A stretch of 46,553 nucleotides of DNA from Actinomycetes bacterium (GTDB lineage: Bacteria > Actinomycetota > CALGFH01): contig DASYUT010000285.1 in assembly GCA_036000965.1 (NCBI GenBank), positions 1 through 46,553 of the forward strand, read 5' to 3'. The notes beneath the pieces were generated by a model. That model searched no databases and had not been told where the DNA came from. It saw only the letters and a list, made by a program, of their open reading frames with translations. The position numbers were made by a program, and so were the translations under genes. Below are positions 1 to 46,553 of the stretch, in pieces (the first letter of the stretch is position 1; the number at the start of each line of letters is the position of its first letter).

Positions 1-1505
1 CCGGAGATCGAGCGGGACCTCGGACCCGCCCCGGCCCTTCCGGGGCAGCGGCGCGCCCGCCTTGCGGAGCAGGGCCTTGCAGGCCGCCACGACCCGATCG
101 TGCCCGGCCGACTCGAGGACGGGCAGGGCCTGACGGAGCCACCCGACCGGGTCGCCCCACCGGTCGGCGATGGCCGCCTCCGCCACCAGCCGGTCGTGCA
201 GGCATCGCAGCCAGTGCGCCCGGCTCAGCCGCTCCGTGGCCCGCTGAAACGCGGCCTCCCCATCCCGGGCACGACCGGCCCGGCCGAGCGCGATGGCCTC
301 GCTCTGGTCGAGGGAGGCTTTTTCCTGGAACTCGTCCCGCACCGCGTGGATCAGGCCCGTCACGATCAACGCGTGGGGAAGCAGGCCCAACCCGAAGCGG
401 CGGCAGAGCTCCACGCACCGTTCGTTGGCCGCGGCGAGGTCGTCCCACCGCCTCGCGAACAGGTGCGGCCAACACTGGTTCTGGAGGGTGAGGGCCAGCG
501 CGGAGACCGCCCCCTCGCGCTCGGCCAGCTCTTCTGCTCGAACCAGATCGGCGATGTCTCCCGAGGACGTCATCTCGACCGTGCCGAGCTCGAGCAGGGC
601 CCGGACCTTCCACAGCCGCAGGTCAGCTCGCTCGGCGATCTCCAGTTCCTGCCTGAAGACCTCGACGCCCCGCCCAGGGCCCGGCCCAGCGAGAGCCGCG
701 CCTTCCCCGCGCGCCCGGGCAGCGCATCCGACTGCGCGAGCGAGGCCACAAGCCGCTCCCCCACCTGGACGGCGCGGTCGGGCTTCCCCGCCAGCGAGAG
801 CACCTCCACCAGAACCTCGTCCACCTCGACGGTCAGTTCCCGGTCATCGCCGGCGAGGGACCGGGCGCGGTCCAGGGCCGACTCGGCGCTGGCCAGGGCG
901 GTGCGGGCCAGGGACCTGCGGGCGGACTCCAGCAGCAGGCGCGCCGCTGTCTTCCGGTCCCCAGCGAGCTCCCGAAGCTCCGCCGCCCGCTCGCACCATG
1001 GCCCTGGCAGGCCCGGGTGGGCACGCTGGACCGCCTGGGCGGCCCGTGCCGCCAGCTCCGCCCGCTCGGGAGGGAGCAGGTCCTCGAGCACCGCCTCCCT
1101 GGTCAGCGCGTGGCGGAAGCGAAAGGCGGGGCACTCGGCGCTGTCCTCGGGGGAGACGATCTGGGCGTTCACCGCCGATCGCAAGGCGGACAGGACGGTT
1201 CCCCGATCCAAGCCCGCCGCGTCGGGGATCAGGGACCAGTCGAAGCGCCTCCCCAACACCGCGGCCGCCCCCAACACCGCCCGGTCCTGCGCGCCGAGGC
1301 TCCGCAGGCGCTCGCGCATCATCCCCTGGAACGTCTCAGGGACCCTAGGCGCGCGATCGGTCCGCAGCTCCCAGACGCCGCGCTCCCGCACGAGCGCGCC
1401 GCTTGCCACGCGGGAGGCCAGGACCTCCTCGACCAGGAACGGCACCCCCTCGGCCCGAGACGCCAGAAGACGCCCTAACCCGTCCGGGAAGGCTAGGTCC
1501 AGTTA
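1..1505 (-). pseudogene. LuxR-type regulator with ATPase/TPR region, broken
   Basis: The gene reads leftward and runs off the window. Positions 1505 to about 680 encode the C-terminal part of an ATPase/helical segment (RAEGVPFLVEE, then ERLRSLGAQDRAVLGAAAVLG), followed by TPR-like helices. Near 670-690 the frame must shift by one base, after which good protein resumes (VFRQELEIAERADLRLW) and stays open to base 1. This layout matches large AAA-ATPase/TPR/LuxR-HTH regulators; the expected HTH lies beyond the edge. The 5' side is also broken: a TAA stands directly before the first conserved residues at about 1505, so the Walker A half is missing. Two lesions make a pseudogene more likely than a single sequencing error. 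Family assignment is inferred from the C-terminal ATPase and TPR style. Confidence 0.75.
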
Positions 1506-1646
1506 GGGCGATGTACCCGAAACCTCCTCTCGCTCAGGGGTTCAGCATTCGCTGCTCGGCGTTGGCGCTCCGCGCTGAGATGCGTCCCCGCGGAGCCCGC
1601 GCAACACAGGCAGAGTTCGCCTTGTCGGGTCAGCGACCTGTCATCC

Positions 1647-1871
1647 TCAGTCGGCTCCCCAGAGCATGGCGGCCAGCTCCTTGCACCTCGGGCAGACCGG
1701 GAACCGCCGCGGATCACGGATAGGAGGGAAGCGGAAACCACACAGTGCCGTTATCATCCCGCCTTCGATCGCCGCGCGGGTGATCTCGGCCTTGTTCGCA
1801 TAGTGGGCGTAGCCGTCACCTTCGGACGTGTCGCTGTCAGCCAGGTTCGGACGGGTCTCGGTGGTGGCCAT
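1647..1871 (-). CDS. DUF3039 family small zinc-ribbon-like protein
   Basis: A 74-residue protein of the actinobacterial DUF3039 family, function unknown. The family pattern is visible: YAHYANKAEITRAA, then ITALCGFRFPP, then a conserved RDPRRFPVCPRCKEL block. Three cysteines (one in ALCG, two in CPRC) could bind metal. The start is supported by GAAGGAG about nine bases upstream of the ATG at 1871. It is transcribed divergently from the TetR gene at 2062, so the palindrome at 1954-1981 sits in the shared control region. It is slightly shorter than most family members but complete. Confidence 0.85.
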   Translation of the reverse strand: MATTETRPNLADSDTSEGDGYAHYANKAEITRAAIEGGMITALCGFRFPPIRDPRRFPVCPRCKELAAMLWGAD

Positions 1872-1920
1872 GACCTGCTACTCCTTCGGTCTCGGTCGTG
1901 CGCATGCGCGGCTTCTCAGC

Positions 1921-1950
1921 GTCCCCGTGCGAAGCGTCCCCGTGCGAAGC
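1921..1950. repeat. 15-bp tandem direct repeat, two copies
   Basis: GTCCCCGTGCGAAGC occurs at 1921-1935 and again at 1936-1950, followed by a degenerate third copy that merges with the palindrome at 1954-1981. It lies between the divergent DUF3039 and TetR genes and may hold regulator half-sites. Confidence 0.8.
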
Positions 1951-1953
1951 GTC

Positions 1954-1981
1954 CACCGTGCGGCCGCCCGGCCGCACGGTG
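1954..1981. promoter_or_regulatory. Perfect 13-bp inverted repeat, candidate TetR operator
   Basis: CACCGTGCGGCCG at 1954-1966 is mirrored exactly by CGGCCGCACGGTG at 1969-1981, with two bases between. It lies 80 bp upstream of the TetR start and 83 bp upstream of the divergent DUF3039 start. A long palindrome in a divergent TetR promoter region is the usual arrangement for an autoregulatory operator. A transcription terminator is less likely because both flanking genes read away from it and there is no T tract. Confidence 0.6.
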
Positions 1982-2061
1982 CAGCTGCATTCTGCTCCTC
2001 CGCCACGACGGCCGCACGCCCCGGCTCTTGCATCATCGTCAAGGGTAGATAGGATCCCGGC

Positions 2062-2628
2062 ATGCCAAGAAACCGGCAGGACGTCCCGCGTGAGCAGCGG
2101 GTCGGGGAGCTCGTGGACGTCGCACGCCGGCTGTTCCTCGAGCGTGGCTACGCCGCCACCTCCATCGCCGACATCGCCCGCGAAGCCGGCTTGGCCGCGA
2201 ACAGCGTGTACTGGTACTTCCCGACCAAGGACCACGCCTTCGCCGCGGTCCTGGACCGCCTGCTCAGCGACGAGGTCGAGCGCGCCCCGGGCCGGGAAGA
2301 CCCCGGCAGCGATCCGGTGGACCGGCTGTTCACCCTGCTCGAGCGGCTCGAGGACTACCGGCTGCTCCAGCCCGTGGTACACGAGCGGGTGCCGCACGCC
2401 CCAGCGGTCGCCGACTTCCACGAGCGGGCCCACGGCTTCCTGGAGCAGCTGCTCTCCGAGGCCCTCGAGGATCGGCTGCCGCCGGGCGAGGACCGGGAGC
2501 TGGCCGCCGCCGCGGTGGCTGCGGCCCTCGAAGGCGCCCTGTCTCACGCCGCGTCCAAGTACTCGTATGTTGAGGTCGTCCGGTTCGTCCTCGACCGCAT
2601 GGGCGCCACCCCTCCTGGCCGCACCTGA
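2062..2628 (+). CDS. TetR/AcrR family transcriptional regulator
   Basis: A 188-residue one-component regulator. The N-terminal HTH is clear at about residues 15-60 (VARRLFLERGYAATSIADIA, then SVYWYFPTKDHAFAAVLDRL). The remainder is helical, as expected for the ligand and dimerisation domain. The length is normal. The ATG at 2062 has only a weak upstream GGAT. The likely binding site is the palindrome at 1954-1981. The ligand is not predictable; the divergent DUF3039 gene is a plausible target. Confidence 0.93.
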   Translation: MPRNRQDVPREQRVGELVDVARRLFLERGYAATSIADIAREAGLAANSVYWYFPTKDHAFAAVLDRLLSDEVERAPGREDPGSDPVDRLFTLLERLEDYRLLQPVVHERVPHAPAVADFHERAHGFLEQLLSEALEDRLPPGEDRELAAAAVAAALEGALSHAASKYSYVEVVRFVLDRMGATPPGRT

Positions 2629-2915
2629 GGACCACCCCTCCTAGCCGTACCTGAGGACTCGTCCCCCGAGCGCACCCGGCCGGTGCGGTCAGGCGACGAG
2701 CGGGCGAGGCGCGCCGCGGTGGCGGCCCAGCCCGGTGAGGCCGGGTCGATCAGGGCCATGTGTCGACGCCGGCGAGTTCGAGCAGGTCGACCGGGTCGCT
2801 GGCGGCGGCCTCGGCGATCTCCGAGCGCCTCGGCCACCGGCCCGGGCGGCGCCCCGTCGCCGTCCGGGGGCGCGTAGCGCCGAGGTGAGCGGAGGCTGCA
2901 GCGGGTGAGGGGACG
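2629..2915. other. Gap, possible coding relic
   Basis: No intact gene seen. On the minus strand, about 2740-2880 reads like protein in two frames joined by a one-base shift near 2810 (VAEAL, then EIAEAAASDPVDLLELAG, stop near 2758). This may be the end of a lost gene, but no family is recognised. Confidence 0.3.
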
Positions 2916-3812
2916 CTACGGGCCGGACGTGTCGGCGCCGGCGCCGCTGCCCGCGCCCGCGCCGCCGCGGGCGCCGGCGCCGCTGCCCGCGCCGCTGCCG
3001 GCGGTGCTCCCGCCCGGCGAGGTCGGCGACATGTTGGGGCTGGTCGAGGGGGGCGGGGCGGGGGGCGTCTCCGCTGTGGTCTGCGGTGGCGCCGACGTGG
3101 TCTGCGGCGCGGTCGAAGGGACGGGCGGCGTGGCCGTGGTGCTCAGGATCGACGACGCGGTGACGGCGGCCGCCGGGTTGGTCGGCTTCGCCTCAAGGAC
3201 GTCCTTGAGCTCCTGCTTCATGTCGTTGTTGACGCCGGTGAGCCGCTGGCGAAGGGCCATGGTCTCGTCGTTGGCGCCCTCCTCGCGGACCGCCTTGGCC
3301 ACCGCCACGTTGGCCGCGTCGACCGCCGCCTTCACCTCCCGGAGGGCACCGACGATGCGGGCATTGTCGCGCCGCTGGACCAGCGCTTCCAGCTCGCCGA
3401 TGCGGGTCTCGGCGATGCGCATGTGGATCTCGGCCTCCCGGCAGGGATCGAAGGTGAAGGCGAGGTCGGCAGCCTCGATCGTCCGCTTGAGCGGGTAGAG
3501 CGGGTGACCGGGCAGCGTCCGGCCCGACACCAGCGAGGCGGGAACGCCGACGATGGCGGCCGCGGCGGCCGCGGTCGCCACCGCGCGGGCCAGCGAGCGG
3601 CGGCGGCTCCGCGTGGAGGCGCGCCTGGCCCGGTCCATGGCCATGGCGACGTGCCGCTCGGCCACCTGGGGAGGCAGCTCGATCGCGCGCAGCTCCTCGG
3701 CGAGCAGCATGGCGGCCTCAACCGCCGGTCCCAGCTCGCTGCGGTACAGGTGGCGGTGCCCGTCCAGCACGACGTCGAGCTCGTCGTCGACTCTCGCGGA
3801 GTCGTTCACCAT
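2916..3812 (-). CDS. DUF5667 domain membrane protein
   Basis: A 298-residue protein. After about 80 N-terminal residues, which include a helical ELRAIELPPQVAERHVAMAM region resembling anti-sigma-type N-termini, there is one hydrophobic segment (AVATAAAAAAIVGVPASL). The DUF5667 signature follows (GRTLPGHPLYPLKRTIEAADL) with a helical region to about residue 210. The C-terminal third is Ser/Thr/Pro-rich and then Gly/Ala-rich (GSGAGSGAG), as in wall-exposed linkers. The ATG at 3812 is preferred over an upstream in-frame start because GGGAGGAGG precedes it. DUF5667 genes are often next to an ECF sigma factor; none is present here, so any anti-sigma role is only an inference. Confidence 0.8.
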   Translation of the reverse strand: MVNDSARVDDELDVVLDGHRHLYRSELGPAVEAAMLLAEELRAIELPPQVAERHVAMAMDRARRASTRSRRRSLARAVATAAAAAAIVGVPASLVSGRTLPGHPLYPLKRTIEAADLAFTFDPCREAEIHMRIAETRIGELEALVQRRDNARIVGALREVKAAVDAANVAVAKAVREEGANDETMALRQRLTGVNNDMKQELKDVLEAKPTNPAAAVTASSILSTTATPPVPSTAPQTTSAPPQTTAETPPAPPPSTSPNMSPTSPGGSTAGSGAGSGAGARGGAGAGSGAGADTSGP

Positions 3813-4108
3813 CCGGGCTTCCCCCCTCCTCCCGTCCGTGCTGCTGGACGGTCCAAGCAGCCTACCCCGCGGTCCCGGGTAGTCCAAGCGGCCGCACCAG
3901 GCCGCACCGTTGCGCCGCCTGGATCGCGCCGCTGGTCGTGCCGGCGGTGCTGGTGGTCACGGTGGTCGACCCCGCGCGCCACAGCCCCTCGTGCTGGTCG
4001 GCCGACAGCCGCCAGCCCGGCGACAGCTACGGTATGACTGTAGCGCATTCGTCCAGCTACGCCCGGACCGCGCGGGTCGGCGCGCTCGTCCCGCGTCAGC
4101 GCCCTGCG

Positions 4109-4744
4109 TCAGCGCCGCCGGGTGCCGCGCCGCTCGATCTCGGACGTCAGCTGCACCCGGCGCGCCTCCCAGCGCTCGAGGACCTCGTCGATCGCGTTCG
4201 CGGCCGCCTCGTAGCGGTACAGCTCTTCGGGGCGGCGCCTGGAAGCGCGGGACCCGCCGCCGGCTTGCGCCCGCCCCCCTTCGGCGCGGCCGGCTTGCGC
4301 CCGCCCCGCTTGCGCCCGCCCCGCTTGCGCCCGCCCGGCTTCGGCCCGCCCGGCTTGCCCCCGCCCGCCCGGCGGCCGCCCCCCTTCGGCGCGGCCGGCT
4401 TGCCCCCGCCCGCCCGGCGGTCGCCCGATCTCCGCCCGCCCGGCCTGTCCCCGCCCGGAACCGGGCGCCCGCCCCGCTTCCGCGCGGCCGGCCTGGGCGC
4501 CGCGCCCGCCCGGTTCCGGGCGCTCGCCGCCTTGGAGCCGGCGCAGGTCGAGCTCGAGCTCCCGCTTGAGCCCGCGCAGGTCCCGAAGCGCGCGGGTCAG
4601 GGCACGGCGGGCCTCGGCGAGCTGCCCCGCGGTGGGTGGCTCACCGGCCGGGAGGACCTGCATGAGCGCGCGGCCCGCGGCCAGCTCGTGCCGCCGGAGC
4701 TGCTCCTCGTACCCGCTCGCGCTCCGTCCGGTCTCCGCCGCCAT
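4109..4744 (-). CDS. Repeat-rich protein with coiled-coil ends
   Basis: A 211-residue protein of unknown function. Residues 1-75 and 170-211 are charged amphipathic helices (ARRALTRALRDLRGLKREL; NAIDEVLERWEARRVQL). Between them lies about 90 residues of degenerate five-residue repeats of the type AGRAQ/AGRAE/GGRPP. At DNA level the repeats are units of about 15 bp rich in GCCCGCCCC, which suggests expansion by slippage. The start at 4744 is supported by GAGGTG seven bases upstream. The opposite strand is also open, but only the minus strand gives non-repetitive, helix-like ends. The upstream gap 3813-4108 shows no convincing gene. Confidence 0.55.
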   Translation of the reverse strand: MAAETGRSASGYEEQLRRHELAAGRALMQVLPAGEPPTAGQLAEARRALTRALRDLRGLKRELELDLRRLQGGERPEPGGRGAQAGRAEAGRAPGSGRGQAGRAEIGRPPGGRGQAGRAEGGRPPGGRGQAGRAEAGRAQAGRAQAGRAQAGRAEGGRAQAGGGSRASRRRPEELYRYEAAANAIDEVLERWEARRVQLTSEIERRGTRRR

Positions 4745-4926
4745 CCCCGCTCACCTCGGTTTCCGACTCGGTCTGCGTCCACTCGCATGGTAGTGCCGCC
4801 AGGCCAGCGCAATTGGGCGGTGATGGACGTTTCGCGGCGAACAGGCGAACATGCGTAGGATCAGCGGCTTGTCCGAAAGCTTGCCTTGTCCCTGTCCGTG
4901 GGTCAGGCCGCGCCAAGGGAGGACCA

Positions 4927-6312
4927 ATGAGGGTTCGGACGTCCGTCCTCGTCGTGCTCGCCCTGCTGCTCGCGGCCGCGGGCTGCGGGGGAGGCGCGGA
5001 CGAAGGGAAGGGCAACGCCAAGGAGCTGGTCTTCTGGAACAGCGAGGACAACGCCGTGCGGGTCAAGGCCACCCAGGCGATCCTCGACAGGTTCGCCCAG
5101 CAGACCGGCATCAAGGTCAAGCAGGTGGCGATCGCCGAGGACCAGCTCCAGGCCCAGATCGCCTCGGCCAGCGCGGCTGGCACCCTGCCCGACCTGTTCG
5201 GCTCCCTGAGCCTGGGGTTCGCCCACTCCCTGGCCGCCGACGACTTCGCCGACCCGGACGCCGCCGCCGCCGTGGTCGACCAGCTCGGCCGCGAAACCTT
5301 CTCCGAGCGAGCCCTCAAGTTGGTCGAGGCCGAGGGCAAGCCGGTCGCCGTGCCGAGCGACAGCTGGACGCAGCTGCTGGTCTACCGCAAGGACCTGTTC
5401 GACAAGCAGGGGCTGGCCGCCCCCGACACCTTCGAGGCCATCCAGGCGGGCGCCGCCAGGCTGAAGACCACGGGAATGGCCGGGATCGCGGCCGCGACCA
5501 AGCCGGGCGACGTGTTCACCCAGCAGACCTTCGAGTACTTCGCGGTCGCCGACAACTGCCAGCTCACCGACGACACCGGCAAGGTCACCCTGGACAGCCC
5601 GGCCTGCCAGAACACCTTCAGGTTCTACACCGACCTGATCCGCAACACCTCGGTCAGGGGCGCCCAGGACGTCGACACCACCCGGGCCACCTACTTCGCG
5701 GGCAAGTCGGCGATGCTGGTCTGGTCGTCGTTCATCCTCGACGAGCTGGCCGGCCTCCGCAGCGACGCGCTGCCGACCTGCGCCGAGTGCAAGAAGGACA
5801 AGAAGTTCCTGTCCAAGAACAGCGGCATCGTGACCGCGGTGAAGGGGCCGGACGCCAGCGAGCCGGCCCAGTACGGCGAGGTCACCTCGTTCGTCATCGT
5901 CAAGGACGGCAACGTCGACGCGGCCAAGCAGCTCGTGCAGTTCATGCTGAACGACGGGTACGTCGACTGGCTCGCGCTGTCCCCGGAGGGCAAGTTCCCG
6001 GTCCGCAAGGGCACCAAGGACGAGCCTGACAAGTTCACAAAGGCGTGGAACGGCCTGAAGACCGGGGTGGACACCAAGGAGCCGCTGTCGGCGAACTACC
6101 CGCCGGAGGTGCTCCAGGCGCTCAGCACCAGCACCGACACGATGAAGCGCTGGGGCTTCGAGCAGGGCCAGGGCAAGCTCGTGGGCGCCCAGCTCGGCGA
6201 GCTGCCGGTCCCCAAGGCCCTGAGCGAGGCCCTGGACGGCAGGACCGACCCGGCCGCGGCCGCCAAGCAGGCCCAGCAGGAGGTGGAGCAGATCGCCGAG
6301 TCGGTGAAGTAG
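4927..6312 (+). CDS. Sugar ABC transporter substrate-binding lipoprotein
   Basis: A 461-residue family 1 (MalE/UgpB-like) extracellular solute-binding protein. It begins with a lipoprotein signal (hydrophobic VLVVLALLLAAAGC, lipid-anchored Cys20). The family features are LVFWNSEDN near the N-terminus, a hinge region with LLVYRKDLFDKQGLAAPDTF, and a C-terminal coiled tail (AAAKQAQQEVEQIAESVK). The ATG at 4927 follows AAGGGAGG by four bases; an upstream in-frame extension lacks a signal peptide. The two permeases follow directly. No ATPase is encoded nearby, which fits actinobacterial importers that use a shared MsiK-type ATPase. The substrate is unknown, probably an oligosaccharide. Confidence 0.92.
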   Translation: MRVRTSVLVVLALLLAAAGCGGGADEGKGNAKELVFWNSEDNAVRVKATQAILDRFAQQTGIKVKQVAIAEDQLQAQIASASAAGTLPDLFGSLSLGFAHSLAADDFADPDAAAAVVDQLGRETFSERALKLVEAEGKPVAVPSDSWTQLLVYRKDLFDKQGLAAPDTFEAIQAGAARLKTTGMAGIAAATKPGDVFTQQTFEYFAVADNCQLTDDTGKVTLDSPACQNTFRFYTDLIRNTSVRGAQDVDTTRATYFAGKSAMLVWSSFILDELAGLRSDALPTCAECKKDKKFLSKNSGIVTAVKGPDASEPAQYGEVTSFVIVKDGNVDAAKQLVQFMLNDGYVDWLALSPEGKFPVRKGTKDEPDKFTKAWNGLKTGVDTKEPLSANYPPEVLQALSTSTDTMKRWGFEQGQGKLVGAQLGELPVPKALSEALDGRTDPAAAAKQAQQEVEQIAESVK

Positions 6313-6372
6313 CTGCAGGTGGGGTGGCTGCAGGTGGGGTGGCTGCAGGTGGGGTAGCAGCAGGTGGGGTAG
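6313..6372. repeat. Four 15-bp tandem repeats between importer genes
   Basis: Units of CTGCAGGTGGGGTGG (the last two end in TAG, the fourth begins CAG) lie at 6313-6327, 6328-6342, 6343-6357 and 6358-6372. They start immediately after the stop codon of the binding protein and end 19 bases before the permease ATG. They could tune permease translation or RNA stability, or be simple slippage products. Confidence 0.9.
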
Positions 6373-6391
6373 CAGCGTCCGGGAGGTGATC

Positions 6392-7366
6392 ATGGCAACG
6401 GTCGACGTCCAGCCCAGCAGGCGCCGGCGCGGGCTGACCCTGCGCCAGCAGGAGAACCGGGCCGGGCTGGCGCTGCTGTCGCCGACCTTGGTGGTGGTCC
6501 TGGTGATGGTGGTCCTGCCGATCCTGTGGACCACAGTGCTCGCCTTCCAGCGGATCCGCCTGAGCACCATCAGACGGGTCGGCCTGTTCGACGCCGGGTA
6601 CACGCTGCGCAACTTCCAGACCGTGCTCACCTCCCGCGGGTTCCTGGACGCGTTGAAGACCACCCTGGTCTACAGCGTCGTCGGGACCACCCTGGCGATC
6701 GGGTTGGGCCTGGTCGCCGCGCTGGTGGTGCGGTCGCCGTTCCGCGGCCGCACCTTGGTGCGGGCGTCGATGCTGCTCCCCTACGTCGCGCCCATCGTCG
6801 CGGTCGCCTTCGTCTGGCAGATCATGCTCAACCCGGAGCTCGGGGTGGTGAACGCGATCGGCACCGACCTGCTCGGCTGGGACGAGGCGGTCCCGTTCCT
6901 CACCGAGCGGAGCGGCACCCTGAGCATGTTCGGGTTCGACCTCGGCGTGCCGACCGCGCTGCTCACGGTCATCGTGTTCCAGGCCTGGCGCTACTTCCCG
7001 TTCGCGTTCCTGTTCATCCTGGCCCGCCTGCAGGCCTTGCCCGCCGAGCTGGACGAGGCGGCCCGGGTCGACGGCGCCACCCCGCTGCAGCGCTTCTGGT
7101 ACATCACCCTGCCCCAGCTCAAGGGCGTGATCGCCCTGCTCGTGGTGCTCCGGTTCATCTGGACGTTCAACGAGTTCGACGACATCTTCCTGCTCACCGG
7201 GGGCGGGGCCGGCACCGAGGTGCTGTCGGTGCGGGTCTACCGGTACCTCACCGCCCGCAACGACGTGGGCGCGTCCGCGGCGACGTCGCTGGTGATGGCT
7301 GCCCTCCTCGCGGTCGTGCTGCTCTTCTACTTCCGCTACTTCGCGAGGAGGGAGGAGGCGCCATGA
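6392..7366 (+). CDS. Sugar ABC transporter permease (MalF/UgpA type)
   Basis: A 324-residue inner-membrane permease with six predicted TM segments. The EAA loop that contacts the ATPase is at ELDEAARVDGATPLQRFWYI. The ATG at 6392 is preferred over a GTG six bases earlier, because that GTG overlaps the GGGAGG ribosome site. It forms a heterodimer with the next gene, whose ATG overlaps this stop codon (ATGA), so the two are translationally coupled. Confidence 0.92.
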   Translation: MATVDVQPSRRRRGLTLRQQENRAGLALLSPTLVVVLVMVVLPILWTTVLAFQRIRLSTIRRVGLFDAGYTLRNFQTVLTSRGFLDALKTTLVYSVVGTTLAIGLGLVAALVVRSPFRGRTLVRASMLLPYVAPIVAVAFVWQIMLNPELGVVNAIGTDLLGWDEAVPFLTERSGTLSMFGFDLGVPTALLTVIVFQAWRYFPFAFLFILARLQALPAELDEAARVDGATPLQRFWYITLPQLKGVIALLVVLRFIWTFNEFDDIFLLTGGGAGTEVLSVRVYRYLTARNDVGASAATSLVMAALLAVVLLFYFRYFARREEAP

Positions 7367-8316
7367 CCAGCCCCGAGGCCCCGACCGAGGCCGCTGGCGG
7401 CGCCGAGCGGACCCTGGCCCCGCCCCGCCCGGTGGCGGCGACACGGCGGCTCAGCCGCGAGGTCGTGGAGACGCGCGTGCTCGGGCTCCTCAAGTGGGTC
7501 ATGATCGCGTTCTTCGTGGCGATCACCTTGTTCCCCTTCTACTACATGGTGCTGCTTTCGCTCCGCACGATCGAGAACCTGGCGCTCGAGCCGGGCACGC
7601 TGTGGGTGTCTGTGAAGGAGGTCAGCTTCGACACCTACAAGAACGTGCTGCGCAGCACCGACGACGGCGGGCAGGGGTTCCTGCTGTTCCTCCGCAACAG
7701 CGGCCTGGTCGCGCTCAGCTCGGTCGTGGTCACCCTGGCGGTGTCGATCCTGGGCGCGTACGCGATCAGCCGGCTCGAGTTCTTCGGCCGCCGGCAGGTG
7801 CACGCCCTCTTCCTGGCCGTCTACCTGTTCCCGGCCATCCTGCTCGCGATCCCGCTGTTCGTGTTCTACACCCGGATCGGGCTGCGCGGCTCCCTGCTCG
7901 GCCTGGTGCTCGTCTACGCCTCCCAGACCGTGCCGGTCACCATCCACATGCTCCGCAACTACTTCGAGACCGTGCCGAGAAGCCTCGAGGAGGCGGCCGC
8001 GGTCGACGGCTACAGCCGCCTGCAGATCATCCGCAAGGTCAGCCTGCCCCTGGCCAAGCCGGCGATCATGGCGACCAGCCTGTTCGTGTTCATGATCGCC
8101 TGGAACGAGTTCCTGTTCGCGCTGCTGTTCCTGGTCGACCGGCGCGAGCGCTGGACCGTGTCGCTCGGCCTGTCCCAGCTCGCCGGCAGCATCGAGATCC
8201 CCACCACCATCCTCATGGCCGGCGCCGTGATCCTCACCATCCCGATCGTGGTGCTGTTCTTCCTCACCGAGCGCCTGCTCGTCGAGGGCCTGACCAGCGG
8301 CGCGGAAAAGGGCTGA
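7363..8316 (+). CDS. Sugar ABC transporter permease (MalG type)
   Basis: A 317-residue partner permease. A cytoplasmic N-terminal tail of about 40 residues is followed by six TM segments. The EAA loop is SLEEAAAVDGYSRLQIIRKV, and the C-terminus LVEGLTSGAEKG matches the conserved MalG end. The start overlaps the previous stop by four bases and is preceded by GGAGGGAGGAGG. Its TGA (8314-8316) abuts the TCA of the convergent hydrolase gene at 8317, so there is no intergenic DNA and no obvious terminator. Confidence 0.92.
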   Translation: MTSPEAPTEAAGGAERTLAPPRPVAATRRLSREVVETRVLGLLKWVMIAFFVAITLFPFYYMVLLSLRTIENLALEPGTLWVSVKEVSFDTYKNVLRSTDDGGQGFLLFLRNSGLVALSSVVVTLAVSILGAYAISRLEFFGRRQVHALFLAVYLFPAILLAIPLFVFYTRIGLRGSLLGLVLVYASQTVPVTIHMLRNYFETVPRSLEEAAAVDGYSRLQIIRKVSLPLAKPAIMATSLFVFMIAWNEFLFALLFLVDRRERWTVSLGLSQLAGSIEIPTTILMAGAVILTIPIVVLFFLTERLLVEGLTSGAEKG

Positions 8317-9642
8317 TCAGCCGGTCCTTGGGGTGATCGCCGCGGCCGACAGCAGCGCCCAGGCGATCTCCGGGTGGACGATGTCGGAGTGGGAGCCCGA
8401 CGGCGGCCCGCCGTTCCTGATGACCGCGTTGGCGTCGAGGTTGAAGAAGCGCCCGGGCGCGAACTGGTAGGGCTGCTCGACCGGGGCCATCGGCGCCTGG
8501 CTGGCGTCGACCGCCTGGAACCCGTCGAAGCCGACCCCACCCCACTTGTACAGCAGGTCCTCGAACCCGGAGGTCGCGTCGCGGCTCAGCATCGACGCCA
8601 GCGGGTACGCCTTGCCGACGGCCAGGTCGAGGCGGGTGAACGAGGCGACCAGGGGGCCGTCGACCCGGTCGGCCATGCCGGCCAGGGCGCCGTCCTTGCC
8701 GTCGAGCGCGGCCGCCGCGCGCGCGAACGCGAAGTGCGAGAACGCGCCCTGCAGCAGGGTGAGCGACTTCACCGGAGAACCCGGGCCGCGCGCGTCCGCG
8801 GGCAGGCCGGCCAGGGAGAACGAGACCAGCCGGGCGCCGAAGCTGTGGCCGACCAGGTGCACCCGCAGCCCAGGCTGGGTCCCGTGCAGGCTGGCGACGG
8901 CCGGACCGAGCCCGCTGCGGCCCACCGTCCCGGCCCGGCGCTTCATCTCGAAGTAGGTCGCCTGGCGGAGCACCTCCTTGGCGCCCTTCCAGAGCCTGGC
9001 GAACCGGTCGCCGAGCCCCGTCGTCCCGCCCTCGCGCTCCCGCTCGGGCGCCGGCACCAGCGTGGCGAACTGCTCGTAGAGCTCCTTCGGGTCGCCGACC
9101 TCGAACAGGCCGGCCTCCCCCTCGTCCTCCGGGGCGCCCAGGTCGCGGGCGCCCACGAGCTGCTTCATCAGCTCGTGGAAGCGGGCCAGCTCCGCGTCGT
9201 CCTCGGGCTGCCGGTCGAGCAGGTCGGCCAGCTCGTCGAGGGTCCTGCCCTGCTCGCTGCCTGGGAACTGGGCCCGCAGGTCCTCCACCAGCTGGCCGTC
9301 GGTCGGCTCGGCCGCCAGGCCCGCCACCGCCCCCTCGGCGACGCCGGGCAGGCTCTCGTCGGCCCAGCGCATCGACGGCCAGATGACGCCGACCACCCCG
9401 ACCCTGGCGCCCTCCCGCTGCAACGCCGACGTGCGCGCCAGGGTGTCGCCGAGCTGGGTGAAGAACTGCTGGTAGAGCCGGCGGGCGATGCCGAGGTCGT
9501 TGTTCCAGCCGTGGGAGAGCACGAACAGGTCGGTGACCCCCTCCGCCGGCAGCTCGTCGAACACTCCGCCCGGCGCGACCAGCCGGCCGTCCTGGTCGAA
9601 CCCGAGCTCCCAGTACGGCAGCCCGTTGATCGTCGCTGGCAT
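8317..9642 (-). CDS. Alpha/beta-fold serine hydrolase, cytoplasmic
   Basis: A 441-residue protein with the nucleophile motif VGHSFG (Ser267) and an N-terminal strand/oxyanion region FVLSHGWNND near residue 42. A C-terminal histidine in IVHPEIAWALL is the probable third catalytic residue. A charged insertion of about 100 residues separates these parts. There is no signal peptide or TM segment. Substrate unknown; lipase, esterase or acyltransferase are possible. It starts 15 bases after the subtilisin gene with GAGGAGG before the ATG, so the two form an operon. A serine hydrolase paired with a signal-less subtilisin suggests a shared intracellular task, which is inference. Confidence 0.75.
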   Translation of the reverse strand: MPATINGLPYWELGFDQDGRLVAPGGVFDELPAEGVTDLFVLSHGWNNDLGIARRLYQQFFTQLGDTLARTSALQREGARVGVVGVIWPSMRWADESLPGVAEGAVAGLAAEPTDGQLVEDLRAQFPGSEQGRTLDELADLLDRQPEDDAELARFHELMKQLVGARDLGAPEDEGEAGLFEVGDPKELYEQFATLVPAPEREREGGTTGLGDRFARLWKGAKEVLRQATYFEMKRRAGTVGRSGLGPAVASLHGTQPGLRVHLVGHSFGARLVSFSLAGLPADARGPGSPVKSLTLLQGAFSHFAFARAAAALDGKDGALAGMADRVDGPLVASFTRLDLAVGKAYPLASMLSRDATSGFEDLLYKWGGVGFDGFQAVDASQAPMAPVEQPYQFAPGRFFNLDANAVIRNGGPPSGSHSDIVHPEIAWALLSAAAITPRTG

Positions 9643-9657
9643 AGGTCCTCCTCGTGG

Positions 9658-11220
9658 TTAGACCGCTTGGATCGTGCGCATGAGGTCGACCAGGCCGTGG
9701 CCCTCGAAGTACCGCTCGCGCCCCAGCGAGGTCGCCTGCTCGCAGAACAGCCGCTTGACCTCCTCGGGCCGGCCGATGAACTCGCGCCGGATCGACAGGA
9801 ACCCGGCGACCGCGCCGGAGACGTGCGGCGCGGCCATGCTCGTGCCGGTGTCGTCGATGTAGCAGGGTGCGTCGTCGCCGGGCGCCGCGCCGCCCGCGAT
9901 CGCCGCGAGCTGCCGCAGCATCCTGCCGGCGGCGCAGGAGGTGATCCGCTCCCCCGGCGCGACCAGGTCGGGCTTGAGGCGCCCGTCGCCGGTCGGCCCC
10001 TTGGACGAGAAATACGACACCCCGTAGGTGTGGGGGCTGTCGCGGTGGGTGGCGCCGACGGTGATGGCGCCGGCGGCGTTGCCGGGGTCGGTGATCGTGA
10101 GCGTGAGCCCGACGCGGGTCGGCCCCCAGTCGGGGAGGTCGACCTGGCCGTAGCCGTTGTTGCCGGCCGCGGTGACCACCACCACGCCGGACCGGGCGAG
10201 CTGGTCGACCTCGTTGCAGAGCGGGCTCTGCCCGCATGCGAACCACCTGGCCTCGAACTTGTAGCCGAGGCTCAGGTTCACCCCGTGGACGCGGGGCAGC
10301 TTGCCGTCGGCGTTGACCACGGTGCGGATGTAGTGGAGCGCGGCCATGACCGCGGCGACCGAGCTCGAGCCGTCGTCGTCGACGACCTTGAGGCTTACGA
10401 GCTTGCACATCGGCGCGACGCCAGTGAGCGAGCAGGACTCCTCGACCCGCCTGGCCACGACCCGCTCCTGGTTGCGCTCGTCGACGACGTGCTGGCCGAC
10501 CAGCACCCCCTCGGCGTGCTGGTCGCCGAGCCCGCCGGCGACGATCCCGGCCACGTGGGTGCCGTGGCCCTGCCCGTCGACCAGCGGCGAGGTGGAGAGC
10601 GGCTTGCCGCTCAGCGGGACCAGTCCGGTGAAGTCCTTGTGCAGCCCGGCCACGTCGCCCTGGAGGTTGGCGTGGGTGGTGAAATGGGGATGGTGCTCGT
10701 TGATGCCGGAGTCCACCACCGCCCAGGTCACGCCGAGGCCGCTCGCCTGGTAGGAGCGGAGCGCGGCGTCGCCCTTGACGGTCGCGACCGAGCGGTCGAT
10801 GAACTGCTCGACCCGGAAGTCGGGCCAGACCCGGTAGATCGCGCGCTCGCCGGTGCCCCTGTCCTGCTGGTCGGCGTGGACCAGGCGCTGGACCTCGTCG
10901 GTGGTGAGCACGCAGCGGTAGTAGTTGGTTGCCACCTCGACCGGCGGGCGCTCCCGCGCCCCTCGGATGGTGCGCCGGTACAGGGCGAGGAACTCCTCCT
11001 TGGCGCCGGTGAGCGCCCTGGCGTGGAGCAGGTTCAGCTCGACCAGCACCGCGAACCGGTCGTCCTCGGCCAGCAGCCCGGCCCGGCCCCGCTGGGTCTC
11101 GTCGCGCAGCGCCTCCGAGATCGTGCTCGGGCGCAGCAGCCGCTGGCGCTGCGCGGCCGCGTCCTCGGCCGGGTCGGGCTGCTGGCCAGGCCCGTCGTGG
11201 CGCGGCGGCTGCGTCGGCAC
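9658..11220 (-). CDS. S8 (subtilisin) family peptidase without signal peptide
   Basis: A 520-residue serine protease with a complete catalytic triad: Asp170 (AVVDSGI), His219 (GHGTHVAG) and Ser461 (GTSMAAPHVSG), plus oxyanion Asn354 (AAGNNG). The roughly 160-residue N-terminal region is soluble and mixed helical, not a secretion signal or typical inhibitor propeptide, so the enzyme probably acts in the cytoplasm. A polar insert at about 232-262 lies between the His motif and the next core strand. It is the first gene of an operon with the serine hydrolase at 8317, driven by the promoter at 11325-11353. Confidence 0.92.
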   Translation of the reverse strand: MPTQPPRHDGPGQQPDPAEDAAAQRQRLLRPSTISEALRDETQRGRAGLLAEDDRFAVLVELNLLHARALTGAKEEFLALYRRTIRGARERPPVEVATNYYRCVLTTDEVQRLVHADQQDRGTGERAIYRVWPDFRVEQFIDRSVATVKGDAALRSYQASGLGVTWAVVDSGINEHHPHFTTHANLQGDVAGLHKDFTGLVPLSGKPLSTSPLVDGQGHGTHVAGIVAGGLGDQHAEGVLVGQHVVDERNQERVVARRVEESCSLTGVAPMCKLVSLKVVDDDGSSSVAAVMAALHYIRTVVNADGKLPRVHGVNLSLGYKFEARWFACGQSPLCNEVDQLARSGVVVVTAAGNNGYGQVDLPDWGPTRVGLTLTITDPGNAAGAITVGATHRDSPHTYGVSYFSSKGPTGDGRLKPDLVAPGERITSCAAGRMLRQLAAIAGGAAPGDDAPCYIDDTGTSMAAPHVSGAVAGFLSIRREFIGRPEEVKRLFCEQATSLGRERYFEGHGLVDLMRTIQAV

Positions 11221-11272
11221 CGGCGACCCGACCTCCCCCGTGCGCGTGGCGCGCCTCGTCGTGACCCGTCTC

Positions 11273-11328
11273 GTCCCGGTTCGGGACGGTGCGAGGACTA
11301 GTCCCGGTTCGGGACGGTGCGAGGACTA
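11273..11328. repeat. Two perfect 28-bp direct repeats with palindromes, candidate operator
   Basis: The units at 11273-11300 and 11301-11328 are identical and adjacent. Each contains the perfect inverted repeat GTCCCG-GTT-CGGGAC. They begin at the -10 box of the protease promoter and extend across the expected transcription start into the leader, an ideal place for repression. No regulator gene is adjacent. Confidence 0.85.
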
Positions 11329-11353
11329 TAGGAACGGGCCTGACGCCTGTCCA
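11325..11353 (-). promoter_or_regulatory. Strong vegetative promoter for the S8 protease operon
   Basis: On the minus strand, TGGACA (11353-11348) and TATAGT (11330-11325) are separated by exactly 17 bases; each box matches the SigA consensus at five of six positions. It points at the protease start about 105 bp downstream. Confidence 0.75.
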
Positions 11354-11400
11354 GCTTGCTCCGGTGTCGGCGCGGGGCCGCCGCTGAGCACCGCTCAGAG

Positions 11401-11458
11401 GTCCTGTCCGTAACTTGACGGGAAGGCCCTGGTCGCCGGCCCGGGTTACGGGCAGGAC
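11401..11458. terminator. 14-bp inverted repeat, probable terminator of the glycosidase operon
   Basis: GTCCTGTCCGTAAC at 11401-11414 pairs with GTTACGGGCAGGAC at 11445-11458 with one mismatch and a 30-base loop. It lies about 90 bp beyond the GH32 stop, between the two minus-strand operons. There is no T tract, so it could alternatively be the ends of a 58-bp miniature element. Confidence 0.5.
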
Positions 11459-11545
11459 TGCTGGTGACCTGCTTAGGGCTCGCCGCCCAATGTCCTGGCC
11501 AGATCGAGTCCGCTTGCCTCGGTGTGCCGGCGCTGAACGACCAAG

Positions 11546-12532
11546 TCATTGGCCCGCCGGCCCTTGGTCGACAGCGACCGGGAGCTCGACCGACAACGAC
11601 CCGTCGGCGTGGGCGGTCAGCGGCATCGGGTCGCTGAGCTCGCCGAAGAAGGCGCCCCGGCCGTCGAGGTGCTGCCAGGCGAAGAAGTGCCACTCGCCCC
11701 GGTGGTGCAGGACCCGCCCGGCGTAGAAGCGGCCGTGGGGGTCGCCCACGAGGAACTCGTCCTGGTCCAGGGTGTAGCGGCCGAACCGCTCCCGGGAGGT
11801 CAGGTAGTGGGTGCCGCCCGCGGCGACGACGCCCGGCCGGGCCAGCCGCGCGGCGCTGTGGTCGTGCGCCCAGGCCGAGAACAGGATCCGCCAGGCGCCG
11901 CCCAGCTCCACCAGCTGCGGCACCTCGAGGTGGTAGAACTCGCCCGGTTCGGACAGCGGCGCTCCGGTCTGCCACGAGCGCAGGTCGGACGACCAGGCGT
12001 GCCCGATCACGCCCCGGCCGTCCACCGGACCGTGGTTGGCCCGCGCGGTGATCAGCATGTGGAAGCGGCGGGTGGCGGCGTCCCAGGCCACCCACGGGTC
12101 GCGCCAGTGCTCCGAGCGCGCGTCCGGGCCGCGCGTCTCATACCAGCGCGGGTCCGCTTCGAGCAGCATGCCCTGCTTCTCCCACGACAGCAGGTCGTCG
12201 GAGGTGGCCAGCCCGATCCGTTGCACAAGGCCGTCCTCGCGGGTCGAGATCCCGGTGTAGAACAGCTGCCAGCGGCCGTCGGCGGCCAGGACGCTGCCGG
12301 TCCAGGTCGCCTGGTCGTCGAAGCTGCCCGGCCGCCCGGGGTCGAGCGCGTTGGGCAGGACCTCCCAGGCGCGCAGGTCACGTGAGACCGCATGGCCGAT
12401 CCGGGCGTGGCCGTGCCGCAGCTCCGGGTCGGCGAGGTCACGGGGGGCGTGCAGGAAGAACACGTGCACGTCGTCGCCGCTCTGGGCGAACCAGAAGTCC
12501 CAGATCCAGTGGCCGGGGAGTCGCAGGGTCAT
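11546..12532 (-). CDS. GH32-like glycoside hydrolase (beta-fructosidase superfamily)
   Basis: A 328-residue five-bladed-propeller enzyme. Three catalytic positions of GH32 can be placed: Asp12 in WIWDFW (nucleophile, replacing WMNDPNG), Arg144-Asp145 in HWRDPWV (transition-state stabiliser) and Glu203 in HLEVPQL (acid/base, normally in an EC motif). The divergent motifs mean substrate specificity cannot be assumed to be sucrose or levan. No signal peptide is seen, so it acts inside the cell on imported sugar. It starts 20 bases after the GH36 gene; the ribosome site is weak, suggesting translation coupled to that gene. Confidence 0.8.
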   Translation of the reverse strand: MTLRLPGHWIWDFWFAQSGDDVHVFFLHAPRDLADPELRHGHARIGHAVSRDLRAWEVLPNALDPGRPGSFDDQATWTGSVLAADGRWQLFYTGISTREDGLVQRIGLATSDDLLSWEKQGMLLEADPRWYETRGPDARSEHWRDPWVAWDAATRRFHMLITARANHGPVDGRGVIGHAWSSDLRSWQTGAPLSEPGEFYHLEVPQLVELGGAWRILFSAWAHDHSAARLARPGVVAAGGTHYLTSRERFGRYTLDQDEFLVGDPHGRFYAGRVLHHRGEWHFFAWQHLDGRGAFFGELSDPMPLTAHADGSLSVELPVAVDQGPAGQ

Positions 12533-12552
12533 CGGTGCGAGATGGTGGCCGG

Positions 12553-13926
12553 TCAGCGGGGAGCTTGGGCGTCGAGCGCGAAGGGCTTGGGCGGTGGCAC
12601 GGCGGCGAGCAGCCGCCGGGTGGTCTCCAGGCCCCAGGCGTCGAGGCCTTGCAGGCGGTCGCTCGACCCGCGCAGCCCGCCGTACCGCTCGACGTGGGCG
12701 GCCCAGCGCTCGCGGCGCTCGGCCTGGGGCCTGGCGATCAGGCAGTCCGGGTCGTTGACCCAGAAGCGGCCATGCTGCCAGGCGCGGCCCACGCCGCTGA
12801 GGATGGCCGCGCGCATGGACGGCAGGCTCAGGTCGACTCCGCCGGGCTCGTATTCCGGGCCGGTGTCCGGGCTGACCCGCATCGCGTCGACCAGGCCGAC
12901 GCTGGGCAGGATGGGCGCGCCGCAGCCCAGCAGGTAGGCGTCGGGGCCGATCGCGTCGCGGATCAGCCGCACACCCCGCCGGTAGGCCTGGACCGCCGGC
13001 AGGTCGTCGTGGCGCTTGCCGTCGAGCGCCCCCGCGTAGATGAAGTCGATCTTGAAGAAGTCGATGCCGAGCCGGCGGAACGTGGAGAACACGTGGTGGA
13101 GGTACTCGGCGGCGCCCGGGTGGGTGACGTCGAGGGCGAACAGGTCCTGGTCCCAGTTGCGGCCGACGGACGCACCCCCGACCAGCCACTCGGGATGCTC
13201 GGCGTACAACCGGGAGCGTCCGCTGACCAGGAACGGCGCCGTCCAGATGCCCACGCGCCGGCCCCGGTCCCGGATGCGGGCGGCGAGGTCGCGCAAGGAC
13301 CCGAAGCGACCGGACAGGATCAGCCAGTCGCCGAGCTGGGCCTGGTAGCCGTCGTCCAGCTGCACCACTTCGAGGGGCAGCTGGAGGTGGTCGATGGCGT
13401 CGAGGTTCTCGAGCATGTCCTGCTCGGTGACGGCGGTGAAGTAGTAGTACCAGGAGCACCAGATCGTCGGTGCCGGGCGGATCGGGCCGACGCCCACGGC
13501 GGACGCGTAGCCGTCGGCCCACCTGCCCAGCGCGGCGGCCATGCCGCCTGCCGCGTCGTCGGTCGTCTGCTGCACGTCGCCGTCGCTGGCCACCACGACC
13601 GAGCCGCCCTCGACCCGGGCGCGAATGGACGGCACGGTGTCGGCGCCCGGGTGGGCGGCGAACACGTGCACCGGTCCACGGTCGCCCTCCTGGACCGCGA
13701 GCAGCCCCTCGCCCTGGAACATCCCGTCCGGAGCCGAGCGGTCCGGGCGGTAGTTCATCACCCGGCTCCGCTCGCCGCTCGGACGGTACGGCCGCTCGTG
13801 CAGGCCGTACGTCGTGGTCGGGCTCCACGACTGCCAGCCGTGCTCGAACACCCGGGCGCTGCGACGGTCGCAGGCGACCGCGCCGACCTCCTCGAAGACC
13901 TGGCCCGGATGCAGTGGACCTTCCAT
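12553..13926 (-). CDS. GH36-type alpha-galactosidase-like glycosidase
   Basis: A 457-residue TIM-barrel glycosidase of the melibiase clan. Landmarks are HGWQSWSPTTTYGL near residue 29, IWCSWYYYF at the barrel start, the nucleophile Asp294 in FFKIDFIYAGA, and a probable acid/base Asp354 in AMRVSPDTG. It is shorter than classical GH36 enzymes (about 700 residues) because the N-terminal beta-sandwich is reduced. No signal peptide. AGAGGG precedes the ATG by about seven bases. It pairs with the GH32-like gene, and the AglEFG-like importer 0.5 kb upstream on the same strand probably feeds both. Confidence 0.85.
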   Translation of the reverse strand: MEGPLHPGQVFEEVGAVACDRRSARVFEHGWQSWSPTTTYGLHERPYRPSGERSRVMNYRPDRSAPDGMFQGEGLLAVQEGDRGPVHVFAAHPGADTVPSIRARVEGGSVVVASDGDVQQTTDDAAGGMAAALGRWADGYASAVGVGPIRPAPTIWCSWYYYFTAVTEQDMLENLDAIDHLQLPLEVVQLDDGYQAQLGDWLILSGRFGSLRDLAARIRDRGRRVGIWTAPFLVSGRSRLYAEHPEWLVGGASVGRNWDQDLFALDVTHPGAAEYLHHVFSTFRRLGIDFFKIDFIYAGALDGKRHDDLPAVQAYRRGVRLIRDAIGPDAYLLGCGAPILPSVGLVDAMRVSPDTGPEYEPGGVDLSLPSMRAAILSGVGRAWQHGRFWVNDPDCLIARPQAERRERWAAHVERYGGLRGSSDRLQGLDAWGLETTRRLLAAVPPPKPFALDAQAPR

Positions 13927-14011
13927 CGGTGCCCTCTCAGCCTTGACCGATCCGGCGGTGCCATGTTGCAGTGCGTCGAATCACCTGCGAAGCGAGCCGT
14001 GGGGGCGCGCA

Positions 14012-14218
14012 GTGGGACGTCGAACGTTGCGGGCGCCGAAGCCGAAGCGTTGGGGAATCCGCACCCTGGCGTTCCTCGGGCTCGCTGCAGCGTCGATCAT
14101 CGTGTCGAATCTCCTCCACGCCAAGGGGAACGACGATTTCGCCCTGCTCACGTTCATCGGTACGGTCGTTGGACTGGTCGGAGCGGCGGTCTGTAGCGTT
14201 CGCGGTCTTCGATCGTGA
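14012..14218 (+). CDS. Small two-TM membrane protein
   Basis: A 68-residue protein with a basic N-terminus (RRTLRAPKPKRW) and two hydrophobic helices (IRTLAFLGLAAASIIVSNLL and FALLTFIGTVVGLVGAAV) joined by HAKGNDD, a convincing hairpin. A GTG start at 14012 is assumed; its ribosome site is weak. The frame is also open upstream, but that part is antisense to the GH36 gene and not protein-like. Family unknown. It is the only plausible gene in the 514-bp gap between the GH36 and permease genes. Confidence 0.5.
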   Translation: MGRRTLRAPKPKRWGIRTLAFLGLAAASIIVSNLLHAKGNDDFALLTFIGTVVGLVGAAVCSVRGLRS

Positions 14219-14440
14219 AACGGGCTTCCCAGGCTCTGCTCCGGCCGTTGGCACCGGCCGGTCCGCTCGCAAGCAGGACCTAGGCGCCCGCCAGGCAGCG
14301 CGAGCATCAGCAGCACCGCGGTGTGGGCCCGGTGGGCACCCCCGTCTGCGGTGCTCCAGGCTGGCCCCGGCGCCGGCCGGCATCGCTCCGCCGCTCGGTG
14401 CGGCGATGCCCGGTTGGCGCCGGAACCAGGCGTTGGCGTC

Positions 14441-15382
14441 CTATCCCTTGACGGACCCGGCGGTCAGGCCGCGCACGAAGTAGCGCTGCAGCGAGAGGAA
14501 GACGAGCACCGGGACGACCATGCTGATGATGGCGCCGGCGGTCAGGAGCTGCCAGCCCTGCTGCTGCTGCCCGACGAGCCCGGCGACGTTGACGGTGACC
14601 ACCGCGCGGTCGCCGGGGCCGAGGAACAGCAGAGCGACGAGCAGGTCGTTCCAGACCCACAGGAACTGGAAGATGGCGAAGGAGGCCAGGGCGGGCACCG
14701 ACATGGGGACGATCAGCTTCCAGAAGGTCTGGAAGTGGCTGGCCCCGTCGATCTTCGCCGATTCGATCACGGCCTTGGGCAGCGTGGACATGTAGTTGCG
14801 CAGGATGTAGATCGCCAGTGGCATGCCGAAGCCGATGTGGGCCAGGTAGACGGCCGCGAACGTCCCGGTCATCCCGAGGTTGCCGTAGATGCGCAGCAGC
14901 GGCACCAGCGCCACCTGGTTGGGCACGACCAGCAGGGCGACGATGAGGACGAACAGGACGTCGCGGCCCCAGAAGTCCATGAACGTGAAGGAGTACGCCG
15001 CGAAGGCCGCGATCAGGATGGGGATGACGGTCGCCGGCAGGGTCACCGCGAAGCTGTTGATGAAGGCGTTGCCCATCCCTCCCGAAAGGGCGTCGCGGTA
15101 GTTGGCGATCGTCCACTGGGTGAAGTCCAGCGGCGAGGCGATCACGGTCCACCAGCCCGAGGTGTTCGCGGCGTCCGGGGTGCGGAACGAGGTGATGATG
15201 ATCCCGATCGTCGGGACCAGCCACAGGAAGCACACCAGGAGCAGGGCGGCCCTGACGAGCGGACCGGCCCGCCCTCGGCCAGGTACTGCGGCCTCGCGGC
15301 GACCCGGCAAGGAGAGGGCGCGCCGCGGCTTGACCGGACCGGGGACAGCGGTCGGAGGAGGAGTCGTTCCCGTGGTGGTCAT
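14441..15382 (-). CDS. Carbohydrate ABC permease, AglG-like
   Basis: A 313-residue MalG-type permease: proline-rich cytoplasmic N-terminus, six TM segments, EAA loop AVIESAKIDGASHFQTFWKL and C-terminus FVRGLTAGSVKG. The style (DGASHFQTFWKLIVPMSVP, GLVGQQQQGWQLLTAGAI) resembles the alpha-glucoside AglG subfamily. It overlaps the upstream permease stop by ATGA. Substrate assignment is tentative. Confidence 0.9.
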   Translation of the reverse strand: MTTTGTTPPPTAVPGPVKPRRALSLPGRREAAVPGRGRAGPLVRAALLLVCFLWLVPTIGIIITSFRTPDAANTSGWWTVIASPLDFTQWTIANYRDALSGGMGNAFINSFAVTLPATVIPILIAAFAAYSFTFMDFWGRDVLFVLIVALLVVPNQVALVPLLRIYGNLGMTGTFAAVYLAHIGFGMPLAIYILRNYMSTLPKAVIESAKIDGASHFQTFWKLIVPMSVPALASFAIFQFLWVWNDLLVALLFLGPGDRAVVTVNVAGLVGQQQQGWQLLTAGAIISMVVPVLVFLSLQRYFVRGLTAGSVKG

Positions 15383-16359
15383 CGTGCTGCCTCCTCGGCC
15401 CGGAAGTGACGCACCTGGTAGGCGATGATGGGCAGGACGGCGATCATGAGCATGACGACGATGGCGGCGGCCTTCCCGTTGTCGCCGTTGCGGAACAGTT
15501 CGTTGAAGAACCGGACGGCGATCACGTCGGTGTTGAAGTTGCCGTTGGTCATCACGTAGACGATGTCGAAGATCTTCATCACGGTGATGAGGACGGTGAT
15601 GAAGACCGTGATGACCGTCCCCCAGATCTGCGGCACGATCACGCGGAAGAAGATCTGGCGCTCGTTGGCCCCGTCGATGCGGGCCGCCTCGAGCGTCTCC
15701 TCGGGCACGCCCTTGACCGCGGCCGACAGCAGCACCATCGAGAACCCGGCCTGTGCCCAGATGAGGATGATCATGAGCAGGAAGCTGTTGATCTTCAAGG
15801 TGTCGAGCTGCAGCCAGGCCACCGGGTCGAACCCGAGCGCGGTGACGATGGCGTTCTGCAGGCCGATCTGCGGCTCACCCTTCGCGCGGGTCTCGTAGAT
15901 GAAGCGCCAGATGGTGGCCGCCCCGACCCCGCTGATGGCCATGGGCAGGAAGACGGTCGACTTCGTCAGCTTCTCGGCCTGGGGTCCCAGCCGGTCGGCG
16001 AGCACCGCGATCCCGAGCCCGAACGCCACGGTGACGGCCGGCACCACCGCGATCCAGAGCAGGGTGTTGACCAGCGTCAGCTGGAAGTCACTGGAGCCGA
16101 GCAGCTTGGTGTAGTTGGCCAGGCCGACCCAGGCGGTGCTCTGCGCGTTGGCAAAGCTCAGGATGATCGTTCGCACGGCCGGGTAGATGAGGAAGATGCC
16201 GATCGCCAGGACCGCCGGCCCGATGAAGACGTAGGGCTTGATGCGCTCTTCCCACTTTTCGGGGAGTCCCTCGACCAGCTTGTTGAGGACGTAGTAGAGC
16301 AGCAGGGCGCCGCCCACGCCACCGACGATCGCCAGCAAGGCGTTGATCACCCTGATCAT
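15379..16359 (-). CDS. Carbohydrate ABC permease, AglF-like
   Basis: A 326-residue MalF-type permease with an extra N-terminal TM helix (VINALLAIVGGVGGALLLYY) as in AglF proteins, then six core TM segments and the EAA loop ETLEAARIDGANERQIFFRV. It sits between the binding protein and the AglG-like gene in one operon, coupled to the latter by a four-base overlap. Confidence 0.9.
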   Translation of the reverse strand: MIRVINALLAIVGGVGGALLLYYVLNKLVEGLPEKWEERIKPYVFIGPAVLAIGIFLIYPAVRTIILSFANAQSTAWVGLANYTKLLGSSDFQLTLVNTLLWIAVVPAVTVAFGLGIAVLADRLGPQAEKLTKSTVFLPMAISGVGAATIWRFIYETRAKGEPQIGLQNAIVTALGFDPVAWLQLDTLKINSFLLMIILIWAQAGFSMVLLSAAVKGVPEETLEAARIDGANERQIFFRVIVPQIWGTVITVFITVLITVMKIFDIVYVMTNGNFNTDVIAVRFFNELFRNGDNGKAAAIVVMLMIAVLPIIAYQVRHFRAEEAAR

Positions 16360-16459
16360 CGACCTGCTCCTTTCCGCTTGTCATGGCGCCGAGGGCTGCA
16401 CCCTCGGTGGGTGCGCAGCCCGGCGACGGGCCGCGCACCCCAACCCCACCCTCAGGTTC

Positions 16460-17773
16460 TCAGCTCGGCCAGCTCTCGTCGATGTCCTTGAGCACCTGGT
16501 CGAGGTTCTTCTGCCCGCTGATCCAGGCGGTCATGCCCCGCCAGAAGCTGCCCGCTCCCACGGCCCCCGGCATCAGGTCGGAGCCGTCGAACCGGAAGAC
16601 GGTCGACTCGTAGGCGAGCTTCGCGATTTTCTTCGTGGTTTCGTCCGGGTACTGGCTCAGATCGAAGGTCTTGTGCGGCGAGATGTAGCTGCCTTCCTTG
16701 GTTCCTCCGTTGAACTTGTCGCTGGTGAGAAACTCCAGCACCTTCTTGGTGTCGTCGTCCTTGCTGAAGGCGCCGGCCAGGTCGCCACCGCCGAGGACCG
16801 GCCGGTTGTCCGGGCTCGTTCCGGGCAGCTGGAACACGCCCACCTCTTGGTCCAACTTCGTCCGCACCTTCTCGGGGAAGAACCCCTTCTGGGTGATGAA
16901 GTTGCCCTGCCGGTGCAGGAAGCACTTCGGCGGGTTCTCGAACATGGGGTTGGCCGCGGTGGCGAAGGCGTTGCTCACGACCGCCTTGCGTCCGCCGAAG
17001 ACGTTGCCGTCCGTCAGCGCGAGCTTCTCGAACTCGGTGGCGGCCTGCTTCACCACCGGGTCGGTGAAGGGGATCTGGTGCTTGGTCCACTTGTCGTAGG
17101 TCTCGGGGCCGCCGTAACGCAGGACGAACTCCTCGAGCCAGTCGGTGGCCGGCCAGCCGGTCGCGGCGGCGGACTCGATGCCCACGCACCATGGCGGCGT
17201 GCCGTCGGCCTTGATCTTCTCGGTGAGCGCCTCCAGTTCAGCGATGGTCTGCGGGGCCTTGTAGCCCTTGGCCTCGAACGCCTTCTTCGGGTACCACACC
17301 AGGCTCTTGACGTTCATGGACATGGGTATGCCGTAGACCTTGCCTTCGGTGGTGGCCGCGTCGAGCTCGCCGGGCACCAGGGTCGACTTCAGCGTGTCCA
17401 TGTTGAGCAGGGTGGCAAGGTCCTGCATCTTCCCGCCCTTGGCGATGTCCAGCAGCACGCCGGGCTGGGGGAACAGCGCGATGTCGGGAAGGTTGTTGCC
17501 GGCGACCCGGGTGCGGACGACCGTGTCGAAGGACTGGGAGGCCTCCGAGAATTTGACCGTGATCCCGGAGGACTGCTGGAAGTCCTTCAGCCCTGCCTGG
17601 AAGCCCTTCGACTGGTCACCGCCGAAGCCGTACAGGATCTCGACCTGCTTGTCCCCGGCGCCGCCGCCGCCGCCGCTGCTGCCGCCGCCGCCGGACTCGT
17701 TGAGGCAGGCCGACGCAGCCAGCGCCACCACCGCTGCCACCGCGACCCCTTGGACGAACCTACGCCATCGCAT
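16460..17773 (-). CDS. Carbohydrate ABC substrate-binding lipoprotein, AglE-like
   Basis: A 437-residue family 1 binding protein. The lipoprotein signal VVALAASAC places the anchored Cys at 23, followed by a Gly/Ser linker. Core features are VEILYGFGGDQSKGFQAGL, NNLPDIALFPQPGVLLDIAK and SLVWYPKKAFEAKGYK. GAGGAG six bases before the ATG at 17773 fixes the start; an in-frame extension upstream is rejected. It heads the importer operon. A broken LacI gene lies just upstream, the usual place for its regulator. An alpha-glucoside or related substrate is suggested by family style only. Confidence 0.92.
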   Translation of the reverse strand: MRWRRFVQGVAVAAVVALAASACLNESGGGGSSGGGGGAGDKQVEILYGFGGDQSKGFQAGLKDFQQSSGITVKFSEASQSFDTVVRTRVAGNNLPDIALFPQPGVLLDIAKGGKMQDLATLLNMDTLKSTLVPGELDAATTEGKVYGIPMSMNVKSLVWYPKKAFEAKGYKAPQTIAELEALTEKIKADGTPPWCVGIESAAATGWPATDWLEEFVLRYGGPETYDKWTKHQIPFTDPVVKQAATEFEKLALTDGNVFGGRKAVVSNAFATAANPMFENPPKCFLHRQGNFITQKGFFPEKVRTKLDQEVGVFQLPGTSPDNRPVLGGGDLAGAFSKDDDTKKVLEFLTSDKFNGGTKEGSYISPHKTFDLSQYPDETTKKIAKLAYESTVFRFDGSDLMPGAVGAGSFWRGMTAWISGQKNLDQVLKDIDESWPS

Positions 17774-18238
17774 GTTGTCTCCTCGTTGTTGACGTCGCAG
17801 CACCATGGGAAGACGGCCGCCCCTCACAGGTCTGCCGCGAGGCGAAGTGGCCGATGTGGTCGATCATGGGGCAGCGTGGAGGATGGGCCTCCTGGTGGGG
17901 ACCGGCACGGCCGGCGCCGCCGAGCAGGGCGGGCAGCCAGGCAGGCGCCTGCGCTCCCCCCGGGTGCCGCCCTCCGAGGCCAGCGCCCTGGCGCGGTGGC
18001 GTACCGTGGCGAGCCTTGGGACCGGCTCGCGGCAACGGCAAGTCGATCAGGGCCGGTACTCATTCGGCTGCGAGTCTCCTCACCTGTGGTCCAGGTGCTA
18101 AGGGGTAGATGGTGAGCGCCCAGAAGTCAACTCAAACCTCACCGATGTGTGTTTCGTCCTCCCTTCGTGGTCGTGGCTCCTTCGTCGCTGGCCCGGTTCT
18201 CGAGGGGCGTTTCGGGTTGGAGGGTCGAGCCGGCGACG
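17774..18238. other. Upstream region of AglE-like operon
   Basis: No gene is supported. The promoter for the importer must lie here, but I see no clear -35/-10 pair and no strong LacI-type palindrome. Confidence 0.5.
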
Positions 18239-18625
18239 TCAGCGCGACGGCGGGCCGACGGAATCGCGACGAATCAGTGGACAGGGCATGAGCTTCTGGA
18301 GGGGCTTGTGGTTCAGGGCTGCGGCGTCCTCGATGAGTCCGAGCAGCATCCTGCCGGCCCACGCGCCCATCTCGTAGTGCGGGAGCGCGACGGTGGTCAG
18401 CCCGGCGACAGTGAGGATGCGATCAGCTCCTGGTCGTCGTACCCGACCACCGAGAGGTCCTCGGGGACGCGCAGGCCCCGCTCGGCGGCCGCCTGGTAGG
18501 CGCCCATGGCCATCTTGTCGTTGAAGCAGAACACGCCCGTCGGTGGCGTTGGCAGGTCCAGCAGCCGGGACACTGTCCGGTAGCCGCCGTGGGCGTCGGA
18601 GACGTCCCGCAACGCAAGCATCGGT
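18239..18625 (-). pseudogene. LacI family regulator, C-terminal remnant with frameshift
   Basis: From about 18625 the minus strand encodes the second half of a LacI sugar-binding domain ([20 protein letters not shown], then [19 protein letters not shown]). A one-base shift at about 18400-18418 is needed to continue with [20 protein letters not shown] and the end LIRRDSVGPPSR, stop at 18239. The HTH and first half of the binding domain are missing. By position it was the regulator of the AglEFG-like importer, which may therefore now be unregulated or controlled from elsewhere. Confidence 0.85.
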
Positions 18626-19158
18626 GGCACCCGCGCGAACGACTTGACGAATCGTTTCGGCAGGATGTGCCAGAACCGTTGCTTCGTCAAGCCCTTGCCG
18701 TCCGCACGGCACGAAGCCTGCCTTGCGCCCTCCAGCCGTCGTTTCACCCGGCCGCTCAGGCCATCGGGCCGTAGAGGCGGCGGGCCCGGTCGGCCAGGTC
18801 GGCCGGCAGCGTGACCAGCAGGCCGGTCGGTGACGCTACCCCCATAGAACCGCATGGCGTCCCGGGTGCTGGAACACCCGGACGCCTGGCACACGAAGCC
18901 GCTGAAGGGAGGCCCTCGTATGCAGGTGTTCGCCGGGTGTTCGTAGCCTGTTCGTAGGGTGTGCGCGGCGCGTATACCTCGCCCGGGCCAGCTTCGCGGG
19001 ATCACCGCAGGTCATATCCCCTACGGGGAAGAGGAAGCAGCGCCTTCGGCGCTGGCGACCCCGGCACGGCGCATTCGACCTCCCCGGGGTGCCGGCCGGG
19101 GTCGCAGGATTTCAAGCATCCAGCCGGGGTGCCGTGGTGCCGCTCGGGGACCGGTGGC
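18626..19158. other. Junction region with relics
   Basis: No intact gene. On the minus strand, about 18772-18840 encodes a protein-like tail ([20 protein letters not shown], stop near 18770) that I cannot assign. Near 18930-18960 the motif TGTTCGTAG occurs twice. The region marks the left edge of the mobile-element remnant. Confidence 0.3.
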
Positions 19159-20668
19159 GTGTGGGCGCTGGCACAGCAGTTCGGCCAGCCGATGCTGCAC
19201 CTGCCCGCACCCGGGTCGTTCCTGTGGCCCCAGGTGCCCCTGGCCATCCCCACCGGGCTGCTGGCCGCCGGGATGAACCGCCGGCCGGCCGGCGTCGTCG
19301 CGCCCGAGTTCGAGCGGGCCGAGCAGCGCCGCCGGCAGCGCGCCGAGCAGCGCACCCGCCGCAGAGCGCACCGGCTCGCCGACCGCGAGGCCGTCCGGGC
19401 GGACTCCGACGCGCTTGGGACCTCGCTCGGCGGCGACCTCGCGACCTGGCAGCGTGGCGGGCTGACCGTCCCGCCGCCCGGGCAGCTCGGCCTGGCGACG
19501 ATCCTTGCAGGCGCCCCCGGAGCCGGCAAGACGAAGTGCATCGAGCGGCTGTCGTTCCTGGCTGCGCGGGAGCGCCGCCACCTGGTCGTGCTGGACGCCA
19601 AGGGCGGCCACGACGGGCTGGCGCGGGGGGTCGTCGCGGCCTACCTGGCGGCTTGGCCGGACGCGCGGGTGCGGCTGTTCCCGCAGGAGCCGCTGGACAT
19701 CTGGCGCGGCACCCCCGCAGCGGTCGTGAATCGGCTCGTCAACGTGTGGGACTGGTCCCCGGAGTCCGCCTACTACCGCGAGATCGCCACCGTCGCGCTG
19801 CAGCTCAGCGGTCGGCCAGCCCGGCCCGCCGTGCCGGTCGACCGCTGAGCTGCTCGCCCGCCTGGACCCGGGCGCGCTCGCCCGCGCCTGGTCGGGCCGG
19901 CAGGCCGAGACGAGCCTCGTGCGCGGCCTCAAGGACCGCCTCGCCGACGTGCAGCTCCGGGTCGCGAACCTGGTCGCCGCGCTCGGGCCTGCGTTCGACG
20001 GCGACTGGTCGCACGAGGACGCCGACCTGGTCGTCATCACCGTGCCGAGCATGGTCGCCACCCTGGACGCCGACGCCTGCCTGCGGGTCCTGCTCAGCGA
20101 CGTGGGCCACTTCACCATGGCCCGCAAGCCCGCCGGGATGCCGTCACTGCTGGTCGTGGACGAGTTCTCCGCCATCCAGGGCGGCCGCCGCGCGGCGATC
20201 GACCTGCTGGAGCGCGGCCGCGGCGCGGGGACCGGCGTGGTGCTAGCCGCGCAGTCCTCGATCGCGCTCGGGGACGAGGACGAGCGCGCCCGGCTGCTGG
20301 CGGCCGCCTCCGCGGTGATCGCCTTCCGTAGCCCGCAGCCGGCCGAGCTCGCGACGCTGGCCGGCTCCGAGCGGGTCGCAGAGGCCGCCTGGCAGGCCGA
20401 GGACGGCGACCTGACCGGCCGGCAGACGATCACCATGCGCGCCCGCGGCCGCGTGGACCAGGACCAGGTCCGCGGCGCCCACACCGGTGAGGCGCACGTG
20501 ATCGCCGCCGGGCGGGTCGCCCGGGCGCGGATCATCCGCACCGCGATCGCCGCGGACGTGTGCACCCGCGCCGTCGAGCTGGTCGCCGGCGAGCACTCCG
20601 CACTCCCTGCCGGCCAGCAGCAGGCGAGCCTGCCCGACCCCGACCGCTCCGAGCAGCGACCCGCATGA
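19159..20668 (+). pseudogene. Conjugative coupling ATPase (TraD/VirD4/FtsK-like), frameshifted
   Basis: The first part runs to a stop at 19848 and holds Walker A (ILAGAPGAGKTKCIERL) and a second strand (RRHLVVLDAKGGHDG). The second part resumes in another frame by about 19842 (TAELLARLDPGALARAW) and carries Walker B (SLLVVDEFSAIQGG), the sensor GTGVVLAAQSS and a C-terminal domain to 20668. A one-base change at about 19810-19840 separates them. Joined, they form a roughly 500-residue ATPase of the type that feeds DNA to a transfer channel. The N-terminus (WALAQQFGQPMLHLPAPGSF) seems shortened, and the GTG start at 19159 is tentative. The following small genes are typical of actinobacterial integrative elements. 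Confidence 0.75.
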
Positions 20669-20677
20669 GGAGACCGC

Positions 20678-20902
20678 ATGTGCGCACGATGCCCCGCCAA
20701 CAACGCCTGGCCGCACCAGACCTGGCCGGCCGCCCGGCCGGCGGCTGGCGACTTCGGAGGACCACGCGACTTCGGCGTGCCGGACCACGGCACAGCCCCG
20801 CCGATCCGCTGGTTCCCGCAGCCCTCGGACCAGCAGTGGTCGCTGTGGCGCGGCCGGTGGGACAACCGGCCCAAGTTCCTGTGCGCGGTGACCGGCGCAT
20901 GA
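20678..20902 (+). CDS. Small hypothetical protein of the mobile element
   Basis: A 74-residue protein with Cys at positions 2 and 5 and many Trp, Pro and Arg residues (IRWFPQPSDQQWSLWRGRW). No family recognised. GAGGAGA precedes the ATG, and the stop overlaps the next start (ATGA), so it is co-translated with its neighbour. Confidence 0.65.
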   Translation: MCARCPANNAWPHQTWPAARPAAGDFGGPRDFGVPDHGTAPPIRWFPQPSDQQWSLWRGRWDNRPKFLCAVTGA

Positions 20903-21273
20903 GCACCCGCACCCTCCGCACGCTCACCGCGCTGCTGGTCGGCGCGATTGCCGCGCTGGCGCCTGCGGCGCTGCTGGCCGCCCTGGAGCTGGTCATGAGC
21001 GAAGCGCGACGGCTGCGGACGCGGGCAGCGAGTGCGGAGGGGTCCGGGGAACCCCAAGGGGGTGCCCCGGTGGACCGCACCCGACCCGCACAGCCAGGTG
21101 AGCTACAAGCCGCCGGCGAGCGGAGCAGCCGCCAGATCGTGCGGGAGCTGCTCGCCGGCGGGCAGGACGTGACCGTCGAGCGAGTCAGGGAGGCGACCGG
21201 CGTGGGAAGGCGCCGCGCGTACGAGCTGATCGCCCAGGTCCGGGCCGAGGGCAACGGGGACGGCCGCCGGTGA
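20899..21273 (+). CDS. Membrane-anchored helix-turn-helix protein
   Basis: A 124-residue protein. Residues 5-38 form a hydrophobic helix (ALLVGAIAALAPAALLAALE). After a Gly/Pro linker, residues 75-118 form an HTH (RQIVRELLAGGQDVTVERVR, then GVGRRRAYELIAQV). The layout suggests a DNA-binding domain tethered to the membrane, perhaps linking element DNA to the transfer apparatus; this is inference. It is coupled to the preceding gene by ATGA. Confidence 0.65.
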   Translation: MSTRTLRTLTALLVGAIAALAPAALLAALELVMSEARRLRTRAASAEGSGEPQGGAPVDRTRPAQPGELQAAGERSSRQIVRELLAGGQDVTVERVREATGVGRRRAYELIAQVRAEGNGDGRR

Positions 21274-21508
21274 GGACCGGCCTACCCGCTTCGCTGCCAG
21301 CGGGGGCCCCTGCACCCCGCTGGCCCGGCCGGTTGCCTGCAGGCCGGGCCGCCACCTGGCCGCCGCCCGCGTCAAGGGCGCTTCGCGTCCCTTCGGGATG
21401 GCCTTCGGCCCCCTTTGACCCGGCCGTCGTCCAGTCGGCCCGCAGCTACGCGGTCGCCCGGGGCGGGCGAGGACCAGGCCCGACCAGCAGGCGAGGGAGG
21501 CGTGAGCG

Positions 21509-21829
21509 ATGGGGACGGTGTACCTCCTGCACTTCCTGGAGCCGATTGGCAACCCGGCCAACCCTCGGGCGATGACGCAGCACTACATCGGCGTCGACCT
21601 GAGCGGCAAGCGGATCTCGGTGCAGACCGCCGGCAACGGCGCCGCCATCGTGCGGGTCGTCCAGGCCCGAGGCATCGGCTTCGTGGTGGCGGCGACCTGG
21701 CCCGGTACGCGGGCGCTGGAGCGGCAGCTCAAGAACCGCAAGCACGCCTCGCGCTTCTGCCCGGTGTGCCGAGCCGACCGTGACCCGACGTGCGGCACGA
21801 CACGGGAAGGGGGTGGTCCATCGAACTAG
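21509..21829 (+). CDS. GIY-YIG-like nuclease superfamily protein
   Basis: A 106-residue protein of a type common on actinobacterial mobile elements. VYLLHF and HYIGVDL correspond to the GIY and YIG strands; GNGAAIVRVVQARGIGFVVA and TWPGTRALERQLKNR follow, with the conserved Glu in LERQLK. A CPVC pair lies near the C-terminus. The catalytic Arg after YIG is not clearly placed (KRISVQTAGNG where RLxEHxxGxG is usual), so activity is uncertain. GAGGGAGG lies eight bases before the ATG. It may nick or repair element DNA. The preceding gap 21274-21508 has no convincing gene. Confidence 0.7.
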   Translation: MGTVYLLHFLEPIGNPANPRAMTQHYIGVDLSGKRISVQTAGNGAAIVRVVQARGIGFVVAATWPGTRALERQLKNRKHASRFCPVCRADRDPTCGTTREGGGPSN

Positions 21830-21956
21830 GACCTGATCCACGTGGCCGGCCCGGTTGTGCCAACTCCCTGGGAAGGAGAGCCCCGGGCCGGCCACCACCA
21901 GTCAGCGGCCCGGCAGCGCGCACACGCCCCGGGCCCGGCACCAGGAGGAGTCCCTG

Positions 21957-22175
21957 ATGCACGCCAAGTCTCCCACGGCCGTGAGCCCCGGCCTGGACCG
22001 GCCCGGCCTGGACCCTGACCCCGCACCAGAGCCGGCCCTGCACCTGCTCGCCGGCGTGTGGATCGCCTCGTGCCCCACGTGCGGCTTCCAGCTCACCAGC
22101 GCCCGGACCCAGCAGCGCTGCGAGCGGCGCGCCGCCCGCCGGCGCTGCCCCGTCTGCCACCAGGAGGCGTCCTGA
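21957..22175 (+). CDS. Small zinc-ribbon protein of the mobile element
   Basis: A 72-residue protein with a Pro-rich N-terminus and a four-Cys ribbon: SCPTCGF about 20 residues before RCPVCHQ. The ATG at 21957 follows AGGAGGAG. Probably structural or nucleic-acid binding; no family name is certain. Its TGA overlaps the CTG start proposed for the next gene. Confidence 0.65.
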   Translation: MHAKSPTAVSPGLDRPGLDPDPAPEPALHLLAGVWIASCPTCGFQLTSARTQQRCERRAARRRCPVCHQEAS

Positions 22176-22426
22176 CGCCCCGTGTCACCGTCCACGTCGG
22201 CGAGCTCGACGAGATGCGCGCCACCATCAGCAAGGCCACGCCGCTCGGTGCGCTCGGTACCGACGCCCTGGTGTACGACGGCCAGCTCCTCCTGAAAGGG
22301 AGTTCGAAGGCGCTCCGCGGGCTGGCCGGCGTCCTGACGCAAGCTGCCGCCCTGGCCGACGAGTACGACCGCGACCCGGAGGCGTGGAACGCGCGGGAGC
22401 GGGCCGAGCGTGACGCCGACCGTTGA
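22172..22426 (+). CDS. Small conserved mobile-element protein, probable CTG start
   Basis: An 84-residue protein with well-formed helix-strand pattern (VHVGELDEMRATISKATPLG, ALVYDGQLLLKGSSKALRGL). No ATG, GTG or TTG lies at the natural beginning. CTG at 22172 is preceded by AGGAGG at a four-base distance and overlaps the previous stop as CTGA, just like ATGA couplings elsewhere. An internal ATG at 22214 would remove the first strand and has no ribosome site. Function unknown. Confidence 0.6.
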   Translation: MTPRVTVHVGELDEMRATISKATPLGALGTDALVYDGQLLLKGSSKALRGLAGVLTQAAALADEYDRDPEAWNARERAERDADR

Positions 22427-22553
22427 CCGCGACCAGCTCGCCGCCCTGCGCATGCTCCGCCGCCGATTCGGCAACGTCCAGGTCCTCGCCGTCGAGCGGA
22501 GGGGGGTCGAGGGGGGAGGCGGCGAGCCTCCCCCCTCGCTCCTCGCTGGCTAG
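22410..22553 (+). CDS. Short hypothetical ORF at end of mobile gene cluster
   Basis: A 47-codon frame with GTG start overlapping the previous gene. It begins DRDQLAALRMLRRRFGNVQVLAVE, which looks coding, and then runs through the hairpin at 22509-22537, giving a Gly/Pro-rich tail. It may be the truncated start of a longer gene. Confidence 0.4.
   Translation: MTPTVDRDQLAALRMLRRRFGNVQVLAVERRGVEGGGGEPPPSLLAG
22509..22537. terminator. Perfect 12-bp GC hairpin
   Basis: GAGGGGGGAGGC (22509-22520) and GCCTCCCCCCTC (22526-22537) flank a five-base loop. It closes the row of plus-strand mobile genes, so a terminator is likely, though no T tract follows. Confidence 0.55.
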
Positions 22554-22601
22554 CCAGCAGCTCGCCCTGACCATCGAGGCCCCGCCAGCGCAGGCCGACC
22601 C

Positions 22602-22676
22602 GCCAGTCAACCGGCAATGTGCGGCACCCCGCCACAGCGCAGGTCCCCACGCCACGCCCATTGCCGGTTGACTGGC
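22602..22676. repeat. Perfect 18-bp inverted repeat, 39-bp spacer
   Basis: GCCAGTCAACCGGCAATG at 22602-22619 is mirrored exactly at 22659-22676. It lies between the convergent mobile gene cluster and the hydrolase gene. It may be a bidirectional terminator, a recombinase site or the ends of a miniature element. Confidence 0.9.
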
Positions 22677-22782
22677 TGCCCGGGGCCACGCCGGCGCCCG
22701 GCGTTCAGCTCATGGGCCGGCCGACGACCGCGCCTCGGCCTCTGCCTGCTCGGCGGCGGCGGCAAGTGCGCGACCGAGATCG

Positions 22783-23559
22783 CTACTGTGCGGCTGGTGC
22801 TCGTCGGATGCCGGCGATGGTGGGGACGGGTTCGTTGGTAAGGAAGTCGAGCACGATCGCGTTGACCAAGTGGGGCTTTTCTTGGGTGAGGAAGTGTGAA
22901 GTGCCTGGGACGACGGCGAGCTCGGCGTTCGGCAGGGCGTCGTACATTTCCACGGTGTGGGTGAGGGTCACTAGGTCGTCGTCGGAGAACATCACGAGGG
23001 CGCGCTGGGTCACCTTGGCCAACTCGGACGCTTGCAGGTTGGGTTCGACGGCGGCCATTTCACCGATCTTCGTGGCCACCACTTTGAAGTGGTCGATGCC
23101 GTCAGGTGACACTTCGCCGTAGGCGGGGCCGAGGAACTGGGCAATCTGGTCGACGTCCCATTCCATGTCCGGGTCTGCGTCGCCGCTTTTGTTGAAGCCG
23201 CCGCTGATCATCACCAGCCGGTTCACCAGCTCGGGTCGCTGCATCGCCACCAGCATCGCCACGAACGCACCGTCGCTGTGCCCGACCAGGTCGGCGGCCT
23301 CACCGACGACCGTGTCGAGGAAGGCGATGGTGTCGTCTGCCATCAGCTGGTAGGTGATCGGGCCTGGCACGTCTGGGGTGTGTCCGTGGCCACGACGTTC
23401 GGGTATGTAGACGTGGAACCGCTCCGCCAACGGTGCGAGGTTGGGCTCGAACCACCGCGCGTCGACCAGCCCACCATGCAACAGCACCAGCGGCTGACCG
23501 GAGCCGTGCTCGTCGTACCAGGTCTTCACCGCGCCCAGCTGCACGTACTTGCCCATCAT
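22783..23559 (-). CDS. Alpha/beta hydrolase
   Basis: A 258-residue hydrolase with HGG oxyanion motif (LVLLHGG, residues 25-31), nucleophile Ser95 in GHSDG, Asp in FSDDDLV and His in GTSHF. The short cap and ERRGHGHTPDV after strand 3 fit the epoxide hydrolase/esterase group; substrate unknown. Two consecutive ATG codons (23559, 23556) follow GAGAGG. The frame stays open upstream into the XRE-TPR relic, but the ribosome site places the start here. It interrupts the mobile-gene region and may be cargo or chromosomal. Confidence 0.88.
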   Translation of the reverse strand: MMGKYVQLGAVKTWYDEHGSGQPLVLLHGGLVDARWFEPNLAPLAERFHVYIPERRGHGHTPDVPGPITYQLMADDTIAFLDTVVGEAADLVGHSDGAFVAMLVAMQRPELVNRLVMISGGFNKSGDADPDMEWDVDQIAQFLGPAYGEVSPDGIDHFKVVATKIGEMAAVEPNLQASELAKVTQRALVMFSDDDLVTLTHTVEMYDALPNAELAVVPGTSHFLTQEKPHLVNAIVLDFLTNEPVPTIAGIRRAPAAQ

Positions 23560-23744
23560 CCATCCTCTCCGTTGACGAGTGTTCCCGACCCTTGTGACCC
23601 ACACGCGCCACGCCCTGCGTGATGCCCCCAATTGCCCCCCACTCAATAGCCACTTCTCATCCTCCGCCGCCTGGTGGTGGTTGATTCGCGGGGATGCTAG
23701 CTCAAGGTCGGGACACGGGGTCGCGGTCGAACCCCGGCCCGTCG

Positions 23745-24257
23745 CTACAGCAGCATGTTGCGGGCGGATCAGCCGCGGCCTGATCTTGACCATCTCCGGG
23801 TCGAGCGACCCGAGCGCCGCCTCAAGAACCTGCCGGGCGTCCGCCGGCCTGCCCAGCCGGGCCAGGGCCACGCCGCGCTCGCCCACCAGGCGGGCACGGT
23901 CGAAGAAGGCCACCCGCGGTCGGCGAGCTGCATCCTCCTCGCCGGCACCGCCCACGATCGTCTCGGCCTGGTCGAGCGCCCGCAGGCTGGCCGCCTCGTT
24001 GCCGGCCAGGGCGTGCGCCTCGGCCTCCAGTGTGACCAGCCACGCCCGGGTCGTCGGGTTGGCGTCGACGGTCGCGAAGCCGAATCCCGGTGGATGCCGC
24101 GCGGCTGATGGATGCCGCGCTCCCACTTGCCGAAGGTGGAGCCGGTGACGCCCAGGCGCTTGGCGCCAGCCCTGGGGGCGAGCTGGTCCAGCCGTTCGGC
24201 GGCGGTCTCCAGCGACCAGCCACGTCGAAGCCGCTGGTTGCGAAGGCGATGGTTCAC
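23745..24257 (-). pseudogene. XRE-TPR transcriptional regulator, internal deletion
   Basis: Residues from 24257 encode a Cro/C1-type HTH (LRRGWSLETAAERLDQLA, then GVTGSTFGKWERG). At 24091-24120 a 12-bp sequence is repeated, and beyond it the readable protein moves to another frame and jumps to TPR helices typical of the C-terminal part of these regulators (AHALAGNEAASLRALDQAE; ALARLGRPADARQVLEAAL). About 200 residues expected between HTH and TPR are missing. The C-terminus also fades out after PEMVKIRPRLI near 23760. Confidence 0.75.
24091..24120. repeat. 12-bp direct repeat at the XRE-TPR break
   Basis: TGGATGCCGCGC at 24091-24102 and 24109-24120. Short direct repeats at a deletion junction are the usual mark of replication slippage or single-strand annealing. 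Confidence 0.85.
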
Positions 24258-24381
24258 AGGTACGGCGCGCTTGAACCCTCCTGCGCGAGTCGTCCCGATT
24301 GTACGGCCTTCCGGATTCGACTCCTGAGTGACCTCCGAGTGACCTGGTGGCCGCGCCGCTGTGGTGCTGCCTTGGCTACGT

Positions 24382-24525
24382 ATGGAGCTTCACGCCGCAC
24401 ACCCGCTCGACCCGGAGGACGTGGCCCGCCTGGTGCGCGAGTCCCGCCGCCAGCAGGGTCTTCCGGACCGGATCACCGATCCGGGCGTGCTCGCGCGGAT
24501 CGCCAGGATGCTCCGTGACCGCGGC
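24382..24525 (+). CDS. Small helical protein converging on the recombinase, 3' end undefined
   Basis: From ATG 24382 the plus strand encodes ELHAAHPLDPEDVARLVRES, then QGLPDRITDPGVLARIARML, an amphipathic helical pattern typical of small proteins next to actinobacterial site-specific recombinases (possibly excision-type). No stop appears before the recombinase gene on the other strand, and the frame stays open across it, so the true 3' end may be lost. The ribosome site is weak. Confidence 0.4.
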
Positions 24526-25752
24526 TCAGACCCGCCACGTGAATTGGACTCGCGCGGGGTCGAACCGGTTCCGTCCCCGCGTCTCCGCCGGCCGGATGCG
24601 GGACAGCTCCTCCAGCGCCGCCTGGTCGGCGGCCAGCCGCGCCGCTTCCTGCCAGTCGGCCTCCCAGTCGGCCTGGGCGGCGACGGTGGCCGCCAGCTCG
24701 GGGCCGTCGACCACCGAGATGGCGGCCTGCGTGACGAGCTCCTCGAGCGGGCCGGCGAGGATGCTGACGCCACCGCAGCCGCGGCCAACCGGCGGCGGCA
24801 GGCATCGGTAGTCCTTCGGCCGCCCGCGACCGTGCGACTGCACGTACATCGGTCCGCCGCAGCGGCCGCACCGCAGCAGCCCAGCCAGCAGATGGACCCG
24901 CGGCTGCCGGGTCTGCGACCGCCGAGCCGGGTCCTCGAACAGCGCGACGAGGGCCTGGTGGGTCTCCTGGTCGAGGATCGCCTCCCAGGTTCCCGGACCG
25001 ACGACCTCGGCGAGTCGCCGGCTCTTGCCGGTCGGCGCGGGCTCGCGGCGCCAGTGGACTCGGAGGCCGGCCAGGCGGGGACTGGCGAGCGTCCGGCGGA
25101 GCGTCCCCGGCGACCAGGGCTTGCCGGTCGAGGACAGCAGTCCCCGCCGGTTGAGGTCCTTGGTGACCTCGCGGAGGGTCTCGCCGGCGAGCAACCTACT
25201 GGCCGCCTCGCGCAGGACAGCCGCCTCGTCCTGGTCGACCGTGACGAAGTCGGCACGGTAGCCGTAGGGCCGGTTGCCGCCGGCGTGCGGCTGGCCGGCC
25301 TCGCGCTTCTCGGCCAGCCTGGAGCGCAGCCGCAGCGCGATGTTCTGCGACTCCATGCGCGCCATGCCGACCATCATCCGGAGGGTGAACTCCCCCGCCG
25401 GCGTGCTGGTGTCGAACTGCTCGTGGAGGCTGACGAGCTTCGCGCCGCGTCGCTCCATGATCTCCCACAGCCGCTCGAAGTCCCGGTGCGACCGGGTCAG
25501 CCGGTCGAGCTTCCAGCAGATCACGCCGGCGAGGAGGCCGGCGTCCAGGTCGTCGAGCAGCCGCTCGAACTCCGGCCGGCGCACCTGCTTGAACGCCGAC
25601 AGGTCGATGTCCTCGTAGATGTGGGCCTCGGCCACGACCAGGCCCCGGTCGGCGGCGAGCCTCCGACAGTCCGCGATCTGCCGGCCGGTCGCGGACTGCT
25701 CGGCGCCCTTGTCGTCCGACAGCCGGGCGTAGATGCCCCAGGGCAAGGTCAC
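24526..25752 (-). CDS. Serine site-specific recombinase
   Basis: A 408-residue recombinase. The N-terminal resolvase domain holds the nucleophile Ser12 (YARLSDD) and conserved GVICWKLDRLTRSHRDFERL. A recombinase domain (NRRGLLSSTGKPWSPGTLRR) and a zinc ribbon (LRCGRCGGPMYV, later YRCLPPP and GCGG) follow, and the C-terminal helix is short. It is somewhat smaller than phage-type large serine integrases. GTG 25752 is preferred over GTG 25770 because GGAG lies five bases before it. It overlaps the upstream thioesterase remnant. It is probably the integration/excision enzyme of the element whose transfer genes lie at 19.2-22.6 kb. Confidence 0.9.
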   Translation of the reverse strand: MTLPWGIYARLSDDKGAEQSATGRQIADCRRLAADRGLVVAEAHIYEDIDLSAFKQVRRPEFERLLDDLDAGLLAGVICWKLDRLTRSHRDFERLWEIMERRGAKLVSLHEQFDTSTPAGEFTLRMMVGMARMESQNIALRLRSRLAEKREAGQPHAGGNRPYGYRADFVTVDQDEAAVLREAASRLLAGETLREVTKDLNRRGLLSSTGKPWSPGTLRRTLASPRLAGLRVHWRREPAPTGKSRRLAEVVGPGTWEAILDQETHQALVALFEDPARRSQTRQPRVHLLAGLLRCGRCGGPMYVQSHGRGRPKDYRCLPPPVGRGCGGVSILAGPLEELVTQAAISVVDGPELAATVAAQADWEADWQEAARLAADQAALEELSRIRPAETRGRNRFDPARVQFTWRV

Positions 25753-26012
25753 ACATGCTCCGGCGTCCACGGGCCGGACTCTACTTCGAAGGGGTTAGCC
25801 TTGACAATCAGCAGCTCGGTGGCCTCGGCACCGACCCGGCCGTCGGGCAGCAGCAGCCGGGCCCAGCTGCGCACCCGGCGCCCGCGGGGGGCGCCGGTGA
25901 GCCCGGCCACCAGGGGCAGCGACGCGTCGTAGGGCACCTGGGCGCGGCAGCGGAGCTCCATGGTCGCCGTGGCCGCCCAGATCCCGGCGAGGAGGATGGC
26001 CGCGTAGCCCAT
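25749..26012 (-). pseudogene. PaaI-type hotdog thioesterase, C-terminal half
   Basis: The 87 codons match the second half of a hotdog thioesterase: MGYAAILLAGIWAATATMEL (helix end and strand), RCRAQVPYDASLPLVAGLTG, then WARLLLPDGRVGAEATELLI. The N-terminal half with the active-site helix (DExMGYAA) is cut just before MGYAA at about 26012-26020, where upstream sequence stops resembling the family. The 3' end overlaps the recombinase start. A small imperfect operon-like overlap remains, but an active enzyme is unlikely. Confidence 0.65.
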
Positions 26013-26120
26013 GACTTCAAGCGAGTGCTTGAGAACTGGTTCGGGTTGATCAGGTGAGTAGCTGGCTTGGGAGCGAAGGTGACATGACAAGGAGGCCCCT
26101 GGTACCGGCGACAAGGTGAC

Positions 26121-26376
26121 GTCACCGGCGTCATCGTCGGGCTGATCATCGGTGCCTCGGCCGGCTGGTGCTCCCAGGCCGGCAGGTCATTCCGATCTGG
26201 CTCACGATCGTAATCGGCATCGTCGCTGCCATCGTTGGGACGCTGCTGGCCGACGCTGTCGGCGTCGGGGGCACCCGGGGATCGACTGGATCGAACTCTT
26301 CATCCAGATCGCCTTGGCCGCTGTCGGCGTGGCCGTCGTCGTCGGCAGGTACGCACCCGGCAGACGGCGCCTCTGA
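26121..26376 (+). pseudogene. GlsB/YeaQ/YmgE family membrane protein with two frameshifts
   Basis: Three frames together give a complete transglycosylase-associated family protein: TGVIVGLIIGASA, then LVLPGRQVIPIWLTIVIGIV and GTLLADAVGVG, then IDWIELFIQIALAAVGVAVV ending at 26376. One base is missing near 26162 and one near 26281 (in a G run). The start codon is unclear: AAGGAGG lies at 26089-26095 but no in-frame start follows closely. Either decay or indel error; two indels in 120 bp favour decay. Confidence 0.75.
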
Positions 26377-26453
26377 CACCGTTCACGGTCCCCTGCGGTC
26401 AGGTCAGCGGGATCGCCTGCGCTCAGCGCCGCCCGAGGCGGGCCCGCCTAACG

Positions 26454-26630
26454 ATGCTGGGCGTTGGGGTGGTCAGCGTGCTCTCCGTCATGCTCCTGGG
26501 CACCCGGGGAGGACCGCCGTTCACCGGCGACACCTCACTGTTCCAGTTCTTCGGCTACTTCGGGCTCTTCTGCGGGACCGTCCTCATCCTCCGGGTGATC
26601 GTCGCGGTGCTCCGCGACGGCCTGAACTGA
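26454..26630 (+). CDS. Small two-TM membrane protein
   Basis: A 58-residue protein with two hydrophobic stretches (MLGVGVVSVLSVMLLG; LFQFFGYFGLFCGTVLILRV) joined by TRGGPPFTGDTS. Codon use and hydrophobic pattern look real; the ribosome site is weak and no family is recognised. Confidence 0.45.
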   Translation: MLGVGVVSVLSVMLLGTRGGPPFTGDTSLFQFFGYFGLFCGTVLILRVIVAVLRDGLN

Positions 26631-26677
26631 CAGGTCAGAGGAAGTAGAGAGCTTCTCCTGGGTCCCGGGCCCCCGGG

Positions 26678-27742
26678 TCAGCTCGGCCGCTCGGCCAGCT
26701 TGAGGGTGACCCGCCGCTCCTGCCCGTTGCGCACCACGGTCAGCTCGAGCTGGTCGCCGGGTTTCTTGGCGCGGAGCACGGCGAGGAAGTCCTCGGCGGT
26801 GCGCACCTCGCGGCCGTCGGCGGCGACGATCACGTCGCCCGGCTGGATGCCGGCACGGTCAGCCGGGGCGCCAGGCGCCACCCGGACGACGATCGCGCCG
26901 GTGGTACGGCCGATCCCGAACTGCTCGGCGATCTCGGGGGTGAGGGTGACCGGTGTGAGGCCGGCGTACGCGTGGCGGGCCCGGCCGTTCTCGAGGAGCT
27001 GCTTGACCACGCTGGTCACGGTGGGCGCCGGGATCGCGAACCCGATCGAGACCGCGCCCGCGTTGGGCGGGATGTATGCCTCGTTGATCCCGAGGATCGT
27101 CCCGTCGGCAGCCACCAGCGCGCCGCCCGAGTTGCCCGGCGAGATCGCGGCGTCGGTCTGGACGAGGTCGACCAGCGACTGCCCTTGCTGGGCCGAGCCG
27201 GGGATCTCCCGGTTGAGCCCGCTGATGATCCCGGCGGTCACCGAGTTCTCGAACCCCAGCGGGTTGCCCATCGCGAGGGCCAGCTCGCCGACCACGGCCT
27301 GGCGGTTGGCGAAGCGGGCGGGCGGCAGGCCCTTGCGCTCGGTCCGCAGCACGGCCAGGTCGGTGACGGCGTCGACGGCCAGCACCCGGGCGGCGCTCCG
27401 CTGGCCGCTGGCGAAGGAGACCTCCGCCTGCTGGGCGCCCCGCACGACGTGCTCGTTGGTGACGATCACCCCGTCGTCGGACCACACCACCCCGCTGCCC
27501 TCGCCGTTCCCGGTGGCGACGCTGACGACCGACGGCTGGACCTGCCTGACCAGGCGCGGGATCGCCCCGTCCGGGCCCTGCCCGGGTACGGTGACCTGCC
27601 CGAGCCTGGTCGCCTGCGCGGCCGGCGGCCGCGTGTCTGCGCTGGACTGGTCGGTGCTCGTCGTGCAGGCCCCCAGCATGGCGGCGAGCGCCAGGGCGAC
27701 GGGCAGGGTGCGGCCGAGCCTCCGGCCGTGGATCGGGATCAT
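26678..27742 (-). CDS. HtrA/DegP-like trypsin-PDZ serine protease, lipoprotein
   Basis: A 354-residue protease anchored by a lipoprotein signal (LALAAMLGAC, Cys26). The catalytic triad is His98 (NEHVV), Asp128 (VTDLAVL) and Ser205 (PGNSGGAL). A PDZ domain at about 265-350 carries APGAPADRAGIQPGDVIVAA. It resembles actinobacterial HtrA/PepD quality-control enzymes acting outside the membrane. AAAGGGG precedes the ATG. It lies 149 bp beyond the VWA gene on the same strand; that gap holds only a small CCCGCC/GGCGGG hairpin at 27797-27814. Confidence 0.93.
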   Translation of the reverse strand: MIPIHGRRLGRTLPVALALAAMLGACTTSTDQSSADTRPPAAQATRLGQVTVPGQGPDGAIPRLVRQVQPSVVSVATGNGEGSGVVWSDDGVIVTNEHVVRGAQQAEVSFASGQRSAARVLAVDAVTDLAVLRTERKGLPPARFANRQAVVGELALAMGNPLGFENSVTAGIISGLNREIPGSAQQGQSLVDLVQTDAAISPGNSGGALVAADGTILGINEAYIPPNAGAVSIGFAIPAPTVTSVVKQLLENGRARHAYAGLTPVTLTPEIAEQFGIGRTTGAIVVRVAPGAPADRAGIQPGDVIVAADGREVRTAEDFLAVLRAKKPGDQLELTVVRNGQERRVTLKLAERPS

Positions 27743-27891
27743 GGGGCCCCTTTCGCGCGGGGTGCGACGGCTTCGTGAGGAGTGCCCCGGCTTGCCCCCG
27801 CCGAAGCAGGCGGGTCGGGCGCCGCGGCAGCCATCCCGGGCGGGCTTCCACGAGGATGTTCGGGTCAGCGGCCGTGCCGGGCGGGCGGGGC

Positions 27892-28842
27892 TCATGGCAG
27901 GCGGCGGAACCAGACGATCGAGGTGGCGGCGCCGAGCAGGAGCAGGGCGGCCGCGCCGCCGAGGAACATCGAGGTCAGCTCGCGGTCCTCCGGGACGTAG
28001 GCCAGGCGCGAGCCGAGGTTGCGGTAGACCGCGGCGAGGGCGTCGCGGGTGGTGGCGGTGAGGAACTGCCCGCCGGTCAGCTCGGCCATCTGCCGCAGGG
28101 TCGACTCGTCGGGCGCGAGCGGCACGACCGAGCCGTCGGGCTGCTTGAGCACGGCCCCGGGGCTGCCCAGGGCGACGGTGAAGACCGGGACGCCCTCGCG
28201 CCTGGCCTGCTCGGCGGCTGCCAGAGGCGCGAGCCCGCCGGAGGACAGGCCGTCGGACATGAGCAGCACCGCGGTGGGCGGCCGCTCCCCCGCCGCTTGC
28301 CCGGCCGGGCCACGGCTGACCTCCAGCGCGCGCTGCAGCCCGTCGCCGATGGCGGTGCCTGGGCGCACCGGCGCCCTGGCCAGCGCCTCGCTGATCGCGG
28401 CCCGGTCGGTGGTCGGGCGGGACTCCACCCGGGCGGTGGCCGCGAAGGTGACCAGGCCGACCTGGATGCGGGCGGGGAGCTGGTCGAGGAAGCCGTCGAC
28501 CGCGTGGCGGGCGGCGAGGATGCGGCTGGGCTCCACGTCGCGGGCGAGCATCGACGAGGACGTGTCGATCGCGAGCATGACTGTGGCCTCGTCCCGGGGC
28601 ACCCGGGCGACCGCCTCCGGGCGGGCCAGCGCGACCAGCAGCACCGCGGTGGCGAGCAGGTAGAGCAGGGCGGGGACGACCCGGCGCCAGCCCGGGCGGG
28701 CGGTGAGCACGCCGGGCAGCAGGGCCGGGTTGCCGAAGTCGGCGGCGCGGCGGGCGCGGCCCCGCTCCCCCCGCAGCCACAGCACGACCGCGACGGGGGC
28801 CAGCAGGACCGCCCACAGCAGCCCGGGCCACTCGAACTTCAT
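27892..28842 (-). CDS. VWA domain membrane protein (BatA-like)
   Basis: A 316-residue protein with two N-terminal TM helices, a von Willebrand A domain with complete MIDAS start (Asp93-x-Ser95-x-Ser97, IDTSSSM), and a C-terminal TM helix (FLGGAAALLLLGAATSI). In Bat/aerotolerance-type operons such proteins act with MoxR ATPases and a DUF58 protein on envelope targets. It is coupled (ATGA) to the MoxR fragment upstream and is a paralogue of the gene at 29015, with MIDAS at the same residue number. Confidence 0.9.
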   Translation of the reverse strand: MKFEWPGLLWAVLLAPVAVVLWLRGERGRARRAADFGNPALLPGVLTARPGWRRVVPALLYLLATAVLLVALARPEAVARVPRDEATVMLAIDTSSSMLARDVEPSRILAARHAVDGFLDQLPARIQVGLVTFAATARVESRPTTDRAAISEALARAPVRPGTAIGDGLQRALEVSRGPAGQAAGERPPTAVLLMSDGLSSGGLAPLAAAEQARREGVPVFTVALGSPGAVLKQPDGSVVPLAPDESTLRQMAELTGGQFLTATTRDALAAVYRNLGSRLAYVPEDRELTSMFLGGAAALLLLGAATSIVWFRRLP

Positions 28843-28991
28843 GCGCTCGCCTCCCGGGCGAGCTCGGTCCGGGGCGCCGGCACGGCCTCGAGCACCATGC
28901 GGAGGAGCCGCTCCTGGCCGACGATGACGCGCTTGATCTCGGCCAGGGCCGCGTCCAAGGCGGTGGCGGGCGCGAGGCGGTCGTCGGGCAC
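28839..28991 (-). pseudogene. N-terminal stub of a MoxR AAA+ ATPase, still translatable
   Basis: A 50-residue frame whose middle (ALAEIKRVIVGQERLLRMVL) is the conserved start of MoxR ATPases; everything from Walker A on (about 270 residues) is missing and the C-terminus changes to PAPRTELAREASA. AAGGAG precedes the GTG at 28991, and the stop overlaps the VWA start (ATGA), so the stub is probably still translated and couples the two VWA genes. It may be a deletion relic or a retained micro-protein. Confidence 0.65.
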
Positions 28992-29014
28992 GCGAGGCTC
29001 CTTGCGGTCTGGGG

Positions 29015-30016
29015 TCACGGGAGGCGGGCGGTCGAGCGGGTCCACAGCAGGCCGGCCGCGCCGAGCAGCACCAGCGCGGCCACGGCGAAGGCGACGGTCA
29101 CCTCGTGCTCCTCGACGCGGTAGCCGATGCGGGAGCCGAGGCTGTCGTACACCGCGGCGAGGTTGCGGCTGGACGCCGCCAGGAAGGCGCGCCCGCCGCT
29201 GGTCTCGGCGATGCGGGCCAGGGTCTGCTCGTCGGGCGGGACGGGCCGGGAGCTGACGCCGCCGAACGGGTCGGGGGTGCGCAGCACCCCGTCCCTGGTG
29301 CCGAGCGCGATCGTGTAGACGGGCACGCCGAGGGCGCGGGCGCGGTCGGCCTGGACGAGCGGGTCGCCCCCGGCCGAGTTGGCGCCGTCCGACAACAGCA
29401 GCGCGACCGCTGGGGGGCCGTCCCGGGCCGTCCCGGGTGGCGGAGCCGCCCCGGGCTGCTCTCCCCCGCCGGCCTGGCGCAGGGTCTCGATGCTGTCGAG
29501 CGCGCGGGCGAGCCCGTCGCCCATGGCAGTCCCCCCGTTGGCCTGCAACGTCTCGAGGGCCAGGCGGACCGCTTGCCGGTCGGTGGTCGGCTGGACGAGC
29601 GTCTGGGCGTCGCTCGAGAACGTGACCAGCCCGACCTGGAAGCGGTCGGGCAGCCGGTCGAGGAAGCGCCCGGCCGCCGCGCGGGCCGCGTCGAGCCGGG
29701 TCGGGTCGACGTCGTCGGCGTTCATCGACCCGGACACGTCGACCACCAGCAGCACCGTCGCCTGGTCGCGGGGGACCGGCACCCGGGCCATGGGCCGGGC
29801 CGCGCCGAGCAGCAGGACCGTGAGCGCGAGCAGGAACAGCGCCGCCGGCAGGTGCCGGCGCCAGCGGTGGGTGCGGGCGACCACCCCGGCCAGCACGTCG
29901 AGGGCGGGGTAGCGCACGGCGTAGCGCGCACGGCGTCGCCGCGCGAGTACCAGGGCGAGCACGACAAGGGGAACGAGCAGCAGCCCGGCGAGCAGGACAG
30001 GGTTGGCGAAGGTCAT
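29015..30016 (-). CDS. VWA domain membrane protein (BatB-like)
   Basis: A 333-residue protein with the same plan as its downstream paralogue: two N-terminal TM helices, VWA domain with MIDAS Asp93-x-Ser95-x-Ser97 (VDVSGSM) and a C-terminal TM segment (VAFAVAALVLLGAAGLLW). It has an extra Gly/Pro-rich loop near residue 195. First gene of the operon VWA, MoxR stub, VWA. A gene duplication is likely. Confidence 0.9.
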   Translation of the reverse strand: MTFANPVLLAGLLLVPLVVLALVLARRRRARYAVRYPALDVLAGVVARTHRWRRHLPAALFLLALTVLLLGAARPMARVPVPRDQATVLLVVDVSGSMNADDVDPTRLDAARAAAGRFLDRLPDRFQVGLVTFSSDAQTLVQPTTDRQAVRLALETLQANGGTAMGDGLARALDSIETLRQAGGGEQPGAAPPPGTARDGPPAVALLLSDGANSAGGDPLVQADRARALGVPVYTIALGTRDGVLRTPDPFGGVSSRPVPPDEQTLARIAETSGGRAFLAASSRNLAAVYDSLGSRIGYRVEEHEVTVAFAVAALVLLGAAGLLWTRSTARLP

Positions 30017-30397
30017 CGGGCGGCTCCCGACACGCGATCCGGCGGCCGGGTGCGGCGGTGCCCGGACCTCGGACGCCCACTCTCACCGATCGCGTGTAAG
30101 CGGCATGTCAAGACGGACCCGCCGAACCGCCCGCATTCTACCCGCCTGCCGCCAGGCGCTCAGGCCAGGGTGGCCTCGTCGCTGGCTGCGTGCCGCCGGA
30201 TCGGTCGCTCAGTGCGCACACGTCGAGCGGGCCCTGGGCCCTGCAGGTTACGCCACCACCCCGGTCCCCTTGGTGGGAGGATCCCGTTACGCCACCACCC
30301 GGTCCCGCTCGGTGGGAGGATCCCGCCACGCCACCAGCCCGGTCCCGTCTGGCGGGAGGATCCCGTCACGACGCTCGAGCCACCGCCAGGAGGACCC
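30017..30397. other. Divergent intergenic region, VWA/add
   Basis: No gene supported. It must contain promoters for the VWA operon and for add; the right half is the tandem repeat array at 30247-30364. No clear promoter boxes seen. Confidence 0.5.
30247..30364 (+). repeat. Three 39/40-bp tandem repeats before add
   Basis: Units at 30247-30285, 30286-30324 and 30325-30364 share the plan GTTACGCCACCAC, CGGTCCC, GGTGGGAGGATCCC. Each contains CCACC/GGTGG and GGGA/TCCC self-complementary pairs and a GGGAGGA Shine-Dalgarno-like core. A partial fourth copy (GTCACGACG) precedes the real ribosome site of add. Confidence 0.88.
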
Positions 30398-31435
30398 GTG
30401 CCGGCTCCGCCCCCGACCCCCGACTCGCTGCGCCGGCTGCCAAAGGCTGAGCTGCACCTCCACCTCGACGGCTCGCTGCGGCCGGCCACGGTCGAGGAGC
30501 TGGCCCGCTCGCTCGGGCTGGTCCCGGCCGACGCCCCGGCCGGCGCCGCCATGGACCGGGTGCGGGTGGCCAGGCGGGCCGGCCTGGCCGAGGCGCTGGC
30601 CGGCTTCGAGCTGCTGCTGCCCCTGCTGCAGACCCGGGAGCACCTGGCCCGGGTCACCAGGGAGCTGGTCGAGGACCTGGCCGCCGACGGGGTGGTCTAC
30701 GCCGAGCTACGCTTCTGCCCCCGCCTGAACACCCGGCAGGGCCTCGGCATCGACGACGTGCTCGCCACCGCCGGCGCGGCCGCGGCCGCGGCCGAGGCGG
30801 CCACCGGCACCCGGGTCCGGCTGATCGCCTGCCTCATGGGCGGGGTCGGCCCGGAGTGGAACGCCCCGGTGGTCGACGCGGCGATCCGGCGGACCGACGC
30901 CGGGGTGGTCGCGGTCGACCTGGCGGGCCCGGTCGAAGGGCGCTCCCCGGACTGGGTGGACGCGCACGCGCGCCTGTTCGCCCGGGCCGCCGACGCCGGC
31001 CTCCGGGTGACCGTCCACGCCGGCGAGGCCGAGCCCCCGGCCGCCATCCGCACCGCGCTGGACCGCTACGGCGCCGAGCGGATCGGGCATGCGACCAGCC
31101 TGGCCGACGACCCCGACCTGCTGGCCGAAGTGGTTGAGCGCGGCGTGGTGCTGGAGATGTGCCCGCGGTCGAACTACTGGACCCGCACCCCGGCCGAGAT
31201 GGCCTCCCTCGCCGACCACCCGGTCGGCCGGCTGCTCGCGGCCGGGGCCAGGGCGTGCCTGAACACCGACGACCGGACCCTGTTCGCCAACGACCTCTCC
31301 TCCGAGCTGGCCGTGGTCGCCGGGGCCCAGGAGCTCGGCGGCCGGGAGCTGGCCGCGCTTGTGGCCAACGGGTTCGCGGGGGCCTTCGACACCGGCCGGG
31401 CCGCCGCCGCCCTGGGCGCCGGCCAGCTCGGGTAG
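30398..31435 (+). CDS. add: Adenosine deaminase
   Basis: A 345-residue zinc-dependent deaminase converting adenosine or deoxyadenosine to inosine forms in purine salvage. Metal and catalytic motifs are HLHLDGS (His20, His22), VHAGE (catalytic Glu), GHAT and NTDDRT (usual form NTDDP). The GTG at 30398 follows AGGAGG by four bases and begins close to the family start (LRRLPKAELHLHLDGS). Length is normal. It stands alone behind the 39-bp repeat array. The region after it (31436-31595) holds only a duplicated AGGGTG..CCATGGCCGC motif. Confidence 0.95.
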   Translation: MPAPPPTPDSLRRLPKAELHLHLDGSLRPATVEELARSLGLVPADAPAGAAMDRVRVARRAGLAEALAGFELLLPLLQTREHLARVTRELVEDLAADGVVYAELRFCPRLNTRQGLGIDDVLATAGAAAAAAEAATGTRVRLIACLMGGVGPEWNAPVVDAAIRRTDAGVVAVDLAGPVEGRSPDWVDAHARLFARAADAGLRVTVHAGEAEPPAAIRTALDRYGAERIGHATSLADDPDLLAEVVERGVVLEMCPRSNYWTRTPAEMASLADHPVGRLLAAGARACLNTDDRTLFANDLSSELAVVAGAQELGGRELAALVANGFAGAFDTGRAAAALGAGQLG

Positions 31436-31595
31436 GGCCCCAGCCGGGCAGGGTGCCCATGGCCGCCCAGCCCCGGGGGAGGGTGTCCATGGCCGCTCGA
31501 CGCCGGCCAGGAACCCGGCCGCGCAATGGACGGGCCGGCGGTGCGGGCCCGGGCCCTGGCCCGGACACGTCATGCTGGTCCCGGCCCGACCTGCC

Positions 31596-32336
31596 CTACG
31601 CCACGCTCGCGGGGTGGCGGGCGCGGCGGCGCCGGCGGCCGCCGGTGACGGCCCAGACGGTCACCCGCCACAGCGCCTCGGCAACGATCTGCTTGCTCAT
31701 CTTGGAGACGCCGGTGACCCGCTCGGTGAAGGTGATCGGCAGCTCCACCACCCGGAACCCCTCCTGCCAGGTGCGGTGGGCCATCTCGACCTGGAAGCAG
31801 TAGCCGTTGGACTGCACCGCCTCCACGGGCAGCGCCTCGAGCACCTCGCGCCGGTAGGCCCGGTAGCCGGCGGTGACGTCGTGGACCGGCACGCCCAGGG
31901 CGAGCCGGACGTAGGCGTTGCCGCCTCGGGAGATCGCCTCGCGCAGCTTCGACCAGTTGACCGTGCGGCCGCCGGGGACGTAGCGCGACCCGATCGCGAG
32001 GTCGGCGCCGGCGAGCGCGTCGAGCAGCGCGGGCAGGCGCTCGGGCGGGTGGGACAGGTCGGCGTCCATCTCGACCAGCGCGTCGTAGCCGCGCGCCAGA
32101 CCCCAGGCGAACCCGGCCCGGTAGGCGGCTCCCAGCCCCTGCTTGGCGTCGCGTTCCAGCAGCTGCACACGCGGCTCGCCGCCGGAGTGGGCCGCGACCA
32201 GCTTGGCGGTGCCGTCCGGGCTGCCGTCGTCGACCACCAGCACGTCGACCCGGGCTTCGACGGCGAGCACCCGGTCGAGGACCTCCTCGATCGAGTCGGC
32301 TTCGTTGTAGGTCGGGATGACGACCAGTGCCTTCAA
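31596..32336 (-). CDS. ppm1: Polyprenol monophosphomannose synthase (Ppm1-type GT2)
   Basis: A 246-residue GT2 glycosyltransferase that makes polyprenyl-phosphomannose, the donor for periplasmic mannosylation and lipoglycans. Motifs: VVIPTYNEADSIEEVL, VVDDGSPDGT, EMDADLSHPPERLP and the C-terminal FTERVTGVSKMSKQIV. The TTG start at 32336 overlaps the lnt stop (TTGA) and follows GAGGTGG, so it is coupled to lnt, as in other actinobacteria where the two are fused or adjacent. The C-terminal tail is basic (GGRRRRRARH). Confidence 0.92.
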   Translation of the reverse strand: MKALVVIPTYNEADSIEEVLDRVLAVEARVDVLVVDDGSPDGTAKLVAAHSGGEPRVQLLERDAKQGLGAAYRAGFAWGLARGYDALVEMDADLSHPPERLPALLDALAGADLAIGSRYVPGGRTVNWSKLREAISRGGNAYVRLALGVPVHDVTAGYRAYRREVLEALPVEAVQSNGYCFQVEMAHRTWQEGFRVVELPITFTERVTGVSKMSKQIVAEALWRVTVWAVTGGRRRRRARHPASVA

Positions 32337-34015
32337 GGGCCACCTCGCGAGGCTGCAGGCTGCGGGCCGGGCACGGCCCGCCCGGTATCGGATGGCACGC
32401 CGACCCGCTGGCCAGTCAGGGCGACCGCGGCCAGGGTGGCCACCGCGAGCCCAAGCAGCACCGCCTCGACCAGGCGGCCGAAGCGCGTGTAGACGGTCAG
32501 GCCCGACCGGGGCGCGACCGCCGCCCGGACCGTCGCGGCCTCGTACAGGCCGGTCCGCTGGCGCGCGACGCCGTCCGGGCCGACCACGGCGCTGATCCCC
32601 GAGACGGCCGCGTGCACGACGGTCCGGCCGGTCTCGACCGCGCGGAGCTGGCTGGTGGCCAGGTGCTGGCGGGAGCCGGGCGCCAGCCCCCAGGAGGAGT
32701 TGTTGGTCAGCACCACCAGGAAGCGGGCGCCGTCCCTGGCCAGCCGGCGGGGGTCCTCGGCGTAGGCCGACTCCCAGCAGATGATCGTGCCGAACCGGAT
32801 CCCGTCGACCATCATCGGCTCGAGCCGCCGGCCGGGCGCCCGGTCGCGCCCGGCCTCGTTGGTCACGGGCAGGAGCCGGCGCATGGTTGCCCCGCCGGGC
32901 ACGTACTCGCCGAACGGCACCAGGCGGCGCTTGACGTAGCGGTCGGCGAGCACCCCGCCGGAGGTGAACAGCAGCGCCTCGTTGGCGACCCGGTCGGGAG
33001 GCACGTCGGTGCTGGCGCCGAGGAGCAGGGGCGCGCCGGCGGCGCCGGCCGCCTCGCGGATCCCCTCCAGCAGCGCGGGGTGGGCGAACGGGTCGTCGTT
33101 GACCGCCCCCTCGCCCCACACGACCAGGTCGGGCGGTGGCCGGTCGTCGGCCAGGCGGGTGGTGGCGGCGACGTGGTTGGCGAAGGTCTCGGCGTCGGCG
33201 AGCGCCTCCTGGCCGAGGCGGTCGGCGCGGCCGCGCCCAGGCACGTTGCCCTGCACGGCGACCACGTCGAGGCTGGGACCGTCGACCGGCGGAGCCGCGG
33301 GGGCGGCCAGGCCCGCCAGCGGCAGCGCGGCCGCGAGCACGACCCAGGCCAGCGCGACGGCCGGTCGCCGCCACGGAGCGTCGGCCGGTGCCCCGGCCTG
33401 GCGCGTCTCACGACGGCCGGCCCCGAGGGCCGTCCGCACGGCCATGGCCAGGGCCAGGTTGACCGCCACGATCACCGCGGACAGCCCGTAGGCGCCGACC
33501 ACCCGGGCGAGCGGGAGCAGCGGCCCGCCGTCGTGCTGGCTCAGGCCGAGGACCCCCCACGGGAAGCCGCCGAGGGGGCCGTGGGCGCGGGCCAGCTCGA
33601 GCGCCGCCCAGCAGGCGGGCAGGAGCGCCACCCGCCACCCGCCCAGGCGCCTGGTCGCGGGGACCAGGGCGAAGAACGCGGCCACGAACAGCGCCTGGGC
33701 GATGCTGAGCGACGCCCAGGCCAGGTTGCCGAACACCTCGATCCAGCGCAGGTGCACGCCGAAGAACACGAGGCCCGCGAGCAGGCCGAGCCCGGCGGCG
33801 ACCCGGGGCCGCATGGTCTCGACGGCGACCAGCAGCGGGACCAGGGCGACGAAGGCGACCGGACCGAGGTCGGGTCCTGGGAACGCGAGCACCAGGCCGA
33901 GCCCGGTCGTGACCGCCGCAGCCAGGCGCATGCCCCGCCGGACGGCCGCGCCAGGAGCCCGGGGCGGCGCGTCGGTGGCACCCGTCCCGGGCCCGCCGGA
34001 CGCGGCTGCGGTCAC
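32333..34015 (-). CDS. lnt: Apolipoprotein N-acyltransferase
   Basis: About 560 residues. An N-terminal bundle of TM helices is followed by an extracytoplasmic nitrilase-fold domain with the Glu-Lys-Cys triad: VVWGEGAVND (Glu), YVKRRLVPFGEYVPG (Lys) and IICWESAY (Cys). A last TM helix near the C-terminus ends the enzyme, which N-acylates lipoproteins; several lipoproteins are encoded in this window. GTG 34015 overlaps the upstream stop (GTGA) and is taken as the start; GTG 34030 is an alternative. Confidence 0.92.
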   Translation of the reverse strand: MTAAASGGPGTGATDAPPRAPGAAVRRGMRLAAAVTTGLGLVLAFPGPDLGPVAFVALVPLLVAVETMRPRVAAGLGLLAGLVFFGVHLRWIEVFGNLAWASLSIAQALFVAAFFALVPATRRLGGWRVALLPACWAALELARAHGPLGGFPWGVLGLSQHDGGPLLPLARVVGAYGLSAVIVAVNLALAMAVRTALGAGRRETRQAGAPADAPWRRPAVALAWVVLAAALPLAGLAAPAAPPVDGPSLDVVAVQGNVPGRGRADRLGQEALADAETFANHVAATTRLADDRPPPDLVVWGEGAVNDDPFAHPALLEGIREAAGAAGAPLLLGASTDVPPDRVANEALLFTSGGVLADRYVKRRLVPFGEYVPGGATMRRLLPVTNEAGRDRAPGRRLEPMMVDGIRFGTIICWESAYAEDPRRLARDGARFLVVLTNNSSWGLAPGSRQHLATSQLRAVETGRTVVHAAVSGISAVVGPDGVARQRTGLYEAATVRAAVAPRSGLTVYTRFGRLVEAVLLGLAVATLAAVALTGQRVGVPSDTGRAVPGPQPAASRGGP

Positions 34016-34284
34016 GCGCAGTCGCGGCACAGCTCGCGCCGGCGGTCGGCGAGCTGGCTGCGGTGCTTCACCAGGAAGCAGCTCTTGCAGACGAACTCGT
34101 TCTGCTGGACCGGGAGCACCTTGGTGGTCAGCGACTCGCGGGCCTCGTCACGCCCGAGGGTGAGCAGCGAGTCGTCGTCGTCCTCTTCCTCGCCGACCGA
34201 GGGCCGGTCGGCCTTCTTCGCGATCAGTTCTTCGAGCGAGGCCTCGACCTGCGTCTCTTCTTCCTCGTCCTCTGGCACCTTCAT
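34012..34284 (-). CDS. DUF4193 family protein
   Basis: A 90-residue actinobacterial protein of unknown function with an acidic first half (EDEEEETQ; GEEEDDDD) and the family signature VLPVQQNEFVCKSCFLVKHR with a second CRDC pair, a four-Cys zinc site. AAAGGAA precedes the ATG. It heads the lnt-ppm1 operon. Confidence 0.9.
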   Translation of the reverse strand: MKVPEDEEEETQVEASLEELIAKKADRPSVGEEEDDDDSLLTLGRDEARESLTTKVLPVQQNEFVCKSCFLVKHRSQLADRRRELCRDCA

Positions 34285-34644
34285 GGTTCCTTTCCATCGG
34301 TTGCGCCGGCCGCCCGTGCGCCGGTGTGCTGCCGGTCGCGGCGTGGCTGTCCTCGTCCGTGCAGTCCTCCCTAAACAGCTCCGGACCGGCGGTTGTTCCC
34401 CAGGGTGACGACATGTTGCACCCTGCGCGCAAGGCGGCGGGCTGGCCGCGTGCGGCCCGCAGGTGGACGAAGCGCCAAGCGGCGGACCGGCTGACCCGCC
34501 CGTGCCGCTGGGTCTGGCCGCGCGGTCCGCCTGCCCCGCTCTGCCGAGTCCCCGGCCGGCCCGGCCCCCAGGGTCGGCGCAGTATCGGCCGAGGTCGCGG
34601 GGCAAGTCAATGGCGGGCGGGGCGGCCGGGGCCGGCCGGCCGGG
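34285..34644. other. Intergenic region with a 7-bp palindrome
   Basis: No gene supported. It holds the promoter region of DUF4193-lnt-ppm1 on the minus strand and the region downstream of sbcC. The only structured element noted is the inverted repeat at 34401-34425. Confidence 0.5.
34401..34425. promoter_or_regulatory. CAGGGTG/CACCCTG inverted repeat
   Basis: Seven-base arms at 34401-34407 and 34419-34425 with an 11-base spacer, about 120 bp upstream of DUF4193. Candidate operator, or weak hairpin. Confidence 0.35.
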
Positions 34645-37029
34645 TCAGCTCAGCACGGTCGCCGTCGCGGTCCTGTAGGGGCCCTTGCGAACCTCGATCG
34701 CAGCCGGGAGCAGGTCCTTGACCTCGTCGTTGTGGGTGACCAGGAGCACCTGGCGGAAGCGGCCCTGCAAGGTGGTGAGCGCGGCCAGCATGCGCTCGCG
34801 CCGGTCCCGGTCGAGGGCGCCGAGCACCTCGTCGAGGACGAGCACGCCGAGCTCGCCGGCGCCCTCGGCGATGACCAGGCTCACCGCGACCCGCAGGGAG
34901 AGGCTGGCGAGGTCGTTCTCGGAGCCGGAGAAGCGGGACAGCTCGTACTCGACCCCCGCGTCGGCGATGCGGATCGAGTAGTCCTCCGGGTCGACCACCA
35001 GGTCCTGGTACTCGCTGTCGGTCAGCTCGGTGAACAGCCCGGCCGCCTCGGCCGACAGCCGGCGTCCGAGCCGGGAGACCAGGTGCAGCCGGAACGCCAC
35101 CACCAGGTCGACCAGCCGGGCCAGGTAGCCGGCCTCCTCCTCGAGCGCGGCGACCCGCTCGTGCCGCTCGCGGCCGGCGGCCAGCGCCGACGCCTGGTCG
35201 GCCTCGCGCCGGCGGGCGCCGGCCAGCGCCGCCACGGCCTGCTGGTGGGCGCCGTGGGCCAGGGTCTGCTGTCGGCCGGCGGCGCGCTGCCGCTCCCGGG
35301 CCAGGGCCAGCACCGTGTCGGCGTCGCCGAGCGGGGCCGCCTCGGCGTCCAGGGCCGCGGCCCGGCCGTCGGCCTCGTCGGCCCGCGCGAGCGCCTGCTT
35401 GGCCGCGTCCCGGTCCGCCCCGGCCTGGTCACGCCGGGCCCGCAGCCCGGCAAGGGCGGCGGCGACCTCGTCGCGGCGGGCCGCGGCCTGCCGGCAGCGC
35501 TCCCAGGCCGCCTGGTCGAAGCCAGGGTCGGGGCAGCGGTCGAGCGCGGCCTGCCTGGCCTGGGCGTCCTCCCGGGCGGCGGCCAGGGCCGCCTCGGCCG
35601 ACTCGACCAGCGCGGCGGCCCGCTCGGCCCGCCGCTCGGCCTCTCTCGCCTGCTTGAGCTCCGCGGCCAGGGTCTTCTGCCTGGCCGCGAGCGCGATCCC
35701 GGCCGCCTTGGACTCGTCCACGGCCACAGCCGCCCTGGCATGGGCGGCCGCGGCCACGTCCAGCTCCTCGGCCCGGTGCCGGCGCAGGTCGGCGTGGCGC
35801 TCCCCGAGCAGCTGCCCGCAGGTCGGGCAGGGCGCACCCGGGTCCAGGGCGGCGCCCGCCTCGACCGCCTCCCTGGCCGCGGCAAGGGTTGCCGCCGCGG
35901 CCCCCAGGGCGCCGCTCAGCTCGGCGTGGCGCTCGCGCGCGGCCTCGAGCTCGGCGTCGATGCCTTCCTGCTCGGCCTCGAGGCTGACCCGGGCCGCGAC
36001 CAGCTCGGCGGTGCCCTGCGCCTCCCGGGTGGCCCGGGCCAGCGCGTCGGCGGCGGTGCGCTCGCGGCGGTGGGCGTCGTCGAGGGCGCGGGCCAGGGCC
36101 AGCCGCTCGGCGTGGACCTCCCGGGCCCGCTCGAGCGCCTGCAGCGGCGCGGCCGCCTCGGCCAGCCCGGCCGCCTCGGCCTCGGCGGCCCGGATCTCCG
36201 GCTCGAGCGCGTCGGCGGCGGCCGCGCGCAACTCGTGCCGGTCGGCCTCCTGCCGGCTGGTGGCCGCCTCGGCCCGGGCCAGGCCGGCCCGGTTGCGGAG
36301 CTCGGCCAGGGCGGCGGCGGCCCGCTCTGCCTCGGCCGCGGCCGCCTCCGCGCCGGTCAGGACGGCCGCGGCCACCGCTTCGGCCTCGGCGGCGGCCCGC
36401 TCTGCCTCTTCGGCCGCGGCCAGCTCGTCGGCGGCGCCCTTGGCGGCCGCCTCGAGGGCGTCCAGGTCGGGGAGCTGGGCCCGGGCCCCCTCGGCGGTCT
36501 TGCGCCGGTCCCTGGCCTCGTCGCGCACCCGGGCCAGGGCACGCTCGATCGGGCTGACGCCGAGCAGGTCCAGGACCAGCTTGCGCCGGTCGTTGGCCTG
36601 CATGGTGGCGAACGCGGTCAGCTCCTTCTGCTGGGCGCAGACCGACGCGAGGAAGGCGCGCTGGTCCATGCCGAGCACCCGTGCCAGGAACCCGTTGGCC
36701 TCCCGGGCCGACTGCACCGCCAGCTGCCCGTTGCGGTACACCTCGACCTCGGGGGTGAGGTTCTGCCCCTTCAGCCGCCGCCGCACGTCGTAGGAGTTGC
36801 CCTCGTGCTCGAAGACCAGTTCGACGCGCAGGTCCTCGCGGACCCCGGCCGAGCGCAGCTCGGCCTTGTCGGTCCGCGAGCCGCCGTACAGGGCGAACCG
36901 GACACCCTCGATGAGGGTCGACTTGCCAGCCCCGTTCGGGCCGTAGATGCCGACCAGGCCGTCGGGGAACTCCAGGTCGACGGCCCGGTAGAGCCGGTAG
37001 TTGCGCAGCGACAGCGAGCGCAGATGCAT
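34645..37029 (-). CDS. sbcC: SbcC/Rad50-type exonuclease ATPase
   Basis: A 794-residue SMC-like ATPase, partner of the Mre11/SbcD nuclease in processing DNA ends. Walker A GPNGAGKST is at about residue 31, the zinc hook CPTC at 401-404 in the middle of long Ala/Glu/Arg-rich coiled coils, ABC signature SGSENDLASLSLRVA and Walker B LGVLVLDEVLGALD near the C-terminus, then LLVTHNDEV. The coils are short for SbcC (often about 1,000 residues) and nearer to archaeal Rad50. ATG directly follows the sbcD stop. Confidence 0.95.
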   Translation of the reverse strand: MHLRSLSLRNYRLYRAVDLEFPDGLVGIYGPNGAGKSTLIEGVRFALYGGSRTDKAELRSAGVREDLRVELVFEHEGNSYDVRRRLKGQNLTPEVEVYRNGQLAVQSAREANGFLARVLGMDQRAFLASVCAQQKELTAFATMQANDRRKLVLDLLGVSPIERALARVRDEARDRRKTAEGARAQLPDLDALEAAAKGAADELAAAEEAERAAAEAEAVAAAVLTGAEAAAAEAERAAAALAELRNRAGLARAEAATSRQEADRHELRAAAADALEPEIRAAEAEAAGLAEAAAPLQALERAREVHAERLALARALDDAHRRERTAADALARATREAQGTAELVAARVSLEAEQEGIDAELEAARERHAELSGALGAAAATLAAAREAVEAGAALDPGAPCPTCGQLLGERHADLRRHRAEELDVAAAAHARAAVAVDESKAAGIALAARQKTLAAELKQAREAERRAERAAALVESAEAALAAAREDAQARQAALDRCPDPGFDQAAWERCRQAAARRDEVAAALAGLRARRDQAGADRDAAKQALARADEADGRAAALDAEAAPLGDADTVLALARERQRAAGRQQTLAHGAHQQAVAALAGARRREADQASALAAGRERHERVAALEEEAGYLARLVDLVVAFRLHLVSRLGRRLSAEAAGLFTELTDSEYQDLVVDPEDYSIRIADAGVEYELSRFSGSENDLASLSLRVAVSLVIAEGAGELGVLVLDEVLGALDRDRRERMLAALTTLQGRFRQVLLVTHNDEVKDLLPAAIEVRKGPYRTATATVLS

Positions 37030-38184
37030 CTAGCGCGCCTCCTCCTCCTCGGCGCGCTCGAGGAAGCCGCGGCCCATGTCGGCCAGCCGCTCCCGGTCGT
37101 AGCCCTCGATCGGCACGCTGGCCAGGTAGCGGTCCCACTCGTCGGCGAGGCTGGCGACCGGCTCGGCCCCGACCTGGGCGGCGCCCTCGCCCTGGGCCTC
37201 CTCCACGTGCACGGCCACGTGCAGGGCGCCCGCGAACGTCTCGCCGACCACCCGCCGGTCGAGCAGGCGGCGCACCTCGGCCCGGGCCTGGTTGACGAAC
37301 ACGCGCACCACCGCCCCGTCCGCCCCCGCCGGCGGGGCCAGCCCGGCGATCGCCTCGTACACCTCGGACACGTCCATGCCGAACGCGTCGAGCTGGAAGG
37401 TCTGCAGCGGCCGCCCGCCAGGCACCGGGTGGTGGCGGACCGCGCCCGAGGTGGTGTCCAGGCTGAGCACGCCCTTCACGGCCGGCTCGTCGCCCTTGGG
37501 GAGGTCCTTGAAGCTGAACGTGTCGGTCGACCCCGGGTACCAGGCGTTCGGGGCGACCTTGGCGTGGTTGTGGAAGTGGCCGAGCAGGATCTGGTCGAAC
37601 CCGGGGTCGAGGTCGGCCAGGTCGACCTCGTGCTCGTTCACGTCGCCGTAGCTGTAGCGGCTCGACAGCACCGTGACCGCGACGTGGGTGACGAGCACGT
37701 TCAGGTGGTCGGTGCTGCGCGCCCGGGCGGCCGCCGCGATCTGCTGCTTCTGCTCCTCGGGGCTGCCGCACTGGGGGACCGCGTGGACACGCAGCCCCGC
37801 CAGCAGGTCGACCGCCTCGTGGGCGCCCCGGTAGGCGAACGCCAGGGCCGGGAACGCGTCGGCCAGCACCGCGTACGGCGAGCCCGACTCGCGCAGCCGC
37901 GGGGTGTCGTGGTTGCCGGAGATGGCCAGCGTTGGCACGCCGGAGTCGGCCAGCCGGCGCAGGCCCCTGGCCCCCTCGCGGAACGCCCGGTAGGTCGGGC
38001 GGGGCGCGTCGAACAGGTCCCCGAGCACCAGCACCGCGTCCGGGTCGAGCCCGAGCGCGGCGTCCACCGCCCGGTGCCAGGCGGCCGCGAAGTCGGCCTC
38101 CCGCTGGTTCAGGCCGTGCGCGTCGACCGCCTGGTAGTGCGAGCGTCCCAGGTGGGCGTCGGAGATCGCGACGACGCGGGCCAT
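37030..38184 (-). CDS. sbcD: SbcD/Mre11-type nuclease
   Basis: A 384-residue metallophosphoesterase nuclease. Metal-binding motifs: SDAHLG (Asp9, His11), LGDLFD (Asp56), SGNHDTP (Asn91, His92), THVAVT and LLGHFHNHAK. The C-terminal part after 270 is the capping and Rad50-binding region, ending in a charged helix (RGFLERAEEEEAR). It lies in one operon with herA upstream and sbcC immediately downstream, with the restart sequence described at 38184-38200. Confidence 0.94.
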   Translation of the reverse strand: MARVVAISDAHLGRSHYQAVDAHGLNQREADFAAAWHRAVDAALGLDPDAVLVLGDLFDAPRPTYRAFREGARGLRRLADSGVPTLAISGNHDTPRLRESGSPYAVLADAFPALAFAYRGAHEAVDLLAGLRVHAVPQCGSPEEQKQQIAAAARARSTDHLNVLVTHVAVTVLSSRYSYGDVNEHEVDLADLDPGFDQILLGHFHNHAKVAPNAWYPGSTDTFSFKDLPKGDEPAVKGVLSLDTTSGAVRHHPVPGGRPLQTFQLDAFGMDVSEVYEAIAGLAPPAGADGAVVRVFVNQARAEVRRLLDRRVVGETFAGALHVAVHVEEAQGEGAAQVGAEPVASLADEWDRYLASVPIEGYDRERLADMGRGFLERAEEEEAR

Positions 38185-38200
38185 CAGACGCGGGCCATCA
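38184..38200 (-). promoter_or_regulatory. Double TGATG restart between herA and sbcD
   Basis: On the minus strand a 14-bp sequence TGATGGCCCGCGTC is duplicated. The herA stop overlaps an ATG (TGATG) that encodes only M-A-R-V and stops; that stop overlaps the real sbcD ATG (TGATG), which begins with the same four codons. Terminating ribosomes could therefore restart twice. Confidence 0.75.
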
Positions 38201-39778
38201 GTCGTAGAAGCCCTGCATCGCGCCGACCGGCCGGGGCCGGGCCGCTTCCGGGTGGGGCACCGTGGCCAGCCACTCCTCGTACAGGTGGACCCGGGTGGGC
38301 AGCGCGAACGGCGCCTCCGGGTTGGTCACCAGCGCCTCCCCTGGCATCAGGGTCTGGATCTCCGGGCCGAGGTCGGACAGGTCCTGCTTGGACGACGAGC
38401 GCAGGATGTTGCGGTCGCGCTCGTCGGCCAGGCCGAGCACGAAGTAGGTGTTGAACTGGCTGAGCAGCTCGGCGTCGATCAGCTTGGGCTGCTGGGTGAC
38501 CGCGCACAGCCCGACGTTGAACTTGCGGCCCTCCCGGGCCAGCCGGGGGAACACGTTGAACTCGGCGTCGTCGAGGCGGGTGAGCACCCGCTGGGCCTCC
38601 TCGAGCGCGACCAGCGTGCGTGGCAGCAGCCCGAACCGGTCCCGGTCGCTGCGGTAGGCGTCGGCCCGCTCGGTCAGCAGGCTCCGGGTGAGCAGCGACG
38701 CGACCAGCGTCTCCTCCACCGCCTCGAGCCCGCTGGTGTCGACCAGCACCACTTTGCCGTCGGCCAGGTCGCCGAGGACCTTGCCGGTCAGCGACTGGCT
38801 CGGGTCCTCGGTCATCAGCGGCAGGCGCACGATCCGCTTGGCCCGCCGCGCGAGCACCTGGATGGTGGCCAGGGCGTGCCGGCCGAGCTCGGCGTCCTTG
38901 AGGTCCTCGGGTTCCTCCTCGGCCAGGCGACGCAGCCACACGCCCTTGTCGCCGAGCAGGGCGTGGGCGCTCTCGAGCGCCTCGGACTGCGGGCCGGTGA
39001 ACTTCCACGCGGTGCGCAGGTCGTCCACGCTCAGCTCGGCGAGCGACAGCCGCAGCAGGTTGCCCTGGCCGGCGCGCGGGTTCGGGGAGTAGACCCGCAG
39101 GCGCTCGTCCGCGAACGGGTGGTGGGCGAGGCCTTTGCGGCCGGTGCCGCCCTCCAGGTACTCGCCGTGCGGGTCGAACAGCAGCAGGGCGTAGCGGCCG
39201 CGGGCGGCCAGGAGCTGCCCGGCCAGCACCTTCATGAGGTTCGACTTGCCCATGCCGGTGGTGGCGAACACGCCGACGTGGCTGGGCAGGGTCTCGCCGC
39301 GGATCCCGACCGGCAGGTCGATGGTGTCCTCGCCCGAGCGCAGCCGGCCGATCTCGACGTCGCCCATCTTCTCGCGCAGGAACGCGAGGTCGGCCTCGGT
39401 GGGCGCGGTCACCTCGCCGAACTGGGCCGGGAGGCTCTTGGGCTTGTGGAAGCTCTTGTCGGCGCCGACGTAGCCGAGGCTCGACACCTTGGCGACCTTG
39501 TACAGCCGCCGCTCCACGTCGCGCATGCCGGTCGGCTCCCCGACCTGGTCCATGGCCATCAGGCCGCCGGCGGTCCGCTCCGCCCAGCCCTCGTCGGACG
39601 ACTCCGAGCCGTAGGCGACGTCGGTGACCCGGAACAGGTAGCGCCGGTCCCGCTCGCCGTCGGCGCCGACGAGCAGCTCGCCCAGGAACAGGTCCTCGCC
39701 GTAGAAGGCCCGGAAGCGGACGTCGAGCACGGAGCGGCCGAAGATGCGGCCCTTGTAGCCGGGGTGCTGGTCGGGCAT
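38198..39778 (-). CDS. herA: HerA family DNA translocase/helicase
   Basis: A 526-residue hexameric motor of the HerA/FtsK group. An N-terminal HAS-barrel-like region (about 10-125) is followed by Walker A TTGMGKSN (173-180), DPHGEY at about 202-207, Walker B LVALEEAQ (389-396) and the glutamine sensor TQQ (428-430). HerA works with NurA to unwind and resect DNA ends. Here nurA is directly upstream and mre11/rad50 homologues downstream in the same direction. The ATG at 39778 is downstream of the GGT-rich array. Confidence 0.93.
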   Translation of the reverse strand: MPDQHPGYKGRIFGRSVLDVRFRAFYGEDLFLGELLVGADGERDRRYLFRVTDVAYGSESSDEGWAERTAGGLMAMDQVGEPTGMRDVERRLYKVAKVSSLGYVGADKSFHKPKSLPAQFGEVTAPTEADLAFLREKMGDVEIGRLRSGEDTIDLPVGIRGETLPSHVGVFATTGMGKSNLMKVLAGQLLAARGRYALLLFDPHGEYLEGGTGRKGLAHHPFADERLRVYSPNPRAGQGNLLRLSLAELSVDDLRTAWKFTGPQSEALESAHALLGDKGVWLRRLAEEEPEDLKDAELGRHALATIQVLARRAKRIVRLPLMTEDPSQSLTGKVLGDLADGKVVLVDTSGLEAVEETLVASLLTRSLLTERADAYRSDRDRFGLLPRTLVALEEAQRVLTRLDDAEFNVFPRLAREGRKFNVGLCAVTQQPKLIDAELLSQFNTYFVLGLADERDRNILRSSSKQDLSDLGPEIQTLMPGEALVTNPEAPFALPTRVHLYEEWLATVPHPEAARPRPVGAMQGFYD

Positions 39779-39790
39779 GGGCTGGGCCCT

Positions 39791-39971
39791 CGTGGTCGGT
39801 CAGGCGTTGGTGACTGGTTGGGCGTTGATGACTGGTTGGGCGTTCGTTGGTGGTTGGTCGGGTGGTGGTGGTTGGTCGGGTGGTGGTTGGTCGGGTGGTG
39901 GTGGTCGGTCGGGCGGTGGTGGTCGGTCGGGCGGTGGTGATCGGTGAGGCCTTCGTGGTCGGTCAGGCGTT
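39791..39971. repeat. GGT/TGG-rich tandem array bracketed by 18-bp direct repeats
   Basis: The perfect repeat CGTGGTCGGTCAGGCGTT occurs at 39791-39808 and 39954-39971. Between them are degenerate units of about 15-18 bp (GGTTGGTCGGGTGGT and variants) with strong strand bias: G/T on plus, C/A on minus. Several GGG and many GG tracts could form G-quadruplexes in the non-template strand. The array lies between nurA and herA; its right copy covers the nurA stop. Confidence 0.9.
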
Positions 39972-41006
39972 CAGGGTCAGGTGGAAGTCGCGCAGCACCA
40001 GGTCGACGTCGTCCTCGTCCAGTCCCTCGCGCAGCAGCGCCTCGCGCAGGTCGCGGCGGAGGTCGGCGAGCAGGTGGCCGGGCAGGCACACGACCTGGTG
40101 GACGCGGGCGAGCGGGTAGGGGTAGCCGAGGAACGCCGGGTCGTCGGAGAGCCCGGCGAGCACCGCGAACAGCTCTTCGGCGCTGCGGTGGCCGCGCACC
40201 GCGTCGACCCGGAACGCGTAGGCACCCCGGCGGGCGAGCCGGGCCACGTACACCTCCGAGCGCCAGCTCGTGCCGGCCGCCTCGGCGTCGTCGGTGACCC
40301 GCAGCAGCCAGCGCGCGTCCGGGCCGACCTCGTCCTCGGCCCGGCGCCGCACCCGCAGCACCAGCGGCGCGTACCGGCCCCAGCGCAGCTTGGACGCCTT
40401 GGTCACCCCGACCAGGTCGACCTGACGGTCCAGGGCGAGCTCGTGGATCGGGCCGACGAAGCTGGCGGGCAGGAACGCCCCCGGGTGCAGGCTCCCGTCG
40501 ACCAGCACCACGTCCCCCGGCTCGGCCTCGGCGATCGCCCGCTTGGCCCGGTCCCACTCGGCCAGCTCCCGGAGCACGTCGACGACCCCGCCGAGGTCGG
40601 CCAGCTCCCGCTCACGCACCACCCCGGCCGCGGCCAGCGCGTGGGCGTACTCGGCCTTGGCGTCGCTCTGGTTGAGGGTGCGCAGCACCAGCTCGTCGCG
40701 CTCCTCCCGGAACGTCGTCCGGTCGCGGTGCCAGACGGTCCCGGCCCGGTAGGCGACCACCCAGAAGCTGCGCCCGTTGACCAGGCAGGCCGACCCGCCG
40801 TCGACCGCGGCGGCGCAGACCCCGGGGGCCGGGTCGCTGCCGATCAGGACGATCTCGGCGTCGGCGCGCAACTCGACCGGCCGGTCGTCGTCGGGCACGA
40901 CCGGCTCGTCGGCCGGGTTGTCGACCCGGGTGCCGCCGTCGGCGAGCAGCCGGGTCAGGTGCCCGGCGGCTGTCCGGACCCGGTCGGCGTAGTCCTCGAC
41001 GAGCAC
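39963..41006 (-). CDS. nurA: NurA-type DNA end-resection nuclease
   Basis: A 347-residue NurA domain nuclease. The two catalytic aspartates of the family are visible: Asp69 in AAAVDGGSACLVNGRSF and Asp170 in VVLVDGSLHPGAFLP. Further family features are KASKLRWGRYAPL and FRVDAVRGHRSAEELF near the C-terminus. GTG 41006 is chosen because AGAGGGGAGG precedes it; the frame is open further upstream through a GDPD relic, which is not part of NurA. It works with HerA, whose gene follows 184 bp downstream. Confidence 0.88.
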   Translation of the reverse strand: MLVEDYADRVRTAAGHLTRLLADGGTRVDNPADEPVVPDDDRPVELRADAEIVLIGSDPAPGVCAAAVDGGSACLVNGRSFWVVAYRAGTVWHRDRTTFREERDELVLRTLNQSDAKAEYAHALAAAGVVRERELADLGGVVDVLRELAEWDRAKRAIAEAEPGDVVLVDGSLHPGAFLPASFVGPIHELALDRQVDLVGVTKASKLRWGRYAPLVLRVRRRAEDEVGPDARWLLRVTDDAEAAGTSWRSEVYVARLARRGAYAFRVDAVRGHRSAEELFAVLAGLSDDPAFLGYPYPLARVHQVVCLPGHLLADLRRDLREALLREGLDEDDVDLVLRDFHLTLNA

Positions 41007-41093
41007 GCCTGCCTCCCCTCTGGCGGCCGTTGCCGAACACCAGTTCTGCCCGAGCGTAACCGATGGACATGCTGAGGGGAAGCAGGCGGCAGT

Positions 41094-41234
41094 GTACCGC
41101 CCCAGCATGAGCGCGCCCCAGTCGAAGCTCTGGATCGTGACCCGGTCGAGGAGGCGGGCCTCTCGGACCTGGCGTGCGACGATCTGCACGAACTGCTCGC
41201 GCGGTGCGGTCTCCTGCGGTGCGCCAGCCTCCAC
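41094..41234 (-). pseudogene. Glycerophosphodiester phosphodiesterase fragment
   Basis: About 47 codons match the last core strands of GDPD enzymes (QFVQIVARQVREARLLDRVT, then IQSFDWGALM). The active-site regions are absent and the sequence breaks after LGRYTA. It is in frame with nurA with no stop between, but the nurA ribosome site makes fusion unlikely. Confidence 0.7.
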
Positions 41235-41384
41235 GTCGTTGCTGCAGGCCTGAGCCTGCACGCATGCCCCTACCGCGCGGCGTGCAGGCGGTGACGGCCA
41301 CGTGACGAGCCAGTGACGAACGTCCGCAGCCGGGCGCGCCGCCCGGCTCTGACACGGTGACGCAGCGCCGACCTGCCAGGTGAC

Positions 41385-41479
41385 GCGGTGCCGCATATCG
41401 CCGCATACACCACACCGGGCGCCTCACCGGCTGTGACCAGCGGCTCCAGGTGGCGCCGCAGGGTCGCGTCGGGGCTCAT
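41385..41479 (-). pseudogene. Possible N-terminal fragment of a serine hydrolase
   Basis: From ATG 41479 the sequence MSPDATLRRHLEPLVTAG, EAPGVVYAA resembles the beginning of beta-lactamase-like serine hydrolases and then degenerates into Arg-rich sequence. Evidence is short and the identification weak. The rest of 41235-41384 shows nothing recognisable. Confidence 0.3.
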
Positions 41480-41488
41480 GGCTGCGGC

Positions 41489-42222
41489 TCAGTCGGCCGG
41501 ACCGCCACGCCGGTCGCGCCGGTCGCGCCAGTCGTTGCGGTCGCGGCGCGCCTGCCAGGCCCGGTAGGCGAGCGTGACGGCCAGCAGCCCGAACGAAATC
41601 CAGAGCGCGTAGCGGGAGATGGCCTCGGCGACGTCGACGGCGTGCTGGCCGAGCGAGTACCCCAGCCCGACGAGCAGGCCCATCCATGCCAGCGCCGCAA
41701 CGACGTCGAGGAGCAGGAACGTGACCAGCCGCATGCCGGTCCAGCCGACGACGGCGTGGACGAGCGCGTTGGGCACCGGCAGGAAGTACGCCAGGACGAC
41801 GGCCAGCCAGCCGAACCGGCCGGCCAGCCGCTCCACCCGGTTGGTCAGGCGCGCGGCCTGGGGCTACGGCCCGTGAACAGCTCGATGGCGCGGCGCCCCC
41901 ACAGGCGCCCGGCCCACCAGTACAGTGGGTCGAACTTCATGAGGCCGGGCAACGCGGCGGCCACGGCGAGCGCCAGGAGCACGCGGCCGATGCGGGCGAA
42001 CGCCGCAGCGGTGACGATCGACGAGGTGGAGCCGCTCAGCAGCTCAAGCAGTACCGGCTGGCGGCCGAGCAGCCACGGCTTGGCCGGGATGAGGGCGAGG
42101 TAGTAGAGGCCGCTCAGCGAGATCCCGAACCAGCAGGCCCGGTCGGCGACGCGCGGGCTGCCCACCCAGGGCAGCCACCCGTCGGACCAGGAGTTGCGCC
42201 GCTCCTGCCCGGCCACGTTCAC
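41489..42222 (-). pseudogene. DedA/VTT family membrane protein with frameshift
   Basis: Two frames give one DedA-like protein. The first (42222 to 41845) carries the N-terminal helices (LIPAKPWLLGRQPVLLELLS, ALAVAAALPGLMKFDPLYWW). The second (about 41870 to 41489) continues with RVERLAGRFGWLAVVLAYFL, PVPNALVHAVVGWTG and a basic tail. The one-base shift lies at about 41850-41870, next to a CCCC/GGGG run. DedA proteins are lipid flippases or transport-like. If the indel is a sequencing error the gene is intact. Confidence 0.75.
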
Positions 42223-42329
42223 CGCTCGCCGCCCCCTCCGTCACGATCGCCGCCGACACTACCGTCCCTGCCGTCCTCGCCGATGCCGTCGTCGTGGTCG
42301 GTGGCGTCGTCCTCGCCTCGCGTCGTGGC

Positions 42330-42461
42330 AACGTCCACGCAGTTCGCAGTCTGCAACGCCTGTTGATGAAGTCGGAGGCCGCCCGGCTGTTGGCGGTGCG
42401 CCGGGTCACGCAGGACAACCAGGGCAAGAACACGGCTGGCGTGGACGGGGTGAGGTGGGCG
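42330..42461 (+). mobile_element. Group II intron reverse transcriptase fragment
   Basis: About 44 codons match the N-terminus of intron-encoded LtrA-type proteins: AVRSLQRLLMKSEAARLLAV, then RRVTQDNQGKNTAGVDGV. The catalytic YADD and maturase regions are absent and sequence identity ends at GVDGV. No intron RNA domain was recognised nearby. It is a relic marking past insertion. Confidence 0.75.
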
Positions 42462-42559
42462 GCGGTGTCGTCGGCGGCTTGGTCTCGGTGATCGTGCCGC
42501 CGCTGGTCGCCTCCGTTGTCGCCTGCCGCCCAGACGCAGGCCTGGCGGTCCGAGCGTGG

Positions 42560-42588
42560 TTGAGGGTTCCACGCGAGTGTTGTACATT
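42560..42588 (+). promoter_or_regulatory. Promoter for a probably leaderless HicA-like cassette
   Basis: TTGAGG (42560-42565) and TACATT (42583-42588) are 17 bp apart. The expected start of transcription (about 42594-42597) falls at the ATG at 42598, and no Shine-Dalgarno is present, so the mRNA is probably leaderless. GTTG..CAAC and TGTACA symmetry over the -10 could be an autoregulatory site. Confidence 0.5.
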
Positions 42589-42597
42589 GTCAACAGC

Positions 42598-42831
42598 ATG
42601 CGCGCGAGACACCCTAAACCTGAGGTTGAAGCGGCGCTCCGGGAAGCTGAAGCGGCCGGCTGGAGGGTAAAGGCTACCGTTGCCGGCCACCGGTGGGGCG
42701 TCATGCGCTGCCCGGAACACAGCCGGGCCGGCTGCCAAGAATCCATCTGGTCCACTCCAACGAATCCCGGCAACCATGCCAAGCGGCTACGTGCCGCGGT
42801 CCGAACCTGCCCACACCACCGGAAGGAGTGA
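42598..42831 (+). CDS. HicA-like small protein (putative mRNA interferase fold)
   Basis: A 77-residue protein: helix EVEAALREAEAAGWRVK, strand with TVAGHRWGVMRCP, then SIWSTPTNPGNHAKRLRAAV and CPHH. The helix, G-H-x-W strand and terminal helix resemble HicA toxins, where the histidine is catalytic; the extra Cys pairs are unusual. The ATG at 42598 is used because upstream codons lie in the promoter. It is four bases before the HTH gene. HicA-type activity is inferred from pattern only. Confidence 0.65.
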   Translation: MRARHPKPEVEAALREAEAAGWRVKATVAGHRWGVMRCPEHSRAGCQESIWSTPTNPGNHAKRLRAAVRTCPHHRKE

Positions 42832-42835
42832 CCGA

Positions 42836-43453
42836 ATGAGGACCCACGAGTTCACCCTCCTGGTCGAGGGTGCGGATCTACAGAGCGACGCAGCGCAGGA
42901 CGCACTGTTTGAGGCCGGCTGTGACGACGCGACGATCGGGGTGACCGCTGGGGTGCAGCACCTGCACTTCGACCGTGAGGCGCGCTCGCTTGCTGAGGCG
43001 CTGGTAAGTGCAATCACCGCAGTAGAGCAGGCAGTTCCCGGTGTCCGGGTCGTCCGCGTCGCGCCAGACGAGTACGTCACGCTCGCCGAGATCGCCAAGC
43101 GCACTGGCCGCACCCGCGAGAGCGTCCGGCTGCTTGCCACCGGCGACCGTGGCCCGGGCGACTTTCCGCCACCGGCGGCCCGAGCTGAGCAGCGCAACAA
43201 ACTCTGGCGCTGGGCCGAAGTCGCAAGGTGGTTCACCAGCCGACTCGGTGAGACCGTACCCGGCGTGCCCGATGCGGCGCTGTCGGCGGTAAACGGCCTG
43301 CTGCAGGCACGCGCCGCGCTTTCGCAGCTGGATGCCGTTGACCGAGACACGATACTGGCGTTGCAGCCGGCCGTCCGGAGCCAGGTGCTGGAACTCGCCG
43401 CGGCGGTTGGAGCAGCCGAAGTCAAGACTGGAGACCTTGATGCTGCCGCCTGA
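42836..43453 (+). CDS. HTH protein with N-terminal ligand-like domain, partner of HicA-like gene
   Basis: A 205-residue protein. Residues 1-75 form a conserved alpha/beta domain (FTLLVEGADL, DALFEAGCDDATIG, LHFDREARSLAEALVSAI). Residues 80-135 form a MerR/phage-type HTH (VTLAEIAKRTGRTRESVRLL, GPGDFPPP, LWRWAEVARWF). The C-terminal 60 residues are helical. The family is widespread but functionally uncharacterised as far as I can tell. GGAAGGAG precedes the ATG. It could be the antitoxin/repressor of the cassette. Confidence 0.75.
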   Translation: MRTHEFTLLVEGADLQSDAAQDALFEAGCDDATIGVTAGVQHLHFDREARSLAEALVSAITAVEQAVPGVRVVRVAPDEYVTLAEIAKRTGRTRESVRLLATGDRGPGDFPPPAARAEQRNKLWRWAEVARWFTSRLGETVPGVPDAALSAVNGLLQARAALSQLDAVDRDTILALQPAVRSQVLELAAAVGAAEVKTGDLDAAA

Positions 43454-43811
43454 CCTGCACGAGCCATTCGCGAGTGCGGAAGATCGCTCTCACGCCACAC
43501 AGCAGCTCCTTGAGCGGCATCAGCTCCTTGAGGAGCTTCAGCGGCTCACTACGCTGCCGTCGGATCAGTGGCCTCCGGAGCAGATGGAGCGATTTCCCCC
43601 ATCCACGGCAGGCCATCGGGAGCGCTCGGTAGAGCGGCTGGCCCATTGGCGGGCGTTGTTTGCAGACGAGCTGCGGCAGGTCCGCGACACACGAGACGCA
43701 GCCGCACATGGGCGCATCTCCGATGCAGAACTGCGCACCGCTGTCTATCTAGCTGGGCGCCTGCTGGCCGCCGCGTACGGCCGCAGCCTGCATGAGGCGG
43801 ACCCTGTCTGA
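43440..43811 (+). CDS. Small helical protein with HEPN-type RDxxxH motif
   Basis: A 123-residue all-helical protein. The C-terminal part VRDTRDAAAHG followed by AELRTAVYLAGRLLAAAYG fits the HEPN RNase motif R-(N/D/H)-x3-H (Arg85, Asp86, His90) followed by the last helix. The first 50 residues are charged helices. ATG 43440 follows GGAG and overlaps the HTH gene by 14 bases, so it is co-translated. HEPN proteins cut RNA in toxin-antitoxin and anti-phage systems; that role here is inference. Confidence 0.65.
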   Translation: MLPPDLHEPFASAEDRSHATQQLLERHQLLEELQRLTTLPSDQWPPEQMERFPPSTAGHRERSVERLAHWRALFADELRQVRDTRDAAAHGRISDAELRTAVYLAGRLLAAAYGRSLHEADPV

Positions 43812-43853
43812 CGGCCAACAAACATCACACGGACGCAGGCTCGTGCCGCCGCA

Positions 43854-43897
43854 AGGGCTGCGTCCCGTGGAGTGGAGGGCTGCATCCCGTGGAGTGG
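43854..43897. repeat. 22-bp tandem duplication
   Basis: AGGGCTGCGTCCCGTGGAGT plus GG at 43854-43875 is repeated at 43876-43897 with one base changed (CGTCCC to CATCCC). It follows the HEPN-motif gene; the rest of 43812-43970 holds no supported gene. Confidence 0.88.
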
Positions 43898-43970
43898 TGG
43901 AAATGGCCGGCTGGTGGTCAACCGACGTCACCAGCTACACCACGAATCGTGACTTGATTCGTCGGATTGA

Positions 43971-44268
43971 CTAGCGCTTCGGCCGCAGGGCCCAGGTGAC
44001 CCCCGCCGACCTGCAGTCCGTCGTCGAATTGCCGGATCTCGACAGTGTGCAGGCCCGCCACCATGCCCTTCGATGGCTGGAGGACGAACCGGCACTCGTG
44101 GGCCGCGCCGGGGTGCAGCCGTACTCCGCAGAACGCATTGCTGCGCAGCCGCGGCACCTTGAGCACCAAGTGCTCCTTGTCGCCGCGGCGCACCAGTTCG
44201 CGCCACTGACCCGGGAGTGCCGCCGCGGCCGCCGCCTCAGCGCGAGCGCGATCCCCCACCGCCAGCCA
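43971..44268 (-). pseudogene. Beta-sandwich domain fragment with frameshift
   Basis: From about 44268 the minus strand encodes LPGQWRELVRRGDKEHLVLK, VPRLRSNAFCGVRLHPG, CRFVLQPSKGMVAGLHTVEI and RQFDDGLQVGG. A five-C run at 44000-44004 shifts the frame; with one base fewer it continues VTWALRPKR and stops at 43971. The N-terminus is undefined. A further protein-like stub upstream (ALVKGAILFRG, LLAAILEGAELQGAGV, stop at 44279) also needs a shift. No family known; the C-terminal part resembles those of the next two genes. Confidence 0.5.
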
Positions 44269-44383
44269 ACCTGTCGCCTCAGACGCCCGCGCCCTGCAAC
44301 TCCGCGCCCTCGAGGATCGCGGCCAGCAGCCTCGCCCCTGAAGAGGATCGCGCCCTTGACGAGCGCTCAGCGGCTGGTCGGGG

Positions 44384-45091
44384 CTACTCGGAGGTGACGT
44401 TGAGGACTGGCCCATAGCGATGGTCGATCATGTTGATGGGCGCGTGGATAGTGACCAGCGTGAGCAGGCGGTGCCGCCCGCTCGACAGGCCGGGCGCTGG
44501 CATCTCAATCGCATAGTCCAGCTTGCCCTCCACCAGGCTCGCACTGTCGATGGCCAACAGCGTGCGCGCGCCGGTGGTGAGATCCTCCGCGTACACCCGT
44601 GCGTCGAAGGGGGACTTGTGCATGGTGAGCGCGCGGGCGCGCGGGCCTTGAAGGCGGAACTGGACGCGGAGTGTGAAGGCTTCGTCCGGGCCGAGCGCGG
44701 CGATCCGCACGGCTGGCCGTCCCTCCTGCCGCACCCATACGTCCGAAACGGTGAAGTCCAGTGGCGGCCCGGCACCTTCCGGCGCCCCGACGTCCGCCTC
44801 GACGGCTCGTGGCGTCGCACCCGCCGGCATCGCCATCTCGCTTTCGCCCTCCGTGGCGGTGGCCGTCTCCGCCGCGGTCGCCTCGGCCTCGATGTCGGCT
44901 GGAGTGGGCTCCGTCTTCTTTCCCTGGACGGCAGCTGGTTCCTTTCGTCCGGCGGCCGATGTCGGCTTCGCCCTCGGCCTGGCTGGCCGGTCGCCCTTGC
45001 CGCGGCTCCGGGGCGCCTGAGCCTCCTTGTCGGTTTCCTCAGATGGCGTCTGAGGCGGTTGCGGACGCTTCGAGCCCTCCTCCGGCGGCAT
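44384..45091 (-). CDS. Protein with disordered basic N-terminus and beta-sandwich domain
   Basis: A 235-residue protein. Residues 1-100 are Lys/Pro/Ala/Glu-rich and disordered (GKGDRPARPRAKPTSAAG). Residues 105-235 form a beta-rich domain (LDFTVSDVWVRQEGRPAVRI, FTLRVQFRLQGP, ARVYAEDLTTGARTLLAID, MPAPGLSSGRHRLLTLVTIH). GGAGGG lies four bases before ATG 45091. No signal peptide. Function unknown. It shares an apparent fold pattern with the genes on either side. Confidence 0.65.
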   Translation of the reverse strand: MPPEEGSKRPQPPQTPSEETDKEAQAPRSRGKGDRPARPRAKPTSAAGRKEPAAVQGKKTEPTPADIEAEATAAETATATEGESEMAMPAGATPRAVEADVGAPEGAGPPLDFTVSDVWVRQEGRPAVRIAALGPDEAFTLRVQFRLQGPRARALTMHKSPFDARVYAEDLTTGARTLLAIDSASLVEGKLDYAIEMPAPGLSSGRHRLLTLVTIHAPINMIDHRYGPVLNVTSE

Positions 45092-45266
45092 CGTTCCCTC
45101 CATCCCTGGTGGATCGTCTCGCCCATGAAAGTATGCGCAATGCTGGCCTCGAAGGTGACGATCGACTCGACACCTCCGAGGCCAGCAGCTACCGGGATCC
45201 CCACAAGGAAGGCCGCGGTCCGCGTGCCGCCCCGGGTGAGCGGCACATCATGCCGCGACCGGGGCG
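45092..45266 (-). other. Gap with a possible broken reading frame
   Basis: From GTG 45246 the minus strand reads GGTRTAAFLVGIPVAAGLGG, VESIVTFEASIAHTFMGET before running into the next gene in another frame. It looks coding but has no own stop or ribosome site; it may be another frameshifted piece of this gene group. Confidence 0.3.
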
Positions 45267-45737
45267 CTAGGTCGTGACCATGACGTAGACCTGGTGGAAG
45301 GCGGCGACGAAGGACTTGACGCAGGAGTCCGCGAAGTGGATGTGCGTGGTCACCTCGAAGGTGCCCGCGTCAAAGCCGGCGGGGGCCTCGAACTGCGTCC
45401 CGCTGCCGGGGCCCCCCGAGGTGTACGGTCCGGTCTCCACGCTGAAGCTCGTGATGGCCGGCGGCCCCGGCACGGTAAAGGTGCCTCCCGATAGGGTTGT
45501 CCGAGCGCCATCCTCCTCCCGCTCGAGGTGGTGGAACACGCTGTACTGCTTGCCGGCCATCAAGCAGTTGAGGAAAAGGGGGTGGCCGTCAAAGCCGAGG
45601 TCCACCTTCAGCTTGAGCTCCTGCCCGGCCTGGACGATAGCGGTTGGGTTGGGCGGCGGGGACAGGACCGTGACGTTGTCGAGCCTGAATGTCAGCACTC
45701 CTGGGATATCCGGTTCGGCTGTTCCTGGTCCAGGCAT
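45267..45737 (-). CDS. Beta-sandwich protein of unknown function
   Basis: A 156-residue beta-rich protein: LTFRLDNVTVLSPPPNPTAI, AGQELKLKVDLGFDG, KQYSVFHHLEREEDG, FEAPAGFDAGTFEVTTHIHF. No signal peptide or TM segment. GGAGGT six bases before ATG 45737 is strong. The order of strands and the terminal element PAGF-x-G-x-F-x-V-x-T-x-x-H match the neighbouring protein (PAPGL-x-x-G-x-H-R-L), suggesting paralogy. Confidence 0.7.
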   Translation of the reverse strand: MPGPGTAEPDIPGVLTFRLDNVTVLSPPPNPTAIVQAGQELKLKVDLGFDGHPLFLNCLMAGKQYSVFHHLEREEDGARTTLSGGTFTVPGPPAITSFSVETGPYTSGGPGSGTQFEAPAGFDAGTFEVTTHIHFADSCVKSFVAAFHQVYVMVTT

Positions 45738-46013
45738 CTGTAGACCTCCGTTGATGCGTGCGGCGTGGCTAGATCGCTTCAGCGCACCCGGCCCGATGCC
45801 GGGGTGCGAGATGGCGGTGCAGGAGCTGAGGCCGGCTCGGGTGACGAAGAACCTCGGCAGGCAGTCTCGACCCAGTCAGGCCAGGTCTCCTGGACCCTGT
45901 TGGACCGTCGGCCACGCGTCCGGCCCACCTCCTCCGCTCGTTCTGCAGCGGACCACCCCCTTCGCCGTTGCCACCTGGTGTGTCGATCGACAGGGCTTTC
46001 CCCTCGTCAGGCC

Positions 46014-46085
46014 TCAGGCAGATTGCTCGACGACGAACTCGCGATACGTCCTGCGACCGGCGTACCGGCCGGGTCCCCACCCCAT
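46014..46085 (-). CDS. 23-residue peptide ORF with near-ideal ribosome site
   Basis: ATG 46085 is preceded by AAGGAGG at five bases. The peptide starts MGWGPGRYAGRRT and ends FVVEQSA. It is Gly/Arg/Tyr-rich at the front and hydrophobic at the end. It lies in a 555-bp stretch (45738-46292) with no other gene. It could be a genuine small peptide, a leader, or the start of a lost gene. Confidence 0.45.
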   Translation of the reverse strand: MGWGPGRYAGRRTYREFVVEQSA

Positions 46086-46184
46086 ACCGACCTCCTTGCC
46101 TTCTGGACGACCTCCGCGGGCGCGGGTGGGCTACAGGGAAGCCCCATTGCCAGATCCTGACCGGTCTATGGGTAAGCCCTGCCG

Positions 46185-46235
46185 ATTAAGCGGCGCTCAT
46201 CTGTCGCTTAACCCTGAGGGGGTCAGAATTAAGCG
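46185..46235. repeat. TTAAGCG direct and inverted repeats
   Basis: ATTAAGCG occurs at 46185-46192 and 46228-46235, and the inverse CGCTTAA at 46205-46211. The first and second form a perfect 7-bp inverted repeat with a 12-base spacer. These lie just outside the probable end of the ISAs1-type element. Confidence 0.8.
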
Positions 46236-46292
46236 TCGCGTGTCGCCTCCGGCCAAGCCTGCAGGGCTCCGGCAAAGTGGTGTGATGTCCGT

Positions 46293-46553
46293 TTCATGCG
46301 CACGCCAGGCCGAGGATGGTGAGCGGCCGGGCTGGGTCACGGCCGGTATGTCGTAGCGCTGCGGCGAGGTTGGGGTGACCGGCCAGGCGCAACGCGCCGA
46401 TGGCCAGGTTGCGGAGGCTGGCCATCACGCGGGGGAGGCTGCCGGCGCGTTGGAGGCGTCTTGGCTGAAGGTCACGTCGCGGACCCAGTGCAGCTGCTGC
46501 TGCTGGATCGTCCAGTGCCCGCGAAGGGAGCCGGCCAGATGGGCAGGGCTTGC
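46293..46553 (-). pseudogene. ISAs1-type DDE transposase, C-terminal part, frameshifted and cut by window edge
   Basis: The minus strand from 46553 encodes [26 protein letters not shown], then after a one-base shift near 46440-46455 [40 protein letters not shown], stop at 46293. This order (RGHW, [12 protein letters not shown], [11 protein letters not shown]) is typical of ISAs1 family transposase C-termini. The likely element end is near 46259-46275 (CAGGGCTCCGGCAAAG). The transposase is probably inactive. Confidence 0.82.

Follow-up and report, generated by a model that had tools for sequence, protein, structure and literature searches.

A HicA-like toxin candidate and a ferredoxin-fold, winged-helix partner behind a conserved palindrome: a probable toxin-antitoxin pair of the PDC-M06 family

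Three tightly packed genes are found in the window, the whole 46,553-nucleotide stretch that was analysed (Actinomycetes bacterium, GenBank assembly GCA_036000965.1, contig DASYUT010000285.1, positions 1 to 46,553 of the forward strand). The initial annotation had proposed them as a possible new toxin-antitoxin or defence unit in which two RNases surround one DNA-binding partner. The question raised by this locus is which of the three genes belong together and what they may do. Our best reading, held with a probability of about 0.68, is that genes 1 and 2 belong to the PDC-M06 family and make up a type II-like toxin-antitoxin pair, consisting of a HicA-like RNase toxin and an antitoxin-repressor other than HicB, and that gene 3 is a passenger. 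The features are as follows.

42560..42565, forward strand: probable -35 box TTGAGG, inferred by reading the sequence, 17 bp 5' of TACATT
42578..42595, forward strand: candidate operator TGTTGTACATTGTCAACA, which fits the conserved palindrome TGTTGACAnnTGTCAACA and ends 2 bp 5' of gene 1
42598..42831, forward strand: gene 1, HicA-like toxin candidate, PDC-M06A / PHROG 5923, 77 aa
42836..43453, forward strand: gene 2, antitoxin/autorepressor candidate, PDC-M06B / PHROG 2620, 205 aa
43440..43811, forward strand: gene 3, HEPN-like orphan, 123 aa, with GGAG 5' of its ATG

Genes 1 and 2 are separated by a 4-bp gap and genes 2 and 3 overlap by 14 bp, in agreement with the three intact, packed genes first described. 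Their third-position GC (0.69-0.75) is lower than that of the neighbouring genes (0.82-0.95). Directly 5' of the operon, a truncated reverse-transcriptase N-terminus at 42294-42488 (RVT_N, PF13655, 8.5e-21), probably the remnant of a group II intron, bears out the decayed mobile surroundings that had been noted. The reverse strand of the window carries a NurA-domain protein at 39963-41396 (PF09376, 1.2e-6) and a VTT/DedA-like protein at 41489-42222, which appears to lie in two frames (41489-41836 and 41845-42222), apparently owing to a frameshift or an assembly error. Just 3' of gene 3, at 43855-43898, the 22-bp unit GGGCTGC[GA]TCCCGTGGAGTGG[AT] occurs twice in tandem, the two copies being nearly identical. 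No structured RNA or tRNA was found at the locus, and no DNA-level match to the region was found in plasmids.

Gene 1 matched the PDC-M06A model of PADLOC over residues 2-76 (5.6e-23) and was assigned to phrog_5923 in PHROGs. An AlphaFold2 model built with 72 relatives showed an alpha-beta-beta-beta-alpha topology (pLDDT 87), and H31, within the GHRW motif at residues 30-33, was invariant in 72 of 72 sequences. When gene 1 was aligned by hhalign with a profile of 36 HicA sequences drawn from 101 genomes, a probability of 67 and a score of 25.3 were obtained with H31 placed opposite the GSH of HicA, while 100 column-shuffled HicA profiles scored 14.5 or less. The catalytic histidine of HicA, a dsRBD-like RNase, lies in beta2 (PMC7180214), and H31 appears from the alignment to correspond to this residue at the start of beta2. 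Among viral models (BFVD), Foldseek matched gene 1 to HicA-like proteins of Arthrobacter phages (probability 0.98), the better of which gave TM values of 0.50-0.58. A Foldseek search of the PDB gave no significant match for gene 1, and sequence searches for solved relatives gave none that was convincing. Pfam and NCBIfam returned nothing useful for genes 1 and 2; in particular, Pfam HicA_toxin (PF07927) did not match gene 1 at E<=5. Classical HicA is present elsewhere in the same genome as six PF07927 matches, which do not include gene 1. The extra cysteines at positions 38, 46 and 71 were likewise seen again; in 62 of 72 sequences each of the four positions C38, C46, C71 and H73 holds Cys or His, and in two the set is missing as a whole, a pattern that suggests a structural metal site, possibly for zinc. 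By analogy with HicA, gene 1 probably encodes a small HicA-like RNase in which the invariant histidine is catalytic, and the HicA-like reading of the initial annotation, with its G-H-x-W strand, is borne out by the topology, the aligned histidine and the structural neighbours.

Gene 2 matched PDC-M06B over residues 4-140 (2.6e-30) and belongs to phrog_2620, which is labelled excisionase/transcriptional regulator. Its model (pLDDT 92.5) consists of a beta-alpha-beta-beta-alpha-beta domain at residues 1-76, a winged HTH at about 80-140 and C-terminal helices, so that the proposed alpha/beta domain joined to an HTH can now be named as ferredoxin-like plus winged HTH. Its best Foldseek matches were ferredoxin-like folds (PII, S6, PstA, ACT). 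Conservation reaches 94% or more at every position of the motif FEAGCDDA (residues 25-32). HicB was ruled out as an identity for gene 2: hhalign gave 2.4%, and the model has a ferredoxin-like fold instead of the degenerate RNase H fold. Two gene 2 homologues (L026, 2822-3982; L047, 5001-6113) carry C-terminal extensions of more than 200 aa. By eye, the former extension resembles a GIY-YIG nuclease (GVYAFRD...FLYVGKS), with no Pfam call, and the latter has a CxxC-like zinc-ribbon pattern.

A scan of genome contigs yielded 80 loci from at least eight phyla, including Actinomycetota, Chloroflexota, Gemmatimonadota, Acidobacteriota, Pseudomonadota, Planctomycetota, Balneolota/Bacteroidota, Cyanobacteria and others. 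In a set of 96 loci, two entries of which are the window itself, gene 2 homologues were present in 95 and gene 1 homologues in 85; several loci lacking gene 1 start too near a contig end or match gene 2 weakly and in part. Given these dozens of relatives, the reading frames of genes 1 and 2 are more than chance. Gene 1 nearly always precedes gene 2 by a few bases. One locus (L020) has the reverse order, with the gene 1 homologue (5593-5805) directly 3' of gene 2, and one contig (JAKBTL010000087.1; L060 and L061) carries two copies of the pair about 9 kb apart. The pair also occurs in SSU5 and Cyrano, which are SSU5-type phage-plasmids, and plasmid searches found gene 2 homologues in 273 records; the single record examined for gene 1 carried it as well. 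The Cyrano record names the pair HicA/HicB, a label given by its depositors. In an LF82 Cyrano lysogen, both homologues are listed among the genes expressed above the prophage background, with values of 30 and 14 (PMC9928086). The nearest flanking ORFs of the relatives included PADLOC matches to Shedu SduA, type IIG RM, DrmD/DpdE, SoFic and others; as raw counts, these neighbours are only suggestive of a defence-island setting. No other conserved downstream gene was seen beside the pair in the relatives' flanks.

An 18-bp palindrome, TGTTGACAnnTGTCAACA, which is new in this analysis, was found in the 120 bp preceding gene 1. Of 74 upstream regions, 56 contain it with 13 or more of the 16 positions matching; 1110 control windows taken from these loci contain no such match. 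Its sole match in the window is 42578-42595 (0.01 expected), and the perfect half-site arrangement TGTTGNNNNNTGTCAACA occurs once in the 6.47 Mb of the organism's own genome. In many lineages the palindrome lies over a TTGACA-like -35 box, and in Actinomycetota-type members it lies over the -10 box and the start. In the window it covers the likely -10 box TACATT (42583-42588) and stops 2 bp short of the ATG, a placement that would probably leave the toxin message with almost no leader. Such a palindrome is consistent with autorepression of a type II toxin-antitoxin pair, and its binding protein is probably gene 2.

The same palindrome could instead be the site of a mobile-element regulator. 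Gene 2 would then be an excisionase/AlpA-type protein, as the PHROG 2620 label and an AlpA-like HTH match imply, and gene 1, whose dsRBD-like fold is not necessarily catalytic, would be a small co-regulator or an accessory DNA/RNA-binding protein. Some relatives do have an integrase nearby, accounting for 5 of the 145 flanking ORFs, but most copies of the pair have no adjoining integrase, the pair stands alone in the chromosomes of unrelated phyla, and the invariant histidine of gene 1 falls at the HicA catalytic position. We consider this explanation unlikely, if well worth keeping in mind.

Searches of 397 genomes from the phylum, of viral contigs, phages and plasmids, and of the sequence flanking each relative of the pair found no relative of gene 3, and it has no Pfam match. 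Weak matches over the 397 genomes (E 0.002-0.01, several with internal stops) were rejected as being at chance level. Long chance frames are common in DNA of such GC content, and gene 3 could accordingly be an open frame that is no gene at all. This is a rather improbable account, in view of its coding-type codon-position GC (0.80/0.49/0.69), matched to that of gene 2 (0.78/0.51/0.75), its Shine-Dalgarno sequence and its HEPN-like C-terminus. Because its codon-position GC is like that of gene 2 and unlike that of the neighbours, and because GGAG precedes its ATG, gene 3 is probably coding. The RDxxxH motif described earlier is present as RDAAAH at codons 85-90 (43692-43709). A loose Rx4-6H motif, which gene 3 carries, is uninformative, being found in 93% of shuffles, whereas the fuller R[ND]x3-4H[GS] was found in 1.1% of shuffles and is more telling. 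The C-terminus, ELRQVRDTRDAAAHGRISDAELRTAVYLAGRLLAA, aligned with HEPN_Swt1 at an hhalign probability of 38% (score 26.9; 100 shuffles, 19.3 or less), and on these sequence grounds a HEPN-like identity is plausible. Two HEPN_Swt1 domains are encoded elsewhere in the genome.

The idea that gene 2 controls both a HicA-like and a HEPN-like RNase, with gene 3 as a recent functional addition, draws on the translational coupling implied by the 14-bp overlap and GGAG, on the codon composition that gene 3 shares with gene 2 and on its score above shuffles against HEPN_Swt1. Nevertheless, the HEPN profile probability is just 38 and all other loci examined lack gene 3, and we regard a true three-component system as very unlikely. 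Since relatives of gene 3 were found in no collection searched, two RNases around one DNA-binding partner is not a conserved layout; the expected co-occurrence holds for the pair and fails for the triplet. The candidate unit proposed initially therefore stands for genes 1 and 2, and it is not new, being already listed in PADLOC as PDC-M06.

Pairing, folds, the conserved histidine and operator conservation were computed here, and the toxin-antitoxin reading leads to the following hypothesis. Gene 1 would be an RNase toxin acting through its invariant histidine, and gene 2 would probably bind and neutralise it via the highly conserved ferredoxin-like domain. The winged HTH of gene 2, seated on the palindrome 5' of gene 1, would probably keep the operon off. 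Upon loss of gene 2, for example during phage infection or loss of a mobile element, the operon would be derepressed and the toxin freed. The pair may have been spread by mobile elements, possibly protecting them or their hosts, and a role in defence is conceivable. Gene 3 would be a HEPN-like passenger outside the family, acquired locally and translationally coupled. Against the toxin-antitoxin reading count the PF07927 miss, the lack of a PDB match for gene 1, the dissimilarity of gene 2 to HicB and the PHROG 2620 label. A bolder proposal, that one ferredoxin-fold repressor restrains both the HicA-like toxin and the HEPN-like RNase, its N-terminal domain being a new class of antitoxin and a sensor, with a single phage-sensing event on gene 2 freeing both RNases, is a long shot.

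These observations give PDC-M06, which was listed but undescribed, a fold, a likely catalytic residue and a non-HicB antitoxin-like partner, together with an 18-bp candidate operator conserved from Enterobacteria to Actinomycetota. This anatomy and the operator make PDC-M06 open to simple bench tests, and they suggest that HicA-like toxins have had different kinds of antitoxin as partners.

Among known systems, the window pair is a further member of PDC-M06, an existing phage-defence candidate of PADLOC-DB 2.0.0: the A and B models were both matched, and order and spacing are alike, but in the window gene 3 is present in addition and the C-terminus of gene 2 is longer. PMC12988326 traces the PDC set to a 2024 preprint (Payne et al.) and describes most PDCs as unvalidated; our literature search found no published mechanism for PDC-M06 and no paper naming it. 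With the HicAB type II toxin-antitoxin system (PF07927 / HicB), the pair shares a small dsRBD-like toxin with an invariant histidine, encoded 5' of a DNA-binding partner. It differs in that gene 1 is missed by PF07927 and has the Cys/Cys/Cys/His set, and in that gene 2 is ferredoxin-like plus winged HTH, unlike HicB with its degenerate RNase H fold. Because neither PF07927 nor the HicB fold was found, the pair is not classed as HicAB, although it would work in a HicAB-like manner. Gene 3 resembles HEPN_Swt1 (PF18731) in an ELRxVR[ND]xxxAH-like C-terminal motif and the next helix, but is a stand-alone 123-aa orphan under all HMM thresholds. The PHROG 5923 / PHROG 2620 pair of the SSU5-type phage-plasmids (L097, L099), the 'HicA/HicB' of Cyrano, is homologous and has the same palindrome upstream; it is phage-plasmid-borne, about 40% identical and without gene 3.
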